From: an uncultured Fodinibius sp.
GTDB taxonomy: Bacteria > Bacteroidota > Rhodothermia > Balneolales > Balneolaceae
Length of the DNA: 64,000 nt
Assembly: GCA_913057775.1 (NCBI GenBank)
Contig: CAJXOG010000009.1
Coordinates: 62,001-126,000 of the forward strand
Direction: 5' to 3'
Shown: one piece after another, positions 1 through 64,000 of the stretch
How the letters are laid out: every line of letters starts with the position of its first letter
Position numbering within the stretch: position 1 is the stretch's first letter
Notes under the pieces: model-generated
Told to the model about the DNA's origin: nothing
The model's database searches: none
What the model saw: the letters and a program-made list of their open reading frames with translations, nothing else
Program-made: the position numbers and the translations under genes

Positions 1-2
1 AA

Positions 3-644
3 TCTGTCGAAAATTACCTGTACGGATATAATTTGCGTGAGCTGATGACCGGTGTTTACCTGATCGGTGGAGCGGGCATTGTGAATCTTGCCTTAGGTAG
101 CTACCTGTTGAAAGTTGGGCGGCGCGAAGAAAATATGATTGTGGTAAGCAATGCCAAGCATACCCTTACCGATGTATGGACCAGCGCCGGGGCCGTTGCC
201 ACACTGCTTATTATTAAGTTTACGGATTTCCTTATACTGGATTCGGCGGTCGCCATTTTATTGGCCTTTTATATCATGTACGAGGGATTCAAGCTGCTCA
301 AATATTCAGTAGACGGACTGATGGACTCCCGTGATCCGGAAGTAGATAAAGCCATCCGCGAAGAAATATCCAAAGAACTGCCGGGCTCTATGGTCAACGT
401 CCATAATTTACGTCACCGTACCACCGGCAGCACAACGTGGATTGAATTCCACGCTATTTTTGAGGAAGATGTAAACTTGGAGCAGGCTCATGATGAGGCA
501 ACGCTACTCGAAAAACGACTTATTAATGCCGTCAAAGGAGATGTTATTGTTACGATCCATCTGGAGCCCGAGGGGAGCCACGAAGAGGTACACGATACTT
601 TAAAAGATGCTGATCAGAATCGACCTCTAGAAGACTTTATTTAA
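3..644 (+). CDS. Cation diffusion facilitator (CDF) transporter, 3' part
   Basis: Inner-membrane divalent-cation/proton antiporter (Zn, Fe, Mn or similar) of the CDF family; the 5' end lies outside the window and the frame is open to base 3. A TTG at 33 is an unlikely start because the reading frame continues upstream into family-like sequence. Visible: a TM helix just after ELMTG, then a helix with the family's metal-site signature HxxxD (HTLTD, about residues 43-47 counted from base 33), another helix around FLILDSAVAILLAF, and a soluble C-terminal CDF dimerisation domain with HNLRHR and a late HEEVHD motif. Metal specificity cannot be read without the missing first half. The following region carries a hairpin and converges with the next gene. 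Confidence 0.9.
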   Translation, partial: SVENYLYGYNLRELMTGVYLIGGAGIVNLALGSYLLKVGRREENMIVVSNAKHTLTDVWTSAGAVATLLIIKFTDFLILDSAVAILLAFYIMYEGFKLLKYSVDGLMDSRDPEVDKAIREEISKELPGSMVNVHNLRHRTTGSTTWIEFHAIFEEDVNLEQAHDEATLLEKRLINAVKGDVIVTIHLEPEGSHEEVHDTLKDADQNRPLEDFI

Positions 645-650
645 TGGTAG

Positions 651-778
651 TATTGAATATTGAGATATGAGTATTGGGAAAACCCATTCCCAATACGGGC
701 TTGAGAGATTAAAGCTAAGAAAAATAGCCCCGGGATTAATCCCGGGGCTATAATCTCAGTACTCAGATCTCACTACTC
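651..778. repeat. Composite intergenic palindrome
   Basis: Region between two convergent genes. Bases 671-678 and 689-696 form a perfect 8-bp hairpin (GTATTGGG/CCCAATAC). The stretch before it (TATTGAGATATGAGTATTG) and the stretch at 752-778 (AATCTCAGTACTCAGATC...) are imperfect inverted copies of one another, enclosing the terminator stem at 726-751. It looks like a dispersed palindromic repeat, but no second copy was seen in this window. Confidence 0.4.
726..751 (-). terminator. Rho-independent terminator
   Basis: An 11-bp perfect stem (TAGCCCCGGGA/TCCCGGGGCTA) with a TTAA loop. Read on the minus strand it is followed by TTTTTCTTAG, so it mainly ends the nucleotidyltransferase gene, and may also help end the CDF gene. 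Confidence 0.8.
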
Positions 779-1786
779 TTATACTTCGATTCCAATCTTT
801 GTATGATCTCCCAAATGCACTTCCTGATCAACATCTTTGAGCTCTACGTGTCGACCGATGGTTGAATCTTCGATCTTGCAATCTTCGAGCTGTGCATGTT
901 CCTGAATCAGGCTGTTTTTGACCGTACACTTTTTGAGCTTTGATCCCTCGGCAATACTGGCTTTGGGCCCTATAATGCAGTTTTCAAGCTCCACGTCATT
1001 CCCAATATAAACGGGAGGAATAATCTTAGTATCGGGAAAACGATCTTCGTCTACCTCTTCATATTCTTTCTCAGTAATAATGCCGGAAGTTTCTCTCCAG
1101 GCTGGCAGCGTACCGCAATCCAGCCATTGATCAACTGTTGCCTTCTTAAACACTTTATCGTCCTTCAGCAGGCGGTCTAACGCATCGGTAAGCTGGAACT
1201 CGTTTCCTTTACCGCGAATATCGTTATCCAGCAGGTATTCAATTTCCTTTTTAAGCTCGGCGCCATCCTTGAAGTAATATACGCCGATGATGGCCAGATT
1301 AGATATCGGTTCATCTGGTTTTTCTACGAAATCAGTAATCTTGCCATCCTTTTCTACGGCTACGCCAAAACGAGAGGGATCTTCCACTTCTTTTAGCCAG
1401 ACAACGCTGTCGGCATCTTCGATGGACACAGAACCTTCCATATCAAAAATGGTATCAGCAAAAACAATAATGCATTCGCCATCCAGATCCTCTTCTGCGC
1501 AATATACAGCATGTGCTGTTCCCTCAGCTTTCTCCTGCACTCGGAACGTAGCCTCAGCGTTCTGACGATCGTTCATGGCTTTTAGGGCATCTTTAATCTC
1601 CTGACCAAAATCGGGACCAAGAATAAATACGATTTCATCTATGTTACGATCGAGTGTGCGCGCAAACGTCTCTACAATCCGTTCCACAATCATTTTTCCG
1701 GCGACGGGCAGCAGTGGTTTGGGAACGGTATGTGAATGGGGTCGAACTCTTGTGCCTCGACCTGCCATTGGGATTATTAATTTCAT
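779..1786 (-). CDS. Sugar-phosphate nucleotidyltransferase with C-terminal beta-helix
   Basis: Cytoplasmic enzyme of the glucose-1-phosphate thymidylyl/mannose-1-phosphate guanylyl type, making an NDP-sugar for envelope polysaccharide. The N-terminal Rossmann-like domain carries the signature GRGTRVRP...PKPLLP (residues 9-27), with FADTIFD (metal-binding Asp) near 110 and WLDCGT near 220. From about residue 255 the sequence becomes hexapeptide-repeat-like (IGNDVELENCIIGPKASI and similar), i.e. a left-handed beta-helix. ATG start. It is divergent from the membrane Mur ligase gene with 120 bp between them, which makes a shared role in the envelope possible. Sugar and nucleotide specificity cannot be read from sequence by eye. 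Confidence 0.85.
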   Translation of the reverse strand: MKLIIPMAGRGTRVRPHSHTVPKPLLPVAGKMIVERIVETFARTLDRNIDEIVFILGPDFGQEIKDALKAMNDRQNAEATFRVQEKAEGTAHAVYCAEEDLDGECIIVFADTIFDMEGSVSIEDADSVVWLKEVEDPSRFGVAVEKDGKITDFVEKPDEPISNLAIIGVYYFKDGAELKKEIEYLLDNDIRGKGNEFQLTDALDRLLKDDKVFKKATVDQWLDCGTLPAWRETSGIITEKEYEEVDEDRFPDTKIIPPVYIGNDVELENCIIGPKASIAEGSKLKKCTVKNSLIQEHAQLEDCKIEDSTIGRHVELKDVDQEVHLGDHTKIGIEV

Positions 1787-1906
1787 ATATTTGAACGAAT
1801 TTTAGATGAAAGATTATCTATTTTGTTAAGCGCGTTAATATAACGGATGTTCCAAACTTTAGCGACCATTCATCATTTGCTATTTCTTTAATCTAACTGC
1901 TGTATA

Positions 1907-3583
1907 TTGAACTGGTATTTAAATTTTATTGATATCCTGATCTTGGTTTTTGTGCTGGTCATGGCACGTCACACCTTGCTCAGAGGACGTTATTTTCTGC
2001 ACATCTTTCAACAGAACGGCTATAAACTCAACGAGTTTTGGCACTGGCTTGTTGATCACTGGAATCAGCGCGTCATAACGGTTGAGCACGTGTTATATAA
2101 TGTTATCATTTTTGTGTTACTGATTTTCCTCTCCAATGCAGTTACCGGGAGCGCGGCCATAATCATTCTGGCTGTTTTTGGGATTTCATGGTTTGGGCCT
2201 TTCAATTATTATGGTGGAGAAGAATCCAAAAAGCCGCTCGTGTTTACACCTCGGATGATTAGACTCACAATACCTGTTGCCATTTTATCTCTTTTATTGC
2301 CGGTTGCTACTACTTATATCTCCTATGCGGGATATATTCCCTTTACCGAGATGACGATTAAAAGTTCGGCCTTATATGCTGCCGATATGTACCTGTTGGC
2401 TTTTGGATGGGTACTCGGAAACGCTCTTCTGCCCTTCTTTATTTTCGCAGGGGCAATAATTACAAAACCTATCGAGGCGTATGTGCACCGCCATTTTATC
2501 AAGCTGGCTAAGCAGAAACTTTCCCAGATGCCCGACCTCACAGTTATTGCTATTACCGGCAGTTATGGCAAAACAAGCACCAAGTTTATGATTCGCGACC
2601 TTTTGAGCGAACGCTACTCCGTTTGTTCCACACCGGGCAGTTATAATACGCCAATGGGTATTTGCAAGGTCATCAATAACGACCTGGAAGCTCGTCACCA
2701 GATTCTTGTGCTTGAGATGGGAGCCCGCTACGAAGGTAATATCGATGAGCTTTGTGATATCGCCGAACCGGATATTTCAGTCGTAACCAATGTTGGCGTT
2801 GCTCATCTCGAAACATTTGGCTCGCAAGATGCCATTGCCAAAACGAAATCCACGTTGGTACAACGTACCAAGCCAAACGGAAAAGCCATCCTCAACGCTG
2901 ATGATGAACGGGTTACGGCTATGGCCGATCTGCGGGATGATCTGGAGGTTACTTTTGCAGGACTGGAAGCTGGTGATATCCGTGCTAAGAATATTCAGTA
3001 TGGTCCCGAAGGAATGACCTTCTTGGTGACTGTTGATGGCCAGGAGGAACAACAGTTTATCATGCAGTTACTGGGATTTCATAACGTACAAAATATGCTG
3101 TTGGCCGTGGGCGTTGCCCGATCATTAGATCTACGCCTCACTACTATGGCCATGGCTGCTTCGCGTATGGAGCCCGTAGAGCACCGCCTGGAATTGAAGT
3201 CACGGAACGGCATAACGGTTATTGATGACGCCTTTAACTCCAATCCTGTTGGGGCTAAAAATGCCGTTGAAACACTGGCCGCCTTTAGTGGCGGACGCAA
3301 AATTATCATTACGCCCGGGATGATAGAACTGGGCGATCTTCAAGAGGAAAAAAACAAGGAATTTGGCAAACAAATTGGCATTGCCGACTTAGATCTGGTG
3401 ATCCTCGTTGGGCCAAATCAGACTGAGTCTATTAGAGAGGGGATCGCCTCAACAGATTTTGATATGCAAAATGTTACCATTGTGAGCAGTTTATATGAAG
3501 CAAACCGAAGCATGCAGAATTTTGCCCAAGAGGGCGATGTAGTGCTTTACGAGAATGATTTGCCCGACAGTTTTAATGAGTAG
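1907..3583 (+). CDS. Membrane-anchored Mur ligase family protein (MurF-like)
   Basis: ATP-dependent amide ligase of the Mur family, but the first ~200 residues are not the usual UDP-MurNAc-binding domain: they are hydrophobic, with about five or six predicted TM helices (e.g. residues 5-20, 63-98, 119-140, 160-187). The ligase core follows: P-loop TGSYGKTST (217-225), EMGARYEG (270-277), NVGVAHLETFGS (295-306) and the AKTK lysine near 313 that is carbamylated in Mur ligases. The C-terminal domain has HNVQN, EHRLE, DDAFNSNP and GMIELG, closest to MurF. TTG start; an in-frame stop at 1889 rules out a longer protein. Its substrate could be a lipid-linked or polymer precursor instead of a UDP-nucleotide. 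Family is certain, exact reaction is not. Confidence 0.8.
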   Translation: MNWYLNFIDILILVFVLVMARHTLLRGRYFLHIFQQNGYKLNEFWHWLVDHWNQRVITVEHVLYNVIIFVLLIFLSNAVTGSAAIIILAVFGISWFGPFNYYGGEESKKPLVFTPRMIRLTIPVAILSLLLPVATTYISYAGYIPFTEMTIKSSALYAADMYLLAFGWVLGNALLPFFIFAGAIITKPIEAYVHRHFIKLAKQKLSQMPDLTVIAITGSYGKTSTKFMIRDLLSERYSVCSTPGSYNTPMGICKVINNDLEARHQILVLEMGARYEGNIDELCDIAEPDISVVTNVGVAHLETFGSQDAIAKTKSTLVQRTKPNGKAILNADDERVTAMADLRDDLEVTFAGLEAGDIRAKNIQYGPEGMTFLVTVDGQEEQQFIMQLLGFHNVQNMLLAVGVARSLDLRLTTMAMAASRMEPVEHRLELKSRNGITVIDDAFNSNPVGAKNAVETLAAFSGGRKIIITPGMIELGDLQEEKNKEFGKQIGIADLDLVILVGPNQTESIREGIASTDFDMQNVTIVSSLYEANRSMQNFAQEGDVVLYENDLPDSFNE

Positions 3584-3591
3584 AACATAAA

Positions 3592-3620
3592 ATAAAGTCC
3601 ACTTATAAAGTGAATTTTAT
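3592..3620. terminator. AT-rich hairpin, likely bidirectional terminator
   Basis: ATAAAGTCCACTT pairs with AAGTGAATTTTAT over a 3-base loop (two G-U pairs). It lies between the stop codons of the convergent Mur ligase gene and outer-membrane pseudogene. A close relative of this hairpin occurs at 4211-4239. Confidence 0.5.
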
Positions 3621-3632
3621 CTATTCCTTAAG

Positions 3633-4170
3633 CTATAAACCAATCCTGATTCCAATGCCAGAATTGTGCAAGCCAACGGTAGTATTGCCATTTCCATCTA
3701 TAAAAACATTCAACCCGGCTTCTGCAAAAATGGCAAATTTGGATTCCAGGTGATACGATGTCCCAAGAAGTAGCCCCGGCCCGATCAGGGGATCTTCAGC
3801 TAACATATTCAAATCAACGCCCCAATAAGTGTTAAAGGATTGGTTGTTAATCCAATTTGTATATAAGAGATAGCTAAGATCTAAGAATAATTGATCATCA
3901 TGGGGTGATAGGTTGGAATAGGTGGTTACAAAGCCAAGGAATCTTAGCTCACTGTTATCACCGATTCTATATGATACTCCCGCCACAGGCGAAATACTGC
4001 AATGTAATAGAGGTATTGCTGCCAGATGTATAACCTACGTTTTGAGCTTCGGCAGTATCAGCCGGCAAGCTTAACAGGAGCATGCAAATTCCACTGAACA
4101 ATAACAGGGTAAAATTTATTGGTTCAAGAAGTGTGCTATTTAACTTTTTATCTCTCTTGTAGATAGACAT
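3633..4170 (-). pseudogene. Frameshifted small outer-membrane beta-barrel protein
   Basis: Two overlapping minus-strand reading frames look like halves of one gene. The upstream part (4170-3967) has a basic N-terminus, a hydrophobic signal segment (FTLLLFSGICMLLLSLPA), a likely cleavage site after AEA and then barrel-like sequence NTSITLQYFA. The second part (3986-3633) starts only with a GTG and continues directly with VAGVSYRIGDNSELRF and alternating barrel strands. One base of shift near 3985-3995 would join them into a protein of about 178 residues with a signal peptide. Either a real null allele or a sequencing error; function unknown. Hairpins of similar sequence lie on both sides. Confidence 0.55.
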
Positions 4171-4210
4171 ATCTATGGGCTTAATTCATTAGAATGATGA
4201 GCACAATAAA

Positions 4211-4239
4211 ATGAAGCCCACTATAAAAGTGGACTTCAT
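4211..4239 (-). terminator. Terminator after the Xaa-Pro aminopeptidase gene
   Basis: ATGAAGCCCACT pairs with AGTGGACTTCAT (one mismatch) around ATAAA. On the minus strand it is followed by TTTTATTG, 34 bp beyond the stop of the aminopeptidase gene. Nearly the same hairpin sequence as at 3592-3620. Confidence 0.6.
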
Positions 4240-4272
4240 CACATATAGCCTCATCTAATATATATTAGTCAA

Positions 4273-5607
4273 TTAGCCAGCCATAACCTCTTCTATTTCA
4301 TCCCGCTCTTTGGGAACGGTTGTCATATTTTCGCAACCATCTTCGGTAACGATGATATTATCCTCAATGCGAACACCGCCAAAATCCATCATATCATTTA
4401 GCTTCGAAGCATTCAGAAACTTGGAGGCTTTATCATCTTCAAGGGCGGGTTTTAAGAGGGCAGGAACAAAATAAAGGCCCGGTTCAATGGTTAGAACCAT
4501 ACCCGGCTGCAATGTTCGTCGCATCCGTAGGTATTTAATGCCGGGCCGTTCAATGCGTTCTACTCCTTTTGGATATCCGCCTACGTCATGGGTATCCAAT
4601 CCAAGAAAATGACCAAGTCCGTGTGGAAAGAAGAGCGCGAAAATATCCTCTTCCATAAGATCATCGATCGAACCTTTTACGATATTGGCATCTTTAAGCC
4701 CCTGCATCATCACGCGCGCCGCCAGAATATGCAGATCCTCCATTTTTGCTTCGGGTTTTGCTGCGTCAATAACCTGTTTTTGAGCTTCCAACACCGCTTC
4801 ATAAATTTCGGCCTGCGAATTCGTAAACGCTCCATTGGCGGGATAGGTCCGCGTAAAATCGGAGGCATAGCCGTTACATTCATAACCGGCATCAATCAAA
4901 AACAGGTCGCCGTCTTTTATTTCGCGGTTGTTTTCAACATAATGGAGAATGGCGCTGTTTTCTCCCGCCGCAAAAATGCCGTTGTAGGCATCCTGCATCA
5001 GACCATTTTTAATCTGATGATAATCAAACACAGCTTTCATTTCGTGCTCGTATTTTCCTGGCTCCAATGCCTCCAGGACAGCCTCATGAGCAATGTTATT
5101 TACGCGAGCTGCTTCCCGCATCTGGTCGAGCTCCCAGTCTGTTTTAAATACGCGGCAGTGGGTAATGGCATTATCGAGCGTATCCAGATCAATGGGGAGT
5201 TCCCGTTCAAATTGTTCGATAAATTCGGCCTGCTCTTCTTCAATACAGTAAATTTTTTCGGGGGCTAATTCTTTAAGAACCTGAGGCAACTTGGCCTCGT
5301 AATGAAGATGATCAGGCTGGTATTCCTCCTGAAGCTGTTCCTTCGATTTTACACGTCCGTGCCAGACGGCATACTGGGCGTCGCGATTGGGAGCGAACAG
5401 GTGATAATCCTGATTTTTAAGATCAAGGATGAGATGAAAATCCGGCTCATTTACACCGGTTAGATACCAGAAATTCGACTCCTGACGGAAGGGGAATTCA
5501 TAGTCCGTATCATACCGATACATCAATTCAGCGCCTTTCATATAAACAACGGCGGATTCCTCGTCATCAAGCAGTGAGAACAATTTTTTGCGGTGTAAAT
5601 GATGCAT
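4273..5607 (-). CDS. pepP: Xaa-Pro aminopeptidase (M24B)
   Basis: Dinuclear-metal aminopeptidase that removes an N-terminal residue before proline. 444 aa, the usual length for PepP. The N-terminal aminopeptidase-P domain spans about residues 1-130. The catalytic pita-bread domain carries the five metal ligands Asp239 (LIDAGYE), Asp250 (ASDFTRTY), His333 (HGLGHFLGLDTHD), Glu375 (LTIEPGLYF) and Glu415 (GVRIEDN). ATG start, no signal peptide, so cytoplasmic. Monocistronic with its own terminator at 4211-4239. Fits the peptide-scavenging character of the window. Confidence 0.95.
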   Translation of the reverse strand: MHHLHRKKLFSLLDDEESAVVYMKGAELMYRYDTDYEFPFRQESNFWYLTGVNEPDFHLILDLKNQDYHLFAPNRDAQYAVWHGRVKSKEQLQEEYQPDHLHYEAKLPQVLKELAPEKIYCIEEEQAEFIEQFERELPIDLDTLDNAITHCRVFKTDWELDQMREAARVNNIAHEAVLEALEPGKYEHEMKAVFDYHQIKNGLMQDAYNGIFAAGENSAILHYVENNREIKDGDLFLIDAGYECNGYASDFTRTYPANGAFTNSQAEIYEAVLEAQKQVIDAAKPEAKMEDLHILAARVMMQGLKDANIVKGSIDDLMEEDIFALFFPHGLGHFLGLDTHDVGGYPKGVERIERPGIKYLRMRRTLQPGMVLTIEPGLYFVPALLKPALEDDKASKFLNASKLNDMMDFGGVRIEDNIIVTEDGCENMTTVPKERDEIEEVMAG

Positions 5608-5684
5608 AAAACAGATTTTTTTGATGAAAATGAGATGTGGAAGTTACAGTAAAAATCGTATCCAACAAATTATCAAAGCGTGAG

Positions 5685-6608
5685 TTAATCGACATGCTTT
5701 ATAAATAATTTATCGATCTCGTTTACTATAGTATCAACCTTAGTTTTTGATTCCAGATCTATATAATCACCAAGATCAAAAGTTTTAATGCCCTTCCGGG
5801 AATAGACCGAACTATTTCCCTTTTTCTCGGCAAAAAGCACATCCAGGTTAATTTCCAGTACGGCTTTGTTTTCATTTTCTTTATTGAGAATAATCACCAG
5901 CCGATTGCCTCCAAAGGCCGTATTAAGCGTTGTTAAAGCCAAGCGCCGGTTCTCTGATGTTTGTACTATTCGATAATAGTGGTTAAGGTCGATATCAGAA
6001 GGACTATTGCTGAATGTCAGAAATTGGACTTTTGCTTCATTGCTCGACAGCCATAGATTGGGCAATGTTACTTTAAGCCATTTCCGAAGTTCGGGAGAGG
6101 CTTTTTCGCCGGCAAAACCACGTTGCTTCCAGTCATCAAAGTTATACTCTAATTGCTGTTGTTTGCCATCCAAAAAATCCGGGTGTTCATTTAGTTCTTT
6201 CACTTTGCCCGACTCTCTATCTATGGTGTACCAGAAATCCGAAATGCCGTTGGTCATCAACAAATAGGGAGCACCCACTTTTTGATTGTATCGGGCTACT
6301 TGTTCTGCTGTTTTTGCAGATATGGATATATATTCTGCCTTGCATTCGACTAACAATTTGGGATCAAAGTCTTGGGAATAACAGATCAGGTCGGTTCGCA
6401 TGGAGGTATCACCTAACTTACCAATAGCTTCCTCGGTTGATATGCGATGTTTTGACCAACCTTTTTGAATCAAGGCTTCCATAACCCGCAGACGTACCCG
6501 CTCCTCGGGCAGGTTCTTGAGGGCTTTTTTATGGATGGGATTCCATAGTTTTTTCTCCCGATCGCGCCAAACTATAGAGGGATAAATATGTTTTGCAATA
6601 CTTGGCAT
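5685..6608 (-). CDS. Orphan HsdR N-terminal-domain protein (PD-(D/E)XK nuclease-like)
   Basis: The N-terminal ~150 residues match the type I restriction enzyme R-subunit N-terminal domain (HSDR_N). A PD-(D/E)XK-type core is visible: Glu36 region, Asp73 in MRTDLICY and ECK at 88-90 (LLVECKAEY), followed by QVARYNQKVGAPYLLMTNG. No helicase motor, specificity or methylase subunit is present here. FCB genomes commonly carry a ~150-residue solitary version; this one is 307 aa, with a C-terminal half (from LRKWLKVTL) that I do not recognise. ATG start. Could act in DNA repair or defence; not demonstrated. Confidence 0.75.
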   Translation of the reverse strand: MPSIAKHIYPSIVWRDREKKLWNPIHKKALKNLPEERVRLRVMEALIQKGWSKHRISTEEAIGKLGDTSMRTDLICYSQDFDPKLLVECKAEYISISAKTAEQVARYNQKVGAPYLLMTNGISDFWYTIDRESGKVKELNEHPDFLDGKQQQLEYNFDDWKQRGFAGEKASPELRKWLKVTLPNLWLSSNEAKVQFLTFSNSPSDIDLNHYYRIVQTSENRRLALTTLNTAFGGNRLVIILNKENENKAVLEINLDVLFAEKKGNSSVYSRKGIKTFDLGDYIDLESKTKVDTIVNEIDKLFIKHVD

Positions 6609-6659
6609 AAGGCCAAATATAGGGATGATTTATGAACTGCCAAGTTTCATGTGATACTT

Positions 6660-6760
6660 AAACATAGATCTCTCTCTTACGGTTGACATGACCAGACGTA
6701 ATCTATCTAACTTGTCATTTCGAATGTAGCGAAAGCGGAATGAGAAATCTATGTTTTATG
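6660..6760. repeat. Degenerate copy of the TGTCAT...ATGACA palindromic repeat
   Basis: TTGTCATTTCGAATGTAGCG at 6712-6731, followed by GAATGAGAAATCTATG, is the inverse of the right arm of the copy at 37980-38076. An opposed arm (AACATAGATCTCTCTC...GACATGAC) lies at 6661-6690. The rest of the 6609-6892 gap holds only the terminator at 6836-6867. Confidence 0.6.
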
Positions 6761-6835
6761 GTGGAAGGTCTATTAATAGAGATCTGGTGTCTTCACAAAA
6801 TATGATCTTTCATTCTTCTATGAATAAATCAGGCT

Positions 6836-6867
6836 AAATAAAAAAGGCCCCGGAATACGGAGCCTTT
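6836..6867 (-). terminator. Terminator of the rpmH-rnpA-yidD-yidC operon
   Basis: AAAGGC-CCG pairs with CGG-GCCTTT around GAATA (one internal mismatch); on the minus strand it runs into TTTTTTATTTAG, 26 bp beyond the yidC stop. Confidence 0.8.
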
Positions 6868-6892
6868 CTAAATCAATGTTTTTTGGTTTTTA

Positions 6893-8713
6893 TCACGCTT
6901 CTGCCGCCTCCTTTTCCTTATCCATCTGTCGGTAGATAATCAACTGCTGACCAATGGATACTACATTATAAATTAAGTAGTAGAGACTAAGTCCGGCCGC
7001 AAAATTGTTAAAGATAAACAACAGCATAAACGGGAAGACATATTGCAAGGCCTTCATGTTGACGCCGCCGGGGGCACCGCCTCCACCACCGCCGGGTCCC
7101 ATGCCACCGGTGAGTTTACTTTGAGCGAACATTGCAGCGGTCATAAGTAGTACAAAACCAGCTACCTGATCGCCCAAAAAGGGAACGCTAAAGGGAAGGC
7201 TTAGTATGTAATCTGGCGCCGAGAGATCACTGGCCCACAGGAATTCCTGTTGACGGATCAAGATAGAATTTTGAAAGAAGCGCCAGAGGGTAATCAGAAT
7301 AGGTAGCTGCAACAGGTTGGGTAAACAACCGCCCAGCGGATTTACGCCCTCTTCCTTATAGAGTTTCATGGTAGCCTTCTGCTGCTTCTCAGGATCATCC
7401 TCATATTTCTCCTTGATCTCCTGCATCTTTGGCTGCAGCTCTTTCATAGCCGCCATACTGCGGTAACTTTTCTTAGTCAGCGGATATAGCACCATCTTAA
7501 TCAATATCGCAAACAGGATAATAGCAAATCCGTAGCCCATATAGTCATCAACAAAGCCGAAGTATGGAATAACGAGATATTCGACAATTGGGTCCGAGAG
7601 CCAGCTAAGCCAGCTATATCCGGTATCAACCATACCGTATGTGCTACCATCATAATCCTGCAAGGCGTAATAGTCTAACGGACCTACGAACATATGGAAA
7701 GAGGCATTATCCTGCTGGGATATATCAGTTGTTATATATGATTGATAGCGATGTTCTGTTGTCGAAAGGTCGGTTTCGCCGCTTTGCTCACCAACAAGAA
7801 GAGCACTTTGGGTGGGGTTATCCGTTTGCATTATCTGAGCAAAAAACTTGGTTCGCGTTGCCACCCAGTCAATGGTTCCGTTGTAATCCTGAGTATTGCG
7901 GCCGGCTTCACTTAGTTTAAGCTGCTCCATTTCTCCGCCTGTGTATACATAGGCCGATGCATAGGTAGCCTCGGTAGTCGCCGGATTTTTTTCGGTGAAG
8001 TTGAGCGGTGACTTCCATCCGAAATCAAAAGTGCCGCCAATGATATCTCGTTCGAGTCCTTCAAATTCAACATCCAACTTAATCTGATGGGAATCTCCGA
8101 AAAGGGTATAGGTATAAACCAGACGTTTATCATCGCTGATATTTAGCGCGTATTTAACCTTGGTAGAGTCATTTTCTCCGACGGAAACCGTATCACCGGG
8201 GGTAACCTGTTCAAAAACCAAGTCGTCGGTTTCCACATTATAGTTTTCACTGGTGAGGAATCCCAGTGAGTATGCCGATTCAGTCGTGTCTTTAATCATC
8301 TGAACCGGCTTATGATCCCATGTTTCGTAATCCTTAAAAATAATCTTGGATGGACCTGCGCCAACATTGGTAAACGTGGCGTTATACAGCGGGGAGTCCA
8401 CTACTATCTTTGTGGTATCGTCTATACTGGCTTCGGAAAACATGCCCATTTCAGGCTCTTCTTCCTGATCTTGGGTCAGGCGGGGGGTATCTTCCTCATT
8501 ATCCTGCTGAGGCTCTTGTTGCTGCTGGGTAATGTCTTCTGGCTGCTCCTGTTTTTGTTTTTGGCTATCGGCCTGGGCAGCAGCTATACTATCCTGACGA
8601 GCCTGCTCGGCTTCTCGTTGCTGTAGTTCCTGTTCTGATGGCATGGAATAGTAGGTCCATGCAACCATTACTAAAAATATTAATATAAATCCGGTTACGG
8701 TGTTACGATCCAA
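6893..8713 (-). CDS. yidC: Membrane protein insertase YidC
   Basis: Inserts and folds inner-membrane proteins, alone or with SecYEG. Gram-negative form, 606 aa: N-terminal anchor (residues 5-22), an acidic Gln/Glu-rich linker (about 28-90), a large periplasmic beta domain (about 90-370) and the five-helix insertase core (from about 375, with YPLTKKSYRSMAAMKELQPK and GGCLPNLLQLPILITLW). A Gly-rich stretch (GGMGPGGGGGGAPGG) precedes the last helices. TTG start; the typical MDRNT N-terminus supports it. Last gene of the rpmH-rnpA-yidD-yidC block, 22 bp after yidD. Confidence 0.97.
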   Translation of the reverse strand: MDRNTVTGFILIFLVMVAWTYYSMPSEQELQQREAEQARQDSIAAAQADSQKQKQEQPEDITQQQQEPQQDNEEDTPRLTQDQEEEPEMGMFSEASIDDTTKIVVDSPLYNATFTNVGAGPSKIIFKDYETWDHKPVQMIKDTTESAYSLGFLTSENYNVETDDLVFEQVTPGDTVSVGENDSTKVKYALNISDDKRLVYTYTLFGDSHQIKLDVEFEGLERDIIGGTFDFGWKSPLNFTEKNPATTEATYASAYVYTGGEMEQLKLSEAGRNTQDYNGTIDWVATRTKFFAQIMQTDNPTQSALLVGEQSGETDLSTTEHRYQSYITTDISQQDNASFHMFVGPLDYYALQDYDGSTYGMVDTGYSWLSWLSDPIVEYLVIPYFGFVDDYMGYGFAIILFAILIKMVLYPLTKKSYRSMAAMKELQPKMQEIKEKYEDDPEKQQKATMKLYKEEGVNPLGGCLPNLLQLPILITLWRFFQNSILIRQQEFLWASDLSAPDYILSLPFSVPFLGDQVAGFVLLMTAAMFAQSKLTGGMGPGGGGGGAPGGVNMKALQYVFPFMLLFIFNNFAAGLSLYYLIYNVVSIGQQLIIYRQMDKEKEAAEA

Positions 8714-8735
8714 AAGAAATCCTCAGTCTATATTA

Positions 8736-8960
8736 TTAATTATTTTTTTGCTCCGGCACAGGGTCATGCCCTCCTTTGCTCCAGGGATGACAGCTACCAA
8801 CCCGTTTTATAGTCAGCCACAATCCTTTAAGTGCACCATGTTTTTGAAATGCTTGGATACTGTATTGGCTACAGGTTGGATGGTACCGACAACTGTTGGG
8901 CATCCATGGAGAAACGATTAATTGATATAAGCGGACAAGTCCTATAAAGAGATACTTCAT
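8736..8960 (-). CDS. yidD: Membrane protein insertion efficiency factor YidD
   Basis: Small amphipathic, membrane-associated helper of YidC-dependent insertion. 74 aa with the family signature LIRLYQ-like [23 protein letters not shown] (conserved Cys) and a terminal [12 protein letters not shown]. The start overlaps the rnpA stop in an ATGA arrangement, indicating translational coupling; yidC follows after 22 bp. Confidence 0.95.
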
Positions 8961-9391
8961 GAATGGCCGGGAGAAGTCGTAGAGAGTTGGTCTCGAACTT
9001 TGCTAAGCAAAGCTATAATATTTTGTTCTACATCAGTGTAACTGGCATCTGTCGTCTTTGCCATCAGCGCCCCATGAAACATTTTGCCGGCATTTTCAAT
9101 TGGTTCAGATAAGATATTCTGATGATGCCTATATGCTTCTTTGAGGAGCCGTTTCATGTGATTTCGCTTATTTGCTTTTCCCAAGCTTTTTTTGACGACA
9201 AATCCCATAAGGTACCCGGAAGAATCTGATTCCAAAATCTTAAACCGCAGATCAACAAAAGTATTGCGGATAGTTTTTGCATCTTGTTCAAACAGATGCT
9301 GAAAGTTCTTCCGGCCCCTTAATATTTTGGCTCTGGGTAAACTTACGTCATCACCAGAGCCAAAAATATGGTTACTTCGGTCCTTGTTCAT
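8957..9391 (-). CDS. rnpA: Ribonuclease P protein component
   Basis: Protein subunit of RNase P, which with the catalytic RNA matures tRNA 5' ends. 144 aa; the RNR-like motif is seen as [18 protein letters not shown] (about residues 73-90), preceded by [11 protein letters not shown]. The ATG at 9391 lies inside the end of rpmH, so the two genes overlap by 20 bp; the stop overlaps yidD by 4 bp. The N-terminal extension (~20 residues before PRAKILRG) reaches back into the rpmH overlap; a shorter start cannot be excluded. Confidence 0.93.
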
Positions 9392-9527
9392 CGCTAATGG
9401 TTAAACCGTGACGTCCTTTTTTGCGACGGTTCTTCAACACTTTTCTTCCGTTCTTGCTGCTATTGCGCTTACGGAAACCATGCTTGGATTTACGCTTCTT
9501 GCTGCTTGGTTGGTAAGTACGTTTCAT
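9372..9527 (-). CDS. rpmH: Ribosomal protein bL34
   Basis: 51-residue basic ribosomal protein of the large subunit. Begins [18 protein letters not shown] and contains the classic RKKGRHGL segment, with a C-terminal extension ending SDEQGPK. ATG at 9525-9527, TAA at 9372-9374. Usual length is 44-50 residues. It heads the rpmH-rnpA-yidD-yidC block and shares its last 20 bp with rnpA in another frame. The 219-bp region to secA should hold both divergent promoters; no clear consensus was found. Confidence 0.95.
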
Positions 9528-9746
9528 TGTTAAAAATCGGTTTATGAAAATTCAATTCTTAGAGAGACTCCTAAAATAAAAATAAAATTAGACAATAAGA
9601 ACCCTAAATTAACGGTTACATTAAGGTGCGCGGGTATTGGTATAATTTTGAAAAATACGAGATCTGCCGTTAAATAATTTGAACAGGCACCGCGTAAACT
9701 GTAACTTTCACAAATCACAAAAATTGCACGAGACCCGTAATATTTT

Positions 9747-12700
9747 ATGTTCGATACATTAACCGAAACGGTTGGAGATGTCTTAACCTCCATTTTTGGT
9801 ACCAAAAGCGATCGCGATCTCAAAAAGATCTGGCCTATCGTCGAAGAGGTAAATGAACACTACGAGGGCATGGATCAGCTTTCTGATGAGGAACTGAAGC
9901 AAAAAACAGAAAAGTTCCGTCAGAAAATAAAGGAATCCACCAAAGAAATTGATGAAGAAATAGAGTCTTTAAAAGATACACTCAACAGCGATGAAGAGTT
10001 ATCAGTGAATCGCCGGCGCGAACTTGCTGAAGAGTTAGATGAACTCAAACAGGAGCAAACCGATACTATTGAAGATGTATTGGATGAAATTTTGCCTGAA
10101 GCATTTGCCGTGATGAAGGATACTTGTCGTCGCTTTTTGGGCGAAAAATGGATGGTTGGTGGCAATATGAACGAATGGGGTATGGTGCCATACGATGTTC
10201 AGATTGCCGGTGCTATTGCAATGCATCAAGGTAAAATTGCTGAGATGAAGACCGGTGAAGGTAAAACGCTGGCTGCTATTATGCCGGCCTATCTGAATGC
10301 CCTCAGTGGCCGGGGTGTACATATTGTTACGGTTAATAATTACTTGGCTAAGCGTGACGCCGAATGGAATGAGCCGTTATTCAACTTTCACGGCCTCGAG
10401 GTAGATTGTGTTGATCTTTATGATCCCAACTCCGAGCCACGGCGCAAAGCGTACCAGGCCGATATAACTTATGGAACGAACAACGAGTTTGGTTTCGATT
10501 ATCTGCGTGACAATATGGTGATCAACTCTGAGCAGTTGGTGCAGCGTGATCACAATTTTGCCATTATTGATGAGATTGACTCTATTCTTATTGATGAAGC
10601 TCGAACGCCGCTGATTATTTCCGGTCCTGTGCCCGAAGATACGCAGTCTGAAAAGTATGAAGAACTCAAGCCCCGGGTAGAGTCCTTGGTAAGTGCGCAG
10701 AAAAAACTGGTTGCTAACCTTGTTAAAGAAGGCCAAGAACATCTTGAGGAGGGAAATAGAGAAGAAGCTGGTCTTGCCTTGTATCGTGCCCGACGTGGGT
10801 TTCCAAAAAACAAGAAATTCCGCAAGATGATGCAGGTTCCTGAAAACCAGAAACTGGTTCAGGAAACGGAAGCTTTTTACCTGCAAGATAATGCCCGTCG
10901 TCTGCCCGAGGTTGACAAAGTACTCTACTACTCGGTGGATATGAAGATGAATAACATCGAGATGACGGAGAAAGGACAGGATTTTATAACCAAAGCTGAT
11001 GAAGAGGAAGAGTTCTTTGTGATTCCCGATCTGGGAACGGAGACCACAGATCTCGATGAAGAGATGGATGAGCTTCGGGAGAAGAAGATCAAAGAAATTG
11101 AAGAAAATGACGAGTGGAGTGAGGAATATAAAGAGGAAAAGATTGAGGAGGCGAAGCAGGAGGTAGCGCAAAAGCGTGAAAAACGTCTGAATGAACTACA
11201 CCGCCTGTTTGCCGAACGTAGTGATCGTATTCACACCGTAAATCAGCTGCTTAAAGCGTATACGCTGTTCGAGCGCGAAGAGGAATACATTGTGCAAGAT
11301 GGGAAAGTTCAGATTGTTGATGAGCACACCGGACGTGTACTTTCGGGCCGACGTTATTCCGACGGATTACACCAGGCTCTTGAAGCGAAAGAAAATGTGA
11401 GCGTTGAAGCTGCAACACAGACGTATGCAACCATTACGCTGCAGAATTACTTCCGTATGTACAACAAGCTGGCTGGAATGACCGGTACTGCAGCTACAGA
11501 AGAGGGCGAATTTAATGAAATTTACGATCTCGATGTTGTAATTATTCCTACCAATGAGCCGGTAATTCGGGATGACAAAGAGGATCTCGTATTTAGAACC
11601 AAGCGGGAAAAATACAACGCGGCTATTGAACGCATCCGTGAATATCATGAAAATAAACAGCCGGTACTTGTGGGTACCACCAGCGTGGATGTTTCGGAAA
11701 CGATTAGCCGTATGCTGAAACGCGAGGGGATCCCGCATAACGTGCTGAATGCTAAACACCATGCCCAAGAGAGTGAAATTGTAGAAAATGCTGGTCAACC
11801 CGGTGCTGTTACGGTTGCTACGAACATGGCCGGTCGCGGTACAGACATTAAGCTGGCTCCGGGTGTTAAGGAAAGAGGCGGGCTTGCCATCCTTGGTACG
11901 GAGCGTCACGAATCACGACGAATTGACTTGCAGCTTCGTGGACGTTCTGGACGACAGGGAGATCCCGGAGAATCACAGTTTTTTGTATCCCTTGAAGACG
12001 ACCTGATGCAGCTTTTTGGATCTGATCGGGTAGCCAATGTCATGGAACGTCTCAATTTTGAAGAAGGCGAACCCATTACCCACTCTTGGATTACAAAATC
12101 ACTGGAGCGTGCCCAAAGCAAGGTTGAGCAAAATAACTTTAGCATTCGTAAGAAACAGCTGGAATATGATGATGTGCTGAACAATCAGCGTGAAGTCATT
12201 TATAAACGACGGAAACACGCGTTGGAGGGAGATGAACTTCGCAGCGATATTTATGACATGCTCGAAGATCTCGTGGAAAGTGTTGTTGAAGAACATTATC
12301 CGGAGGGCGAGCTCGACAAGCTACGCGATACGATTCTGCGATTCTTGGCTGTGGATATTAAGCTCGATCGTGAAGAAATGGGTAAGATGGGTCCTGATGT
12401 GCTTATTGATCATATTATCGAGCGGGCATACGAGGTGTACCGCCAGAAAGAAGAGATGATCTCCAAGCCATTATATCAGGTCATCAAAAATATTAAAGAG
12501 TCGGATGCCGATAATAAACCAACGAAAGTGCAGGTTATCTTTACCGACGGCATTCGCCGTTTGCGTGTAGTCGTAGATGTTGATGAGGCCTATGAAAACG
12601 AAGGTAAAGAAGTTGCCCGAGCTCTTGAACGAACAGCAGTTCTTTCCACCATCGACAGTAAATGGATGGATCACCTTCGAGAGCTTGATTCCGTGAAAGA

Positions 12701-13148
12701 AGGTATAGGCCTCCGTGCATACGGACAGAAAGATCCTTTGTTAGAATACAAGAAAGAAGCGTTTGAAATGTTTAAGCAACTTCTTGATGAAATTAATCAG
12801 GAGGCTATCTCGCTGATCTGGAAGGCGATTCCCGAGATGCAGGCTGACGAAGAGAAAATGAAGCAAGCTCCTGAAGAGCGTGCCAAAGTTGATATGAATC
12901 GGGCGAAAACCCAGCATTCCGATGCTACCAATATGGGCTTTAAGTCGGGAGGCGGAGCTCAACAAAATGGAGGACAACAGCAACAGCGAAGCGATCAGAA
13001 ACCACAGCCTGTTACGGTAGAAGAAGAACCTGGCCGCAACGACTATGTTAAAATCCAGAACATGAACAGCGGCGAAGTCATCGATATCAAATGGAAGAAA
13101 GCCAAGCGTATGATTGATGAAGAGGGCTGGGTGCTTATTGAGAAGTAG
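9747..13148 (+). CDS. secA: Preprotein translocase ATPase SecA
   Basis: Motor of Sec protein export, acting at the cytoplasmic face of SecYEG. 1133 aa, the long FCB form (E. coli SecA is ~900). Visible: Walker A KTGEGKT (168-174), DEID/LIDEAR (275-286), TNMAGRGTDIKL, LQLRGRSGRQGDPGES and the SKWMDHL scaffold motif. Lineage insertions: an acidic coiled segment near residues 55-110 and a long charged insert between YEELKPRVESLV and LLKAYTLFEREEEY. The C-terminus keeps PGRND but continues YVKIQNMNSGEVIDIKWK, so the four-ligand zinc tail is absent. ATG start; divergent from rpmH. Confidence 0.98.
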   Translation: MFDTLTETVGDVLTSIFGTKSDRDLKKIWPIVEEVNEHYEGMDQLSDEELKQKTEKFRQKIKESTKEIDEEIESLKDTLNSDEELSVNRRRELAEELDELKQEQTDTIEDVLDEILPEAFAVMKDTCRRFLGEKWMVGGNMNEWGMVPYDVQIAGAIAMHQGKIAEMKTGEGKTLAAIMPAYLNALSGRGVHIVTVNNYLAKRDAEWNEPLFNFHGLEVDCVDLYDPNSEPRRKAYQADITYGTNNEFGFDYLRDNMVINSEQLVQRDHNFAIIDEIDSILIDEARTPLIISGPVPEDTQSEKYEELKPRVESLVSAQKKLVANLVKEGQEHLEEGNREEAGLALYRARRGFPKNKKFRKMMQVPENQKLVQETEAFYLQDNARRLPEVDKVLYYSVDMKMNNIEMTEKGQDFITKADEEEEFFVIPDLGTETTDLDEEMDELREKKIKEIEENDEWSEEYKEEKIEEAKQEVAQKREKRLNELHRLFAERSDRIHTVNQLLKAYTLFEREEEYIVQDGKVQIVDEHTGRVLSGRRYSDGLHQALEAKENVSVEAATQTYATITLQNYFRMYNKLAGMTGTAATEEGEFNEIYDLDVVIIPTNEPVIRDDKEDLVFRTKREKYNAAIERIREYHENKQPVLVGTTSVDVSETISRMLKREGIPHNVLNAKHHAQESEIVENAGQPGAVTVATNMAGRGTDIKLAPGVKERGGLAILGTERHESRRIDLQLRGRSGRQGDPGESQFFVSLEDDLMQLFGSDRVANVMERLNFEEGEPITHSWITKSLERAQSKVEQNNFSIRKKQLEYDDVLNNQREVIYKRRKHALEGDELRSDIYDMLEDLVESVVEEHYPEGELDKLRDTILRFLAVDIKLDREEMGKMGPDVLIDHIIERAYEVYRQKEEMISKPLYQVIKNIKESDADNKPTKVQVIFTDGIRRLRVVVDVDEAYENEGKEVARALERTAVLSTIDSKWMDHLRELDSVKEGIGLRAYGQKDPLLEYKKEAFEMFKQLLDEINQEAISLIWKAIPEMQADEEKMKQAPEERAKVDMNRAKTQHSDATNMGFKSGGGAQQNGGQQQQRSDQKPQPVTVEEEPGRNDYVKIQNMNSGEVIDIKWKKAKRMIDEEGWVLIEK

Positions 13149-13157
13149 CAAATCCCT

Positions 13158-13916
13158 ATGGAAGTCTTAGGAATAGATATTGGCAATTCTGGTATAAAAG
13201 GATGTATCGTGGATACTGAAAGGGGAGAGATAATATCCGATCGAAAAAGTACGGCCCCTCTTGAGGATACCACGCCCCATAAGATTCTTGCTAAGATGCA
13301 CCAGATTGTTACTAAAGAATTCAGGTGGAAAGGCCCCGTAGGTTGTGCTTTTCCTGCCCCGGTCAATAAAGGTATTGTGCTATCCGCCAAACGAATTGAT
13401 GATTCTTGGATTGATGCCAATGCCGAACAGCTTTTCTCAGAGATTACCGAAAATGAATTTTCTGTGATTAACGATACGGACGCCACCGGCCTGGCCGAGA
13501 TGCATTTTGGAGGCGGTCAAAATCAGGAGGGCGTAACAATTGTACTTACCGCAGGTACTGCTATTGGTTCTTCTGTTTTTATGGATGGAAGGCTAGTACC
13601 CAATACCGAACTTGAACTTATGGAAATTCGAGGTATTACTGTTGAAGAATATGCATCAAATAAATCCCGTAAAGAGGAAGCTATTCATAAAAAAACGTGG
13701 ACCAAGCGATTGCAGCTCGTTCTAGAGCATTTAGAAAAAATATTTCATCCCGATCTGTTTATTCTGGGTGGAAAGTTAAGTCGCAAAGAAGACAAAGCAT
13801 TTCCGTTTATTAAAATAAATACGGCATTCAAAGCAGCAAGCTTTTTAAATGATGCCAGTATTGTTGGAGCCGCCATGGTTGCTGCTCACAAGAAAAGCCA
13901 ACCTTTTTATCGTTAG
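13158..13916 (+). CDS. ROK-family sugar kinase, polyphosphate glucokinase-like
   Basis: Predicted cytoplasmic hexokinase; closest in layout to polyphosphate/ATP glucokinases (252 aa, no ROK zinc-finger insert). Phosphate-binding motif GIDIGNSGIKG (5-15), catalytic Asp in NDTDATG (105-111; Asp106 expected as base), second phosphate loop LTAGTAIGSS, and PNTELELMEIRG where the family usually has NTELGH. Glu is kept but the Gly-His pair is replaced by Glu-Leu, and the phosphate loop reads TAIGSS not TGIGSA, so phosphoryl donor and activity are uncertain. Starts 9 bp after secA on the same strand and may be co-transcribed. Confidence 0.75.
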   Translation: MEVLGIDIGNSGIKGCIVDTERGEIISDRKSTAPLEDTTPHKILAKMHQIVTKEFRWKGPVGCAFPAPVNKGIVLSAKRIDDSWIDANAEQLFSEITENEFSVINDTDATGLAEMHFGGGQNQEGVTIVLTAGTAIGSSVFMDGRLVPNTELELMEIRGITVEEYASNKSRKEEAIHKKTWTKRLQLVLEHLEKIFHPDLFILGGKLSRKEDKAFPFIKINTAFKAASFLNDASIVGAAMVAAHKKSQPFYR

Positions 13917-13923
13917 GTTGGCT
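13896..13923. terminator. Perfect 8-bp hairpin over the kinase stop codon
   Basis: AGCCAACC (13896-13903) pairs with GGTTGGCT (13916-13923); the stop TAG sits at the loop edge. No T-run follows on the plus strand, so termination is only a possibility; it might instead stabilise the mRNA end. Confidence 0.4.
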
Positions 13924-14022
13924 AATATGATTAAATAGGTAAAACCTTGGTGTATTCTTTGCCCCTCTCAGAAAACCTTTATTTATTATCGGTCAGCAAA
14001 CAATAAATTATTCTTGTTCTCT

Positions 14023-16113
14023 ATGCGATCAATACTACGATTAATTCTGATACTTCTTTTTGTTCCTGCACTTGGTTTTGGTCAAAGCAGTCTCGATACC
14101 TTAAGTTTAGAATCAATTTTTTACGAACCGCTACTTGCCGGCAATAGACCAGATATTGTTTCCTTTTCTCCAAATCAGTCTCATATTTATTATCAGGCTA
14201 ATGACTCGTCCATGTCGAAGGAAGAGCTGTTTCGACGACCTGTTACGGGCGGAGAGCGCAATCTTGTTTCTGACGAAGTGGATCGAAATTTCCATGTATC
14301 TCCCAATGGTCAAAAACTACTGTACCACGAGCAAGGTGATATCTGGATTGCAGACCTCGACTTTACAAACAAAAGACAACTGGTCGATTCCAAAGCGGAG
14401 GAATACGGGGCGATGTGGGGACCCGACAGCGAACGGATTGCATTTGTGCAGGATGGGGATATCTGGATGATTAATATCAGTACCTCAAAGCTAACTCAAG
14501 TTACCAGTAAAAAGGATGATGAGCCCGGGTTTAATGTTGAGGGTTGGGCAGGAAATGAGCACCTCATTCTTACTCAATATGATACCTCGGATTATAAAGA
14601 ATACTATTTCCCGGAATATGTAGACCAATATGTAAAACCCGGTTCTGCGCGACGTGGAATTGCTCGTCATCTTGTTTCTATTGTGGACTTGCAAACCAAA
14701 GAGGTTGACCTGCTGTTAGAAAATAAAGGATATATAGAGGCCGATATAAGTGCTGAGGGTAATTATCTTGCTATCGATGTTACCGGACCACCGATGGAGA
14801 AGCGTGAGGTTAAAGTTTTTGATCTCACTTCAAAGCAACCTACTACCGTTTTTGAGGACTCAACGAAAGGTTGGCTGTATAACACAGAAATCGCTTTTGC
14901 CCCATCCGGGAATAAACTGATGATCTTATCCGAAAAAGACGGATGGAATCATATTTATACGATTAATCCTGATGGATCTAACCTGCGGCAACATACCAGT
15001 GGAGAATACGAAGTTCCGTGGGCGGAATGGCTTAATAATGAAACGATTATTTATGCTTCAACTGAAGTTGGTCCAGGTGAACGCCATATTTACCGGATGA
15101 ATATTGACAGAAGTGAAACAGAGAAATTGACGACTGAGGCGGGATATCGACAGAGTTTTGAGTTGAGTGAAGACCACACACACCTCGTGTATCAATACAG
15201 TTTTTTTAATGAACCGTTTGAAATTTACTCGCTTAATTTGAGTGATGAATCTGGGGAAAAAAGATTGACACAAACAATCCCAGATCGATTTAATAAGATA
15301 GACTGGCAAAAAGAAGATTATATACGTTTTACTGCCAGAGACGGAAAAAATGAGCTGTCAATGTCGGTACTGGAACCCATCAACAAAACGGAAAGTTCAG
15401 ACCATCCGGTGGTTGTTTTTGTACACGGGGCAGGCTCGCTGCAGAATGTATATAAAGGCTGGTCTAATAATTATTATCGGGAATATATGTTTCACCAGTA
15501 TTTAACGGCACGCGGCTATTATGTGATCGAAGTGGATTATCGTCACAGCACCGGTTATGGACGTGAATTTCGCGAAGATGTCACAAACTGGATGGGCAAA
15601 TACGAAACCCGTGATATTATTGATGGCATAGATTACTTGGCTGAGCATTATCCGCAGGCCGATACTTCCCGCGTAGGAATTTACGGTGGCAGTTATGGTG
15701 GATTTATGGCATTGTATGCTACCAGCGTAGCTCCAAGTTATTTTGATGCAGCCGCGGCATTAAGGGCGGTTACAAACTGGGAAAACTACTATTATACCAA
15801 TCCGTGGTACACGCAGCCACGGCTGGGTACGCCCGAAGCCGACTCTGCCCACTACGCCCGCAGTTCGCCTATTACCTATGTTGAGGAACTTGAAGACCCT
15901 GTTCTTATTTTACATGGATTAACCGACAATAATGTGGGATTCCAGGATGCTGCCCAATATATTGAAAAGCTAATACAAGCTGGTGGCAAAGAGTTTGATA
16001 TGATGATGTACCCTTCGGAACGTCACAGTTTTGAAGATCCTGATGCGTGGTTTGATGAATACTCCCGTATTTTCGACTTTTTCAACAAGCATCTTCAAAA
16101 TAAGGCAAATTAA
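14023..16113 (+). CDS. S9 family peptidase (DPP-IV-like), exported
   Basis: Serine peptidase that removes dipeptides from peptide N-termini, probably periplasmic. ATG at 14023 is preferred to an upstream TTG (14014) because it begins a clean signal peptide (MRSILRLILILLFVPALGFG, then QSS). Residues ~40-420 are a WD40/PD40-like beta-propeller with repeated SPNG/GPDSERIAF-type turns; the alpha/beta-hydrolase domain follows with catalytic Ser557 (GGSYGG), Asp635 (GLTDNNV) and His668 (ERHSFED). Length (~697 aa) is normal. Single gene; the next gene starts 72 bp later on the same strand. Confidence 0.92.
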   Translation: MRSILRLILILLFVPALGFGQSSLDTLSLESIFYEPLLAGNRPDIVSFSPNQSHIYYQANDSSMSKEELFRRPVTGGERNLVSDEVDRNFHVSPNGQKLLYHEQGDIWIADLDFTNKRQLVDSKAEEYGAMWGPDSERIAFVQDGDIWMINISTSKLTQVTSKKDDEPGFNVEGWAGNEHLILTQYDTSDYKEYYFPEYVDQYVKPGSARRGIARHLVSIVDLQTKEVDLLLENKGYIEADISAEGNYLAIDVTGPPMEKREVKVFDLTSKQPTTVFEDSTKGWLYNTEIAFAPSGNKLMILSEKDGWNHIYTINPDGSNLRQHTSGEYEVPWAEWLNNETIIYASTEVGPGERHIYRMNIDRSETEKLTTEAGYRQSFELSEDHTHLVYQYSFFNEPFEIYSLNLSDESGEKRLTQTIPDRFNKIDWQKEDYIRFTARDGKNELSMSVLEPINKTESSDHPVVVFVHGAGSLQNVYKGWSNNYYREYMFHQYLTARGYYVIEVDYRHSTGYGREFREDVTNWMGKYETRDIIDGIDYLAEHYPQADTSRVGIYGGSYGGFMALYATSVAPSYFDAAAALRAVTNWENYYYTNPWYTQPRLGTPEADSAHYARSSPITYVEELEDPVLILHGLTDNNVGFQDAAQYIEKLIQAGGKEFDMMMYPSERHSFEDPDAWFDEYSRIFDFFNKHLQNKAN

Positions 16114-16185
16114 ATTTGAGGAAACAAAACGTAGTAGCATCAGTTGTAATTATTTGAAAACTTATAGAACAAGCGTATCATTTTA

Positions 16186-17262
16186 ATGATTTGGACATTT
16201 GCAATTGCAGCGACATTTGTATCCGCCCTTTTCGTTGCGGATAAATTATTGTCCGCCCCAAAATACAATGAGAACAATTCCGACCATTTCGACGGCAAGA
16301 AATTTATTAATCCTGATGGAGCTGGGACACACCATTATGGAGAAGTGCTAAAGTGGTGGCTGGGCGGCAACGATAAGGGTGTTTGGCATGATTACGATCA
16401 GGATGATTTGCCTTCTTATCCCGCTCCGGAAGAGACCGTTGATGAGGATAGCCACCGCATCACTTTTATCAATCACGCCACTTTTTTAATTCAGATCAAC
16501 GGGCAAAATATCTTAACCGACCCTGTGTGGAGCTTTCGTGCAAGTCCCTACCAATGGATTGGCCCCAAGCGCAAACGACCGGCGGGAATTGATTTTGATA
16601 AACTACCCTCTATAGACACCGTTTTGTTAAGTCATAACCACTACGATCATCTGGATATTGAAACGGTAAAGCATCTGAAAAATAGGTTTGATCCTCAATT
16701 TATTGTTCCTCTCGGCGTGGAACGATATTTACATAGCCAGGGGATAGATAGGACTATTCGTATGGATTGGTGGGATAAATATGGCTTGGGTAATGATACT
16801 ACCCTTACAGCCGTCCCGGCACGACACTTTTCGGGGCGTGGACTTTTTGACCGGAATAAAACTCTCTGGTGTGGTTATGTATTAGAAAATCCGTCGGGCA
16901 ATATTTACTTTGCCGGAGATACCGGGTATGGAGATTTTTTCAAAGAAATCAGGCAGCAGGTGGGGCCTATTAATACGTCCATCCTTCCTATCGGAGCCTA
17001 TAAACCCCGATGGTTTATGGAGGTCATTCACATGTCGCCCGAAGAAGCGGTTAAAACGCATAAAGAGCTGGAATCCGAGAGGAGTATTGGTATGCACTTT
17101 GGGACTTTTCCCATGGCCGATGACGGGATGTATGAACCGTTGGATGATCTCCAAAAAGCACTCAAAAAACATAGCATTTCAAAACAAGAATTCCAGACCT
17201 TGCAACACGGCGAATCTTTTTGTGATAACCCGCAATATAATGTGATGGATGATGTTGCCTAA
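16186..17262 (+). CDS. Metallo-beta-lactamase-fold hydrolase (NAPE-PLD-like)
   Basis: Zinc hydrolase of the UlaG/N-acylphosphatidylethanolamine phospholipase D-like group. The HxHxDH site is SHNHYDHLD (His150, His152, Asp154, His155); further ligands lie in ARHFSGRG, FAGDTGYG and a late MHFGTFP. An N-terminal hydrophobic segment (residues 3-20) suggests membrane attachment or export. 358 aa. The substrate is probably a phospholipid or related phosphodiester by family analogy; not provable here. Confidence 0.85.
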   Translation: MIWTFAIAATFVSALFVADKLLSAPKYNENNSDHFDGKKFINPDGAGTHHYGEVLKWWLGGNDKGVWHDYDQDDLPSYPAPEETVDEDSHRITFINHATFLIQINGQNILTDPVWSFRASPYQWIGPKRKRPAGIDFDKLPSIDTVLLSHNHYDHLDIETVKHLKNRFDPQFIVPLGVERYLHSQGIDRTIRMDWWDKYGLGNDTTLTAVPARHFSGRGLFDRNKTLWCGYVLENPSGNIYFAGDTGYGDFFKEIRQQVGPINTSILPIGAYKPRWFMEVIHMSPEEAVKTHKELESERSIGMHFGTFPMADDGMYEPLDDLQKALKKHSISKQEFQTLQHGESFCDNPQYNVMDDVA

Positions 17263-17290
17263 GGATTTTTAAAAACCCATAATACAGGTT

Positions 17291-18376
17291 ATGAAATACT
17301 GTAACCTGTTACCTTTTGTTTTTCTTTTTTTCCTTAGTTCTCAAGCAGCGGTAGGGCAATCAACAATAAAAGGAACCGTCACTGTTGCCGAGTCGGGGGA
17401 ACCCCTTTCCGGCGTTAACGTTTATCTTTCGGGTACTACTTTTGGGAGCTCCACCGACGAGACCGGGCATTTTACTTTAAACATTCCGGAACCCGGATCT
17501 TATAAAATCGTTTTTAGCATGGTGGGATTTAACAAGAAAGCGAAACAGGTCAACATTTCTTCCTCTTCCTCACAAACCATCAATGTTTCTCTTAAAGAAA
17601 ATGTCCAGGAACTCTCAGAAATTGAAGTAAGAGCCTCCAATAAAAAGTGGAAAGACCAATACAAATACTTCGCCAAACAATTTATCGGACGTACTGAATG
17701 GGCAGAGCAAGTCACTGTTAAAAACCCCTGGGTTCTCGATTTTGAAGAGCATAATGATATACTCACAGCCCGAGCTAAGCGCCCACTTAAAATAACGAAT
17801 ATGGCTTTGGGCTATGAGCTTTATGTTGATCTTGTTGATTTTCAATGGCCTACCTATAGAAATAGAGGAGGCGGTTATCAAATGTTTATCCGGTTCGAGG
17901 AAATAACCCCCAAAAGTGCTCAGCAAGAACTTAAGTGGAAGAAAAACCGCGCTCGAAGTTATCTCGGTTCATTCAACTATTTTCTAGAAATGCTATATAA
18001 CGATAACTTGGATGAGAGCGATTTTTCAGTGCAACATAAAACGGACATTTCTCCACTTTCGAACGGCGAAACCAAATATGAACTCTTGGGACAAAGCAAT
18101 ATTTCGCAAAATAGACGAGAGGCTCTTAAGGGTTTTAAAATCAAGCGGAAGGTAAATATTAAATACGACGGTCAGGCCAATTTTACCTTTAACCGGCAGA
18201 ATTTTTCATTGTCCATTTATAAACAGAGCAGCATTGATGCTAATACCAAAAACCACACCTTCTTTGTTGATCCTTTCGGCAATCTCCTCAATCCAATTTC
18301 CCTAATAACGTATGGTGACTGGGCCGATTCCCGCGTGGCAAATCGTGTACCTTCAAATTATGAAGTAGGCAATTAG
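17291..18376 (+). CDS. Exported protein with carboxypeptidase-regulatory-like domain
   Basis: Signal peptide at residues 1-22 (ending AAVGQ), then a CarboxypepD_reg-like beta-sandwich (about 24-105: IKGTVTVAESGEPLSGVNVYL, GSSTDETGHF, YKIVFSMVGF). In FCB bacteria this domain often sits at the N-terminus of TonB-dependent receptors, but here only ~260 residues follow, with no plug or barrel of receptor size. The rest is beta-rich and not recognised. Possibly an outer-membrane-associated or cell-surface protein. 28 bp after the MBL-fold gene, same strand. Confidence 0.7.
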   Translation: MKYCNLLPFVFLFFLSSQAAVGQSTIKGTVTVAESGEPLSGVNVYLSGTTFGSSTDETGHFTLNIPEPGSYKIVFSMVGFNKKAKQVNISSSSSQTINVSLKENVQELSEIEVRASNKKWKDQYKYFAKQFIGRTEWAEQVTVKNPWVLDFEEHNDILTARAKRPLKITNMALGYELYVDLVDFQWPTYRNRGGGYQMFIRFEEITPKSAQQELKWKKNRARSYLGSFNYFLEMLYNDNLDESDFSVQHKTDISPLSNGETKYELLGQSNISQNRREALKGFKIKRKVNIKYDGQANFTFNRQNFSLSIYKQSSIDANTKNHTFFVDPFGNLLNPISLITYGDWADSRVANRVPSNYEVGN

Positions 18377-18474
18377 TCAGGCGATGCTTCAAATTCAGCT
18401 GCGAAATGGCCTTCATTTTTTGTAGATTTATCCGTTGTTTAAAGCAATAACCAATAGCTCAACAAGAGCCTCTG

Positions 18475-20421
18475 ATGTCTGACAATTATCGCGCCTTAAC
18501 ACGTACCTATCGTCCCACTTCTTTTGACGATATTGTATCTCAAGAGCATGTAAGCAGCACACTTAAAAATGCAATTAAGAAAAACCGACTGGCCCATGCA
18601 TATATGTTTTGTGGTCCGCGAGGGGTGGGTAAAACTACCATGGCACGTGTATTGGCCCGAACGGTAAATGACATTGATCACGAAGTAGATGGTGAATCGT
18701 TAAATCAGACGCTCAACGTTGTTGAAATTGACGCGGCTTCGAACAACAGTGTAGATGATATTCGCGACCTGCGCGAACGCGTTCGTATTCCTCCGCAAAA
18801 TGGACGCTATAAAATCTACATTATCGACGAGGTTCATATGCTCAGCAAGTCGGCGTTTAACGCCTTGCTGAAAACGCTTGAAGAGCCGCCCGATCATGTG
18901 ATTTTTATTTTTGCCACAACCGAACCGCACAAGGTGCTTCCGACCATATTATCGCGTGTTCAACGGTTTGATTTTAAACGTATCAGCGTTGACCAGATCG
19001 TGGAACGCCTAGCCAATGTAGCTGAGAATGAAGGTATTAATATCGATGAGGAATCGCTTCACGTGATTGCTAAAAAAGCGGACGGAGCACTTCGCGATGC
19101 CCTTGGATTAATGGACCAAGCTATCGCTTTTTGCGGCAACAACATTCAGCATGACGAGCTGCTCCGGGCGCTCAATGTAGTAAGCACCGAGCGCATGTTC
19201 GACTTTATGAATGCGGTAGAAGCGCAGGATGCCAGTCACGGACTGGAATTGATCAACGAGTTGCTACAGGAGGGCTATGATATTCAGGAATATTTAGTCG
19301 GATTAACAGAGCACTTGCGGAATCTTTATGTGGCAAAGAGTTCGGAGCAGATGCACTTGGTCGAAGCATCTCCTGATACTAAAAAACGCTATCGAGAGTC
19401 ATCGAAAGCTTTTACAGAAGATGACTTGATGCGGATGCTTCACATTTTGAGTGAGGCCCAGTACAAGATCAAGGAAGCCCATCAGCCTAAAATCCAGTTT
19501 GAGATAACGCTCCTTAAACTTATCCATATGGAGCGCACGCAAAAGTTAAATACTTTGCTAACCGAGCTGGAGCAGTTAAAAAAAAAGCTAAATAGTACCG
19601 ACTTAGCTGCATCGACTGAGACAGGCTCGATCGGAGAGGTTTCGAAAAGTGAAAAACAGCAACCAAGTACTGAATCAGCCTCACCTAATTCGACCTCGGA
19701 TTCAAATGGGCAGTCCGATATGCAAGAGGAACAGTTGGAGTCTCATCCAAAAGAATTATCCGAGGAATCAGCGGATCCAAAAGAGAACATGTCAACCCCG
19801 ACCGACTCGAATGGTCAAACTTCGCCCAAAGAAGAATCAACATCCGAAAAACAACCGCTAACAAGTGAGGCAGCGGCTAACGAAGAGGAACAGCAGGCTG
19901 ATGATGAAGACGAGTTTGAAAACCTGTTTGGAGCCTCATCACTGGGCAATCCCAAGCCAAATAGTGTTGATGAGAATAAGCCATCGAAATCAAAACAAAG
20001 TACAGAAAGCGAAACGGCAACCGCGACTAAACGTGCTCCCAAAGATGTTTCCCTTCAAGAAATAAATGACTGTTGGGATGATTATTTAGATAATCTCCGT
20101 CAGCACGTACCCCAAATGCTTTACTTTCAGATGCAGCGTGTTGATCCTGTTGAATTAAAAAATGGGGATCTGAAGCTTCGGGCTAATGATGACTTTGCTA
20201 AAAAGATTGTGGATGAAAATCGGCGTCGACTTGGTAAACTTTTGGAGGACGAAATCGGGGCTTTTCTCAACATGACCTGCATTGTTAAAAAGCAGGAAAA
20301 GAGCGGTGAGGATTCAATGAGTCCATATGAGCGGTTTAAAAAGCTTCAAGAACGCGATCCTACGATCAAGAAGCTGGTTGAACTCTTTGGCGCTGAATTG
20401 GATTATAATTTAAATCAGTAG
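18475..20421 (+). CDS. dnaX: DNA polymerase III subunit tau/gamma
   Basis: Clamp-loader ATPase that opens the sliding clamp and couples the replisome. 648 aa: Walker A GPRGVGKTT (47-55), DEVHMLS (118-124), ATTEPHK and SRVQRF (sensor/arginine-finger region), domain III to about residue 370, then a low-complexity acidic Ser/Glu/Gln linker (375-525) and a C-terminal tau domain. The four-Cys zinc module between Walker A and DAASNNSVDDIR is absent. An A9 run at codons 368-371 is a probable slippage/frameshift site giving a ~371-373-residue gamma form (separate entry). Followed by ybaB and recR in the conserved order. Confidence 0.97.
   Translation: MSDNYRALTRTYRPTSFDDIVSQEHVSSTLKNAIKKNRLAHAYMFCGPRGVGKTTMARVLARTVNDIDHEVDGESLNQTLNVVEIDAASNNSVDDIRDLRERVRIPPQNGRYKIYIIDEVHMLSKSAFNALLKTLEEPPDHVIFIFATTEPHKVLPTILSRVQRFDFKRISVDQIVERLANVAENEGINIDEESLHVIAKKADGALRDALGLMDQAIAFCGNNIQHDELLRALNVVSTERMFDFMNAVEAQDASHGLELINELLQEGYDIQEYLVGLTEHLRNLYVAKSSEQMHLVEASPDTKKRYRESSKAFTEDDLMRMLHILSEAQYKIKEAHQPKIQFEITLLKLIHMERTQKLNTLLTELEQLKKKLNSTDLAASTETGSIGEVSKSEKQQPSTESASPNSTSDSNGQSDMQEEQLESHPKELSEESADPKENMSTPTDSNGQTSPKEESTSEKQPLTSEAAANEEEQQADDEDEFENLFGASSLGNPKPNSVDENKPSKSKQSTESETATATKRAPKDVSLQEINDCWDDYLDNLRQHVPQMLYFQMQRVDPVELKNGDLKLRANDDFAKKIVDENRRRLGKLLEDEIGAFLNMTCIVKKQEKSGEDSMSPYERFKKLQERDPTIKKLVELFGAELDYNLNQ
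19569..19631 (+). promoter_or_regulatory. Probable dnaX programmed slippage/frameshift site
   Basis: Nine consecutive A (19578-19586) inside TTA AAA AAA AAG, which includes the E. coli-type heptamer A AAA AAG. A -1 shift, or one extra A in the mRNA, reads Ala-Lys then TAG at 19593-19595; one A fewer reads Ser then TAA at 19589-19591. A GGAG (19569-19572) lies 8 nt before the heptamer. Downstream potential stems: AGCTAA (19586-19591) with TTAGCT (19603-19608), and ATCGA (19611-19615) with TCGAT (19627-19631). The truncated product would end just after AAA+ domain III, as gamma does. Confidence 0.7.
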
Positions 20422-20502
20422 TCTAAGACTCTTATCTTATTACAATCGATGACAGATTGTGTTGAATGAATTAAACATATCAAAACGTTAAAACCTATTG
20501 TT

Positions 20503-20847
20503 ATGAATCAGAATATGGCTAACATGTTCGGGAAGTTTTCCGAGCTGCAAGAAAAAGTGGAAGAAGCAAAACAGGAACTTTCGAAACTTGAAGTTGAGGC
20601 TGAAGCCGGCGGTGGTATGGTTAAAGTTAAAGCCAACGGCAAGCGTCAAATTTTGAGTATCAAACTGGACAAGGATGTTATTGATCCTGAAGATGCTGAG
20701 ATGATGGAAGATCTGGTGGTGGCCGGTGTGAATAAAGCGCTGGATAAAGCCGAAGAAGCTGCCCAAGAACGGATGCAGGAAACCTATAAAGATATTCTTC
20801 CCGGCGGCGGTATGCCTGGTATGGATCTAAGCAAATTGGGGCTTTAA
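20503..20847 (+). CDS. ybaB: YbaB/EbfC nucleoid-associated protein
   Basis: Small DNA-binding dimer found next to dnaX and recR in most bacteria. 114 aa: N-terminal coiled helix (FGKFSELQEKVEEAKQEL), then the typical VEAEAGGGMVKVKANGKRQIL beta region split by short loops, and a Gly/Pro-rich tail (GGGMPGMDL). ATG start, 81 bp after dnaX; recR follows after 69 bp that carry a palindromic repeat. Confidence 0.95.
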   Translation: MNQNMANMFGKFSELQEKVEEAKQELSKLEVEAEAGGGMVKVKANGKRQILSIKLDKDVIDPEDAEMMEDLVVAGVNKALDKAEEAAQERMQETYKDILPGGGMPGMDLSKLGL

Positions 20848-20848
20848 T

Positions 20849-20902
20849 TGTTAAAGGTTACAAGTTGAAAGTTCAATAACCTACAACCTGTAACATTTAA
20901 CA
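20849..20902. repeat. Imperfect palindrome between ybaB and recR
   Basis: TGTTAAAGGTTACAAGTTG (20849-20867) is nearly the inverse of CAACCTGTAACATTTAACA (20884-20902). It resembles the GTTAxAGGTTACAAGTTG-type dispersed intergenic repeats known from FCB genomes. It will fold in the mRNA within an otherwise conserved operon. Confidence 0.5.
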
Positions 20903-20916
20903 GTCAACAAAATTAC

Positions 20917-21525
20917 ATGGAAGGAACATCAGAAATTCTGGAGCAGGCTATCGAGCAGTTGGCCAAGCTTCCGGGAACGGGACGTAAATCAGCGCGGCGC
21001 ATTGCACTGTTTCTACTGAAGCAGGATGACGAGTCGGTGGTCAATTTGGCAGAGGCGTTAATAAGTCTCAAAAAGTCTATTACTCGCTGCTCTACCTGTG
21101 GCGTGATTAGCGACGGAGATCCCTGCTCTATTTGTCAAAATACAAAACGTCAAACTGGACAAATTTGTGTTGTTGAAGAATCGCAGGATGTATTTCTGAT
21201 TGAAAAAACCAATGAGTTTCGCGGCCGCTATCACGTACTCGGAGGCGTTATTTCTCCTCTCGATAATATTGGTCCTGATGATGTTCGTATTAAACAGCTT
21301 ATGCAGCGGATCAACGAGGATGACGAGCAGATTGACGAAGTTATTTTGGCGCTCAATCCCGATTCGGAAGGCGAAGCAACATCCTACTATATAAACAAGT
21401 TGCTTAAACCTTTTGATGAGGTAAAAGTAACGCGCATTGCATACGGCATTCCGATGGGAACGGAGCTCGAATTTATTGACGAAGCCACGCTGGGACGTGC
21501 CTTTGCAAGCCGAAATACGTTTTAA
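20917..21525 (+). CDS. recR: Recombination mediator RecR
   Basis: Partner of RecO/RecF in loading RecA at gaps. 202 aa: helix-hairpin-helix LAKLPGTGRKSARRIA (about residues 14-29), zinc finger CSTC...CSIC (54-70 region), then the Toprim domain with VVEESQDVF and LGGVISPLDNIGP. ATG start. Last gene of dnaX-ybaB-recR. Confidence 0.97.
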   Translation: MEGTSEILEQAIEQLAKLPGTGRKSARRIALFLLKQDDESVVNLAEALISLKKSITRCSTCGVISDGDPCSICQNTKRQTGQICVVEESQDVFLIEKTNEFRGRYHVLGGVISPLDNIGPDDVRIKQLMQRINEDDEQIDEVILALNPDSEGEATSYYINKLLKPFDEVKVTRIAYGIPMGTELEFIDEATLGRAFASRNTF

Positions 21526-21605
21526 GAAATGAAATTGTAAGCTCTATTTGGAGTTTAACCACTTTTTCATTTTTGATATCAAATAATTAATCAAAAAACG
21601 ATACT

Positions 21606-23495
21606 ATGAAATTAAGACATCTACTATTACCGCTACTCTTTTTGGGGATTACGTTCTCTGCCCATGCACAGGGTGAAAACTACTGGCAGCAAGAGGTAGA
21701 GTATGAAATGGATATCGATGTTGATGTCGAAAACCATCAATTTACGGGCACCCAAAAGCTGACGTATCACAACAATTCGCCCGATACACTGCACCGGGTA
21801 TTCTATCATTTGTATTTCAATGCCTTTCAGCCGAACAGCATGATGGATGTCCGCTCACGCACGATTGAAGATCCCGATAGTCGGGTTCGTGATCGTATCC
21901 AGAAATTACCTAAAGACGAGATTGGCTACCATCATATTAATAGCCTAAAACAGAATGGTGATGCCGTTTCGTATGATGTTGTGGGCACCGTCATGGAAGT
22001 TACCCTTGATGAGCCTATTGCACCCGGAGAATCTTCAGTTTTTAATATGGAGTTTGAAAGTCAGGTACCGCGGCAAATTCGCCGCAGCGGCTGGATGAAC
22101 AAAGAAGGGGTCGAATTTTCGATGAGTCAATGGTATCCCAAGATTTCGGAATATGATAACAATGGCTGGCATCCCAATCCGTATGTGGGTCGCGAGTTTT
22201 ATGGGGTCTTTGGAAGTTTTGATGTCGAAATTTCGATTGACAGCTCGTACGTAATGGGCTCGACAGGGCATCTGCAAAACCCTGAAAAAATTGGTCACGG
22301 CTATGCAGAAGAGGTTGATCGTCCGGATTCAGAAAAATTAACCTGGCACTGGAAGGCGGATAATGTTCATGATTTTATGTGGGGCGCTGATCCTGACTTT
22401 ACCCATACGACTGCCCAGGTACCAAATGGCCCTAAGCTACATTTCTTTTATCAAAAAGATACGGTAGCCGTAAATGCCGATCGTTACTCCCAGGAGCAGC
22501 TCCGTGACAACTGGGAAAAGTTGCCTGAGTATACGGTCAAAGCCTTTCAGTTTATGAGTGAAAACTTTGGTGATTATCCCTACGAGAAGTTCTCTGTTAT
22601 CCAAGGCGGAGATGGGGGAATGGAATACCCTATGGGCACCTTGATTACCGGAAATCGGTCGCTGGGTAGTCTGGTAGGCGTTACTGTTCACGAGCTTATC
22701 CATATGTGGTATTACGGCGTGTTAGCCAATAATGAGAGCCGCTATCCGTGGTTTGATGAAGGATTTACGACTTATGCATCGGCTCTGACCATGGACGAGC
22801 TTTTTAATGAGGGGAAGGGTCAGAATTTACATCAACGATCTTATCAGTCGTATTTTAACATCATTGAAGATGGCAAGCAGGAGGCGCTGGATACGCATGC
22901 CGATCATTTTCATACCAACCGCGCTTATGGAACGGCTTCTTATTCAACGGGGGCAGTGTTTTTAAATCAGCTGCGCTATATTATTGGTGGTGAAACATTT
23001 GACCGCGGGATGAAGCGCTTTTTCAAGGAGTGGAAGTTTAAACATCCCGATGGGCGTGATTATCTGCGTGTGATGGAAGAAGAGTCAGATATGGTGCTGG
23101 ACTGGTACTATCAGTACTTTATCGAGAGCACCAAGCATATCGATTACGGAATCAACTCGGTGCTGGGTGTTGACGGATCAACCTACGTTACGCTAAAAAG
23201 GGAAGATCTGATGCCGATGCCGATTGATCTGATGGTTACCTATGAAGATGGCAGCAAGGAACAGTTTTATATTCCGATGCGCATTATGCGGAATACCAAG
23301 CCGAATGAAAACCCTAATATTCCACGTACTATCAAAAGAGATTGGCCATGGGTGAATCCCACATATACGGTCGAAGTTCCTCGTCCGGCGAAAGAGATAA
23401 AACGGATTGAGATTGATCCCACTAAGCGCATGGCTGATATCAATCGTGATAATAATGTGATTAAGATGGATGAGTATTTGCATCCGACTAAGTAA
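21606..23495 (+). CDS. M1 family metallopeptidase, exported
   Basis: Zinc aminopeptidase, probably periplasmic or surface-attached, acting on peptides. Signal peptide at residues 1-20 (ending SAHA-QG). The gluzincin site is complete: His362-Glu363-x-x-His366 (HELIHMWYYG) and Glu385 (FDEGF); the exopeptidase motif appears as GGDGGMEYPMG, a variant of GAMEN. 629 aa. Monocistronic, with a strong terminator 22 bp after the stop. Confidence 0.92.
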   Translation: MKLRHLLLPLLFLGITFSAHAQGENYWQQEVEYEMDIDVDVENHQFTGTQKLTYHNNSPDTLHRVFYHLYFNAFQPNSMMDVRSRTIEDPDSRVRDRIQKLPKDEIGYHHINSLKQNGDAVSYDVVGTVMEVTLDEPIAPGESSVFNMEFESQVPRQIRRSGWMNKEGVEFSMSQWYPKISEYDNNGWHPNPYVGREFYGVFGSFDVEISIDSSYVMGSTGHLQNPEKIGHGYAEEVDRPDSEKLTWHWKADNVHDFMWGADPDFTHTTAQVPNGPKLHFFYQKDTVAVNADRYSQEQLRDNWEKLPEYTVKAFQFMSENFGDYPYEKFSVIQGGDGGMEYPMGTLITGNRSLGSLVGVTVHELIHMWYYGVLANNESRYPWFDEGFTTYASALTMDELFNEGKGQNLHQRSYQSYFNIIEDGKQEALDTHADHFHTNRAYGTASYSTGAVFLNQLRYIIGGETFDRGMKRFFKEWKFKHPDGRDYLRVMEEESDMVLDWYYQYFIESTKHIDYGINSVLGVDGSTYVTLKREDLMPMPIDLMVTYEDGSKEQFYIPMRIMRNTKPNENPNIPRTIKRDWPWVNPTYTVEVPRPAKEIKRIEIDPTKRMADINRDNNVIKMDEYLHPTK

Positions 23496-23516
23496 CTGAA
23501 TAATTCTATTACGAGT

Positions 23517-23552
23517 AAAAAGCCCGGGTTTTATGATCCGGGCTTTTTTTTA
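23517..23552 (+). terminator. Strong Rho-independent terminator
   Basis: AAAAAGCCCGG-G and C-CGGGCTTTTTTTT form a GC stem flanked by A and T runs, 22 bp after the M1 peptidase stop. It may also work from the other side. Confidence 0.9.
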
Positions 23553-23562
23553 TTGTCAATTG

Positions 23563-23606
23563 AAACACAGATTTCTCACTACGCCATGCTTCGTTCGAAA
23601 TGATAA
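23563..23606. repeat. Right half of the TGTCAT...ATGACA repeat
   Basis: CACAGATTTCTCACTACG followed by TGCTTCGTTCGAAATGATA, i.e. the right arm of the repeat family with the final C changed; no left arm is seen. Confidence 0.65.
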
Positions 23607-23633
23607 CAATATTGATAATGCTTATAACTTAAT

Positions 23634-23717
23634 TGTCATCTCGAGCGCGAGAGATCCTTGTTTTAATTATTCAAAATAAAGATTTCTCTCTTCACTTATG
23701 CTCCGTTCGAAATGACA
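23634..23717. repeat. Full TGTCAT...ATGACA palindromic repeat
   Basis: 84 bp. Left arm TGTCATCTCGAGCGCGAGAG, then ATCCTTG; right arm AAGATTTCTCTC...GCTCCG, then TTCGAAATGACA. Ends are exact inverted repeats TGTCAT/ATGACA. It ends 8 bp before the GIY-YIG gene's stop codon. Confidence 0.85.
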
Positions 23718-23725
23718 GATAAAAG

Positions 23726-24034
23726 TTAAATCCTACCCACCCGGAAATCGTCTTTATAATTCAGAAACTCCCAATTGGGATTTCCGCTATCGATAAGTGT
23801 TTCTTTCTTCTCTCGGCGCCATTTCTTTAATTCCTTTTCCCGTTCTATCGCTTTTTGAAACGTTTTATAAGCTTCATAGTATATCAGTTTGTAACAATAG
23901 TAACGGCCGGCAAAAGTTTCGGGATCTCCTCTATTTTCATAATGTTCGTTTAGACGCTTACTTAACTCATTGGTCATCCCGATATAAAGGGTCGTTTTTC
24001 CGGGATTCGTCGTGATATAAACGTAATAAGGCAT
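23726..24034 (-). CDS. GIY-YIG endonuclease-domain protein (YhbQ/UPF0213-like)
   Basis: Single-domain GIY-YIG protein, 102 aa. YYVYITTNPGKTTLYIGMT (3-21) holds the split GIY-YIG signature (YVY...YIG); the usual Arg is in LSKRLNEH and the metal-binding Glu is expected in the REKELKKWRREKK helix. ATG start. The gene sits between copies of a palindromic repeat (23634-23717 downstream, 24166-24261 upstream) and has no obvious operon partner. Members of this family are numerous in FCB genomes; their role is poorly known, with nuclease activity assumed from the fold. Confidence 0.88.
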   Translation of the reverse strand: MPYYVYITTNPGKTTLYIGMTNELSKRLNEHYENRGDPETFAGRYYCYKLIYYEAYKTFQKAIEREKELKKWRREKKETLIDSGNPNWEFLNYKDDFRVGRI

Positions 24035-24165
24035 AAATTATCCATGCCTGAAGTTTATAGTAAGATCTCAGAAAGGTTCAATCCTTACAATTTTTAATTG
24101 CAAAGATTTCTTACAAACGCTTGAAATAACAATAGGCTTAGGAATTAGATAAATAAAACAACCAC

Positions 24166-24261
24166 TGTCATCTCAACCAGCAGGAGAGGTCAATTTCTCG
24201 AGTTATAATCATCGATAAAAACAAAGATTTCTCACTACGCTATGCTTCGTTCGAAATGACA
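24166..24261. repeat. Full TGTCAT...ATGACA palindromic repeat
   Basis: 96 bp with exact TGTCAT/ATGACA ends. The left arm has diverged (CTCAACCAGCAGGAGAGGTC); the right arm is close to the family (AAAGATTTCTCACTACGC, TTCGTTCGAAATGACA). First of three copies in a row. Confidence 0.85.
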
Positions 24262-24293
24262 AAGTACAAGAAAAATAAAATATTAAACCTGGT

Positions 24294-24381
24294 TGTCATC
24301 TCGAATGTAAGTGAGAGATCCCTGTTGCCAATTAATCAATACAAGGAATTAATACCTTGTTAAACTCCTCTCGAAATGACT
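24294..24381. repeat. TGTCAT...ATGACT palindromic repeat, right arm degenerate
   Basis: Left arm TGTCATCTCGAATGTAAGTG, then AGAGATCCCTG; the right arm is reduced to CTCCTCTCGAAATGACT. Second of three copies in a row. Confidence 0.75.
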
Positions 24382-24431
24382 ACTATGGGAAAAAGTAATA
24401 TTGAGTACAAATTATATCGGTACAACTACCC

Positions 24432-24529
24432 TGTCATCTCGAGTGCAACGAGAGATCTTTGTTTTTGACAGTATAGGTGAAAAGCATCACAAAAAGTTCT
24501 CTCTTAATTGCACTCATTCCGAAATGACA
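24432..24529. repeat. Full TGTCAT...ATGACA palindromic repeat
   Basis: 98 bp: left arm TGTCATCTCGAGTGCAACGA, then GAGATCTTTG; right arm AAAGTTCTCTCTTAATTGCA, then ATTCCGAAATGACA. Third of three; ends 42 bp from the porin stop. Apart from these three copies the 24035-24571 gap shows nothing else. Confidence 0.85.
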
Positions 24530-24571
24530 TTCAAGGGAATAATGAACTATTATCGCAAGCAAGGCAAGCAA

Positions 24572-25918
24572 TTAAAAATAATAGCCGATATTGATATTGA
24601 ACCGCGTGTTCCAGCGGGGATCATTAACACCGGCGCCCAGTCCTTCCCCAAAATTATCCGTCAGCCAGGGCTGGTTCTTTCCAGAGGCAATATCAAAATA
24701 GGTGTATACCTTTCCGGCAGTGATCCTCATTCCAAGAACGTTATGCTGGGAATCCGTGAATGCCTCGTTGGTCTTATCCAGATAAGTGTAGTTATCGTAG
24801 AATGTAAGATTAGAGATCGGTCCCCAATCCACATCTTTGGAATATGAAACACCGAGCACATACATATTACCTTCTGCTGCAACGTCATATGCCGGAGTAC
24901 CATCGCTGGAAGGAAATCCATAAGCCCCCATCTGTACAACATCAACCGTATTGCCAAGGTCATTTTGAACATTGTGGTTATAGTAGATGTATTCGGCTTT
25001 GACATTGAGATTGCCGTAGGTTCCATCGATGTGTGGAGCCAATGCGTAGTGATCGCTCACTTCATCAAGAGCGCTGTTATAGATGCCGCCGTATTGGATG
25101 GAGAGACCTAATTCAGTACTGCCTAATGTTCCGTGATCCCAGTTATAGGCGGCTCGTCCATTTAACTGATTGGTTTCGGAGTTAGATAATCCCTCATCGG
25201 GTTCGGCAATAATATCGTACGAATAGCGGGCGGTATTTTGGGGAGCAAATTGTGCAATGCCATTGGGATCGGCCTGCATAAAATAGGCCAGGTGGAAATC
25301 CCAATTGTCATGAGTAGTTGTCAGTTTAAATCCCATATCATGATCGTCTTCCAGTCCCAGGTAATACGGCAGCTGAAACCACCAGTTGTGGGACGCATAT
25401 TGAAGTAATCCGAAAGGAACCTGGGTAACGCCTACCTGTAGATTGGTTTGTTTTGAGAAATCGTAGCCCAACCATCCCTGCTTGATGAAATATGTTCCAA
25501 AAGTAGGATAAAACCGATACTCAAAATTTATGTTAATACCTTCGGCGCGACCTTCTACGTTAATTCGCCACATATCAAAGGTAAATTGGCTGTCGGATTC
25601 TCGAATGGAACCGCCATAATCTTCAAGGTAAAAATTATAACGGAGGGCACCGCCGATAATGAGATAATTGCTGGTATCCTGATTAGCTACCGTCAACACT
25701 CCAGAATCTATAATAGAGGACCCTGAATCTTCTTCGTCATCATCCCCATCATTAGCAAAAGTGGGGATCGTCGTAATAATCAGCAGGAAGAAAATTAGCA
25801 AAAATATTGAACTGCTTTGGCATAAATACTTTCGAAAAAATAAAGATCCTAAGCTCACAATATTTGTTTTAATTGATGTTTGATTGAGCAGATTCTGTAT
25901 AAATATTGTGCAGAACAA
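24572..25918 (-). CDS. Outer-membrane porin-like beta-barrel
   Basis: Predicted outer-membrane channel; overall look is of the phosphate-selective porin O/P type. A hydrophobic signal segment (SIFLLIFFLLIITTIPTFA) precedes an acidic start of the mature protein (NDGDDDEEDSG), then many alternating strands (LQVGVTQVPFGLLQY, WDFHLAYFMQADP, LNVKAEYIYYNHN) and a C-terminal FNINIGYYF ending in Phe, the usual barrel sorting signal. The start is uncertain: the TTG at 25918 gives a long N-terminus, and a GTG at 25858 gives a better signal peptide. It lies 6 bp after the esterase gene and may be the last gene of the detoxification operon. Confidence 0.75.
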   Translation of the reverse strand: MFCTIFIQNLLNQTSIKTNIVSLGSLFFRKYLCQSSSIFLLIFFLLIITTIPTFANDGDDDEEDSGSSIIDSGVLTVANQDTSNYLIIGGALRYNFYLEDYGGSIRESDSQFTFDMWRINVEGRAEGININFEYRFYPTFGTYFIKQGWLGYDFSKQTNLQVGVTQVPFGLLQYASHNWWFQLPYYLGLEDDHDMGFKLTTTHDNWDFHLAYFMQADPNGIAQFAPQNTARYSYDIIAEPDEGLSNSETNQLNGRAAYNWDHGTLGSTELGLSIQYGGIYNSALDEVSDHYALAPHIDGTYGNLNVKAEYIYYNHNVQNDLGNTVDVVQMGAYGFPSSDGTPAYDVAAEGNMYVLGVSYSKDVDWGPISNLTFYDNYTYLDKTNEAFTDSQHNVLGMRITAGKVYTYFDIASGKNQPWLTDNFGEGLGAGVNDPRWNTRFNINIGYYF

Positions 25919-25924
25919 ACCTTG

Positions 25925-26590
25925 CTATAAAGATGACAATATTTGATTCACATGGTCAATTTCATCCTGATTGACGGTGTGACCCATGCCTACATAAATT
26001 TTCTTGGTGACATTGGCACCGATTTTTCGAAATACTTCCTCAGTCAGGTCAACACGCTCCTGTGGAATATGAGGGTCGCGATCACTGCATCCCAAAAAAA
26101 CGGGCGTTTGTTCCATCGATCCCTGATAATTTTGAGTATTGACATTCTCTCCAATTAAACCGCCACTAAAACCGATAATACCACCGTAACGTTGCGGATG
26201 ACGTGCAGCAAATTCGGTTGTCAGGCATGCGCCCTGAGAGAAGCCCAGCAGCACGATTTTGTTTGTTGGGATCCCTTTATTATTAAGATCAACGATCTGG
26301 TCATAGATAGCCTGCAGCCCGCTTTTAGTACCCGGTTGATTCATCTCTCTAGGCGCCATAAACGATCGTGGATACCATGTATGTCCCTTTGCCTGGATAG
26401 CACGATAGTGGATATTATCTTCCTCAAATTCGTCCACAAACATGAGCATGCTTTGGGCCGAAGCACCGCGACCATGAATTAAAATCATAGCTGTTTTAGC
26501 TTCATCGATATCAACGCCGCCGGTGACTATTTGCTGATTTTGATGTGGGCCGCTAAAGGGATTATCGGGATCGACTCGGAATAATGACAT
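25925..26590 (-). CDS. Carboxylesterase/phospholipase-type alpha/beta hydrolase (MhqD-like)
   Basis: Cytoplasmic esterase, 221 aa: oxyanion region LIHGRGAS (38-45), nucleophile Ser118 (LGFSQGA), acid in GCSDRDPHIP (Asp170 or Asp172) and His204 (GMGHTV). Family and neighbourhood match B. subtilis MhqD, which accompanies ring-cleaving dioxygenases in quinone/hydroquinone resistance. ATG start; 18 bp downstream of the first VOC gene. Predicted role: hydrolysis of an ester or ring-cleavage product. Confidence 0.85.
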   Translation of the reverse strand: MSLFRVDPDNPFSGPHQNQQIVTGGVDIDEAKTAMILIHGRGASAQSMLMFVDEFEEDNIHYRAIQAKGHTWYPRSFMAPREMNQPGTKSGLQAIYDQIVDLNNKGIPTNKIVLLGFSQGACLTTEFAARHPQRYGGIIGFSGGLIGENVNTQNYQGSMEQTPVFLGCSDRDPHIPQERVDLTEEVFRKIGANVTKKIYVGMGHTVNQDEIDHVNQILSSL

Positions 26591-26608
26591 AATTGAATAT
26601 TGTGCATT

Positions 26609-27541
26609 TTAGGTTTTGATAGGCGGTAAAGAAGCTTCGATTTGCTCTCGTTTTGGTTCGTGCCATGGGGTAAGCTCCAGCTTTTCGGCCTGATCTTCAT
26701 CAGGGTCAGCATTCACAAAATAGCCCGGTCCGTTGGTAGCCATTTCAAAAAGTACGCCCCCGGGCGTTTTGTAATAAACCGACTTAAAAAAGTGTCGGTC
26801 GATAATCTCGGTAGGCTGCAACCCTCTCCGAATGACTTCAAAACGCATCTCGGTAAGATCTTCTTCATTTTTACTTTGAAAGGCAACATGATGGACAATG
26901 CCAGCTCCATTTTGACCAGGCTGAGAATTAACTTCTTCTATAATCAGGCTATGTCCGAGAGAACTTTCTGTTTGGTAAAGTATGCGGTTACCCTCGGTTT
27001 CAGCCTTTTTGAATCCCAATATCGACGTTAGTATCTCCTCTGTTTCTTCTTTCTGATCCAACTTGAGGGTAGTGTTCCAAAATCCCTGTATCTGGTATTG
27101 GACTGGTACCGATGATTGGTTCCAGCTTTTTAGTTCAGCGGCGGAGTAATCAAATACTAAGTGCAGTTGTAAACCGTCGGGATCCTTGAAAGAAATATGT
27201 GTTTTGCCAAAGCGCTTGAAAGGTTCGCTGTGCGGGATGTTTTGGTCATCTAGTCGCTGCTGCCAGAATTCCAGAGAATCTTTGGGAACTGCCAGTGATA
27301 TTTCTGTGGCTTCACCAGAGCCTGGATTTCCTTGGCGAGCACGCGGCCATGGAAAAAAGGTCAGACTGGAACCTGGACTACCTTCAGCATTGGCATAGAA
27401 GAGATGGTATTTAGTAGGGTCATCTTGATTGACGGTTTTCTTAACCATGCGCATACCCAGTTTTTTTACATAAAAGTCGTAATTATCTTGGGGATCACTG
27501 GCTATTACAGAAATATGATGCAGTCCTCTGTGTTCAGGCAT
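26609..27541 (-). CDS. VOC-family ring-cleaving dioxygenase (MhqO-like)
   Basis: Metal-dependent extradiol-type dioxygenase predicted to open (hydro)quinone rings. 310 aa with two vicinal-oxygen-chelate repeats: GLHHISVIASDPQDNYDFY at the start (metal His in HHIS), a second module from about residue 150 with VHHVAFQ (second His) and LFEMATNGPGY (Glu). Related to its neighbour at 27551 throughout (HHI, GSxLTFFPW, FKSVYxxxPGGxLFE), so the pair arose by tandem duplication. ATG start, 9 bp from the neighbour. Confidence 0.88.
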   Translation of the reverse strand: MPEHRGLHHISVIASDPQDNYDFYVKKLGMRMVKKTVNQDDPTKYHLFYANAEGSPGSSLTFFPWPRARQGNPGSGEATEISLAVPKDSLEFWQQRLDDQNIPHSEPFKRFGKTHISFKDPDGLQLHLVFDYSAAELKSWNQSSVPVQYQIQGFWNTTLKLDQKEETEEILTSILGFKKAETEGNRILYQTESSLGHSLIIEEVNSQPGQNGAGIVHHVAFQSKNEEDLTEMRFEVIRRGLQPTEIIDRHFFKSVYYKTPGGVLFEMATNGPGYFVNADPDEDQAEKLELTPWHEPKREQIEASLPPIKT

Positions 27542-27550
27542 AATAATTAA

Positions 27551-28480
27551 CTAACTGTTTAGTTTTGGTAATTCTTCTTCAATTACGTTGCGTTCATCCT
27601 CAAGCCATCTGGGTAATTTTAGGGATGATCCAAGCTCGTCCAGATCTTCATCGCGTGTAAAACCGGGTGGATCAGTTGCAATTTCAAATAGAATACCTCC
27701 GGGCTCGTGGAAATAGACCGACTTAAAGTAGTCGCGATCTTTTACCTCGGTAAGATAATAGCCTTTGTTAAGTAGTTGCATTCTCAGTGACTCTTGTTCT
27801 TCTTCATCTTTCACTCTAAAAGCGATGTGGTGCACTGTGCCTTTGCCCGGACGCCCGTTGAGATCGAATCCATCAATAATCTCAATTACAGAACCAAAGT
27901 CAGCATCTGTTTCATACAAATATCGGTTTTCTAACTGATTGGTTAGCTCAAATCCGAAATCGTCTTCGAGCAACCTCCCTGCTCCGGAGTGGTTTTCTTC
28001 TGCCAGGGTTGCTCCGTGCAATCCACGGATGGTGTGTTCCTGTGGGATAGGTCCAGCAGACCACCCTTCAAAACTATTAATCTTGGGATCAAGCACAAGT
28101 TCGAGATGCAATCCATCGGGGTCTTGCAGGCCAATTACTTCCTTTCCGAAACGTGAAAAAGGTTCTTCAATTTCGAGGTTATGGCCCCGCAAGTGATCCA
28201 GCCAAAAAGCCTTAGACCCCGTTGGTATCGAAAATGAAACGGCAACAACCTGTCCGCGATCAGGCTCTCCATCCTGTAGGTGTTCCCAGGGGAAAAAAGT
28301 GAGGATACTACCGGGGTCACCCGACTCATTGCCGTAGTAAAGATGGTAAACGGACGGATCGTCAAAGTTTATGGTTTTCTTGACCAACCGCAGGCCCAAG
28401 ACCTTGGTATAAAATTGATGATTCTGTTTAGGATTCCCGGCTACCGCTGTAATGTGATGGATGCCTTTATTATGCGACAT
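27551..28480 (-). CDS. VOC-family ring-cleaving dioxygenase (MhqO-like), paralogue
   Basis: Paralogue of the next gene downstream with the same two-module VOC layout: GIHHITAVAGNPKQNHQFY, GSILTFFPWEH, VHHIAFRVKDEEE and FKSVYFHEPGGILFE. The ATG at 28480 (MSHNKGIHH) is preferred to a TTG at 28495. About 310 aa. The two copies differ clearly along their length, suggesting distinct substrates and not simple dosage. Lies between the OYE gene (127 bp upstream) and the second dioxygenase. Confidence 0.88.
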   Translation of the reverse strand: MSHNKGIHHITAVAGNPKQNHQFYTKVLGLRLVKKTINFDDPSVYHLYYGNESGDPGSILTFFPWEHLQDGEPDRGQVVAVSFSIPTGSKAFWLDHLRGHNLEIEEPFSRFGKEVIGLQDPDGLHLELVLDPKINSFEGWSAGPIPQEHTIRGLHGATLAEENHSGAGRLLEDDFGFELTNQLENRYLYETDADFGSVIEIIDGFDLNGRPGKGTVHHIAFRVKDEEEQESLRMQLLNKGYYLTEVKDRDYFKSVYFHEPGGILFEIATDPPGFTRDEDLDELGSSLKLPRWLEDERNVIEEELPKLNS

Positions 28481-28607
28481 AAATGGTTCCTTCAAACTTT
28501 AATTGCTTTACATTTGCAGTACAAAATAGCGGATACTGTATAAAAATCTATATTGTGAGTTGTTAAAAGTATCCTGTCCAGTAAATAGGATCGGACATGT
28601 GATCAAG

Positions 28608-29714
28608 CTATTCGGCAGCCACTTCAGTGGACTGACTCATAAACGGATAGTCGGTATATCCTTCCTCATCGCCTCCGTAAAAAGTGCTTTTATCCTGATC
28701 ATTAAGTTTGGCATTTGCTTCAAATCGAGCAGGAAGATCAGGGTTGGCCAGAAATAGTCGCCCGTAAGCAACGAGGTCAGCTGTTCCGTTTTCAATAGCT
28801 TCATTACCACTATCTTGATCGTATCCGGCGTTGGTAATAATGGTACCGTTATAAATATTTCGGAAATATTCGGTTACCTTTGTCGGGTAATTATCAATAT
28901 CACTGACATCACTTATTGCCTCCATCAGGTGGACATAAGCTAAGTTGTAATCATTTAATTGCTCCAATAAGTAGCCAAACATTTCTTTAGGATTGGAGTC
29001 GCTTATGCCCTGATTACGTCCGACTGGAGAAAGCCGAATCCCAGTTCTGTCACTTCCGATTGCATCCGACACAGCCTCAACAACCTCAACTGCAAACCGA
29101 CTTCGGTTTTGAAGACTTCCACCATATTTGTCAGAGCGTTTGTTGGTACCGTCTTTTAAAAACTGATCGATAAGGTAGCCGTTGGCTCCGTGAATCTCCA
29201 CACCGTCAAAACCGGCTTTTATAGCATTGCGGGCTGCTTGTGCATAATCCTCAATAATGCCTGGAATTTCATCGGATTGGAGAGCACGTGGGGTCACAAA
29301 TTCCTTCATTCCATTGGCGGTAAAAATCTGTCCTTCTGGTTTTACTGCAGATGGTGCAACAGGTGGTTCACCATTGTGATACCGAGGATGGGAAACACGT
29401 CCTACATGCCAAATCTGGGCAAAAATATTGCTGCCCTCTTCATGTACTGCTTTTGTAACTTTATTCCATCCTTCAATCTGATCCTTAGTATGGATGCCGG
29501 GTGTCCAAGGGTAGCCGATACCCTGCTGCGAAATTTGGGTGCCTTCACTGATGATAAATCCCGCCGACGATCGCTGTCGATAGTATTTTGCCATTAAATC
29601 GGTAGGTACGTTGCCTTCTCCCGCCCGACTTCGTGTCATCGGAGCCATCACCACACGGTTGGATAGTTTTAATCCGGATAAATTGTATTTGGTTAACAGG
29701 GGTTGCTTATTCAT
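28608..29714 (-). CDS. nemA: Old Yellow Enzyme family alkene reductase
   Basis: FMN-dependent NAD(P)H reductase of activated C=C bonds (enals, quinones, maleimides, nitro compounds). 368 aa: NRVVMAPMTRSRA (flavin site), QIWHVGR, the active-site IHGANGYL (His-Asn pair) and FLKDGTNKRSDKYGGS, all typical of NemA/OYE. ATG start. It heads the minus-strand run OYE-dioxygenase-dioxygenase-esterase-porin, a combination that points to electrophile and quinone detoxification. The AT-rich 29715-29917 region should hold its promoter and any MarR/TetR-type operator; no regulator gene is adjacent. Confidence 0.9.
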   Translation of the reverse strand: MNKQPLLTKYNLSGLKLSNRVVMAPMTRSRAGEGNVPTDLMAKYYRQRSSAGFIISEGTQISQQGIGYPWTPGIHTKDQIEGWNKVTKAVHEEGSNIFAQIWHVGRVSHPRYHNGEPPVAPSAVKPEGQIFTANGMKEFVTPRALQSDEIPGIIEDYAQAARNAIKAGFDGVEIHGANGYLIDQFLKDGTNKRSDKYGGSLQNRSRFAVEVVEAVSDAIGSDRTGIRLSPVGRNQGISDSNPKEMFGYLLEQLNDYNLAYVHLMEAISDVSDIDNYPTKVTEYFRNIYNGTIITNAGYDQDSGNEAIENGTADLVAYGRLFLANPDLPARFEANAKLNDQDKSTFYGGDEEGYTDYPFMSQSTEVAAE

Positions 29715-29917
29715 AAAAAATATTAGTTAGATTCAGTAAATTCGGGTTTATGTTATTTTTAATTTAATGTTAAACTATTTAATAACAAAATAGATGATTT
29801 TTATACTTCTTATTGATTTGACTAAACACCAGAAGTCCTTATTCTATTCCCTTGTTGCTACGAATAATTGTAGCTTGGATTATAGAAATAGATTTAAAAT
29901 CTAAAATTAATTTTTCC

Positions 29918-30697
29918 ATGGGATTATTTGATTTTAAAACAGAAGAGAAAGTTGGTCTGGCACTGGGCGGTGGAGCGACATTGGGTGCGGCGCATGTTGG
30001 CGTGCTTCGGGCACTGGAAGAATCCGAGATTAAAATAGATTGTATTGCGGGCACCAGTATTGGCGCTATGGTCGGAGCTTTTTATGCTTTTGGTATGTCG
30101 GTCGATGAAATTGAGAAGATTGCCCTCGAACTTGACTGGCCGGATATCTCAAGAATTGCATTATCGCGGAGAGGGCTTCTGACCAATGATGAAATGGGAA
30201 AACGATTGGATAAATATCTGGGTGATGTAAACTTCGATGAGGCGGACATTCCATTTGCCGCAGTAACGACTGATATTTCCACCGGTGAAAAAGTTATTCT
30301 TGATGAAGGGGATGTCTCCGAAGCAGTCAAGGCCAGTACTTGCATTCCGGTGCTTTTTGAACCGATTGAATATGACGGACGTCTTTTGGTGGATGGTGGA
30401 TTAAAAGAGAGCGTGCCACTCTCAGCCATCCAATCGCTCGGCGCAGAATATACTATAGGCGTTGATTTGAATGCTCACCGTAATTATGAACGCCCCGATA
30501 ATATTCTGGATATCCTGAGTAATACGCTGGAAATTGCGCTGAAACATTTGGCCAATGTTAATACGAATGAGATTGATCTCCTTATTCAGCCCAATTTGGC
30601 GGAATTTAGTAGAAGTGAAACCAAAGATACCGATAAGATGATAGAGCGAGGATATCAGGCAGCTAAGGATTTGTTAAAAGAAGCACAGATAAAGTAG
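29918..30697 (+). CDS. Patatin-like phospholipase
   Basis: Ser-Asp dyad lipid acyl hydrolase (RssA-like). The ATG at 29918 (MGLFDFKTEEK) is preferred to an earlier in-frame ATG at 29852, which adds an unrelated N-terminus. Motifs: oxyanion loop ALGGGATLGAAH, nucleophile elbow GTSIGAM and VDGGL (Asp). About 259 aa, no signal peptide, cytoplasmic. Convergent with the SDR gene with a single base between the stop codons, so transcripts probably overlap. Confidence 0.9.
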   Translation: MGLFDFKTEEKVGLALGGGATLGAAHVGVLRALEESEIKIDCIAGTSIGAMVGAFYAFGMSVDEIEKIALELDWPDISRIALSRRGLLTNDEMGKRLDKYLGDVNFDEADIPFAAVTTDISTGEKVILDEGDVSEAVKASTCIPVLFEPIEYDGRLLVDGGLKESVPLSAIQSLGAEYTIGVDLNAHRNYERPDNILDILSNTLEIALKHLANVNTNEIDLLIQPNLAEFSRSETKDTDKMIERGYQAAKDLLKEAQIK

Positions 30698-30698
30698 A

Positions 30699-31412
30699 CT
30701 AACTCTTCCCATAAACGGTCACAATACTTCCCCGCGTAATATCATTTGCAGGAGAAATAAGGTAAGCAACCTGTTTCGCCAGCTGCTCGGGCTTGGGCCA
30801 TTTATCAAAATCAGCATTGGGCATGCCTTTCCGATTTTGCGGGGTATCAATTACCGATGGTGCAATGGCATTAACTAAGATGTTGTCTTCAACCACTTCG
30901 GCAGCAAGTGATTCAGTTAATGCAGCAACACCTGCTTTGGATGAGGTGTAAGCTGTCATGCCAGCTCCTTGTCGGGGTTCCAGAGCGGGACGTGCGGCAA
31001 TGTTAACAATACGTCCACTGCTTCTTTGAGACTTAAATCTTTGTATTGCAGCCCGACAACTGTTGTAGCAGGTCACCAGGTTAAGGTTAATCTGTTTCAT
31101 AAAGTCAGATTTTGGGGTATCTTCAATAGAGCCCATCCCAAAGCCGCCGGCAATGTGAATGGATCCCCAAAGCGAACCATTGGCTTCTATTGCATCATCA
31201 AAAAACGATTGAGCCTGATCTTCATCGGTAAGATCTACTCCTATTTTTGCAAAAACATGGTCGTGATCAGAAAGTTGAAAAGATTCGAACTCATCTTGAT
31301 TAAAGCAGGGCACGCTGCATTTGGCTCCATCATCTAATAGTAATTTTACTACAGCAGAGCCCAGCGATCCGGCTCCTCCTGTTACGATCACATGTTGATC
31401 AGAAAAATTCAT
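30699..31412 (-). CDS. Short-chain dehydrogenase/reductase
   Basis: Classical SDR, about 237 aa from the ATG at 31412 (MNFSDQHVIVTGG). NAD(P)-binding TGGAGSLG near residue 11, IHIAGGFG in place of NNAG, and the catalytic YTSSKAG (YxxxK). The longer frame from 31457 adds a non-family N-terminus. Substrate unknown. 122 bp after the APC-TrkA gene on the same strand. Confidence 0.88.
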   Translation of the reverse strand: MNFSDQHVIVTGGAGSLGSAVVKLLLDDGAKCSVPCFNQDEFESFQLSDHDHVFAKIGVDLTDEDQAQSFFDDAIEANGSLWGSIHIAGGFGMGSIEDTPKSDFMKQINLNLVTCYNSCRAAIQRFKSQRSSGRIVNIAARPALEPRQGAGMTAYTSSKAGVAALTESLAAEVVEDNILVNAIAPSVIDTPQNRKGMPNADFDKWPKPEQLAKQVAYLISPANDITRGSIVTVYGKS

Positions 31413-31534
31413 AAAAAGAATATTAGATATTGGCTTAATGTTGAAATAATTCAACAAGGCAAAACGCTAATTCATTCAAGGAGGCGATAAAAATATACGG
31501 TGTCATAGTTGAAAATGAACCGAAAAATTGAATA

Positions 31535-33571
31535 TTAGGAATCGGGGATGGTTGAGAAAATGTTATGGGCTGTCTGTATGGCCTTGCTGGGTCCTACAAA
31601 TACGACGTGATCTCCTTCTAGGATTTGGGTTTGTCCTCGCGGAACGACAAAGTCATCATCCCTGATTAAGGCTGCCACAACGCATTGATCAGGGATATCG
31701 ATATCCTGTATTACCTGGCCTACTACTTTAGCATTCTTTGGAACTTCCATATCAATCAAACTTGCAACCCCACTTTCGATTTCGAAAAGATCGGCAACAC
31801 TGGGTCGGTCAAGGTGATTTTCTACCATAGCTGCCGTGGCATAAGGCGCGCTTATGCAGACTATATTATTATCTTCAAGCAGAGATACATATGATGGATC
31901 CCTTGCAATCGCGATCACACGTTTGATACCCAATCGTTTGGCTTGAAGAGCCATAATAGAGTTTCGCTCATCGTTATTGGTGGCAGCAATAGCCACATCC
32001 ATTTTGTGAGGTTCCACTTGTTCAAGTATCTCCTGTTTGGTACCATCACCCTGAAAGATGGGTACGTTATATCGTTGCTCTAATTCATCGCACTTTTTCT
32101 CGTCCTGTTCAATAAAGGTTATTTGATATTCTGAGGAACGAAAAACCATGCGAAACTCGTCCTGTTTTAGCAGGCGGTCGGCGATATTGCTACCCAAATT
32201 ACCGCCGCCAATGATGAGTACATTCATGTGAGGCCTCCAGTAAGCTTGAATTTTAATTTTAATGCGTTGAATAAATTCCGGCAATCCACTCAGATCCTCT
32301 CGATTGCTCGGTTGAAAAAGATAAAGTACACCCCCAATAACGGTCAATATAATGCCTAAGAAAAGGCTTTGGGGATCTAATGTGGGAACAAAAAACCAAC
32401 AGGTAATGATACCCAATATAGGAACGACAGGATACAATATAATTTTAAAAGGTCGCCGCAGGTTGGGCATGTGTTGGTGAAGGGCAATGACTGCATAATT
32501 TACAATGCCGATGGCAATCAGATACCCAAAACTACTTGCTGACGCGAGTAGCCTGACAATACCCGAAGCTCCGAGCACGGCTACCAGTCCGGCACAGACG
32601 AAAAGAGCAATATGTGGTGTTTTATACTTGGAGTGAAGACGTGCAAAAATTTCAGGAAAGTGACCGTCGCGGCCCAGTGCAAAAAGCACGCGTGAGCTGG
32701 CCCCCAAGGTTACGCTGAAAGCGGATAGGCTTGCCATAATCGTAGCTATGATGCCGGCCCAGCGTCCCCATGCGCCAAACATGTGATCAGCGATAAATAT
32801 AAATGGGGTGCTTGTTTGGGCTAAGTCCGTATAATTGACGACCCCCATCATGACCCAGAGCAGCAGTACATAAATGGCAATACCTACGCCGAGGGTAATA
32901 AAAATGGCCCGAGGTATATTTTTGGCCGGTTCGATAATTTCTTCGGCTGCAACCGTGATCAGATCAAAACCGACATAGGAGATATAAATTAATCCCATGG
33001 TTGGAATTAAGGGTCCGTACCCCATGGGCGCAATGGGATCAAGATTTGCGGGTTCGACGTGGAAAGCGCCAAGTACGCCCACGCCCACAAGCACAATCAG
33101 TTCAATAATATTCATCACCGCAATGAAGGTGAGCGCCTCAGCCTGTCCCCTTAGGTTAATAAGCGTAAAAGCGATCGTTGTTAGAACCACCACAAGAATG
33201 ACGCTAATCTCTGGCAGGAAATAATTTTTAATAGTAAGTGCGAAAATGACTGCATAAAGAGAACAGGCTAACGTATTTCCTATCCAGAAAAACCATCCGG
33301 TAAGAAAGGCAACGGGCCGAGGTAACGTTCGACTTGTAAAGGAATATCCACCGCCGGCAATCGGGATTGCTGCTCCGAGTTCACTATAACTAAAGGCTGT
33401 AAAAAGCGTTAGTAAGCCCATGGCAAGATAGGCTATTATGCCAAGCGGACCGGCCGATTCGGCAACCTCGCTGGGCAGAGCAAAGATGCCTGGTCCCATC
33501 ATGGCTCCGATCCCGATCATTACGGCCATGAACAGTCCAATATTTCGCTTAAATCCCGATTGTTCTGCCAT
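31535..33571 (-). CDS. APC transporter with cytosolic TrkA/RCK domain
   Basis: Inner-membrane secondary transporter of the amino acid-polyamine-organocation family fused to a potassium-channel-type regulatory domain. Residues 1-420: about 12 TM helices with the APC signature GIGAMMGPGIFALP. Around residue 450 the TrkA-N Rossmann domain begins (VLIIGGGNLGSNIADRLL), continuing to ~560 and followed by a TrkA-C-like domain (VPKNAKVVGQVI ... GQTQILEGDHVVFVG). RCK domains bind NAD(H), ATP or c-di-nucleotides in K+ systems, so this may be a K+ or amino-acid importer gated by a nucleotide. ATG start; 678 aa. Neighbour of another APC fusion. Confidence 0.85.
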   Translation of the reverse strand: MAEQSGFKRNIGLFMAVMIGIGAMMGPGIFALPSEVAESAGPLGIIAYLAMGLLTLFTAFSYSELGAAIPIAGGGYSFTSRTLPRPVAFLTGWFFWIGNTLACSLYAVIFALTIKNYFLPEISVILVVVLTTIAFTLINLRGQAEALTFIAVMNIIELIVLVGVGVLGAFHVEPANLDPIAPMGYGPLIPTMGLIYISYVGFDLITVAAEEIIEPAKNIPRAIFITLGVGIAIYVLLLWVMMGVVNYTDLAQTSTPFIFIADHMFGAWGRWAGIIATIMASLSAFSVTLGASSRVLFALGRDGHFPEIFARLHSKYKTPHIALFVCAGLVAVLGASGIVRLLASASSFGYLIAIGIVNYAVIALHQHMPNLRRPFKIILYPVVPILGIITCWFFVPTLDPQSLFLGIILTVIGGVLYLFQPSNREDLSGLPEFIQRIKIKIQAYWRPHMNVLIIGGGNLGSNIADRLLKQDEFRMVFRSSEYQITFIEQDEKKCDELEQRYNVPIFQGDGTKQEILEQVEPHKMDVAIAATNNDERNSIMALQAKRLGIKRVIAIARDPSYVSLLEDNNIVCISAPYATAAMVENHLDRPSVADLFEIESGVASLIDMEVPKNAKVVGQVIQDIDIPDQCVVAALIRDDDFVVPRGQTQILEGDHVVFVGPSKAIQTAHNIFSTIPDS

Positions 33572-33757
33572 AGGATTTTATTTGGTGATATTAAATCACC
33601 GTTATTTAAAAAAGTATTTTTTTATATAGAAATGTGGGAGAGAGAAATAAATGGCAGTATATCTATTTGAGTGATCATCGTCAATGAAGTATCCTCTCAA
33701 ATTGATGCTGTTTTAATGATATTGGTCTATTAGGATGGAACAGATTGCCTGGCCTAT

Positions 33758-36112
33758 CTACGTATTGTTATCGGTATCCGGTGAAGTGCTAAGGCCAAGA
33801 TTTTCTTTCACGCGTTTGAACCCTTCACTTGCTTTTACCTTCCAGTGTTCTGAAACATATCTCCGAACCATAAGTACGGAACATGGAGCGCGATCGGCAA
33901 TAATATCTGGGATCGTACCAATAAGTACATTGCGGATGCCCCACTCACGGGAGGCACCAATAATGACCAAGTCGTGAGTATCGTCCTCAAAATCAGCCAT
34001 AATGCCGGAGGTTACATCTTCAGCTAAGCGAATATCCAAATTCAGTTTATCAAAATCGTTTACCAATGGGTCGATGGTCTCGAGCAGTGATTCACGCTCA
34101 TCGTCAATGTCAGTGCCCTCTCTAACTAGGCGAAGAATTTTTAGTTCTGCATCATGGATGCGAGCAATACGAACAGCGAGTTCAAGTCCCAGCCAAGCAT
34201 GCAACCCACCGCCCCATGGTAATAGAATAGAATCGATCTTCTCAAGGCCGCGATTTTTAAGGATTCCTACATCAGCCTTTAAGTTTTTAATGATACGTTG
34301 AACAGGAGAATTATAGATTCTTCCCACACTAAAGCCTCCTTGCCAACCCATTAATAGCATATCTGCTTCACGGGTTTGCGTTTCTGAAATCATGGCTCCA
34401 AAAACATCGTGGGCAGCATCAGTAACGGAGCGGAAGTCAGTCTTTTTGAGTATATCCTTATATCCATTTTTTATATGATCTGCTGCTTCACTCGATTGTT
34501 CAAGAATTGTATCAATTTTTCGTTGGATGGAAGGCCGCTGCTCCAGCTTTTCCCTAATGGTAGAAATGGGTGTTTGATAGGGCACGTGAATAAAGTGCAT
34601 GCCTTCAACAATACCCGGTTCTTCTTTTCCTGAAGAAATAAATTGTGCAAGTCTTAGTAAATCAGTTTCGTGCTCAGGATTAGCCAGTGCAGTAACCAAG
34701 TGTCGTGGCGATTTTGTATTGAGCGGGCGTTTGGAGGGAATCCACTCTTCGACTTCTTCCTTTTCGATTTTTTCAGGTTCAATCCAAAAGAGGCTCCATC
34801 CGTGTTCAGCCCAACGTTCTTTAAAGTCTGGAATGGCAGAATCTATGGATACCCTGTTGCGTCCCCATGTTAGGTACCAGGCAAGACTTACAACAATAAG
34901 TACTACCACAGCAATTTGTGCAAATGGTCCCGAATATATAATTACGGCCAAACAGCCCAGTGCAGCAATAAGTTGCCCAAGGGGATTTCCCGGAGTCCGA
35001 TAGCTTGGTTTGTACCAATCGGGATTGGCAGCACGAAGGACAATACAACCAATATTGAGGGCCGCATAACTGTATAGCTGTAAAACGCTGGCAATTTTTG
35101 CGAGATTCTCAAGACTTTCAATCAACAGGAATCCCAACGCTAATAGACCGGTTAACAAGATGGCACGATAAGGAGTTAGTAATTTATTATGGATTTCGCT
35201 GAGCCAGTTTGGCACCATACGGTCGCGGGCCATGGCTAAATTAATACGAGAGGATGCCATAATACTGGCATTGGCCGATGAGAGGGTAGCAAGAAGACCT
35301 GCAAAAATGATGGCGACTCCACCAAATCCTCCGAGCATTTGTCGGGCTGCGGTGGTGAGTGGATCTTTAACCTCCCGAATAGTTGATTGTGGAAAGATGC
35401 CGCCAATAACCAACAGAATTACCACATATAAAACAGTGACCAATGCCACCGATCCGATAAGTGCTCGCGGCAGATTTTTAGCCGGATCCTTAATTTCTTC
35501 GGCTACGGCTGCGATCTTCACAAATCCCAAAAAAGAGACAAATACAAGGGCAGTAGTGGTGAAAATAGGTTCAGTACCTAAGGGGAAGAATGGGTTGAGG
35601 TTAGCGGTATCAATATTGAAAAATCCAAACACACTAAATCCGCCTAAAATAGCAAAGAGGGTAAGGACTATGACCACTTGTGTGCGTCCCGATTCTTTGG
35701 CACCTACGATATTGAGAATAATTAACAATACACCACCCAGCACGGCTCCCCAGAAAGGCGTAAGCGGCATAAACTGGCTGAGATATTCTCCCAACCCGAA
35801 AAGGTAAAAAGAAATGGCAAAGGTAAGGCTAAGCCAGATGCCTACGCCTGAAATAGCTCCAAAGGCTGGTCCCAGCGAGCGGGATACAAAAAAGTAATCC
35901 CCGCCGGATGTCGGCATTCCTGTAGCCAGTTCGGCCGCACTCGAAGCCGTAATAATGCAGATAATACCAGCGGCAATATATGAAAAGATCGCGGCCGGTC
36001 CGGTTAGTTCAAGGGCAACACCAGCCAGTAAAAAAATACCGGCTCCAATCATTGTGCCGGCCCCAATGGTTAACGCATCCCAAAAGCCAAGTTCACGTCT
36101 TAAATCAGCCAT
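33758..36112 (-). CDS. APC transporter with two universal-stress-protein domains
   Basis: APC-family permease with a long soluble tail. The ATG at 36112 (MADLRRELG) is preferred to a TTG nine bases upstream. Residues 1-430: TM bundle with GAGTMIGAGIFLLAG. From about 465 two USP-like modules: the first (LVTALANPEHETDLLRLA ... ADMLLMGWQGG) is degenerate; the second (IDSILLPWGGGLHA ... LVIIGASREWGIRN ... APCSVLMV) keeps a G-rich nucleotide-binding-like loop. ~784 aa. Such APC-USP fusions are annotated as amino-acid permeases; transport of K+ is an open alternative. 186 bp upstream of the APC-TrkA gene. Confidence 0.85.
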   Translation of the reverse strand: MADLRRELGFWDALTIGAGTMIGAGIFLLAGVALELTGPAAIFSYIAAGIICIITASSAAELATGMPTSGGDYFFVSRSLGPAFGAISGVGIWLSLTFAISFYLFGLGEYLSQFMPLTPFWGAVLGGVLLIILNIVGAKESGRTQVVIVLTLFAILGGFSVFGFFNIDTANLNPFFPLGTEPIFTTTALVFVSFLGFVKIAAVAEEIKDPAKNLPRALIGSVALVTVLYVVILLVIGGIFPQSTIREVKDPLTTAARQMLGGFGGVAIIFAGLLATLSSANASIMASSRINLAMARDRMVPNWLSEIHNKLLTPYRAILLTGLLALGFLLIESLENLAKIASVLQLYSYAALNIGCIVLRAANPDWYKPSYRTPGNPLGQLIAALGCLAVIIYSGPFAQIAVVVLIVVSLAWYLTWGRNRVSIDSAIPDFKERWAEHGWSLFWIEPEKIEKEEVEEWIPSKRPLNTKSPRHLVTALANPEHETDLLRLAQFISSGKEEPGIVEGMHFIHVPYQTPISTIREKLEQRPSIQRKIDTILEQSSEAADHIKNGYKDILKKTDFRSVTDAAHDVFGAMISETQTREADMLLMGWQGGFSVGRIYNSPVQRIIKNLKADVGILKNRGLEKIDSILLPWGGGLHAWLGLELAVRIARIHDAELKILRLVREGTDIDDERESLLETIDPLVNDFDKLNLDIRLAEDVTSGIMADFEDDTHDLVIIGASREWGIRNVLIGTIPDIIADRAPCSVLMVRRYVSEHWKVKASEGFKRVKENLGLSTSPDTDNNT

Positions 36113-36297
36113 ACATATCAATTATTAATCTGAACAAATGAGCGAGAAAGTTATGAATTTCTTTTAACAACACAACATCAGGGATATTAATTACGAATTT
36201 AATGATATCGTTCACTTTCCGTACCTTTGGGGATGGAAACTTGAAAAGCGAAGCTTGTTTAAAATATTATCAAAAAAGAAATATTGTCGATTACACT

Positions 36298-36639
36298 ATG
36301 GCACGAAAAACAGTAGAACAGATGGCAGTTAATAATATTGAGACGCCGGAAGGTGATCCGGACGTAGAGCAGTCCATGGAGTTCTTTTTGCACTTTCCAA
36401 ATGAGTGGGATGCCTACGTAACCAAGTCTTGCCTGATGAATTTACAGTTTGATACTTCAGTGCATTATTCCGAATCGTCCGATAATTGGTTATGTCTGGC
36501 AAAAAAAGAGATAAAACCTACCAAAGATCGACTTTTGGAGCTTAAAAACTTTTTTGAACGGTTGGCAACTGCAAAAAACGGTAGCTATGATGGCTGGGGT
36601 ACCACCGTTATATCAGAAGATGAAGCGGAAGTTATATAA
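36298..36639 (+). CDS. RraB-like (ribonuclease E inhibitor family) protein
   Basis: Small acidic cytoplasmic protein, 113 aa from the ATG at 36298 (MARKTVEQM); an ATG at 36202 gives a 32-residue extension that looks unlike the family. The C-terminal NGSYDGWGTTVI resembles the GGxYDGWxT end of the RraB family, and VEHWL-like VEQSMEFFLHFP fits the first half. By family it could modulate RNase E/G or another RNA-processing enzyme. Resemblance is partial. Followed 53 bp later by the M48 protease gene. Confidence 0.6.
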   Translation: MARKTVEQMAVNNIETPEGDPDVEQSMEFFLHFPNEWDAYVTKSCLMNLQFDTSVHYSESSDNWLCLAKKEIKPTKDRLLELKNFFERLATAKNGSYDGWGTTVISEDEAEVI

Positions 36640-36692
36640 TAATTTCACTTCAAAATTTAACATCCCAAAAACTTAGATCCTTCAACAGATAG

Positions 36693-37928
36693 ATGAATAT
36701 TTTTGCAGTAATAATATTAGCAACACTGGCCATAGATTTTATCCTCAATCTGGTTAGTGATTATCTGAATTTAAAGTCACTTGATGAGGGGTTACCCGGA
36801 GAGTTTCAGGATGTCTACGATGAGGAGACCTATGAAAAATCTCAGCGCTACACAAAAGAGCGGACGAAGTTTGGTATTTTAACTTCGGTATTTAATCTCG
36901 GTCTGTTGCTTGTTTTTTGGTTTGCCGGTGGGTTCCAGTGGTTGGATGAGATCGTCCGCAGCTGGGAGCTGGGCGTCATCTGGACGGGTCTGGTGTATAT
37001 TGGGATATTGATTTTTGCCAAACAGCTGCTTTCTCTGCCCTTTAGTATTTACTCTACTTTTGTGATCGAAGAGAAATACGGTTTTAATAAAACGACGCCC
37101 AAAACTTTTGTATTGGATCTGGTTAAAGGATTGGGATTGAGTATTCTACTCGGCGGACCGCTGTTGGCGGGGATACTGGCATTTTTCACCTTTATCGATC
37201 AATATGCATGGCTATACGCATGGGGTGCGGTAACGGCATTTACGCTTTTCATTCAATTCATAGCGCCCACCTGGATTATGCCGATCTTCAATGATTTTGA
37301 GCCGCTTGATGAGGAGAGTGATCTCCGGCAGAAAATCCGCGACTATGCCGATAAGGTTAATTTTGCAATGGAGGGCGTATATGTCATGGACGGCTCTAAA
37401 CGCAGCAGCAAGTCGAATGCTTTTTTTACGGGCTTTGGCAAAAACAAGCGCATTGCGCTTTACGATACGCTGATTGACAACCATGAAGAAGATGAGCTGG
37501 TGGCAGTGCTGGCCCACGAGATTGGTCATTATAAAAAGAAGCACATTATTAAGAACATGGCGATCAGTATTGCGCAGACCGGGATCATGTTTTTGCTATT
37601 ATCGATTTTTCTGAATTCTGAAGGATTGTATGATGCATTTTTTATAGAGCAGATATCAGTCTATGCCGGACTTATTTTCTTTGGGATGCTCTACGCGCCC
37701 ATTGATATGATTGTATCGGTCTTTATGCAAATATTATCCCGTAAATATGAGTTCGAGGCCGATGAGTTTGCCTCTACGACCTATAAAAAAGAGCCGATGA
37801 TTGATGCGTTAAAGAAACTCTCCAAAGATAATCTTTCGAATCTGACGCCCCATCCGTTCTACGTGTTTTTGAACTATTCGCATCCCCCGGTGCTGGATCG
37901 TATAAAAGCAATTAGAGCCACAGAGTAA
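36693..37928 (+). CDS. M48 family metallopeptidase (Ste24/CAAX protease-like)
   Basis: Polytopic zinc protease of the Ste24 type, 411 aa. TM helices at about 1-20, 62-80, 95-115, 145-165 and 175-197. Zinc site HEIGH (275-279) with the third ligand Glu355 in YEFEADEFA, and C-terminal SHPPVLDRI, all typical. Bacterial homologues are thought to clear damaged membrane proteins. ATG start. Downstream lies a 540-bp gene-free, repeat-rich stretch. Confidence 0.93.
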   Translation: MNIFAVIILATLAIDFILNLVSDYLNLKSLDEGLPGEFQDVYDEETYEKSQRYTKERTKFGILTSVFNLGLLLVFWFAGGFQWLDEIVRSWELGVIWTGLVYIGILIFAKQLLSLPFSIYSTFVIEEKYGFNKTTPKTFVLDLVKGLGLSILLGGPLLAGILAFFTFIDQYAWLYAWGAVTAFTLFIQFIAPTWIMPIFNDFEPLDEESDLRQKIRDYADKVNFAMEGVYVMDGSKRSSKSNAFFTGFGKNKRIALYDTLIDNHEEDELVAVLAHEIGHYKKKHIIKNMAISIAQTGIMFLLLSIFLNSEGLYDAFFIEQISVYAGLIFFGMLYAPIDMIVSVFMQILSRKYEFEADEFASTTYKKEPMIDALKKLSKDNLSNLTPHPFYVFLNYSHPPVLDRIKAIRATE

Positions 37929-37979
37929 CTCAGCAAGATATAGCTGAAAAGCCTCGAGTGGATAAAGTATACCACCAAA

Positions 37980-38076
37980 TGTCATCTCGAACGAAGTGAG
38001 AGATCTTTGTTTTCGATGAATAGCGGTAGGCTAAAACATAGATTTCTCATTCCGCATAGCTACATTCGAAATGACA
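37980..38076. repeat. Full TGTCAT...ATGACA palindromic repeat
   Basis: 97 bp, best-preserved copy: left arm TGTCATCTCGAACGAAGTGA, then GAGATCTTTGTTTT; right arm AAAACATAGATTTCTCATTC, then TACATTCGAAATGACA. The arms can pair along most of their length. Confidence 0.9.
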
Positions 38077-38097
38077 AGATGCTGTTTGTAATATTAA

Positions 38098-38415
38098 TCT
38101 CTCTAAATCCCTCTTCGCCAAGAGGGAATTTGTTTATTTCGCCATTCATAAATTGAATAAAAGAGATTCCTCCTTAGAAAAGGAGGACAGGCCCTGTGGA
38201 ATGGAGTTCAATTCCACAAGGGCAGGAGGATTGATCTTTCTGCACAATAAATAAATTTTGAGTTTATGTGTTCAATTCCCCTAAATCCCCTTTCTCCAAA
38301 GGGGACTTAAGATTCGAATCTATTAAAATGAGTTTGTCCTTGGAAAAGCCTGTCTGTGAGAAGCCAGAAACTTCGCTTCGGCGTAGGCGGGGAGGACAGG
38401 TGGATTGATATTACT
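38098..38415. repeat. Cluster of further intergenic hairpin repeats
   Basis: Several stems in one gene-free stretch: TCCCTCTTCGCCAAGAGGGA (38112-38131), CCTCCTTAGAAAAGGAGG near 38170, CCCTGTGGAAT/ATTCCACAAGGG near 38191-38222, and CCCCTAAATCCCCTTT...AAAGGGGACTT near 38278-38309. Two GGAGGACAGG/GGAGGATTGAT segments recur. The CCCCTAAATCCCC type is a common dispersed repeat in FCB genomes. No coding potential seen. Confidence 0.65.
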
Positions 38416-38470
38416 TTCTAAGTTTTCAATTATATTTATCATTCTTAATGAATGAAGTAAAATTTAAAAA

Positions 38471-39082
38471 ATGTCAGACCGTCGATTAAACACCGAAACC
38501 CTTTGGGAAAAGTTTAGTGAACAGGTACGCGGCTTTATTCGGTCGAAGGTTTCAAATGATCAGGAAGCCGATGATGTGCTTCAAGATATTTTTATCCGTA
38601 TCCATAAAGGAATTGAGGACCTGCGATATAAAGATCGCGTACAATCATGGGTGTTTGGGATAGCTCGTCGCGCATTGGCTGATCACTATCGTCAAAAAGG
38701 AAGAGATCGAGAAGAGCCGGCGGGAACTGAGGTTAAAACGGGTGGCAATGATAATCCTATTCTTGATTTGAATGAATTTGAGGGAGAGCATGGGGTGCAC
38801 GAAGAAGTGCTTTCCTGGTTAATTCCGATGATAGATGAGCTGCCGGAAAAATATGGAAAGCCACTTAAGATGGCAGATGTAGAAGGAAAAACTCAGCAAG
38901 AAGTGGCCGATTATCTGGGATTGTCACTGTCGGGAGCAAAATCAAGAGTACAGAGGGCGCGACAAAAGTTGGGAGAAGTATTGGCGGCCTGTTGTGAGGT
39001 AGAGTTTGGTAAAGAGGGACGTGCCGTAGCATATCACAAAATTAAAGAGGAAAATGAAGAAGAGTCCTGTGAAGATTGTTAG
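38471..39082 (+). CDS. sigZ: SigZ-type RNA polymerase sigma factor
   Basis: ECF-like sigma-70 factor, 203 aa. Region 2: FIRSKVSNDQEADDVLQDIF and WVFGIARRALADHYRQ; region 4: LPEKYGKPLKM and KTQQEVADYLGLSLSGAKSRV. The C-terminus carries the SigZ hallmark, a CC pair followed by VEFGKEGRAVAYHK, plus a late CEDC. The Cys pairs suggest a metal- or metalloid-responsive tail. ATG start; no anti-sigma gene adjacent. The next recognised gene is an ArsI/CadI enzyme 358 bp downstream, a pairing consistent with arsenic/metal response. Confidence 0.85.
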   Translation: MSDRRLNTETLWEKFSEQVRGFIRSKVSNDQEADDVLQDIFIRIHKGIEDLRYKDRVQSWVFGIARRALADHYRQKGRDREEPAGTEVKTGGNDNPILDLNEFEGEHGVHEEVLSWLIPMIDELPEKYGKPLKMADVEGKTQQEVADYLGLSLSGAKSRVQRARQKLGEVLAACCEVEFGKEGRAVAYHKIKEENEEESCEDC

Positions 39083-39440
39083 GTGTCTTTTTGATACAGA
39101 CTCTAAGGACTAATAATGCGGCCTAAAGTTCTGTGCGCAGAACACGATAATTCTGAACTTGTTCCGGTCTTTGGGAGAGATAACTTTGATAGTCCTTCTC
39201 ATTTTAATCTGAGCCGATACAAGATTATCCTACCTCCACTTCGACCTATACTCAGAATTCAGCAGGCCGAAAAAACCCAAACTGAATAGCCATCCCTTTC
39301 CTAAAGTTGAAGGTATCAATGATCAGAGGAGTCAGGTCAATCAAAAAATCCTGATTAATTTTGCGTCTTTTTCGGTTGAGTTACGACTACATAGGGTGAA
39401 GACTTATGAATAATCATCCTAAAAAAAGAAGGATACCAGT
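39083..39440. other. Spacer between sigZ and arsI/cadI-like genes, unassigned
   Basis: No recognised gene. A 57-codon plus-strand frame (39116-39289, MRPKVLCAEHDNSELV...) and an overlapping minus-strand open stretch (39365-39240, ...DFLIDLTPLIIDTFNFRK...) both look partly protein-like, but neither has a family I know. The stretch could be the remnant of a decayed gene or mobile element. AAGAAGGA at 39426-39433 is a likely ribosome-binding site for the next gene, one of the few in the window. Confidence 0.3.
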
Positions 39441-39836
39441 ATGAAACGTATGCACGTAATGTTAAAAGTGAACAATCTGAACGAGTCAGTAGAATTTTAC
39501 AGTACGCTCTTTGGCGTAGCCCCAACTAAGCAAAAAGAAGACTACGCCAAATGGATGCTCGAGGACCCGCGCGTAAACTTTTCGATAGCCGAACGTGAGG
39601 GAACCAAAGGTATTGAACATCTTGGTATTGAGGCAGAGTCAGAAGAAGAACTTTTGGAGCTACGCTCAAACATCGATCGCACACACGGTCTAAGCCGAAA
39701 TGAAGGTGAAACCACCTGCTGCTATGCCAACTCTGACAAGAGCTGGATTACTGATCCGCAAGGCGTAGAGTGGGAGGCTTTCCATACTTTCGGAGAGAGT
39801 AAAAATTATAGCGTCGAAGAGGAAGCTTGTTGTTAG
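39441..39836 (+). CDS. ArsI/CadI family metalloenzyme (VOC fold)
   Basis: Single VOC-domain protein of 131 aa. Family landmarks: HVMLKVNNLNESVEFY (metal His5), MLEDPRVNFSIAER, GIEHLGIE (His60), the thiol pair in GETTCCYANSDKSW (Cys93-Cys94) and DPQGVEWEAF (Glu112). In ArsI the Cys pair binds trivalent organoarsenicals for C-As bond cleavage; the CadI branch is cadmium-induced. A terminal EEACC adds another Cys pair. ATG start with an upstream AAGGA. Confidence 0.9.
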   Translation: MKRMHVMLKVNNLNESVEFYSTLFGVAPTKQKEDYAKWMLEDPRVNFSIAEREGTKGIEHLGIEAESEEELLELRSNIDRTHGLSRNEGETTCCYANSDKSWITDPQGVEWEAFHTFGESKNYSVEEEACC

Positions 39837-39866
39837 TCGGCTGTAGTTATCAATATACAAGATATT

Positions 39867-39908
39867 AAAATCTCGTTCCGTGGTTTTGCTGCGGGACGGG
39901 ATTTTCTT
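39867..39908 (+). terminator. Terminator after the ArsI/CadI gene
   Basis: AAAATCTCGTTCCG pairs (with mismatches) with CGGGACGGGATTTT around TGGTTTTGCTG, followed by CTTTCTG; 31 bp after the stop. Confidence 0.6.
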
Positions 39909-39971
39909 TCTGAAAAAGTACGGGCAAATGATTACCATTGTTAATAACCCCAAATAAAATCCTCAGTATAA

Positions 39972-41090
39972 ATGCGCACCGAAACCAAGGCCATACATGC
40001 CGCTATGGAAGTGGCAAATAATAATCCCGATATCGTACCGCCGGTACACCGCTCCACAGTATATGAACTCGATAAGGAAGGTCGTTCTGAAGGCGATTGG
40101 CACTACACTCGCCTTGGGAATCCTAATCGTTTACAGTGGGAGCAGGTACTTAAAGTAATGGAAGAAGGAGAAGCGGCTGCGGCATTTTCAAGTGGTGTGG
40201 CAGCAGCATCAGCCGTCTTTCAATCGCTTAACCCTGGTGATCATATCATCATCCCAGAAGATGTATATGCAGGGAATCGAAAATTGGTAAATAATTTGAT
40301 GAAACCTTGGGGCTTGCAAGCTGACTTTATTGATATGACTGACCTGCAAAATATTGCAGATCATATTAATGAAAATACGAGGTTAATTTGGATAGAGACG
40401 CCGTCAAATCCATTATTTAGTATGATGGATATTGAAGCGATTAGTGAGTTGGCACACGAAAACGGTGCGGTTGCCTGCGTGGATAATACGTGGCCGACGC
40501 CCATCAATCAGATGCCGTTGAAATTAGGGGCGGATTTGGTAGTACATTCCACGACTAAATACTTTGGGGGGCATAGTGATATTTTGGGTGGTGCTGTGGT
40601 GACAAATGAGAATGACGAGATGTTTGAAAAGATTCGGATGGTACAGCGTACCGGTGGAGCAGTTCCTTCGCCAGATGATTGCTGGATGTTGGCACGAAGT
40701 ACCCGAACGCTGCCGTATCGCATGAAGGGGCACAACGAAAATGCTACTACTTTGGCTCGATTCCTTCAGAATCATCCGAAAATAGAAAAGGTGTTTTATC
40801 CGGGTTTGGCAACTCATGCCGGACACGATATTGCTAAAAAACAGATGACCGGATTCGGTGGGATGATTTCATTTTTGATTAAGGGCGATGCGGATGAAGC
40901 GATTAATATTGTAGGGCAATCTAAACTGATTGGTCGGGCTACCAGTCTGGGCGGGGTTGAAAGCACGTGGGAGCATCGCCGCAGCAGTGAGGGTGAAGGA
41001 TCGATCACGCCCGAGAATCTTATCAGAATTAGTGTGGGCTTGGAACATGCAGATGATTTGTTGGAGGATTTGGAGCAAGCGCTTTCGTAA
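39972..41090 (+). CDS. Trans-sulfuration PLP enzyme (cystathionine lyase/synthase family)
   Basis: Cys/Met-metabolism PLP-dependent enzyme, cytoplasmic tetramer by family. 372 aa: YTRLGNPNRLQWE near residue 45, SSGVAA (phosphate site) near 74, CVDNTWPTP (Asp171) and HSTTKYFGGHSD with the PLP Lys196; C-terminal SLGGVESTWEHR. The sequence alone does not separate cystathionine beta-lyase from gamma-synthase/gamma-lyase; FCB annotators often use beta-lyase (metC). ATG start. The short membrane-protein gene follows after 70 bp. Confidence 0.88.
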   Translation: MRTETKAIHAAMEVANNNPDIVPPVHRSTVYELDKEGRSEGDWHYTRLGNPNRLQWEQVLKVMEEGEAAAAFSSGVAAASAVFQSLNPGDHIIIPEDVYAGNRKLVNNLMKPWGLQADFIDMTDLQNIADHINENTRLIWIETPSNPLFSMMDIEAISELAHENGAVACVDNTWPTPINQMPLKLGADLVVHSTTKYFGGHSDILGGAVVTNENDEMFEKIRMVQRTGGAVPSPDDCWMLARSTRTLPYRMKGHNENATTLARFLQNHPKIEKVFYPGLATHAGHDIAKKQMTGFGGMISFLIKGDADEAINIVGQSKLIGRATSLGGVESTWEHRRSSEGEGSITPENLIRISVGLEHADDLLEDLEQALS

Positions 41091-41160
41091 TACGGCATTC
41101 CGTAATCTTCGTTTGTTATCAATTGATACCCACTACGAAATACGTGGTAAATATCACAAC

Positions 41161-41493
41161 ATGTCCCAAACGGTATTTTACATAAAGGTAGTTCATTCCT
41201 TTCTCTTTTTCCTGATCGGGATCAGCACTGTCTACGTTTTTGTAACGGCGGCCCTAGATCTGGTGAATACGCTTACCTGGTGGGCTCTAGGAATAGTGAT
41301 TGTGGAACTGATCGCCTTATTGTTGAATAACTGGCGGTGTCCGCTTACCGATCTGGCCGAGCAACAGGGCGCGGAGGTGGGATCGGTAGCAGATCTGTTT
41401 TTGCCTGCGTGGTTATCTGATCGTCTGTTTGTAATTTTTGGGATTTTGTTTACAGTTACTTGCCTTTTGTTAGCCTGGCGATTATGGGCTTGA
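41161..41493 (+). CDS. DUF2784-like small membrane protein
   Basis: 110 aa from the ATG at 41161 (MSQTVFYIKVVHSF). Three or four TM helices (about 9-30, 38-57, 85-107), with the conserved-looking NNWRCPLTDLAEQQ between helices, as in DUF2784 proteins. The same frame is open upstream over the end of the trans-sulfuration gene, but that part is out-of-frame shadow. Function unknown. Confidence 0.65.
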   Translation: MSQTVFYIKVVHSFLFFLIGISTVYVFVTAALDLVNTLTWWALGIVIVELIALLLNNWRCPLTDLAEQQGAEVGSVADLFLPAWLSDRLFVIFGILFTVTCLLLAWRLWA

Positions 41494-41686
41494 GGTTTCG
41501 ATAAAGTGATTTTAGAATAGCAACAAAGCTAACTAAATGGTTACTTAAATATGTGCTCTGCAGTCCTAAATATTTTGATCTAACCCCATTTATTGTGATC
41601 TTTGAGAGCTGATTTCTGAACGTTGGAACCAGCATTTTATGGAAGGTATTTATATTCAAATTTTTAATAACATAATCTGAGTAACG

Positions 41687-43495
41687 ATGGCCAGAGTTGA
41701 AGTGGAAATGCCCCAGATGGGCGAATCGGTAATGGAAGGGACTGTCATTGAATGGGCGAAAGCAGTAGGTGACAAAGTGGAAGAAGATGAAACCCTTTTG
41801 GAAATTGCTACCGATAAGGTAGATACCGAAGTGCCCTCTCCGCAAGCCGGAATCCTTATCGAAATTTTAGCTGAAGAAGGTGACACTATTGAAGTTGGTC
41901 AGGCTATTGCGGTTATCGAAACCGATCCTGACGCAGCGGATACTTCTGATAGTGGAGGTGGAGCTGCTGAAGAATCTGAAGCTCAAGAACAGACGGAGGA
42001 AAGTAAGGAGGAGCCACAGCAAGAAGAGGAAGTAGTGGCAGAGGAGTCATCCGAAGAACCTTCCGGCGGTGATACCGATGAAGAGGGCGAACGCATTGAG
42101 GTTCAGATGCCGCAAATGGGTGAGTCGGTGATGGAAGGAACGGTCATCGAATGGGCGAAGTCGGTTGGTGATGAAGTGGAAGAAGATGAAACGCTCCTCG
42201 AAATTTCTACTGATAAGGTGGATACAGAAGTACCCTCTCCCCAGGCCGGTACTCTGGTAGAAATTCTGGTCGAAGAAGGTGATACCGTTGAAGTGGGTCA
42301 GACTATTGCAATTATCGCGACCGGAAAAGCAGTATCAGCTTCGGCCGATACGAAAAGTTCTTCTACTGCTGATACTCAGAAAACAAAACAGGAAACTACA
42401 TCAACACAGAAAACGGAACCACAGCCTGCTCAAACTACAAGTTCAAATGGAGCGCCATCCGGTGGATCCGAGCCGCAACGTATAGGAAGTGACGGCCGAT
42501 TTTATTCTCCACTGGTGCGATCCATAGCCAAGGAGGAAGGAATTTCGCAGGAAGAGCTGGAAAGTATTGAAGGCTCGGGTCAGGGTGGACGCGTATCCAA
42601 GGAAGATGTGATGAATTATCTTGAGGAGCGAAAGACTCAACCTGCACAGCCAGCACAACCTGCTGCACAGGATTCGGGATTGAGCAAGCCTGGTAAGAAA
42701 GAGTCAACTCCTGCACAAGGTGAGCAGCGTTCTATTTCTGCCGGAGAACTTGATATTGAGCGTCCATCAGAAAATGTAGAGCGTATTAAGATGGATCGCA
42801 TGCGCAAGATGATTGCGGAGCATATGGTTCGCTCTAAGCAGACCTCAGCACATGTTACGACTTTTTCTGAGGTGGATGTTACTAACCTTGTACGCTGGCG
42901 TGAAGCCAATAAGAAGGAATTCAAAGAGCGAGCCGGCGTTAAGTTGACCTACACGCCACTCTTTATTGAAAAGATTATACAGGCAATGCGCGAATTTCCA
43001 CTTATTAACAGTTCTGTGGATACCGAGAATGATGAGATAATCCTGAAGCGCGACATTAATTTTGGATTGGCCGTTGCGCTGGGCGAAGGTGGCAAGGGCG
43101 GATTAATTGTTCCTGTCATTAAGAAAGCTCAGGAAAAGAACTTGGTTGGGCTGGCAAGATCGGTTAATGATTTGGCTATTAAAGCGCGTAACAAAAATCT
43201 GAATCCTGATGATCTTGTGGGCGGTACTTTTACACTTACCAACTATGGAAGTGTAGGCAACTTAATGGGAACACCCATTATCAACCAGCCGCAGGTTGCC
43301 ATTATGGGAACGGGTGCTATTGAAAAACGTCCGGTGGTGCGCGAAACTTCTGAAGGCGATGTCATTGCCATCCGCCATATGATGTATCTGTCAATGAGTT
43401 ATGATCACCGTATTGTTGACGGTGCTCACGGCGGTGCATTCCTCAACCGTGTTAAGGAGTTATTAGAGGATTTTGATCCCGATCGTGCCGTTTAA
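41687..43495 (+). CDS. sucB: 2-oxoacid dehydrogenase E2 (dihydrolipoyl acyltransferase) with two lipoyl domains
   Basis: E2 core of a 2-oxoglutarate-type dehydrogenase, transferring the acyl group from lipoate to CoA. 602 aa: lipoyl domain 1 (5-77, Lys44 in ATDKVDT), acidic linker, lipoyl domain 2 (about 138-210, Lys177 in STDKVDT), Ser/Thr/Gln linker, E3-binding domain (RFYSPLVRSIAKEEGI), Ala/Pro/Gln linker, catalytic domain with SYDHRIVDGAHGG (His574, Asp578). ATG start. E1 and E3 genes are not nearby; a branched-chain or pyruvate role cannot be excluded. Ends at a terminator just before panC. Confidence 0.9.
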   Translation: MARVEVEMPQMGESVMEGTVIEWAKAVGDKVEEDETLLEIATDKVDTEVPSPQAGILIEILAEEGDTIEVGQAIAVIETDPDAADTSDSGGGAAEESEAQEQTEESKEEPQQEEEVVAEESSEEPSGGDTDEEGERIEVQMPQMGESVMEGTVIEWAKSVGDEVEEDETLLEISTDKVDTEVPSPQAGTLVEILVEEGDTVEVGQTIAIIATGKAVSASADTKSSSTADTQKTKQETTSTQKTEPQPAQTTSSNGAPSGGSEPQRIGSDGRFYSPLVRSIAKEEGISQEELESIEGSGQGGRVSKEDVMNYLEERKTQPAQPAQPAAQDSGLSKPGKKESTPAQGEQRSISAGELDIERPSENVERIKMDRMRKMIAEHMVRSKQTSAHVTTFSEVDVTNLVRWREANKKEFKERAGVKLTYTPLFIEKIIQAMREFPLINSSVDTENDEIILKRDINFGLAVALGEGGKGGLIVPVIKKAQEKNLVGLARSVNDLAIKARNKNLNPDDLVGGTFTLTNYGSVGNLMGTPIINQPQVAIMGTGAIEKRPVVRETSEGDVIAIRHMMYLSMSYDHRIVDGAHGGAFLNRVKELLEDFDPDRAV

Positions 43496-43507
43496 TTATC
43501 TCTCAAT

Positions 43508-43532
43508 GTCATGCTGAACTTTTTTCAGCATC
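43508..43532. repeat. GTCATGCTGAA...TTCAGCATC hairpin repeat
   Basis: ATGCTGAA (43511-43518) pairs with TTCAGCAT (43524-43531). The GTCATGCTGAAC...TTTCAGCATCT motif is a frequent dispersed repeat in FCB genomes; only one copy in this window. Confidence 0.6.
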
Positions 43533-43557
43533 TATTCAATGAAAGTATAATTTTTTT

Positions 43558-43591
43558 GTAAGGGTTTAGCTTGCTAGGCCCTTACTTTTTT
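43558..43591 (+). terminator. Terminator after the E2 gene
   Basis: GTAAGGG (43558-43564) pairs with CCCTTAC (43579-43585), with an inner AGC/GCT pair, followed by TTTTTT. Only 9 bp before the panC start, so panC transcription must either read through or start inside it. Confidence 0.8.
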
Positions 43592-43599
43592 GTGATTAA

Positions 43600-44448
43600 A
43601 TGGAAGCACAACGAACTATTGATGATATTCGTGAGAAAGTACGATCCCTAAAAAAGGGAGGGAATACTGTTGCATTTGTACCAACTATGGGCGCCATTCA
43701 TGAGGGACACTTATCTCTCTTTCGCCTGGCACGAAAATATGCCGATGAAGTGGTTGCTTCTATCTATGTAAATCCCGAACAATTCGCACCTGACGAGGAT
43801 TTTGAGGAATACCCGCGAGAACTCGAAAATGATCTTGTTAAGTGTGAGAAAGAGGGTGTTACTGCTGTATTTGCTCCTACGGATGAAATCATGTATCCCG
43901 GGAAACAGTATTTGAGTATCGAAATTGATGAGCTCAATGAACATATGGATGGTGGTTCGCGCCCTGGATTCTTTGAGGGTATCTTGCTTGTAGTGAATAA
44001 GCTTTTCAATATTATTGAGCCTGATTTTGCGGTGTTCGGCCAAAAGGATATTCAACAGTTTCGCATCCTTCAGCAGATGGTAACAGAATTTAATCACGAT
44101 GTGGAATTGATTATGGGTCCCATTAAACGGGCTAACGACGGTCTGGCACTGAGTAGTCGAAATAAGTATTTGGATGATGAGCAGCGGAAGCTGGCTCCGG
44201 GTCTATATCGCTCACTCCAATATGTAGGGAAGCAGATTTCTGATGGAGCGAAAAATGTGCAATTGTTGTTAGAACATCAGAAAAACGAATTGGAAGCAAA
44301 AGGATTCAAAATTGATTATTTTAACCTGTTTTCTTTTGAGAAGATGAAACCGGTTTCGAAATTGGATTCCAGTAGCAAATATATTTTGGCCGGAGCCGTT
44401 TATCTTGGAGAAACGCGCTTAATTGATAATATCATTATTGAAAAATAG
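43600..44448 (+). CDS. panC: Pantoate--beta-alanine ligase
   Basis: Last step of pantothenate synthesis: ATP-dependent joining of pantoate and beta-alanine. 282 aa: [19 protein letters not shown] (HxGH nucleotidyltransferase motif), [30 protein letters not shown] and [11 protein letters not shown] (KMSKS-equivalent). ATG start. panD follows 8 bp later, so the beta-alanine supplier and user are co-transcribed. Confidence 0.97.
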
Positions 44449-44456
44449 CTACGATC

Positions 44457-44882
44457 ATGAATTTGACGATGTTCAAATCTAAATTACATCAGATGAAGGT
44501 AACCGAGGCAAACCTTCATTATGAGGGGAGTATTACGATTGATCAAGAGTTGCTTGATGAAGCCGGCATTCTACCCTACGAAAAAGTTCAGGTCGTAAAT
44601 ATTAACAATGGTGAACGCCTTGAAACCTATACTATCTCCGGAGATGCCGGTTCGCGTGTTTGCTGTTTAAATGGAGCCGCGGCGCGAAAGACCCAAGTGG
44701 GTGATCGCGTGATCATTATTTCTTATGCTGAGATGACGCCCGAGGAAGCTCAGGATTTTAAGCCTAAGGTGGTTATTGTGGATGAAAATAATGATCCCAA
44801 AACTATTGTAGATGAATCTGAGTATGCCACTAAGTACGATCTTGAAAAAGGAGTGGTAGATAATTCTGTTGTAGACGAATAA
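44457..44882 (+). CDS. panD: Aspartate 1-decarboxylase
   Basis: Pyruvoyl enzyme making beta-alanine from aspartate for PanC. Self-cleavage site Gly24-Ser25 in [39 protein letters not shown] and [11 protein letters not shown] complete the family signature. 141 aa, slightly longer than E. coli (126) with an acidic C-terminal tail. ATG start 8 bp after panC. Whether a PanM-like maturation factor is needed cannot be told. Confidence 0.97.
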
Positions 44883-44970
44883 ATTATTCGTGCCCTGACA
44901 CAGAACCTTGGAGAATGTATCTGTGGAATATTCTATAAAGTTCACTAGCAACTCCGAACAACAGATAATC

Positions 44971-45507
44971 TCATTCCGAATTTAGAATAAAAGTCTTATT
45001 CCATTCAACGCTATAGGTTTCTCGGGGTCCTTGCGGCTGTAGTGAAGCTGAAATTGACCAGATATTATCACTTAATCGTTGCCCTTCTAAAACACCGTTT
45101 TCCACTTTTAGAGCTCCGATTATTGGGCAAAAGCAACTTCTTTGAAAATAGACGTTGGCATTGGTTAATTCTGCTCCTTCAAATGTGAAGGTCGAAGCCT
45201 CAGCAGGTATCTGAAAGTAGACCGTGGTGATACTGCCTCCATCCATAACATTAGGGGGAGGAGTTACTCGTTTTTCATAATGGAAAACCAAGTTATTACC
45301 TGACTGTGATGACACATTAAGGAGGGTTTGGGTACTGTCCTCTGTAATCTGTCTTGATGTCATATCAACGACTAATTGCTTATCTTTTTGAAAGGAATAC
45401 GTGTATTCTTCTTGGAACTCATCGCTTTTGGATAAATCACAGCTAACAAGAAAGATGGCAAAGCATCCTAAAAGAAGTAGCTTTGAATAGTTGTTGGATA
45501 TCGACAT
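44971..45507 (-). CDS. Predicted lipoprotein, unknown function
   Basis: 178 aa. Signal peptide with lipobox LVSC (Cys around residue 25), then DLSKSDEF. The rest is beta-strand-rich with a conspicuous Cys pair in RSCFCPI. No family recognised. ATG start. The 185-bp gap upstream to the divergent S9 peptidase gene shows no clear motif. Confidence 0.65.
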   Translation of the reverse strand: MSISNNYSKLLLLGCFAIFLVSCDLSKSDEFQEEYTYSFQKDKQLVVDMTSRQITEDSTQTLLNVSSQSGNNLVFHYEKRVTPPPNVMDGGSITTVYFQIPAEASTFTFEGAELTNANVYFQRSCFCPIIGALKVENGVLEGQRLSDNIWSISASLQPQGPRETYSVEWNKTFILNSE

Positions 45508-45692
45508 CGTCAGCTAATATTGGATTCAAGTTCTTTGGACAGTTTAAACAAAAATTTACAGAAGGTGAATGTAATATTGAAACCACTTTTTGATTGAAGC
45601 ACGGTATTCTAATAGCTATAATTGCTTTCATTATAATAATTTCTGAATGTACTACTGCATAGCTGGTTCAAATTCCTAAAACCATTATCTTT

Positions 45693-47732
45693 ATGAAACG
45701 TTTACTGCTTCCTCTCTTTATTCTCATTCTGCTCCCTCTTATTACGTTTGCACAATCGGATCAACTCTTTACCGGCATGGATGTGTTTGAGTTACAGTGG
45801 GTTAAAGATCCGCAAATATCACCGGATGGCGAACATATCGTTTATTCCCGAGGCCAGATGGACAAGATGAAGGATCGCCGGGTATCTCGACTCTGGATAA
45901 TGGATACAGATGGTTCTAATCACCGTAAGCTTACCGGGCGGGACGCGAATGAAAGTAGCCCTCGATGGTCACCTGATGGCAGCCGCATTGTCTTTTCCTC
46001 TTCATCAGAAGATGATGGCAGTGAAATTTATATCTATTGGGTAAAAAGTGGCGCTTTTGCACAAGTTACTCAACTGGAAAAATCACCCAGTGGTATCACC
46101 TGGTCTCCTGATGGGAAGCATCTGGCATTTAACATGAAGGTGCCCGAATCAAATCCAAAGCTTGCAGATTCGAAACAGCCCCCGGAAGGTGCGGAATGGG
46201 CAGATAATCCTCGAGTAACGACTCGACTTAATTACGAGTCCGACGGCTCCGGCTATATCGATCCGGGCTTTACGCATATTTTTACCGTACCGGCCGAAGG
46301 CGGGGCACCGCGTCAAATTACCGAGGGTGATTATCATCATTCAGGAGATCCTGTGTGGAGCAACGATGGTAAACGGCTGTTTTTCTCTGCCAACTTAAAC
46401 GAAGGCTGGGAGCATGAACGCAGGGAGTCTGAGCTATATTCCGTAGATGTGGGAAGTGGCAATATTGAACAATTGACTGACCGAAACGGCCCGGATTACA
46501 ACGCAACGGTATCGCCCAACGGAGAAAAAATTGCATACCTGGGATATGATGACAAGGTACAGACCTATCAGCTAACAGAGCTATATATGATGGACGCTGA
46601 TGGTAGCAATAAAAAGGAGATTGAGCTGGATTTAGATCGAAGTATATCGTCTATCCATTGGGATAAAGATGGCCAAGGCCTTTATTTTATGTATGATGAT
46701 GAAGGAAATACAAAAATTGGTCATACTACTCTCGATGGAAGAACATCCGTAGTTGCTCATAATGTGGGTGGTACTACAGTTGCTCGTCCCTATGGTGGCG
46801 GATCCTATTCGATGGCTGATGATGGTACGATCGCATACAATGAAACCACTCCCTACTATCCGGCGGAGTTGGCTGTAACCAGCATGGATCAGATAAAACG
46901 AACTAAACTTACCGGATTGAATGATGCATTGTTGGATTACCGTGAATTGGGACAAGTAGAGGAGGTTTGGTATCAATCTTCGGTAGATGGACGCCAAATT
47001 CAGGGCTGGATTGTAAAACCGCCTAACTTTGATCCCGATAAAAAATACCCGCTGTTGGTTGAAAATCATGGTGGACCAATTTCTAACTATGGTGATCGAT
47101 TTTCTCCTGAAATTCAGCTGTATGCTTCGGCTGGATACGTGGTCTTTTATCCCAATCCGCGTGGTAGTACCGGTTACGGGGAAGAGTTCGGAAATCTGTT
47201 GTATCACGACTATCCCGGTAATGATTATCATGATGTGATGGATGGGCTGGACGCAGTGCTTGCAAAGGGATATATAGATAAAGAGAACTTGTTTGTTACA
47301 GGCGGAAGTGCCGGTGGCACGATGACCTCGTGGATGGTTGGCAAGACCGATCAATTTGATGCTGCAGCGGTTATCAAGCCGGTGATGAACTGGATCAGCA
47401 AGACGCTTACGGCCGATAATTATTACGGCTATGCTCATTACCGCTATCCGGGTCAGCCTTGGGAAAACTTTGAGGCGTATTGGGAGCATTCTCCCGTTTC
47501 TCTGGTTGGGAATATTGAAACGCCGACCATGGTGATGGTTGGGACTGATGATTTGCGTACGCCGCCTTCTGAAGCTAAACAGCTTTATAGCGCGCTTCAG
47601 ATTCGCGAGATTGAAACAGCTTATGTTGAGATACCGGGTGCGTCACACTTTATTGCTGACCGTCCCAGTCAGCTTATCGATAAGGTTGAAAATATTATCG
47701 CGTGGTTTGAACGGTATCGTACGGATAAATAA
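45693..47732 (+). CDS. S9 family peptidase (acylaminoacyl/DPP-like), exported
   Basis: Second S9 peptidase of the window, 679 aa. Signal peptide 1-20 (LLPLITFAQ). PD40/WD40-type propeller with repeats such as WSPDGSRIVFSS and WSNDGKRLFFSA (about 35-400), then an alpha/beta-hydrolase domain with catalytic Ser539 (GGSAGG), Asp619/620 (GTDDLRTP) and His652 (GASHF). It differs from the 14-kb enzyme in the Ser motif (SAGG versus SYGG), a different subfamily. Ends before a shared hairpin at 47743. Confidence 0.92.
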   Translation: MKRLLLPLFILILLPLITFAQSDQLFTGMDVFELQWVKDPQISPDGEHIVYSRGQMDKMKDRRVSRLWIMDTDGSNHRKLTGRDANESSPRWSPDGSRIVFSSSSEDDGSEIYIYWVKSGAFAQVTQLEKSPSGITWSPDGKHLAFNMKVPESNPKLADSKQPPEGAEWADNPRVTTRLNYESDGSGYIDPGFTHIFTVPAEGGAPRQITEGDYHHSGDPVWSNDGKRLFFSANLNEGWEHERRESELYSVDVGSGNIEQLTDRNGPDYNATVSPNGEKIAYLGYDDKVQTYQLTELYMMDADGSNKKEIELDLDRSISSIHWDKDGQGLYFMYDDEGNTKIGHTTLDGRTSVVAHNVGGTTVARPYGGGSYSMADDGTIAYNETTPYYPAELAVTSMDQIKRTKLTGLNDALLDYRELGQVEEVWYQSSVDGRQIQGWIVKPPNFDPDKKYPLLVENHGGPISNYGDRFSPEIQLYASAGYVVFYPNPRGSTGYGEEFGNLLYHDYPGNDYHDVMDGLDAVLAKGYIDKENLFVTGGSAGGTMTSWMVGKTDQFDAAAVIKPVMNWISKTLTADNYYGYAHYRYPGQPWENFEAYWEHSPVSLVGNIETPTMVMVGTDDLRTPPSEAKQLYSALQIREIETAYVEIPGASHFIADRPSQLIDKVENIIAWFERYRTDK

Positions 47733-47742
47733 ATAGCTTAAA

Positions 47743-47774
47743 TAAAAAAGGCCGCGAACCAGAGGTCCGCGGCC
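47743..47774 (-). terminator. Terminator after the M20 dipeptidase gene
   Basis: GGCCGCGAACC (47750-47760) pairs with GGTCCGCGGCC (47764-47774), one mismatch; on the minus strand followed by TTTTTTATTTAAG. It may also end the convergent S9 gene. Confidence 0.85.
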
Positions 47775-47795
47775 AGAATTCGAGGCGCTAAGATT

Positions 47796-49166
47796 TTAGC
47801 TGTAATTGGGAAGTAGTTCAAAGAATTTTGCGGAGGTATGAATGCCCCGATAGAAATCTTTGAGAGCAAATTTTTCATTGGGTGAATGGATGGCGTCACT
47901 GTTGAGCCCAAAACCCATGAGGATAGACTGTGCACCCAGAATTTTCTGAAAATCTGCGACAATGGGAATGGAACCACCTTCTCGTGTGAAAAATGGTTCT
48001 TTGTCATACACTTCTTCAAAAGCATCGGCCGCAGCTTGCAGTCCATAAAATGTTAAATCCGTTATGGCCGGATGTCCTCCGTGATGCTCATTTACCTCAA
48101 TGGTAACGGTATCCGGGGCTATCGTTTCAACATGTTCTTTAAAGAGCTCCGCAATTTTCTTGGGATCTTGGTCGGGCACCAAGCGCATGCTTACTTTGGC
48201 ACCAGCTGTGGATGGAAGTACCGTTTTGGCGCCTTCTCCCTGGTAGCCGCTCCACATTCCGTTCACATCCAACGTGGGACGGGCAGAAGTGCGTTCCAGC
48301 GTATTGTATCCTTTTTCACCTTTCAGGGCTTTAAGGCCGAGTTTATCTTTATATTCTTCTTCATCAAAAGGGAGTTTGCTATAGGCCTCGCGATCTTCGT
48401 CAGTAAGCTGAATGACGTCATCATAGAATCCGTCAACTTGGATAACGCCGTCATCATCTTTTAACTGTGCAATGATTTTGCAGAGCACATTAGCAGGGTT
48501 ATCAACAGCACCGCCATAAACACCGGAGTGCAGATCTCTTTTGGGACCCTGAACATTAATTTCCATGTAAGCAAGTCCACGGAGCCCGTAGGTGATTGAG
48601 GGGGTATCTTCGGCAAACATGGCCGTATCTGAAATGAGCACCATATCGCATTCAAGAAGATCCTTGTGCTCCTCAATAAATGGTACGAGGTGGGGCGATC
48701 CGATCTCCTCTTCTCCTTCAAAGATAAACTTAATGTTTACAGGAAAATCAGTGTCCGTTTCTTGATAGGCTTCCAGCGCTTTCACGTGGGTAAACGATTG
48801 TCCCTTGTCGTCGCTGGCACCGCGGGCATAAATATCGCCGTCGCGCACTTTGGGATCAAAGGGTGGAGTTTCCCACATATCCATAGGATCAGGTGGCTGC
48901 ACATCATAATGACCATAAACCAATACAGTAGGCTTAGATTCATCAGTAATCAGCTCGCCATACACAATGGGATTACCACTTGTCTCAAAAACCTCTGCCC
49001 GATCGAGGTCAAGGCTGTTGAGTTTATCAAGCAAAAAGTTTGCGGCATCGATGACCTCATTTTTATATTCTGAATCGGTGCTGATGCTGGGAATGCGTAA
49101 AAAATCGAACAGCTCGTGCTTGAACTGTTCTTTGTTCATTTCAATATAATCGGCTACTTCAGACAT
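47796..49166 (-). CDS. M20 family dipeptidase
   Basis: Cytoplasmic dinuclear zinc dipeptidase of the CNDP/PepV-like branch, 456 aa. First metal motif YGHYDVQPPDPMDMW (His, Asp), bridging Asp in RGASDDKGQ, catalytic Glu pair in FEGEEEIGSP, and late REGGSIPI and GLNSDAIHSPNEKF (final His). ATG start, no signal peptide. Likely cleaves dipeptides released by the exported S9/M1 peptidases. Own terminator at 47743-47774. Confidence 0.93.
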   Translation of the reverse strand: MSEVADYIEMNKEQFKHELFDFLRIPSISTDSEYKNEVIDAANFLLDKLNSLDLDRAEVFETSGNPIVYGELITDESKPTVLVYGHYDVQPPDPMDMWETPPFDPKVRDGDIYARGASDDKGQSFTHVKALEAYQETDTDFPVNIKFIFEGEEEIGSPHLVPFIEEHKDLLECDMVLISDTAMFAEDTPSITYGLRGLAYMEINVQGPKRDLHSGVYGGAVDNPANVLCKIIAQLKDDDGVIQVDGFYDDVIQLTDEDREAYSKLPFDEEEYKDKLGLKALKGEKGYNTLERTSARPTLDVNGMWSGYQGEGAKTVLPSTAGAKVSMRLVPDQDPKKIAELFKEHVETIAPDTVTIEVNEHHGGHPAITDLTFYGLQAAADAFEEVYDKEPFFTREGGSIPIVADFQKILGAQSILMGFGLNSDAIHSPNEKFALKDFYRGIHTSAKFFELLPNYS

Positions 49167-49208
49167 AATTATATGATTGTTATTTGTCCTTGTTAGGAGA
49201 TTGTCATG

Positions 49209-49260
49209 TTGCGTATTTCGTACTACGTTTGTAAATAAAAGCGCACTACAGAATACGCAA
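49209..49260. repeat. Inverted repeat TTGCGTATT...AATACGCAA
   Basis: Perfect 9-bp arms 34 nt apart. The inner part CGTATTTCGTA recurs in inverse near 41135 (CACTACGAAATACG), so this is probably another dispersed intergenic repeat family. Confidence 0.5.
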
Positions 49261-49271
49261 TATTACAGTAG

Positions 49272-50054
49272 TCAGAGTATAAGTATCTCGCTGTTGGGAA
49301 TCCATCCATACAGGCCGTTGCTCATGCGCACGTAAGCCCATTCTTGCTCTGATTTGCTTTGTCGATGATCAACAGTGAAGGTATAGCCTTCGTAAGCACG
49401 ACTGACAATGGAGGCTTCTTCGGTAGGTTCTTCTAAAACGGATACCTTTTCAGTTACCATCACCGCCTTGCTATATCGTTCACTAATATATTGCGTGTAA
49501 AAGCTGGAGGCTATAATGAGCAGTGCTGCCCCGATGAGGGAAAGCCCTGCGATACGTAATACGTTGGGGTAGGCCTGCACAAACCAGTGAGCAATAAAGA
49601 TAAGCACCCCAACATTTAGCGTAATGATGCCTATCAACAAAATGTTTTTAGCCCCGATATGTTCCTGCAGCCAGTCGGTAGCTATATCCCAGGGTAGTTT
49701 GGGTAGCACAGCTGATTGACGGCTAAATCGTGATTCTACAAACTCCAGTGCTTTTTGAGCCTGCTGTTCAGTTTCTTCAAATTGTGAAGCTTTCAAAAAG
49801 TAATACTTTGCTATTCCCAGCGAGTCGATATGCTGGTAGCTGATTCCCATGTTTATAAATAGAGCACCGGAGACGGTGTTTTGACCTTCCAGCTTTTGAT
49901 ATAACGATAAGGCCTGTTGATAGTTACCTTCCTGGAGCATTTCATTGGCATCATCAAAAAGGGCCTGGGCATTTTGCTGTGCAAAGCTGAGGGAAGCCAA
50001 TCCCCCGAATAGAAAAAGGAAAAGAAATATTTTTGGAATTCGATTGGTAGGCAC
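49272..50054 (-). CDS. batE: BatE-like TPR and SH3-domain membrane protein
   Basis: 260 aa: signal peptide (residues 5-25, LFLFLFGGLASLSFAQ), TPR repeats (NAQALFDDANEMLQEGNYQQALSLYQK and GALFINMGISYQHIDSLGIAKYYFLKA; about 28-105), two TM helices (about 138-188) and a C-terminal SH3-like domain (VSVLEEPTEEASIVSRAYEG ... GLYGWIPNSEILIL). This layout is that of BatE in Bacteroides aerotolerance operons. Starts 2 bp after batD; last gene of batC-batD-batE. Predicted role: envelope scaffold in the Bat system. Confidence 0.85.
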   Translation of the reverse strand: MPTNRIPKIFLFLFLFGGLASLSFAQQNAQALFDDANEMLQEGNYQQALSLYQKLEGQNTVSGALFINMGISYQHIDSLGIAKYYFLKASQFEETEQQAQKALEFVESRFSRQSAVLPKLPWDIATDWLQEHIGAKNILLIGIITLNVGVLIFIAHWFVQAYPNVLRIAGLSLIGAALLIIASSFYTQYISERYSKAVMVTEKVSVLEEPTEEASIVSRAYEGYTFTVDHRQSKSEQEWAYVRMSNGLYGWIPNSEILIL

Positions 50055-50056
50055 GG

Positions 50057-51844
50057 TTATAATACTTTTTGTAGTTTTTCGAGCGTACTTTCTGCCAATC
50101 CAACATGCGATTTTAGATATGCATGAGTGGTATTAGGCGCGTAACTGATAGTAGCGCATTTTTCCAGCAGCATGCGTACGTTCTTAACCAAATTTTCTTC
50201 GATGTCTTGTTCTTTGAGCGCTTCTATATAATCTTGGTTGGACAATCCTGCTTCTGGCATATTCAGTCGATCACTGATAAATCCTGTTATCGCTTTTTGC
50301 AGCAGGTTATAGGCCTGTTTGATGTCTCCTTGTTCAGAAATTTCAATAGCTTTTTTGAGGCGTTGCTGTGCTTTGTCGGATGCTTTGACCGATCGGGCAA
50401 AGGCCGTATCCGTTTGCATTTTCTCAGCATACGACTTTCGCCAGTATGCAAAGCCAACAATTAATAGTGGAATAATAAGTCCCGGCCAAAACCACCATAT
50501 TTCCAGAAGATCTGCTGGGTTTGGTGATATCACAATCCAGCTGGCAAGACCTGTGATAGGAGAAACAGGAATTTCGCCGGAATTTCCAGAGGCGGCTATG
50601 GCCTCCGGATTTTCATCAATCGAAAAGGTAAGCGGTTCGAGCGTGGTAGTAATATGTTGGGCGCGCGATGGATTAAAGTAGGATACTGTTTTTGCTGGGA
50701 TCGTATAATTACCCGGTGAACGAGCAATGATAACATCAGTAAATGATTTGCTGCCGCTAATAGTGCTATTTCTACGATTAAGGCGTGTATTTTCTTGGGG
50801 TTCGTAAATTTCAAGTCCCTCGGGCAGATCGTAATTGGGTTTCGAAATAAGTGGAATATTTCCCGAACCTCTTACGCGCGTTTTAATTTCGATAGATTCG
50901 CCAACAAGGGCATTGTTGGTACTGATACTTCTTGAAATATCAAAATTGCCCACTGCACCAATGTAGGTTGCATCATCGGTAGGAGAAAGAGGTTGAACAT
51001 CGACTGTTATGGGATCACTGGATAGTTCGACTTCTCGTTGGTTGCTGCCAAAACCACTAAAGAAGCTGCTGAACGGATCGTTCCCGGATCTTGCTGAGCG
51101 GACAGCCACAACAATTTTGTAGGGACTAATTTCTAGTTCGCCTGATTTAGTAGGGAATAGCGAAAATTGGAGCAATCGAGCTTTGCGATATCGAATGCCA
51201 TTTAGAACGGTAGATTCGGCCCGGGGACGTCCGGTGTTTTCCAATTCCTCTTTCCAAAACCCTTCAGCCTTCCAACCTGGCACGGGCTGGTAAGAGTTTA
51301 CTTCCAATCCATCCCGGAAATATAAAATAACATCAGTAATAACTTGTTGTCCCGTGACCGGTTTCTTATCAGAAACTTCAAGCTTTAGAAAAATATCGGG
51401 TTGTCCCGATGAATCACCAGATGTGGCGGAATCGTCTTGGTCAATCACATTAACCGGAATGGAATCAGTGGCATAGGTTTCCCCGTCAATCGAAACACTG
51501 ACGGGCGGTAGTTGGTATTCTCCTTTTTTTTGGGCAATAAGATAGTAGCTGTAGGTATATGATACCGTGCTTTGACCGTTTACATAGCTGTAACTTCGAG
51601 AAGTGGAGGGATTGTCGCTCAGTAAACGAAAATTTTCAAACTGAGGAAGTTCGGGTCGGGATACATTGTTAAAATTGCCACTTATTTCAATCGAAAGGCT
51701 AACGCGTTCGCCGGTATAAATAGTAGTCTGAGACAAACTGGCTTCAACAGACACGTTTGACTGAGCCCAGCTAAATGGACTCCCGAGGAGTACGAAAACC
51801 AGAACAAAACCGACGGTATAAAATGCTTTACCAATCTTTCTCAT
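50057..51844 (-). CDS. batD: BatD family protein
   Basis: 595 aa exported, membrane-anchored beta-sandwich protein. Signal peptide 1-27 (ending FSWA-QS), successive Ig-like domains (SVEASLSQTTIYTGERVSLS and later repeats) typical of BatD, one TM helix near residue 455 (WFWPGLIIPLLIVGFAYW) and a cytoplasmic helical tail. Overlaps batC by 17 bp and is followed by batE 2 bp later, indicating a tight operon. BatD is thought to form a periplasmic complex with BatA/BatB, which are missing here. Confidence 0.9.
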   Translation of the reverse strand: MRKIGKAFYTVGFVLVFVLLGSPFSWAQSNVSVEASLSQTTIYTGERVSLSIEISGNFNNVSRPELPQFENFRLLSDNPSTSRSYSYVNGQSTVSYTYSYYLIAQKKGEYQLPPVSVSIDGETYATDSIPVNVIDQDDSATSGDSSGQPDIFLKLEVSDKKPVTGQQVITDVILYFRDGLEVNSYQPVPGWKAEGFWKEELENTGRPRAESTVLNGIRYRKARLLQFSLFPTKSGELEISPYKIVVAVRSARSGNDPFSSFFSGFGSNQREVELSSDPITVDVQPLSPTDDATYIGAVGNFDISRSISTNNALVGESIEIKTRVRGSGNIPLISKPNYDLPEGLEIYEPQENTRLNRRNSTISGSKSFTDVIIARSPGNYTIPAKTVSYFNPSRAQHITTTLEPLTFSIDENPEAIAASGNSGEIPVSPITGLASWIVISPNPADLLEIWWFWPGLIIPLLIVGFAYWRKSYAEKMQTDTAFARSVKASDKAQQRLKKAIEISEQGDIKQAYNLLQKAITGFISDRLNMPEAGLSNQDYIEALKEQDIEENLVKNVRMLLEKCATISYAPNTTHAYLKSHVGLAESTLEKLQKVL

Positions 51845-52532
51845 TGGAACTTTTACTGGACTCCGTTTCCTGTTTTTTGAATTGTTTAAGCAGCTCTTTC
51901 TCTTTCTGTTCCAGGGCTTTTAATATTTTTTGTGCCTGGGCCTTACTCATCTTTTGGGGCTGTTGCTGGTTCTGCTGATGTTGATTTTGTTGATTCTGTT
52001 GGTTTTTCTGCTGGCCCTGCTGGTTTTGTTGGTCTTGTTGTTGATCTTGGTTTTGCTTGTTATTCTTTTGTTGTTGCTGGTTTTGTTGGTTCTGTTGATT
52101 TTTATTCTGCTGATTCTGTTGCTCCTGCTGCTTTTTCTTGGCAAGCTCAAAATTATGTTTCGCATCTTCATCTCCTGCCATGTAACGAAGCGACTTTTTA
52201 AAGTAGTCAACAGCCTTATCCCACTTCTGATTATCGGATAAAACCTTGCCAATATTATAATTGGCTTTTGCTTTTTCCTCAGCACTGTTGGTCATCGATT
52301 TATACTGCTCAAAGGTGCGGATGGCTCCTTCAGTTTGTCCCGATTGAGCCAGGGCCGAAGCTAAGTTGAAATAGAGTTTTGCGTTTTCGGGCTCGGCATC
52401 AATTGCTTTTTTGTAGAGCGAGATGGCCTCTTCGTAGTTGCCCTCGTCGTAAGCTTCATTTGCCTTGCGAGCATCTTCGATGGAAGCCCCCAGCAGTAGA
52501 AAACTTATCAGTAAAACCCAAACGTATCGCAT
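51828..52532 (-). CDS. batC: BatC-like TPR protein with Gln/Asn-rich region
   Basis: 234 aa. Signal-like N-terminus (YVWVLLISFLLLGAS), three TPR motifs (about residues 22-125: NEAYDEGNYEEAISLYKKAI, AKLYFNLASALAQSGQTEGA, KANYNIGKVLSDNQKWDKAV), then about 75 residues almost wholly Gln, Asn and Lys (130-195), and a charged C-terminal helix. The Gln/Asn tract is prion-like in composition and matches the variable linker of BatC proteins. First gene of batCDE; yebC lies 61 bp upstream on the same strand. Confidence 0.85.
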   Translation of the reverse strand: MRYVWVLLISFLLLGASIEDARKANEAYDEGNYEEAISLYKKAIDAEPENAKLYFNLASALAQSGQTEGAIRTFEQYKSMTNSAEEKAKANYNIGKVLSDNQKWDKAVDYFKKSLRYMAGDEDAKHNFELAKKKQQEQQNQQNKNQQNQQNQQQQKNNKQNQDQQQDQQNQQGQQKNQQNQQNQHQQNQQQPQKMSKAQAQKILKALEQKEKELLKQFKKQETESSKSSNEKDW

Positions 52533-52593
52533 TGTTCTGTCCTTATTTATTGTTCATCACATTAACGAAAAAGAAGAACTAAAAATTGCAAAA

Positions 52594-53367
52594 TCAGTCC
52601 ATCTGCTCTGCTATAGCCAGCGTTTCATCATCCATTTTCATATTGGTAAATACATTGGACACATCATCATTATCTTCAAACTTTTCCATCAGCTTAAAGT
52701 TTGATTCTGCCACATTTGATTCTACTTTAACTTCGGTCATGGGTATGCGAATCAGCTCGGCCGACTCAATATCGAAGCCCATTTCTTCGAGCTTGTCATT
52801 AACCTCATACATCGATTCGCGGGCGGTTGTTACATTCAGCACCTCTCCATCAGTATCAAGGTCTTCTGCCCCGGCATCAATGGCTTGCAGCATAAATTCT
52901 TCTTCATCAATTTCTTGATCCTGATCTTCCTTCTTTATTCGGATCATTCCTTTTTGTTCAAACAGGTAACCGACCGAACCGTCGGTACCCAGATTGCCCC
53001 CGTGGGATGAAAAGATATGGCGAATTTCTCCCACCGTGCGGTTGTAGTTATTAGTAGTTACTTCAATAAAATAGGCAATTCCGCCGGGACCGTATCCTTC
53101 GTAGGTAGCATCTTCATATTTGCCGTCGCCCTCGTCGAGTTCTCCTGTTCCTTTTTTGATGGCGCGTTCAATATTATCCTTGGGAACGTTGTCGCTTTTG
53201 GCATTATTGATGGCGGTATCAAGCCTAGGATTCATTTCTGGATCGCCGCCACCTTCGCGTGCAGCAACAGAAATCTCACGCAGATGTTTGTTGAAAATCT
53301 TATTCCGCTTTTTGTCTTCTTTCTTTTTTTTATGCTTTATATTAGACCATTTGGAATGACCAGCCAT
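52594..53367 (-). CDS. yebC: YebC/PmpR-type regulator/translation factor
   Basis: 257 aa, slightly longer than the usual ~245. Starts MAGHSKWSNIKHKKKKEDKKRN-like (basic first domain), then VPKDNIERAIKKGTGE, YEGYGPGGIAYFIE and GGNLGTDGSVGYLFEQKG, all diagnostic. Known members act as transcriptional regulators or, as shown for some, as factors easing translation through proline stretches. The C-terminal part is acidic. ATG start; upstream 213 bp separate it from divergent bshA. Confidence 0.95.
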   Translation of the reverse strand: MAGHSKWSNIKHKKKKEDKKRNKIFNKHLREISVAAREGGGDPEMNPRLDTAINNAKSDNVPKDNIERAIKKGTGELDEGDGKYEDATYEGYGPGGIAYFIEVTTNNYNRTVGEIRHIFSSHGGNLGTDGSVGYLFEQKGMIRIKKEDQDQEIDEEEFMLQAIDAGAEDLDTDGEVLNVTTARESMYEVNDKLEEMGFDIESAELIRIPMTEVKVESNVAESNFKLMEKFEDNDDVSNVFTNMKMDDETLAIAEQMD

Positions 53368-53580
53368 AGGTTGATATCTATTTTTTGAACAAAAAGTGTG
53401 TTTGGATGCAGTGGATCTCCAAAATATCCCAAGCCTTTAATATAATAGATAACTAACTTTGCACCTAATATCGGATTGTTGGAAATGAGATACACTGTTA
53501 TTTTGTTGAGATGAAATGTTAGACACAATTAAGTGTTACAAATACGGTATTATCGGATTAACTTTTTAAGCAACTATTAG

Positions 53581-54732
53581 ATGAATATAGGAATTGTTTG
53601 TTATCCAACCTTTGGGGGAAGCGGTGTTGTTGCCACAGAACTGGCTAAGGGATTGGCTAAGCGCGATCACGATGTTCATATTTTAAGCTATGCACGTCCG
53701 GCCCGTTTGGATACGTTTCGGACGAATATCTCGTATCATGAAGTGAATATGAATACCTATCCGCTCTTTGAGTATCCACCGTATGATCTGGCGCTGGCCA
53801 ATCAGATGGCGAGTCTCATCGAATACGAAAAGATTGATGTTCTCCATGTACATTATGCTATTCCGCATGCTACAAGCGCGTATTTAGCCAAGCAGATACT
53901 GGGAGAAAAAGCAGAGCACGTTCCGCTTGTTACAACATTGCACGGTACCGATATTACTATCGTAGGTAGTGATCCGAGCTATAAGAATGTGGTCGATTTT
54001 TCGATCAATCAGAGTGATGGCGTTACGGCGGTATCGGAGTATCTTCGTGAGGAAACCTACGAGCGTTTCGATATCAAAAAGGATATTAAGGTTATTCCTA
54101 ATTTTATTGATCTGGACCGTTTTCAAAAATCTGATCAAAATCACTTTAAAAAGGCAATTTGTCCCAATGATGAAAAGGTGGTGGTACATGTATCGAATTT
54201 TCGTGAAGTAAAACGCGTGCCGGAAGTTGTAAGTGTGTTTGCTCGTATTTTGGAAAATGATATCAAAGCTAAGTTACTATTGGTTGGTGATGGCCCTGAT
54301 CGTCAGCGTGCTGAACAGCGGTGCCGCGAGCTGGGAATGTGTGATCAGGTTCGATTTCTTGGCAAGCAAGACCAAGTAGAGGAAATTCTTTCAATTGCAG
54401 ATCTGTTTTTGATTCCGTCCGGTTCTGAAACTTTTGGTCTGGCCGCTCTTGAAGCTATGAGCTGCAGTGTGCCGGTTATCAGTTCAAACATAGGGGGGCT
54501 GCCCGAAGTAAATATCCATGGAGAAACCGGCTATCTTTGTGATTTGGATGATATCGATTGTATGGGCGATTATGCGGTCAAGATCTTATCGGATGAGGAT
54601 TTACATAAAGAGCTTGCTCAAAATGCGCGAAAGCAGGCTGAAACATTTGAAATGAGTAAAATCATAAGCCAATACGAACAGTATTACAAAGAATGTAGGC
54701 AACAGATGTCCCAATCCGGCAAAGCTGGTTAA
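53581..54732 (+). CDS. bshA: N-acetyl-alpha-D-glucosaminyl L-malate synthase BshA
   Basis: GT4 glycosyltransferase making GlcNAc-malate, first step of bacillithiol. 383 aa: MNIGIVCYPTFGGSGVVATE at the start (the BshA hallmark), HVHYAIPHATSAYLA, HGTDITIVGSD, and the E-x7-E region GSETFGLAALEAMSCSVPVIS. ATG start. bshB/bshC are not in the window. A thiol cofactor supply fits the electrophile and arsenic-related enzymes found elsewhere here. Confidence 0.93.
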   Translation: MNIGIVCYPTFGGSGVVATELAKGLAKRDHDVHILSYARPARLDTFRTNISYHEVNMNTYPLFEYPPYDLALANQMASLIEYEKIDVLHVHYAIPHATSAYLAKQILGEKAEHVPLVTTLHGTDITIVGSDPSYKNVVDFSINQSDGVTAVSEYLREETYERFDIKKDIKVIPNFIDLDRFQKSDQNHFKKAICPNDEKVVVHVSNFREVKRVPEVVSVFARILENDIKAKLLLVGDGPDRQRAEQRCRELGMCDQVRFLGKQDQVEEILSIADLFLIPSGSETFGLAALEAMSCSVPVISSNIGGLPEVNIHGETGYLCDLDDIDCMGDYAVKILSDEDLHKELAQNARKQAETFEMSKIISQYEQYYKECRQQMSQSGKAG

Positions 54733-54784
54733 CCTTGTTATTATATATTATTTGCTCATCTCTGGCTAAGAAATATATCATAAT

Positions 54785-55678
54785 ATGACTGATTCCCAGG
54801 TTTCGTTACGTGCCATTGGGTATATTATTTTTGGTGCGGCGATGGTAAGCTTCACATCAGTGTTGGTTGAGTTGGCTAATGTTGGACCAACGGTTTCTGC
54901 TTTTTACAGGATGCTTTTTGGCGGGATTATTCTATTGGGAATTACGATTATCAAAAGTGATCGGTTGTGGTTTGGGATTAAGAGTTTAGCCATTCCGTTT
55001 GTTTGCGCCCTTTTGTTTAGTATGGATCTTTTTTTCTGGCACCGCAGCATTAATTTTGTAGGGCCGGGATTGGCTACCATACTAGGAAATATGCAGGTAT
55101 TTTTTGTAGCCACACTAGCCGTTATTTTTCTAAAAGAAAAGCTTGGTTGGCGATTGCTGGTGGCCATTCCTTTTGCAGTTGTTGGATTATTTATGATTGT
55201 CCGAACAGGATGGGGAGAACGGGGCGGCGCTGTAGAGATGGGTGTGCTTTACGGATTACTTACGGCACTTACCTACGCACTTTATATACTTACGCTTCGG
55301 AAATCACAGTCGGCGGGCTATAAGCTCCGCTTTTCATTAATTCCCAATATGATGTGGATTAGCCTAATGTCGGCAGCTATTTTAGGACTTACGGTTGTAA
55401 TCGAACCTGGAGCTCATTTTTCCATTCCGGACCTGCAGACCTGGTCAGCTCTTATTGGACTTGGAATTGTAGGGCAGGTTCTTGGATGGGTTTTTATATC
55501 TAAAGGATTGCCGCAGGTGAATGCTTCGGTGGCAGGATTGGCATTACTGCTTCAGCCGGCACTGGCATTTGGATGGGATATTCTTTTCTTCGACCGCCCG
55601 ACAACAACGCTCGAATATGTTGGTGCAGCTATTGTATTGGCAGCTATTTATTTGGGAGCAACAAAAACGAAGAAATAA
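54785..55678 (+). CDS. EamA family (DMT) transporter
   Basis: Ten-TM drug/metabolite transporter, 297 aa, with two EamA repeats: IIFGAAMVSFTSVLVELA ... AFYRMLFGG and YGLLTALTYALYILTLRK ... LALLLQPALAFGWDILFF. ATG start. 52 bp after bshA on the same strand, possibly co-transcribed. Substrate unknown (metabolite or amino-acid export are typical). Confidence 0.9.
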   Translation: MTDSQVSLRAIGYIIFGAAMVSFTSVLVELANVGPTVSAFYRMLFGGIILLGITIIKSDRLWFGIKSLAIPFVCALLFSMDLFFWHRSINFVGPGLATILGNMQVFFVATLAVIFLKEKLGWRLLVAIPFAVVGLFMIVRTGWGERGGAVEMGVLYGLLTALTYALYILTLRKSQSAGYKLRFSLIPNMMWISLMSAAILGLTVVIEPGAHFSIPDLQTWSALIGLGIVGQVLGWVFISKGLPQVNASVAGLALLLQPALAFGWDILFFDRPTTTLEYVGAAIVLAAIYLGATKTKK

Positions 55679-55699
55679 CCATATTCTATACAAAGGTAT

Positions 55700-56497
55700 T
55701 TAGCTCTTTCTCATCTGCTTAAATTTGATGTGTGGAGCCGTTGCCCTGTTTTTATATCCGTGAATTGAAATTGCTACAAATAGTATGGCTGATACAATCA
55801 CAGCCGTAATAACAATGGGTTGATGGGTGCCCCAGTTTGCAACTGAAACAGCAGTTAAGCCCCAAATGCCGACCAAGGCAAATTCGCGCATATTTCGACT
55901 TACAATCATAAATAAGTTAATCAGCCCTGCTGCGATAATCATAATAATGGCCCATGCAGGGTCGTTCATGCCCCAGCCTTGCCAGCTGATTTTGGTTAGA
56001 TAGGCAGAGATATTTGCTATGATGGCTACGGTAATCCATCCGGAGTAAAAGCAAAACGGCCACCAGAGTAGAACAATTTTAGGAAAAGGCGCATCCCAGC
56101 GCTCCATGTTGGTATTGACGACGATCTTCATCAGCGAAGATAATAGAACGGTTATTAACAGAACGGAGAGTCCAAGGTAGTCATGAACCCAGGCGATTAG
56201 CCAAAGGCTGTTGGCAATGCAGCTACTTACAAACCACCAGCCAATTTGAAGGATAAAATCGTTGTTTTCTACCTTCTTGAAAAGTCCCCTTGCCTGATAG
56301 ATAACAAAACCCGCAAGCATAAGGTAGATTAACCCCCAGATAGAAAAAGCATAGCCGGCTGGTGTAAACAGGTTATCATAGCGGGCTGAAATGTCACCAA
56401 TTGTCTGACCATTGATTAATCCTGCTCCCGCTACATAATTAAAAATTATAGTAACGATAAGTGCTGCGATGTTAGCGATTTGCAGTGTTTTTTTCAT
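55700..56497 (-). CDS. TspO/MBR-related tryptophan-rich membrane protein
   Basis: About 265 aa from the ATG at 56497 (MKKTLQIANIAAL). Seven to eight TM helices; FTPAGYAFSIWGLIYLMLAG resembles the TspO/peripheral benzodiazepine receptor signature, and Trp are abundant (WLIAWVHDYLG, WWPFCFYSGW). It is longer than TspO proper (~160 aa), belonging to the related long-form family. Ligand unknown. Convergent with the EamA gene. Confidence 0.7.
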   Translation of the reverse strand: MKKTLQIANIAALIVTIIFNYVAGAGLINGQTIGDISARYDNLFTPAGYAFSIWGLIYLMLAGFVIYQARGLFKKVENNDFILQIGWWFVSSCIANSLWLIAWVHDYLGLSVLLITVLLSSLMKIVVNTNMERWDAPFPKIVLLWWPFCFYSGWITVAIIANISAYLTKISWQGWGMNDPAWAIIMIIAAGLINLFMIVSRNMREFALVGIWGLTAVSVANWGTHQPIVITAVIVSAILFVAISIHGYKNRATAPHIKFKQMRKS

Positions 56498-56573
56498 GAT
56501 AGTTGGCTGTATTATATAGTATACCTTGTGCACAAAAACCGATATGCTGCTTATACTGTTCCTTTAAATAAAA

Positions 56574-56606
56574 AACCCTGTCAGCGTTCTAAACGCTGAC
56601 AGGGTT
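56574..56606 (-). terminator. Strong terminator after sucC
   Basis: AACCCTGTCAGCGT pairs perfectly with ACGCTGACAGGGTT (loop TCTAA); minus strand continues TTTTATTTAAAG. 22 bp beyond the sucC stop. Confidence 0.9.
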
Positions 56607-56628
56607 AGAGTCTAAACTATTAATGTGG

Positions 56629-57843
56629 TTACGAAGCAGGTGCCAGTACTTTCGATACTTCTTCAGCTGCTTCTTTTAGAAGAACGGCAGAGATCACATT
56701 CAAATCTGAGTTGTCGATGATCTCTTTCGCTTCTTCGGCGTTTGTACCCTGTAGACGAACGATGATGGGGACATCCTCCACTTTTTCAGCAATTTCAGGA
56801 TCTTTAACTGCTTCAATAACACCGTTGGCTACACGATCACAGCGGACAATTCCACCAAAGATATTGATGAGAATTGCTTTGACATTTTTGTCTTCAAGAA
56901 TAATCCGGAAGCCGTTTTTAACAGTTTCGACATTGGCACTGCCGCCTACATCCAAAAAGTTAGCCGGTTCACCGCCGGAAAGTTTAATAATATCCATGGT
57001 AGCCATGGCAAGTCCGGCGCCGTTTACCATACAGCCGACATTTCCATCCAGCTTAATGTAACTGAGTCCATACTCGGATGCTTCTAGCTCGACTGGATTT
57101 TCTTCTGATTTATCACGCAATTCTTCAATATCAGGATGACGGAAGAGCGCGTTGTCGTCGAAAGTCATCTTGGCATCAAGGGCCATCACATCACCACTTG
57201 GCGTAAGAACAAGCGGGTTGATTTCTACCATATTGGCATCCGTTTCCAGATAGCAGTTGTACAGCGCCATGATAAACTTCACGGCTTTTTTGAAAGCATC
57301 GCCTTCCAGACCGAGTGCAAAAGCTAAGTGTCGGGCTTGATTGTGCTGCAGGTCCATGCCCGGCTCAACCCATTCCTTGACAATTTTTTCCGGGGTTTCT
57401 TCAGCAACGGTTTCAATATCCATACCGCCTTCAGTAGAAACCATGATGACGTTTTTGCTTTTTGCGCGGTCGAGCAGGATACCGAGATAAAACTCCTGTT
57501 CAATATCCACGCCGTCGGTAACATAGATACGCTGAACCTTCTGTCCTTCTTCACCGGTTTGCTTGGTAACCAGCACGTCGCCGAGCAGTGATTCGGCCGC
57601 ATCGCGAACCTCATCAATTGTTTTACAGAGAATTACGCCGCTTGCGCCGCTGCTTTTGGTTTCTCCTTTACCGCGGCCACCGGCATGAATTTGGGCCTTC
57701 ACAACAAAAAGAGATGATCCATTTTCTTTCATCTCTTCAGCTGCTTCAACTGCTTCGTCAACCGAAGTCGTTGCTACCCCGGCGGGAACGGCAACATTGT
57801 ATTCTTTTAAAAGTTCTTTCGCTTGATACTCATGAATTTTCAT
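56629..57843 (-). CDS. sucC: Succinyl-CoA synthetase beta subunit
   Basis: TCA-cycle enzyme subunit (with SucD) converting succinyl-CoA to succinate with NTP formation. 404 aa: ATP-grasp N-terminus MKIHEYQAKELLKEYNV, KAQIHAGGRGKG, EQEFYLGILLDR, EINPLVLTPSGDVMALDAK and the GCMVNGAGLAMATMD/GGSANVETV motifs. ATG start; sucD is not adjacent, so the subunits are encoded apart. Upstream 57844-58139 (296 bp) contains no gene; GGATG-CATCC around 57892 is a weak hairpin and the promoter is not identifiable. Confidence 0.97.
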   Translation of the reverse strand: MKIHEYQAKELLKEYNVAVPAGVATTSVDEAVEAAEEMKENGSSLFVVKAQIHAGGRGKGETKSSGASGVILCKTIDEVRDAAESLLGDVLVTKQTGEEGQKVQRIYVTDGVDIEQEFYLGILLDRAKSKNVIMVSTEGGMDIETVAEETPEKIVKEWVEPGMDLQHNQARHLAFALGLEGDAFKKAVKFIMALYNCYLETDANMVEINPLVLTPSGDVMALDAKMTFDDNALFRHPDIEELRDKSEENPVELEASEYGLSYIKLDGNVGCMVNGAGLAMATMDIIKLSGGEPANFLDVGGSANVETVKNGFRIILEDKNVKAILINIFGGIVRCDRVANGVIEAVKDPEIAEKVEDVPIIVRLQGTNAEEAKEIIDNSDLNVISAVLLKEAAEEVSKVLAPAS

Positions 57844-58139
57844 AACAACAATCGTATAGTTAGTAATTACCTCAGTTTAGCTCGTCAAAATAGGATGCTG
57901 TGAACATCCCGAAATACCGTATCAAAATTGAGCGATTAATATAACAAATGAATGGCAAGAATTTTAGGGCTTTGGATTTAAATCTTTTTATTGATAACAG
58001 ATCTGTACAGTTTCAGATTTTCAGGGTGATGTATTCTTTAGTAACTTTTAGGATCTGGAATCTATAAATCTTACTGTTTGCTTAGGGAAGAAATAGAAGC
58101 GAGTCAAATTTCAGGGCATTTAAACAAAACAAGATTATT

Positions 58140-59039
58140 ATGAAATATATGTATAAAGCATTTTTAGCATCGTTAATGATGATCGTCTTGCCGGTTATGA
58201 TAACTTTTGGACAGCAGATTGTTGACGAAAACGCAGAGCCCGAAATAATTACTGACGGATATGAATTTACGGAAGGTCCGCTCTGGCACGATTCGGGATA
58301 TTTGCTGTTCAGCGATATTCCGGCTAACACCGTTTATAAATGGACGCCCGATGAAGGGGCTGTTATGTATTTAAAACCCAGTGGCCATTCCAATGGGCTT
58401 GCTTTTGATCAGGAAGGGAACCTATTGCTGGCTCAGCATGATGGCCTTGTTTCACGATTATCGAAAGATAAAAAGCTTACAGTAGTTACCGACAATTATG
58501 ATGGCAAACGGCTAAACAGCCCAAACGATCTTGCGATAAAATCGGACGGTTCTATCTACTTCACGGATCCACCTTTTGGGGTTTCAGACGAAGATAAGGA
58601 GTTGGGTTTTAATGGTGTATACCGCTATTCAGACGAAAAAGGTCTGCAACTGTTGATTGATGATTTTGATCTGCCGAACGGTATTGTTTTTTCACCGGAT
58701 GAGTCCCTATTGTATATAAATGATACTCGTCATAATCATATCCGCGTGTTTGATGTAAATAAAGACGGATTGCTAGCAAATGGAAGAATATTTGCCGAAA
58801 TGGAATCGGACGCCGAAGGTGCAGCAGATGGGATGAAAGTAGATACTGACGGCAATCTTTATTCTACGGGTCCCGGCGGACTTTGGATCTTTTCGCCTGA
58901 AGGGAAAGTACTGCAACAAGTTAAAACCCCGGATAGAATTACGAATTTAGCCTGGGGTGGTTCAAATAAGTCCACTTTATTTTTAACCGCCCCTAACGCA
59001 GTTTATAGGCTAGAGACCAATAAAATGGGGATGAGATAA
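58140..59039 (+). CDS. SMP-30/gluconolactonase-like hydrolase, exported
   Basis: Six-bladed beta-propeller lactonase-type protein, 299 aa. Signal peptide to about residue 22 (VLPVMITFG-QQ). Family motifs: FTEGPLWHDSGYLLFSDI, RLNSPNDLAIKSDGSIYFTDP and LPNGIVFSPDESLLYIND, with metal ligands Glu, Asn and Asp at these positions. Predicted to open sugar lactones in the periplasm. ATG start. Convergent with the next gene with 3 bp between stops. Confidence 0.9.
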   Translation: MKYMYKAFLASLMMIVLPVMITFGQQIVDENAEPEIITDGYEFTEGPLWHDSGYLLFSDIPANTVYKWTPDEGAVMYLKPSGHSNGLAFDQEGNLLLAQHDGLVSRLSKDKKLTVVTDNYDGKRLNSPNDLAIKSDGSIYFTDPPFGVSDEDKELGFNGVYRYSDEKGLQLLIDDFDLPNGIVFSPDESLLYINDTRHNHIRVFDVNKDGLLANGRIFAEMESDAEGAADGMKVDTDGNLYSTGPGGLWIFSPEGKVLQQVKTPDRITNLAWGGSNKSTLFLTAPNAVYRLETNKMGMR

Positions 59040-59042
59040 ATA

Positions 59043-59387
59043 TTAATCTATTCGGGTGGTTCTGGTTTTTTGTCTTGCGGAATTGATATGAGGATAATGT
59101 ATAAGTCGTTTGACCCAGACTTTCTCTTGTCCTTCCGGAACTCCCACACAAGTCCAATTTGATTCAACCCTACTTTCTAGATTTGATAGATCAATTGGCT
59201 GAAGTGATAAATCGGTCAGGAAAGCATTAGCTTCGGGAATTGTTACATTTCGAGTAAAATGTACATCCAGTTGTCCCGGAACTAATTCAGCGGGGAGTGT
59301 AGGGCTAGCTGGATTTGTATCTTCGCAACCAATTAAAAAAGTAGAGAAAAGTATTAGGAAGATAGATAGCAATGTTATTCGTGTCAT
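59043..59387 (-). CDS. Predicted lipoprotein, unknown function
   Basis: 114 aa from the ATG at 59387 (MTRITLLSIFLILF); lipobox LIGC with Cys at residue 20, then EDTNPASPTLPAEL. The earlier start at 59456 adds a non-signal N-terminus. The remaining ~90 residues (VHFTRNVTIPEANAFL ...) show no family I know. Confidence 0.6.
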   Translation of the reverse strand: MTRITLLSIFLILFSTFLIGCEDTNPASPTLPAELVPGQLDVHFTRNVTIPEANAFLTDLSLQPIDLSNLESRVESNWTCVGVPEGQEKVWVKRLIHYPHINSARQKTRTTRID

Positions 59388-59507
59388 AATGCTGGACTTT
59401 TGTTTGAAGATAATATCCATTTCTTGATTGCAAAAAAGGATATTAGGCTTGAGCATCTAATATCTAAATTAAAGCCAGTTTAAAAACGTTCATTGCATCA
59501 GTTAATA

Positions 59508-60530
59508 TTATTGATATCGGTTGATTTTTAGTTTACGCAGGTTGTTTCCATCCTTATCCATTATATAAATCTCCGACTTACCACTGCGATCAGAACTAAA
59601 AACAATTTTATTGCCATCTGGGGACCACGAAGCGTAGTGATCTTTGCCGGGATGGCCCGTTAGTCGTTTTAGTTCGGAGCCGTTAGCTCTGATGGTATAA
59701 ATATCGAAGCTGCCAAAGCGATTCGAAGAAAAGACAATATGCTTGCCGTCGGGCGACCACTGGGGACCCAAATCAAAATGGTGATCGGTGGTAAGCTGTT
59801 TAGTATTTGATCCGTCGGCATCCATAACATAGATGTCGAAGTTTTCGTTACGGTTGGATGCAAATGCAATCTGATTATCATCGGGCGACCAAATGGGGTC
59901 AACCTCATAAGAATGAGGTGAGTAAGTCAGCCGGGTTTGATTGCGGCCATCGGGACGCATTTTATAGATTTCAAGATTTCCATCTCGATCCGACAGAAAA
60001 AGAATATACCGACCATCCGACGAAAAGAACGGGTATACATCAGTGTCTTCATTGTCGGTGAGCTTGCGGATGTGGTTACCTCTGTAATCGCGAAGATAAA
60101 TATCCATATCTCCATCCTCACTTGAGTGATAGACGACATTCCGGCTGTCTGGAGACCATGAAGGCATATCAACATCACGAGCCGAATTTATTGGAAAGTC
60201 CTTCTCTTGGTGGTTCTCATCTTTATATTTAAGGTCGTAATAATGCTGACGCTCGCGCTCAGAAAAATAAGCTAAACGTCTCCCATTTGGGGCCCACGAA
60301 GGGTAATAATCATTAGCGGGATGATGGCTCATATTTTGAATTTCACCACTTGCTAAATCAATCACATAAACATCAAAATTGCCATTGACGGGCGAAGCGA
60401 AGGCAATTTCGTCACCGGTAGGCGACCAGTAGGGATGGATGTTTCCTGCAGAGTCCGGTGTGGTCAGTTGGGCTAAACTATGCCCATTGATAAACAATAG
60501 TACACTTGTGAATATGAGAAAGCGTTTCAT
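59508..60530 (-). CDS. TolB-like PD40 beta-propeller protein, exported
   Basis: 340 aa. Signal peptide 1-20 (LLFINGHSLAQ). At least six PD40 repeats of the type YWSPTGDEIAFAS, WSPDSRNVVYHS, FSSDGRYILFLSDRDGNLEIY, WSPDDNQIAFASNRNENFDIYVM and WSPDGKHIVFSSNRFGSFDIY, nearly filling the protein, i.e. a complete propeller with no extra TolB N-terminal domain. Probably a periplasmic binding or scaffold protein; true TolB function unlikely without Tol/Pal neighbours. Confidence 0.85.
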   Translation of the reverse strand: MKRFLIFTSVLLFINGHSLAQLTTPDSAGNIHPYWSPTGDEIAFASPVNGNFDVYVIDLASGEIQNMSHHPANDYYPSWAPNGRRLAYFSERERQHYYDLKYKDENHQEKDFPINSARDVDMPSWSPDSRNVVYHSSEDGDMDIYLRDYRGNHIRKLTDNEDTDVYPFFSSDGRYILFLSDRDGNLEIYKMRPDGRNQTRLTYSPHSYEVDPIWSPDDNQIAFASNRNENFDIYVMDADGSNTKQLTTDHHFDLGPQWSPDGKHIVFSSNRFGSFDIYTIRANGSELKRLTGHPGKDHYASWSPDGNKIVFSSDRSGKSEIYIMDKDGNNLRKLKINRYQ

Positions 60531-60612
60531 TGCTCACCCCTTTTTTAGTAACGGTTATAATAACATTACTAAAAAAAGTTGTCTAAAGCATTAAAAGTTA
60601 TGTGCGGTACAA

Positions 60613-61164
60613 TTATCCCTTCAAGATATTAATAACTTGTCCAATATTATTGAAGGTTGAAATGTTGTGATCTCTCAGCCATTGCTTATCCTGATTGGGC
60701 TCGTGGCGTGATCGGATAAAGAAGGGGGTGATATCTAGCTCAATAGCCGGTTTCAGGTCAGTGATTTTATCTCCCGCCATATATGATCTGCTGAAATCGA
60801 TCTCATGTTTAGCTGCGGCTTTTTCGAACATACCTGTGCCGGGTTTGCGATCTTTGGGTGAATACTCTTTATGAGTATCATACTCCGGATGATATGGAGC
60901 GTAATACCAGTCATCAATATAGATATCCCTTTGTGCCAGTTTTTTATCAACCCAGCGGTGTAGATGTTGCACATCTTGTTCGGAATAACGTCTGCGAGCA
61001 ATGCCAGACTGGTTAGTAACCACAATTATTTTGTACTGATGCTCCTTCATCCAATGTAGAGCTCTAATTGCCCCATCGCACCATGCCCACTCTCCGGGTT
61101 TGTGCACATAATTATAATCCACATTTAAAGTGCCATCACGGTCAAGAAAAAAAGCTTTATTCAT
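60613..61164 (-). CDS. gmhB: HAD histidinol-phosphatase-like / heptose-bisphosphate phosphatase (GmhB-like)
   Basis: 183 aa HAD phosphatase for LPS heptose precursors by family. DxDxT motif FLDRDGTLN (Asp8, Asp10), VVTNQSGIARRRY (motif 2), DRKPGTGMFEKAA (motif 3 Lys) and MAGDKITDL (motif 4 Asp). The zinc loop of E. coli GmhB (CxH ... CxC) is replaced here by APYHPEYDTHKEYSPKDRKP, with no Cys, so a zinc-free variant. ATG start. Monocistronic as far as visible. Confidence 0.85.
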   Translation of the reverse strand: MNKAFFLDRDGTLNVDYNYVHKPGEWAWCDGAIRALHWMKEHQYKIIVVTNQSGIARRRYSEQDVQHLHRWVDKKLAQRDIYIDDWYYAPYHPEYDTHKEYSPKDRKPGTGMFEKAAAKHEIDFSRSYMAGDKITDLKPAIELDITPFFIRSRHEPNQDKQWLRDHNISTFNNIGQVINILKG

Positions 61165-61325
61165 ATCGATGCCTGTATTACAGTTAGTACAATAAAGTAA
61201 AATAAGGATTTACTGCTCTTATTCGAGATGTGATAGTAGATAAAGAGCGGAACAAACGAGTTGGGTTTGGATATGAATTAGAGGAACGAACAAAATATTG
61301 TATAAAATTTAAGATGGAGCTTATT

Positions 61326-62222
61326 ATGAAGTTGTCAAAAAATATGAAGCATAGAGTTTTACATTATTTTCAAAATATCCTCTCATTAGTGCTAATAGCA
61401 TCTTTAGCTATTTCGTGTAGTGATTTAAGTTCGAATGTTGAAACAAGCAATACCGCTGATGGAAAAGCCCATATGAAGGTAAAACTTACGGATGCCCCCG
61501 GGGATTATCAGCAGGTTAATATTGACGTGCAGGGATTGCGAATCCATTATACGCCTGCAGAAAGTGACTCGGCCGAGAGTGACACTACTGAAAGTGATCA
61601 TGATGGAGAATGGATAGACCTACCATTTGAGCCGATGAATGTAAATTTATTAGAACTCACAAATGGCGTAGATACCTTATTGGCTGAGGCCGATTTAGAA
61701 CCGGGGCACTATAAAGAGCTTCGGCTAATTCTTGGTTCTGATAACACCGTAATGGTTGACAGTACTATTAAAGACCTCAAGGTTCCGAGCGGACAACAGT
61801 CGGGCTATAAAATTAAATTCCAGACTGATCTGGAAGCGGGTGAAGAAATTGAGGTTACCGTTGATTTTGATGCCGGACGTTCGGTACATAAGGCAGGCAA
61901 TAGTGGTATGTATATCTTAAAGCCTGTTTTAAAAGCTTTTATGGAAGACGGTGAAGAAGTTGAGGTAGGATCAATTGCAGGGAGTGTAGAACCTGCAGAA
62001 GCGGCTCCTAATGTGTTTGCAATTATGGATGATGATACTGCGGCAACAACACAGACTGATGAAGATGGCGGTTTTCTGTTGCAGGGATTAGAAGATGGGC
62101 AATATGATGTAAGTTTGGAACCCACCAATGAGCAATATGCCGATACAACAATCAATGATGTGGTCGTTGAAGAAGATGAGCAAACTGATTTGGGGACTCT
62201 CACTCTGGAAGAAACCGAATAG
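61326..62222 (+). CDS. DUF4382 lipoprotein with carboxypeptidase-regulatory domain
   Basis: About 298 aa from the ATG at 61326 (MKLSKNMKHRVLHYF); signal peptide with lipobox LAISC, then SDLSS. Residues ~45-210 are a DUF4382 domain (AHMKVKLTDAPGDYQQVNID, VNLLELTNGVDTLLAEADL, YILKPVLKAFMED), followed by a CarboxypepD_reg-type module (GSIAGSVEPAEAAPNVFAI ... LLQGLEDGQYDVSL). Very acidic overall. Surface lipoprotein of unknown role. The frame upstream of 61326 is open but lacks a signal-like start. Confidence 0.85.
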   Translation: MKLSKNMKHRVLHYFQNILSLVLIASLAISCSDLSSNVETSNTADGKAHMKVKLTDAPGDYQQVNIDVQGLRIHYTPAESDSAESDTTESDHDGEWIDLPFEPMNVNLLELTNGVDTLLAEADLEPGHYKELRLILGSDNTVMVDSTIKDLKVPSGQQSGYKIKFQTDLEAGEEIEVTVDFDAGRSVHKAGNSGMYILKPVLKAFMEDGEEVEVGSIAGSVEPAEAAPNVFAIMDDDTAATTQTDEDGGFLLQGLEDGQYDVSLEPTNEQYADTTINDVVVEEDEQTDLGTLTLEETE

Positions 62223-62252
62223 AATAAGAAAGACAATTAACATTTTTATTGT

Positions 62253-62287
62253 AAGCCCGGCTGCTTGTATGTGGTCGGGCTTTTTTC
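62253..62287 (+). terminator. Terminator after the DUF4382 gene
   Basis: AAGCCCGG pairs with TCGGGCTT across a 14-nt loop, followed by TTTTCTTG; 30 bp after the stop. Confidence 0.85.
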
Positions 62288-62348
62288 TTGGATGTGTTAT
62301 TCCTTTTGTGGCTATTTAGATTCGTAGACTAGTCAAGTTGGGTCTAAA

Positions 62349-62381
62349 TTTGTCCGGCTGTTAATAACAAACTATCTTTTG
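62349..62381 (+). promoter_or_regulatory. Candidate pyrR promoter (FCB-type)
   Basis: TTTG at 62349-62352 and TATCTTTTG at 62373-62381, 20 nt apart, approximate the FCB -33 TTTG / -7 TAnnTTTG consensus with one extra base in the -7 box. Weak evidence. No PyrR-dependent attenuator hairpin was seen between here and the start. Confidence 0.3.
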
Positions 62382-62451
62382 CGTGGTATTGAGTTCGTAA
62401 TAAGCATTGACTACATTCTTTTTACTTACAAAAACAAACAAGGATCCGCGT

Positions 62452-63003
62452 TTGAATAGAATAAAAATAATGTCGGCCGAAGATTTGAATCGCACCTATC
62501 TGCGATTTGCCCATCAGTTTTTAGAGCCGCATGACGATCCCAATCAATTGGCCATTATCGGTATGCAAACCCGAGGGGTGCATATGGGGAAACGTATTTT
62601 GCAGCATATTGAGGAAAAATTTGAATATGATATCGATTTTGGAGTGCTCGATGTTACTTTCTATCGGGATGACTTTCGAACGAAGTTGAAAATGCCGCAG
62701 GTAAAAGTGACAGAAATCCCATTCGATTTGTACGATCGCGATGTAGTGCTTGTGGATGATGTGCTTTACACCGGTAGAACAGTGCGTTCTGCCATGGATG
62801 CGTTAATGGATTACGGGCGTCCGCGTAGTATCAAGTTTTGTTGTATGGTGGATCGGGGCCACCGCGAGTTACCTATCTGCGCCGATTATGTGGGTACGAA
62901 ACTCCCAACGCATATACAGGAAGAGGTGCGCGTAAAAGTTAAGGCCTTTGATGATGAAGACGCTGTTTACGTGACAGAAAATGCTGATGAGGAGGTTGAG
63001 TAG
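62452..63003 (+). CDS. pyrR: Bifunctional pyr regulator/uracil phosphoribosyltransferase PyrR
   Basis: RNA-binding regulator of pyrimidine genes with uracil phosphoribosyltransferase activity. TTG at 62452 (LNRIKIMSAEDLNRT) chosen because the residues before MSAEDL match the family's beta strand; ATG at 62470 is the alternative. PRPP loop VVLVDDVLYTGRTVRSAMDA, GMQTRGVHMGKRI and VDRGHRELPICADYVGTKLPT confirm it. ~184 aa. pyrB's ATG immediately follows its stop, so the two are translationally linked. Confidence 0.93.
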   Translation: MNRIKIMSAEDLNRTYLRFAHQFLEPHDDPNQLAIIGMQTRGVHMGKRILQHIEEKFEYDIDFGVLDVTFYRDDFRTKLKMPQVKVTEIPFDLYDRDVVLVDDVLYTGRTVRSAMDALMDYGRPRSIKFCCMVDRGHRELPICADYVGTKLPTHIQEEVRVKVKAFDDEDAVYVTENADEEVE

Positions 63004-63966
63004 ATGACTGAAGATATTGAACTACAGGATAGCGATCACGAATTTATCCACAAACATCTTCTGGGATTGGCGGACTACTCTAAAGAAGATATTTTATATG
63101 TATTAGAACAGGCTAAGTATTTCCGGGAGATTCTGGATCGCCCTGTTCCCAAAGTGCCCACACTTCGTGATAAGACAATTGTGAATCTTTTTTATGAAGA
63201 TAGCACCCGTACACGCCTATCATTCGAGCTGGCTCAAAAGCGTATGGGCGCCGATGTGGTTAACTTTTCTAAGGGAGCATCGAGCGTTAAAAAAGGAGAA
63301 TCCCTAAAAGATACTATTCGTAATATCAGTTCCATGAAGATTGATATGGTAGTAACACGTCATGAAAGTCCCGGTGTGCCCCACTTTTTAACGCGTTGTG
63401 TAGATGCAGCTATTATCAATGCAGGAGACGGCGCGCACGAACATCCTACTCAAGCCCTGCTCGATATGTTTACCATGCAGCAGGTACATTCCGATTTAAC
63501 GGATAAGAATATCGCTATTATTGGGGATATTGCACACAGCCGTGTTGTGCGATCCAATGTTATTGGATTGTTAAAGTTAGGTGCTAATGTTACGGTTTGC
63601 GGTCCAAAGACAATGATGCCGGCCTATGTTCACGAACTGGGGGCTGAGGTATCCCACAATATTGATGAGGTTCTGGGCTGGTGCGATATTGCAATGGCAC
63701 TTCGTATTCAGCTGGAGCGGCAGGAGGATGGGACCGAACTTTTCCCCAGCATCCGTGAATATCACCAGCTTTTTGGGATTACAATGAAGCATCTCGAAAA
63801 ATATCCCGACTTTACAATCATGCATCCCGGCCCGGTAAATCGCGGTGTGGAGATGGAGAGTGAAGTAGCCGACAGCGATCGATCAATTATTTTGAGCCAG
63901 GTTACGAATGGTGTAGCTGTTCGTATGGCAATCCTCTATTTACTAAGTGGCGGTTCAAGAGTGTAG
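63004..63966 (+). CDS. pyrB: Aspartate carbamoyltransferase catalytic subunit
   Basis: First committed step of pyrimidine synthesis: carbamoyl phosphate + aspartate. 320 aa: carbamoyl-phosphate loop EDSTRTRLSFE, SVKKGESLKDTIRNI (80s-loop-like Ser-Lys), HPTQALLDMFT and MHPGPVNRGVE. ATG directly after the pyrR TAG. An N-terminal 20-residue acidic extension precedes HKHLLGL. No pyrI follows in the 34 bp left in the window. Confidence 0.96.
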   Translation: MTEDIELQDSDHEFIHKHLLGLADYSKEDILYVLEQAKYFREILDRPVPKVPTLRDKTIVNLFYEDSTRTRLSFELAQKRMGADVVNFSKGASSVKKGESLKDTIRNISSMKIDMVVTRHESPGVPHFLTRCVDAAIINAGDGAHEHPTQALLDMFTMQQVHSDLTDKNIAIIGDIAHSRVVRSNVIGLLKLGANVTVCGPKTMMPAYVHELGAEVSHNIDEVLGWCDIAMALRIQLERQEDGTELFPSIREYHQLFGITMKHLEKYPDFTIMHPGPVNRGVEMESEVADSDRSIILSQVTNGVAVRMAILYLLSGGSRV

Positions 63967-64000
63967 TACAAATTCGTATTTACCAGTTAGGCTATGAGCA

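Follow-up and report, generated by a model that had tools for sequence, protein, structure and literature searches.

An A9 run in dnaX of an uncultured Fodinibius sp. that is functional by comparative tests and most likely acts through transcriptional slippage

To date, the best-matching described system is dnaX of Thermus thermophilus, for which transcriptional slippage at a run of nine A (A9), with stops in both other frames, has been reported (Larsen et al. 2000, as described in PMC1088944, PMC5009743, and PMC3711429). Features of the Thermus type also include mRNAs that vary in their number of A and a ratio of gamma to tau near 1:1. Antonov et al. (2013) listed 17 dnaX genes divided into two ORFs, from 12 genera; 12 of the genes contain poly-A, and slippage was proposed (PMC3711429). 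Nine of this set have A10, and Chloroherpeton and two Chlorobium have A7–A9 (PMC3711429). Beyond the known cases, most bacteria keep no dnaX frameshift signature according to a 2012 review (PMC3290774), and whether gamma has a real role is described as disputed (PMC5009743). In the open-licence literature searched, PMC3711429 was the sole paper found that names dnaX, Bacteroidetes, and slippage together, and no account of family-wide or phylum-scale dnaX slippage was found there.

The window, i.e., the whole 64-kb stretch of DNA analysed here, contains a dnaX gene followed by ybaB (20503–20847) and recR (20917–21525). Its product has the Pfam domains DNA_pol3_delta2, DNAX_ATPase_lid, and DNA_pol3_gamma3. 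The features of the site are as follows.

18475–20421, + strand: dnaX, DNA polymerase III clamp-loader subunit tau/gamma; a 648-codon ORF whose zero frame gives the 648-aa tau
19177–19545, + strand: clamp-loader domain III, residues 235–357 (Pfam PF12169, E 1.6e-15)
19569–19572, + strand: GGAG, a Shine-Dalgarno (SD)-like motif 8 nt before the heptamer, judged incidental
19578–19586, + strand: putative A9 slippage run (TTA AAA AAA AAG), codons 368–371, read from the sequence
19581–19587, + strand: A_AAA_AAG heptamer, identical in sequence to the E. coli dnaX shift site
19587–20421, + strand: tau-only part, with a conserved C-terminal stretch at about 20014–20421
19589–19591, + strand: TAA stop in the frame entered by losing one A or by a +1 shift; predicted 371-aa gamma
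19593–19595, + strand: TAG stop in the frame entered by gaining one A or by a -1 ribosomal shift; predicted 373-aa gamma

The first A of the run is the third base of codon 368, and the run starts 11 codons past domain III, the last domain common to gamma and tau. The TAG ends 9 nt and the TAA 5 nt after the end of the run. An mRNA with ten A, equivalent to the -1 frame, is predicted to end in ...KKKAK-TAG (373 aa, 42.7 kDa), one with eight A in ...KKS-TAA (371 aa, 42.4 kDa), and one with eleven A in Ser-stop (372 aa); mRNAs with nine or twelve A retain tau (predicted 73.4–73.6 kDa). The short forms end 14–16 residues beyond domain III. Direct reading and recomputation agree exactly with what an earlier note on this DNA had placed here, namely the position of the A9 at codons 368–371 with its A AAA AAG, the Ala-Lys-TAG (-1 or A10) and Ser-TAA (+1 or A8) endings just after domain III, and the GGAG 8 nt upstream of the heptamer.

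To judge from sequence comparison, this A9 is likely to be a programmed slippage site that gives both tau and gamma, most probably by way of RNA polymerase as in Thermus dnaX. RNA polymerase would slip on the A9 while copying dnaX, which would result in mRNAs with 8, 9, 10, 11, or more A. Those with nine A, or 9+3n, would be translated into full tau, and the remaining mRNAs would lead the ribosome to a stop no more than 9 nt past the run. The product would be gamma, which comprises the AAA+ and domain III parts of the clamp loader and lacks the tail of tau.

Counting both strands, the 3.11-Mb genome has 14 A9 matches, which amount to 12 distinct tracts; Markov models of order 1–3 trained on the window predict 238–499. 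The dnaX run is the sole run of at least nine A or T in the window. Seven of the 12 tracts, dnaX included, lie in the sense strand of ORFs of at least 240 aa; an A9 inside a gene is thus rare, not unique. Sense-strand A9 tracts were noted in a 527-aa ORF whose translation reads as a penicillin-binding protein, with the run near the N-terminus (L294, G000:C13), and in a 589-aa ORF that reads as a metal-transport ATPase (L284, G000:C2).

Within the genus, dnaX was found in 12/12 genomes, and exactly A9 is present at the site in all 12. The family sample comprised 92 genomes, five of which had no dnaX match at E ≤ 1e-60; the remaining 87 genes were all read. An A9 or A10 in the same phase is present in 80 of the 87 (68 A9 and 12 A10), covering 20 of 21 genera, and all seven genes without it belong to one genus, g19. 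A run of at least nine A between -45 and +240 nt of domain III occurs in 83 of the 87, from which three g19 genes with the A9 elsewhere in the linker were excluded to give the 80. One of the 80 (G036) has an A10 about 36 codons deeper in the linker, 140 nt after domain III. The encoded residues vary (LKKK, VKKK, VKKN, LKKN, IKKN, AKKK) while the run stays, and it is kept across gene GC contents of 0.37–0.62 in the family, reaching 0.65 among the named loci described below. Given the protein and the codon usage of the gene itself, the probability of an A9 has a per-genus median of 0.004–0.17; the product over 20 genera, 10^-25.3, assumes independent genera and is hence overstated. Since the genomes are related, the conservation counts themselves are non-independent.

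The stops next to the run are conserved as well. Tau is zero-frame in 78 family genes, and 72 of these have a stop in each shifted frame no further than 30 nt from the run; when the downstream codons are resampled synonymously, 18.5 are expected. Taken separately, the inserted-A (-1) frame stops within 12 nt in 65 of the 78 (30.2 expected), and the deleted-A frame stops within 30 nt in 73 (32.0 expected). In a comparison within the same genes, both-frame stops occur at 73 of 81 run sites, three g19 genes included, and at a rate of 0.186 elsewhere (10,270 positions). A -1 ribosomal shift would gain nothing from stops in the deleted-A frame, which are expected if mRNAs of either length occur. 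Run, phase, length, and both-frame stops are thus conserved in the family beyond what the protein and codon usage require. The earlier note had proposed programmed slippage to a gamma-length DnaX, to be checked by looking for the A-run and off-frame stops in relatives; both are retained (80/87 and 72/78), and this conservation strongly supports the proposal.

An A-rich tract could also arise from a Lys-rich linker under A-leaning codon usage and persist by chance or inheritance, with no gamma made. AAA is indeed preferred for Lys (a share of 0.67 in the family genes that bear the run), and murD offers an example of persistence: the in-frame A9 of murD in this genome (G000:C2:137485-138855, L335) is kept in 9/12 of the genus, so that an A9 can persist inside a single genus by descent alone. 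Across the family (86 of 92 genomes matched, 51 read), an A9 or longer run is present in 13 of the 51 murD genes. A recD-like A9 is kept in 1/12 of the genus. Elsewhere in the run-bearing dnaX genes, further runs of at least nine A number two in 156,542 nt in the family and none in 100,649 nt of the named loci. Retention of the dnaX run throughout the family, across amino-acid changes and the whole range of GC content, the excess of both-frame stops (72 of 78), and the existence of genes with tau out of frame (in genus g20, the named loci, and the same-phylum sample) all count against such an origin, which is very improbable. In the murD genes of G005 (L346) and G034 (L390), which belong to different genera, the frame is off by one nucleotide at the A9 or within about 12 nt after it, and standard decoding would truncate a normally essential enzyme. 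These breaks are either homopolymer errors or frame breaks that would be tolerated through slippage on the A-run.

An HMM built on the last 135 aa served to locate the frame of tau in relatives. Genus g20 belongs to this family too, and its genomes (2/2) have a zero-frame stop 6 nt past an A10; the C-terminal domain of tau is found in the frame reached by gaining one A (+1A), with E values of 9.2e-30 and 1.3e-28; tau should therefore need the slip in this genus. Among 80 named loci, mostly from Bacteroidota, 55 have A9–A11, and tau is in the zero frame in 42 of these, in the +1A frame in 11, and in the -1A frame (one A lost or two gained) in one; the remaining locus (L079), whose contig ends soon after the run, has no tau match and was left out of the frame count. 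In a same-phylum sample, A9–A11 is present in 82 of 90 genomes, the 90 being the best 30 and 60 hand-picked among the matches listed (389 of 392 genomes matched), with a lean toward relatives of the Chryseobacterium query. We take these 90 genomes to be Bacteroidia. Of the 82, 53 have a zero-frame tau, 26 a +1A tau, and two a -1A tau; one (L518), without a tau match, is unassigned and was omitted from the frame count, and L515, with A6, likewise lacks a tau match. Each of the two remaining frames has a stop within 30 nt in 45 of the 53 zero-frame genes and in 26/26 of the +1A genes. The three -1A genes (L054, L482, and L500) represent two lineages, L482 and L500 being alike, and their other two frames stop within 14 nt.

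A FastTree phylogeny built from the N-terminal parts of 379 DnaX sequences requires 17 or more changes of the zero-frame product among the 217 run-bearing genes, versus a mean of 39.2 with shuffled labels (lowest of 30 shuffles, 36), and 19 or more changes in the presence of the run. A10 is the commonest run length whatever the frame (63/90 in the same-phylum sample), which makes it unlikely that sequencing errors account for most of the frame changes; single changes may be homopolymer errors in individual assemblies. As A9–A11 is kept at the border of domain III while the frame of tau moves, selection would act on having both products and be indifferent to which of the two comes from standard decoding. 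On balance, we lean slightly toward programmed RNA polymerase slippage in dnaX being widespread in Bacteroidota, Balneolaceae included, with selection on both products and a gamma that matters.

The same predicted outcome could be reached by a -1 ribosomal frameshift at A_AAA_AAG, aided by the upstream GGAG and by downstream stems, an account that fits the identity of the heptamer with that of E. coli dnaX, its presence in 12/12 of the genus, and the frequent -1-frame stops within 12 nt of the run (65/78 family genes versus 30.2 expected). It is nevertheless unlikely to be how gamma is made. An AAG third codon occurs in 12/12 of the genus and in seven genes of five other genera, but the base after the run is C in 48 of the 67 family A9 genes read, giving AAC. 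AAC in this position is reported to make a less shifty site in E. coli (PMC5009743). Moreover, the run is conserved at more than heptamer length and so are the +1-frame stops, neither of which a -1 heptamer needs. A -1 ribosomal shift accounts for the +1A frame only, and cannot reach tau in the -1A frame of L054, L482, and L500. The heptamer as the conserved unit was rejected in view of the AAC codons, the retained run length, and the retained stops in both frames. Given the heptamer in 12/12 of the genus, a ribosomal share may exist in this species.

The proposed stimulators do not stand out either. SD-like motifs upstream of the run are found in 35 of 80 family genes by raw count, versus a rate of 0.14 at other positions, and stronger SD 5-mers in 19 of 80, versus 0.04 at other positions of the same genes. 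Once the protein is fixed, the excess is small (32/80 versus 25.6 expected, a difference in the counts only, with ten of the 32 genes from one genus), and an SD stimulator was rejected as a candidate. Downstream RNA structure was assessed in 34 family genes, with at most three per genus, and none stood out: the mean fold z was -0.01, and control windows gave -0.10 (n=62). In the window gene, the short stems that the earlier note saw after the run are present in a trivial sense, but the fold of the 60 nt following the run is not more stable than that of dinucleotide shuffles (z = 0.09). The hint of an E. coli-type -1 frameshift in the earlier note is thus not supported by the SD counts or by a stem-loop, and its parallel with Thermus fits better than that with E. 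coli, as the full A9/A10 length and the +1-frame stop are kept. Before the first ATG, SD-like motifs occur in three of 43 window ORFs of at least 200 aa, which is the rate at random positions; the count treats the first ATG as the start codon, an assumption that may fail for some ORFs. This genome seems to initiate mostly without SD. Ribosomes of Bacteroidia, not necessarily of Balneolaceae, are reported not to recognise SD sequences (PMC9976891). The E. coli type also involves a single tRNA-Lys that reads both AAA and AAG; here, the tRNA-Lys anticodon-loop pattern was found at 20 places, at none of which ARAGORN gave a tRNA gene.

Ribosomes might instead slide on the A-run in either direction to the out-of-frame stops, leaving the mRNA uniform. 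Stops on both sides of the run would suit such sliding, and poly(A) is documented as a sequence on which ribosomes slide (PMC4363877). Cell-free work with E. coli ribosomes, however, describes strong sliding on A11 and little on A9 or A10 (PMC4363877). In that system, much truncated product was obtained from A11 and little from runs of nine or ten A (PMC4363877), and A9 is the rule in the family (68/80). Sliding is quite improbable as the source of gamma. RNA polymerase slippage, the preferred reading, accounts for why the entire run and not just a heptamer would be needed, for the stops in both shifted frames, and for the genes with a -1A tau. We infer that slippage would take place in the living cell, mainly during transcription, and would supply gamma in useful amounts.

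The signature thins out beyond the family. In the order, 120 of 128 genomes matched and 120 genes from 119 genomes were read (G122, cut before the site, was left out); in its other families, a run of at least nine A lies within 240 nt after domain III in seven of 33 genes and close to it in four of 33. For the class, 229 of 244 genomes matched, and 102 genomes outside the order were searched again, with 90 read. No such run within 240 nt after domain III was found in these 90 dnaX genes, which hold three runs of at least nine A further downstream; their GC richness (median 0.61) may have a share in this absence. As the seven g19 genes and most genes from the other families of the order are without the run, gamma is not indispensable. 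The g19 genes (L178, L180, L181, L183, L184, L190, and L191) have an A6–A8 run about ten codons upstream of the usual place (TTA AAA AAG or AAA ...), with a -1-frame stop three codons on in six of the seven. This run may mark a change to a shift site like that of E. coli, or may be due to chance.

Collectively, the comparative tests indicate that the dnaX run is functional, and its mechanism is most likely transcriptional. The signature held by the family and found in 82/90 of the same-phylum sample, with frames shifting while the run stays, argues for selection for both products. Many relatives are thus on offer for testing the role of gamma, and dnaX frames of about 370 codons in Bacteroidota need not be broken genes.

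Compared with the described systems, the window gene resembles E. coli dnaX in its heptamer, in a -1-frame stop within a few codons, and in the same gamma/tau outcome, but differs from it in having no supported SD stimulator and no stem-loop, and in the conservation of run length and +1-frame stop. With the two-ORF dnaX genes it shares a poly-A run at the gamma/tau junction. In those genes, standard decoding yields gamma and a slip is required for tau, whereas the window gene has the opposite arrangement and is open for 648 codons; the two-ORF arrangement, with a zero-frame stop after the run and tau elsewhere, is present in g20 (G089 and G090). If the nine A10 genes of PMC3711429 are from Bacteroidota, as may well be, some of the wider picture would already be in print. 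The likeness to Thermus dnaX extends to the sense-strand A9, tau in the zero frame, nearby stops in both other frames, and a shorter predicted gamma; the differences are that the gene belongs to another phylum and that slippage here is predicted. The site would thus belong to the known Thermus-type dnaX slippage, and its probable wide distribution is the interesting part.
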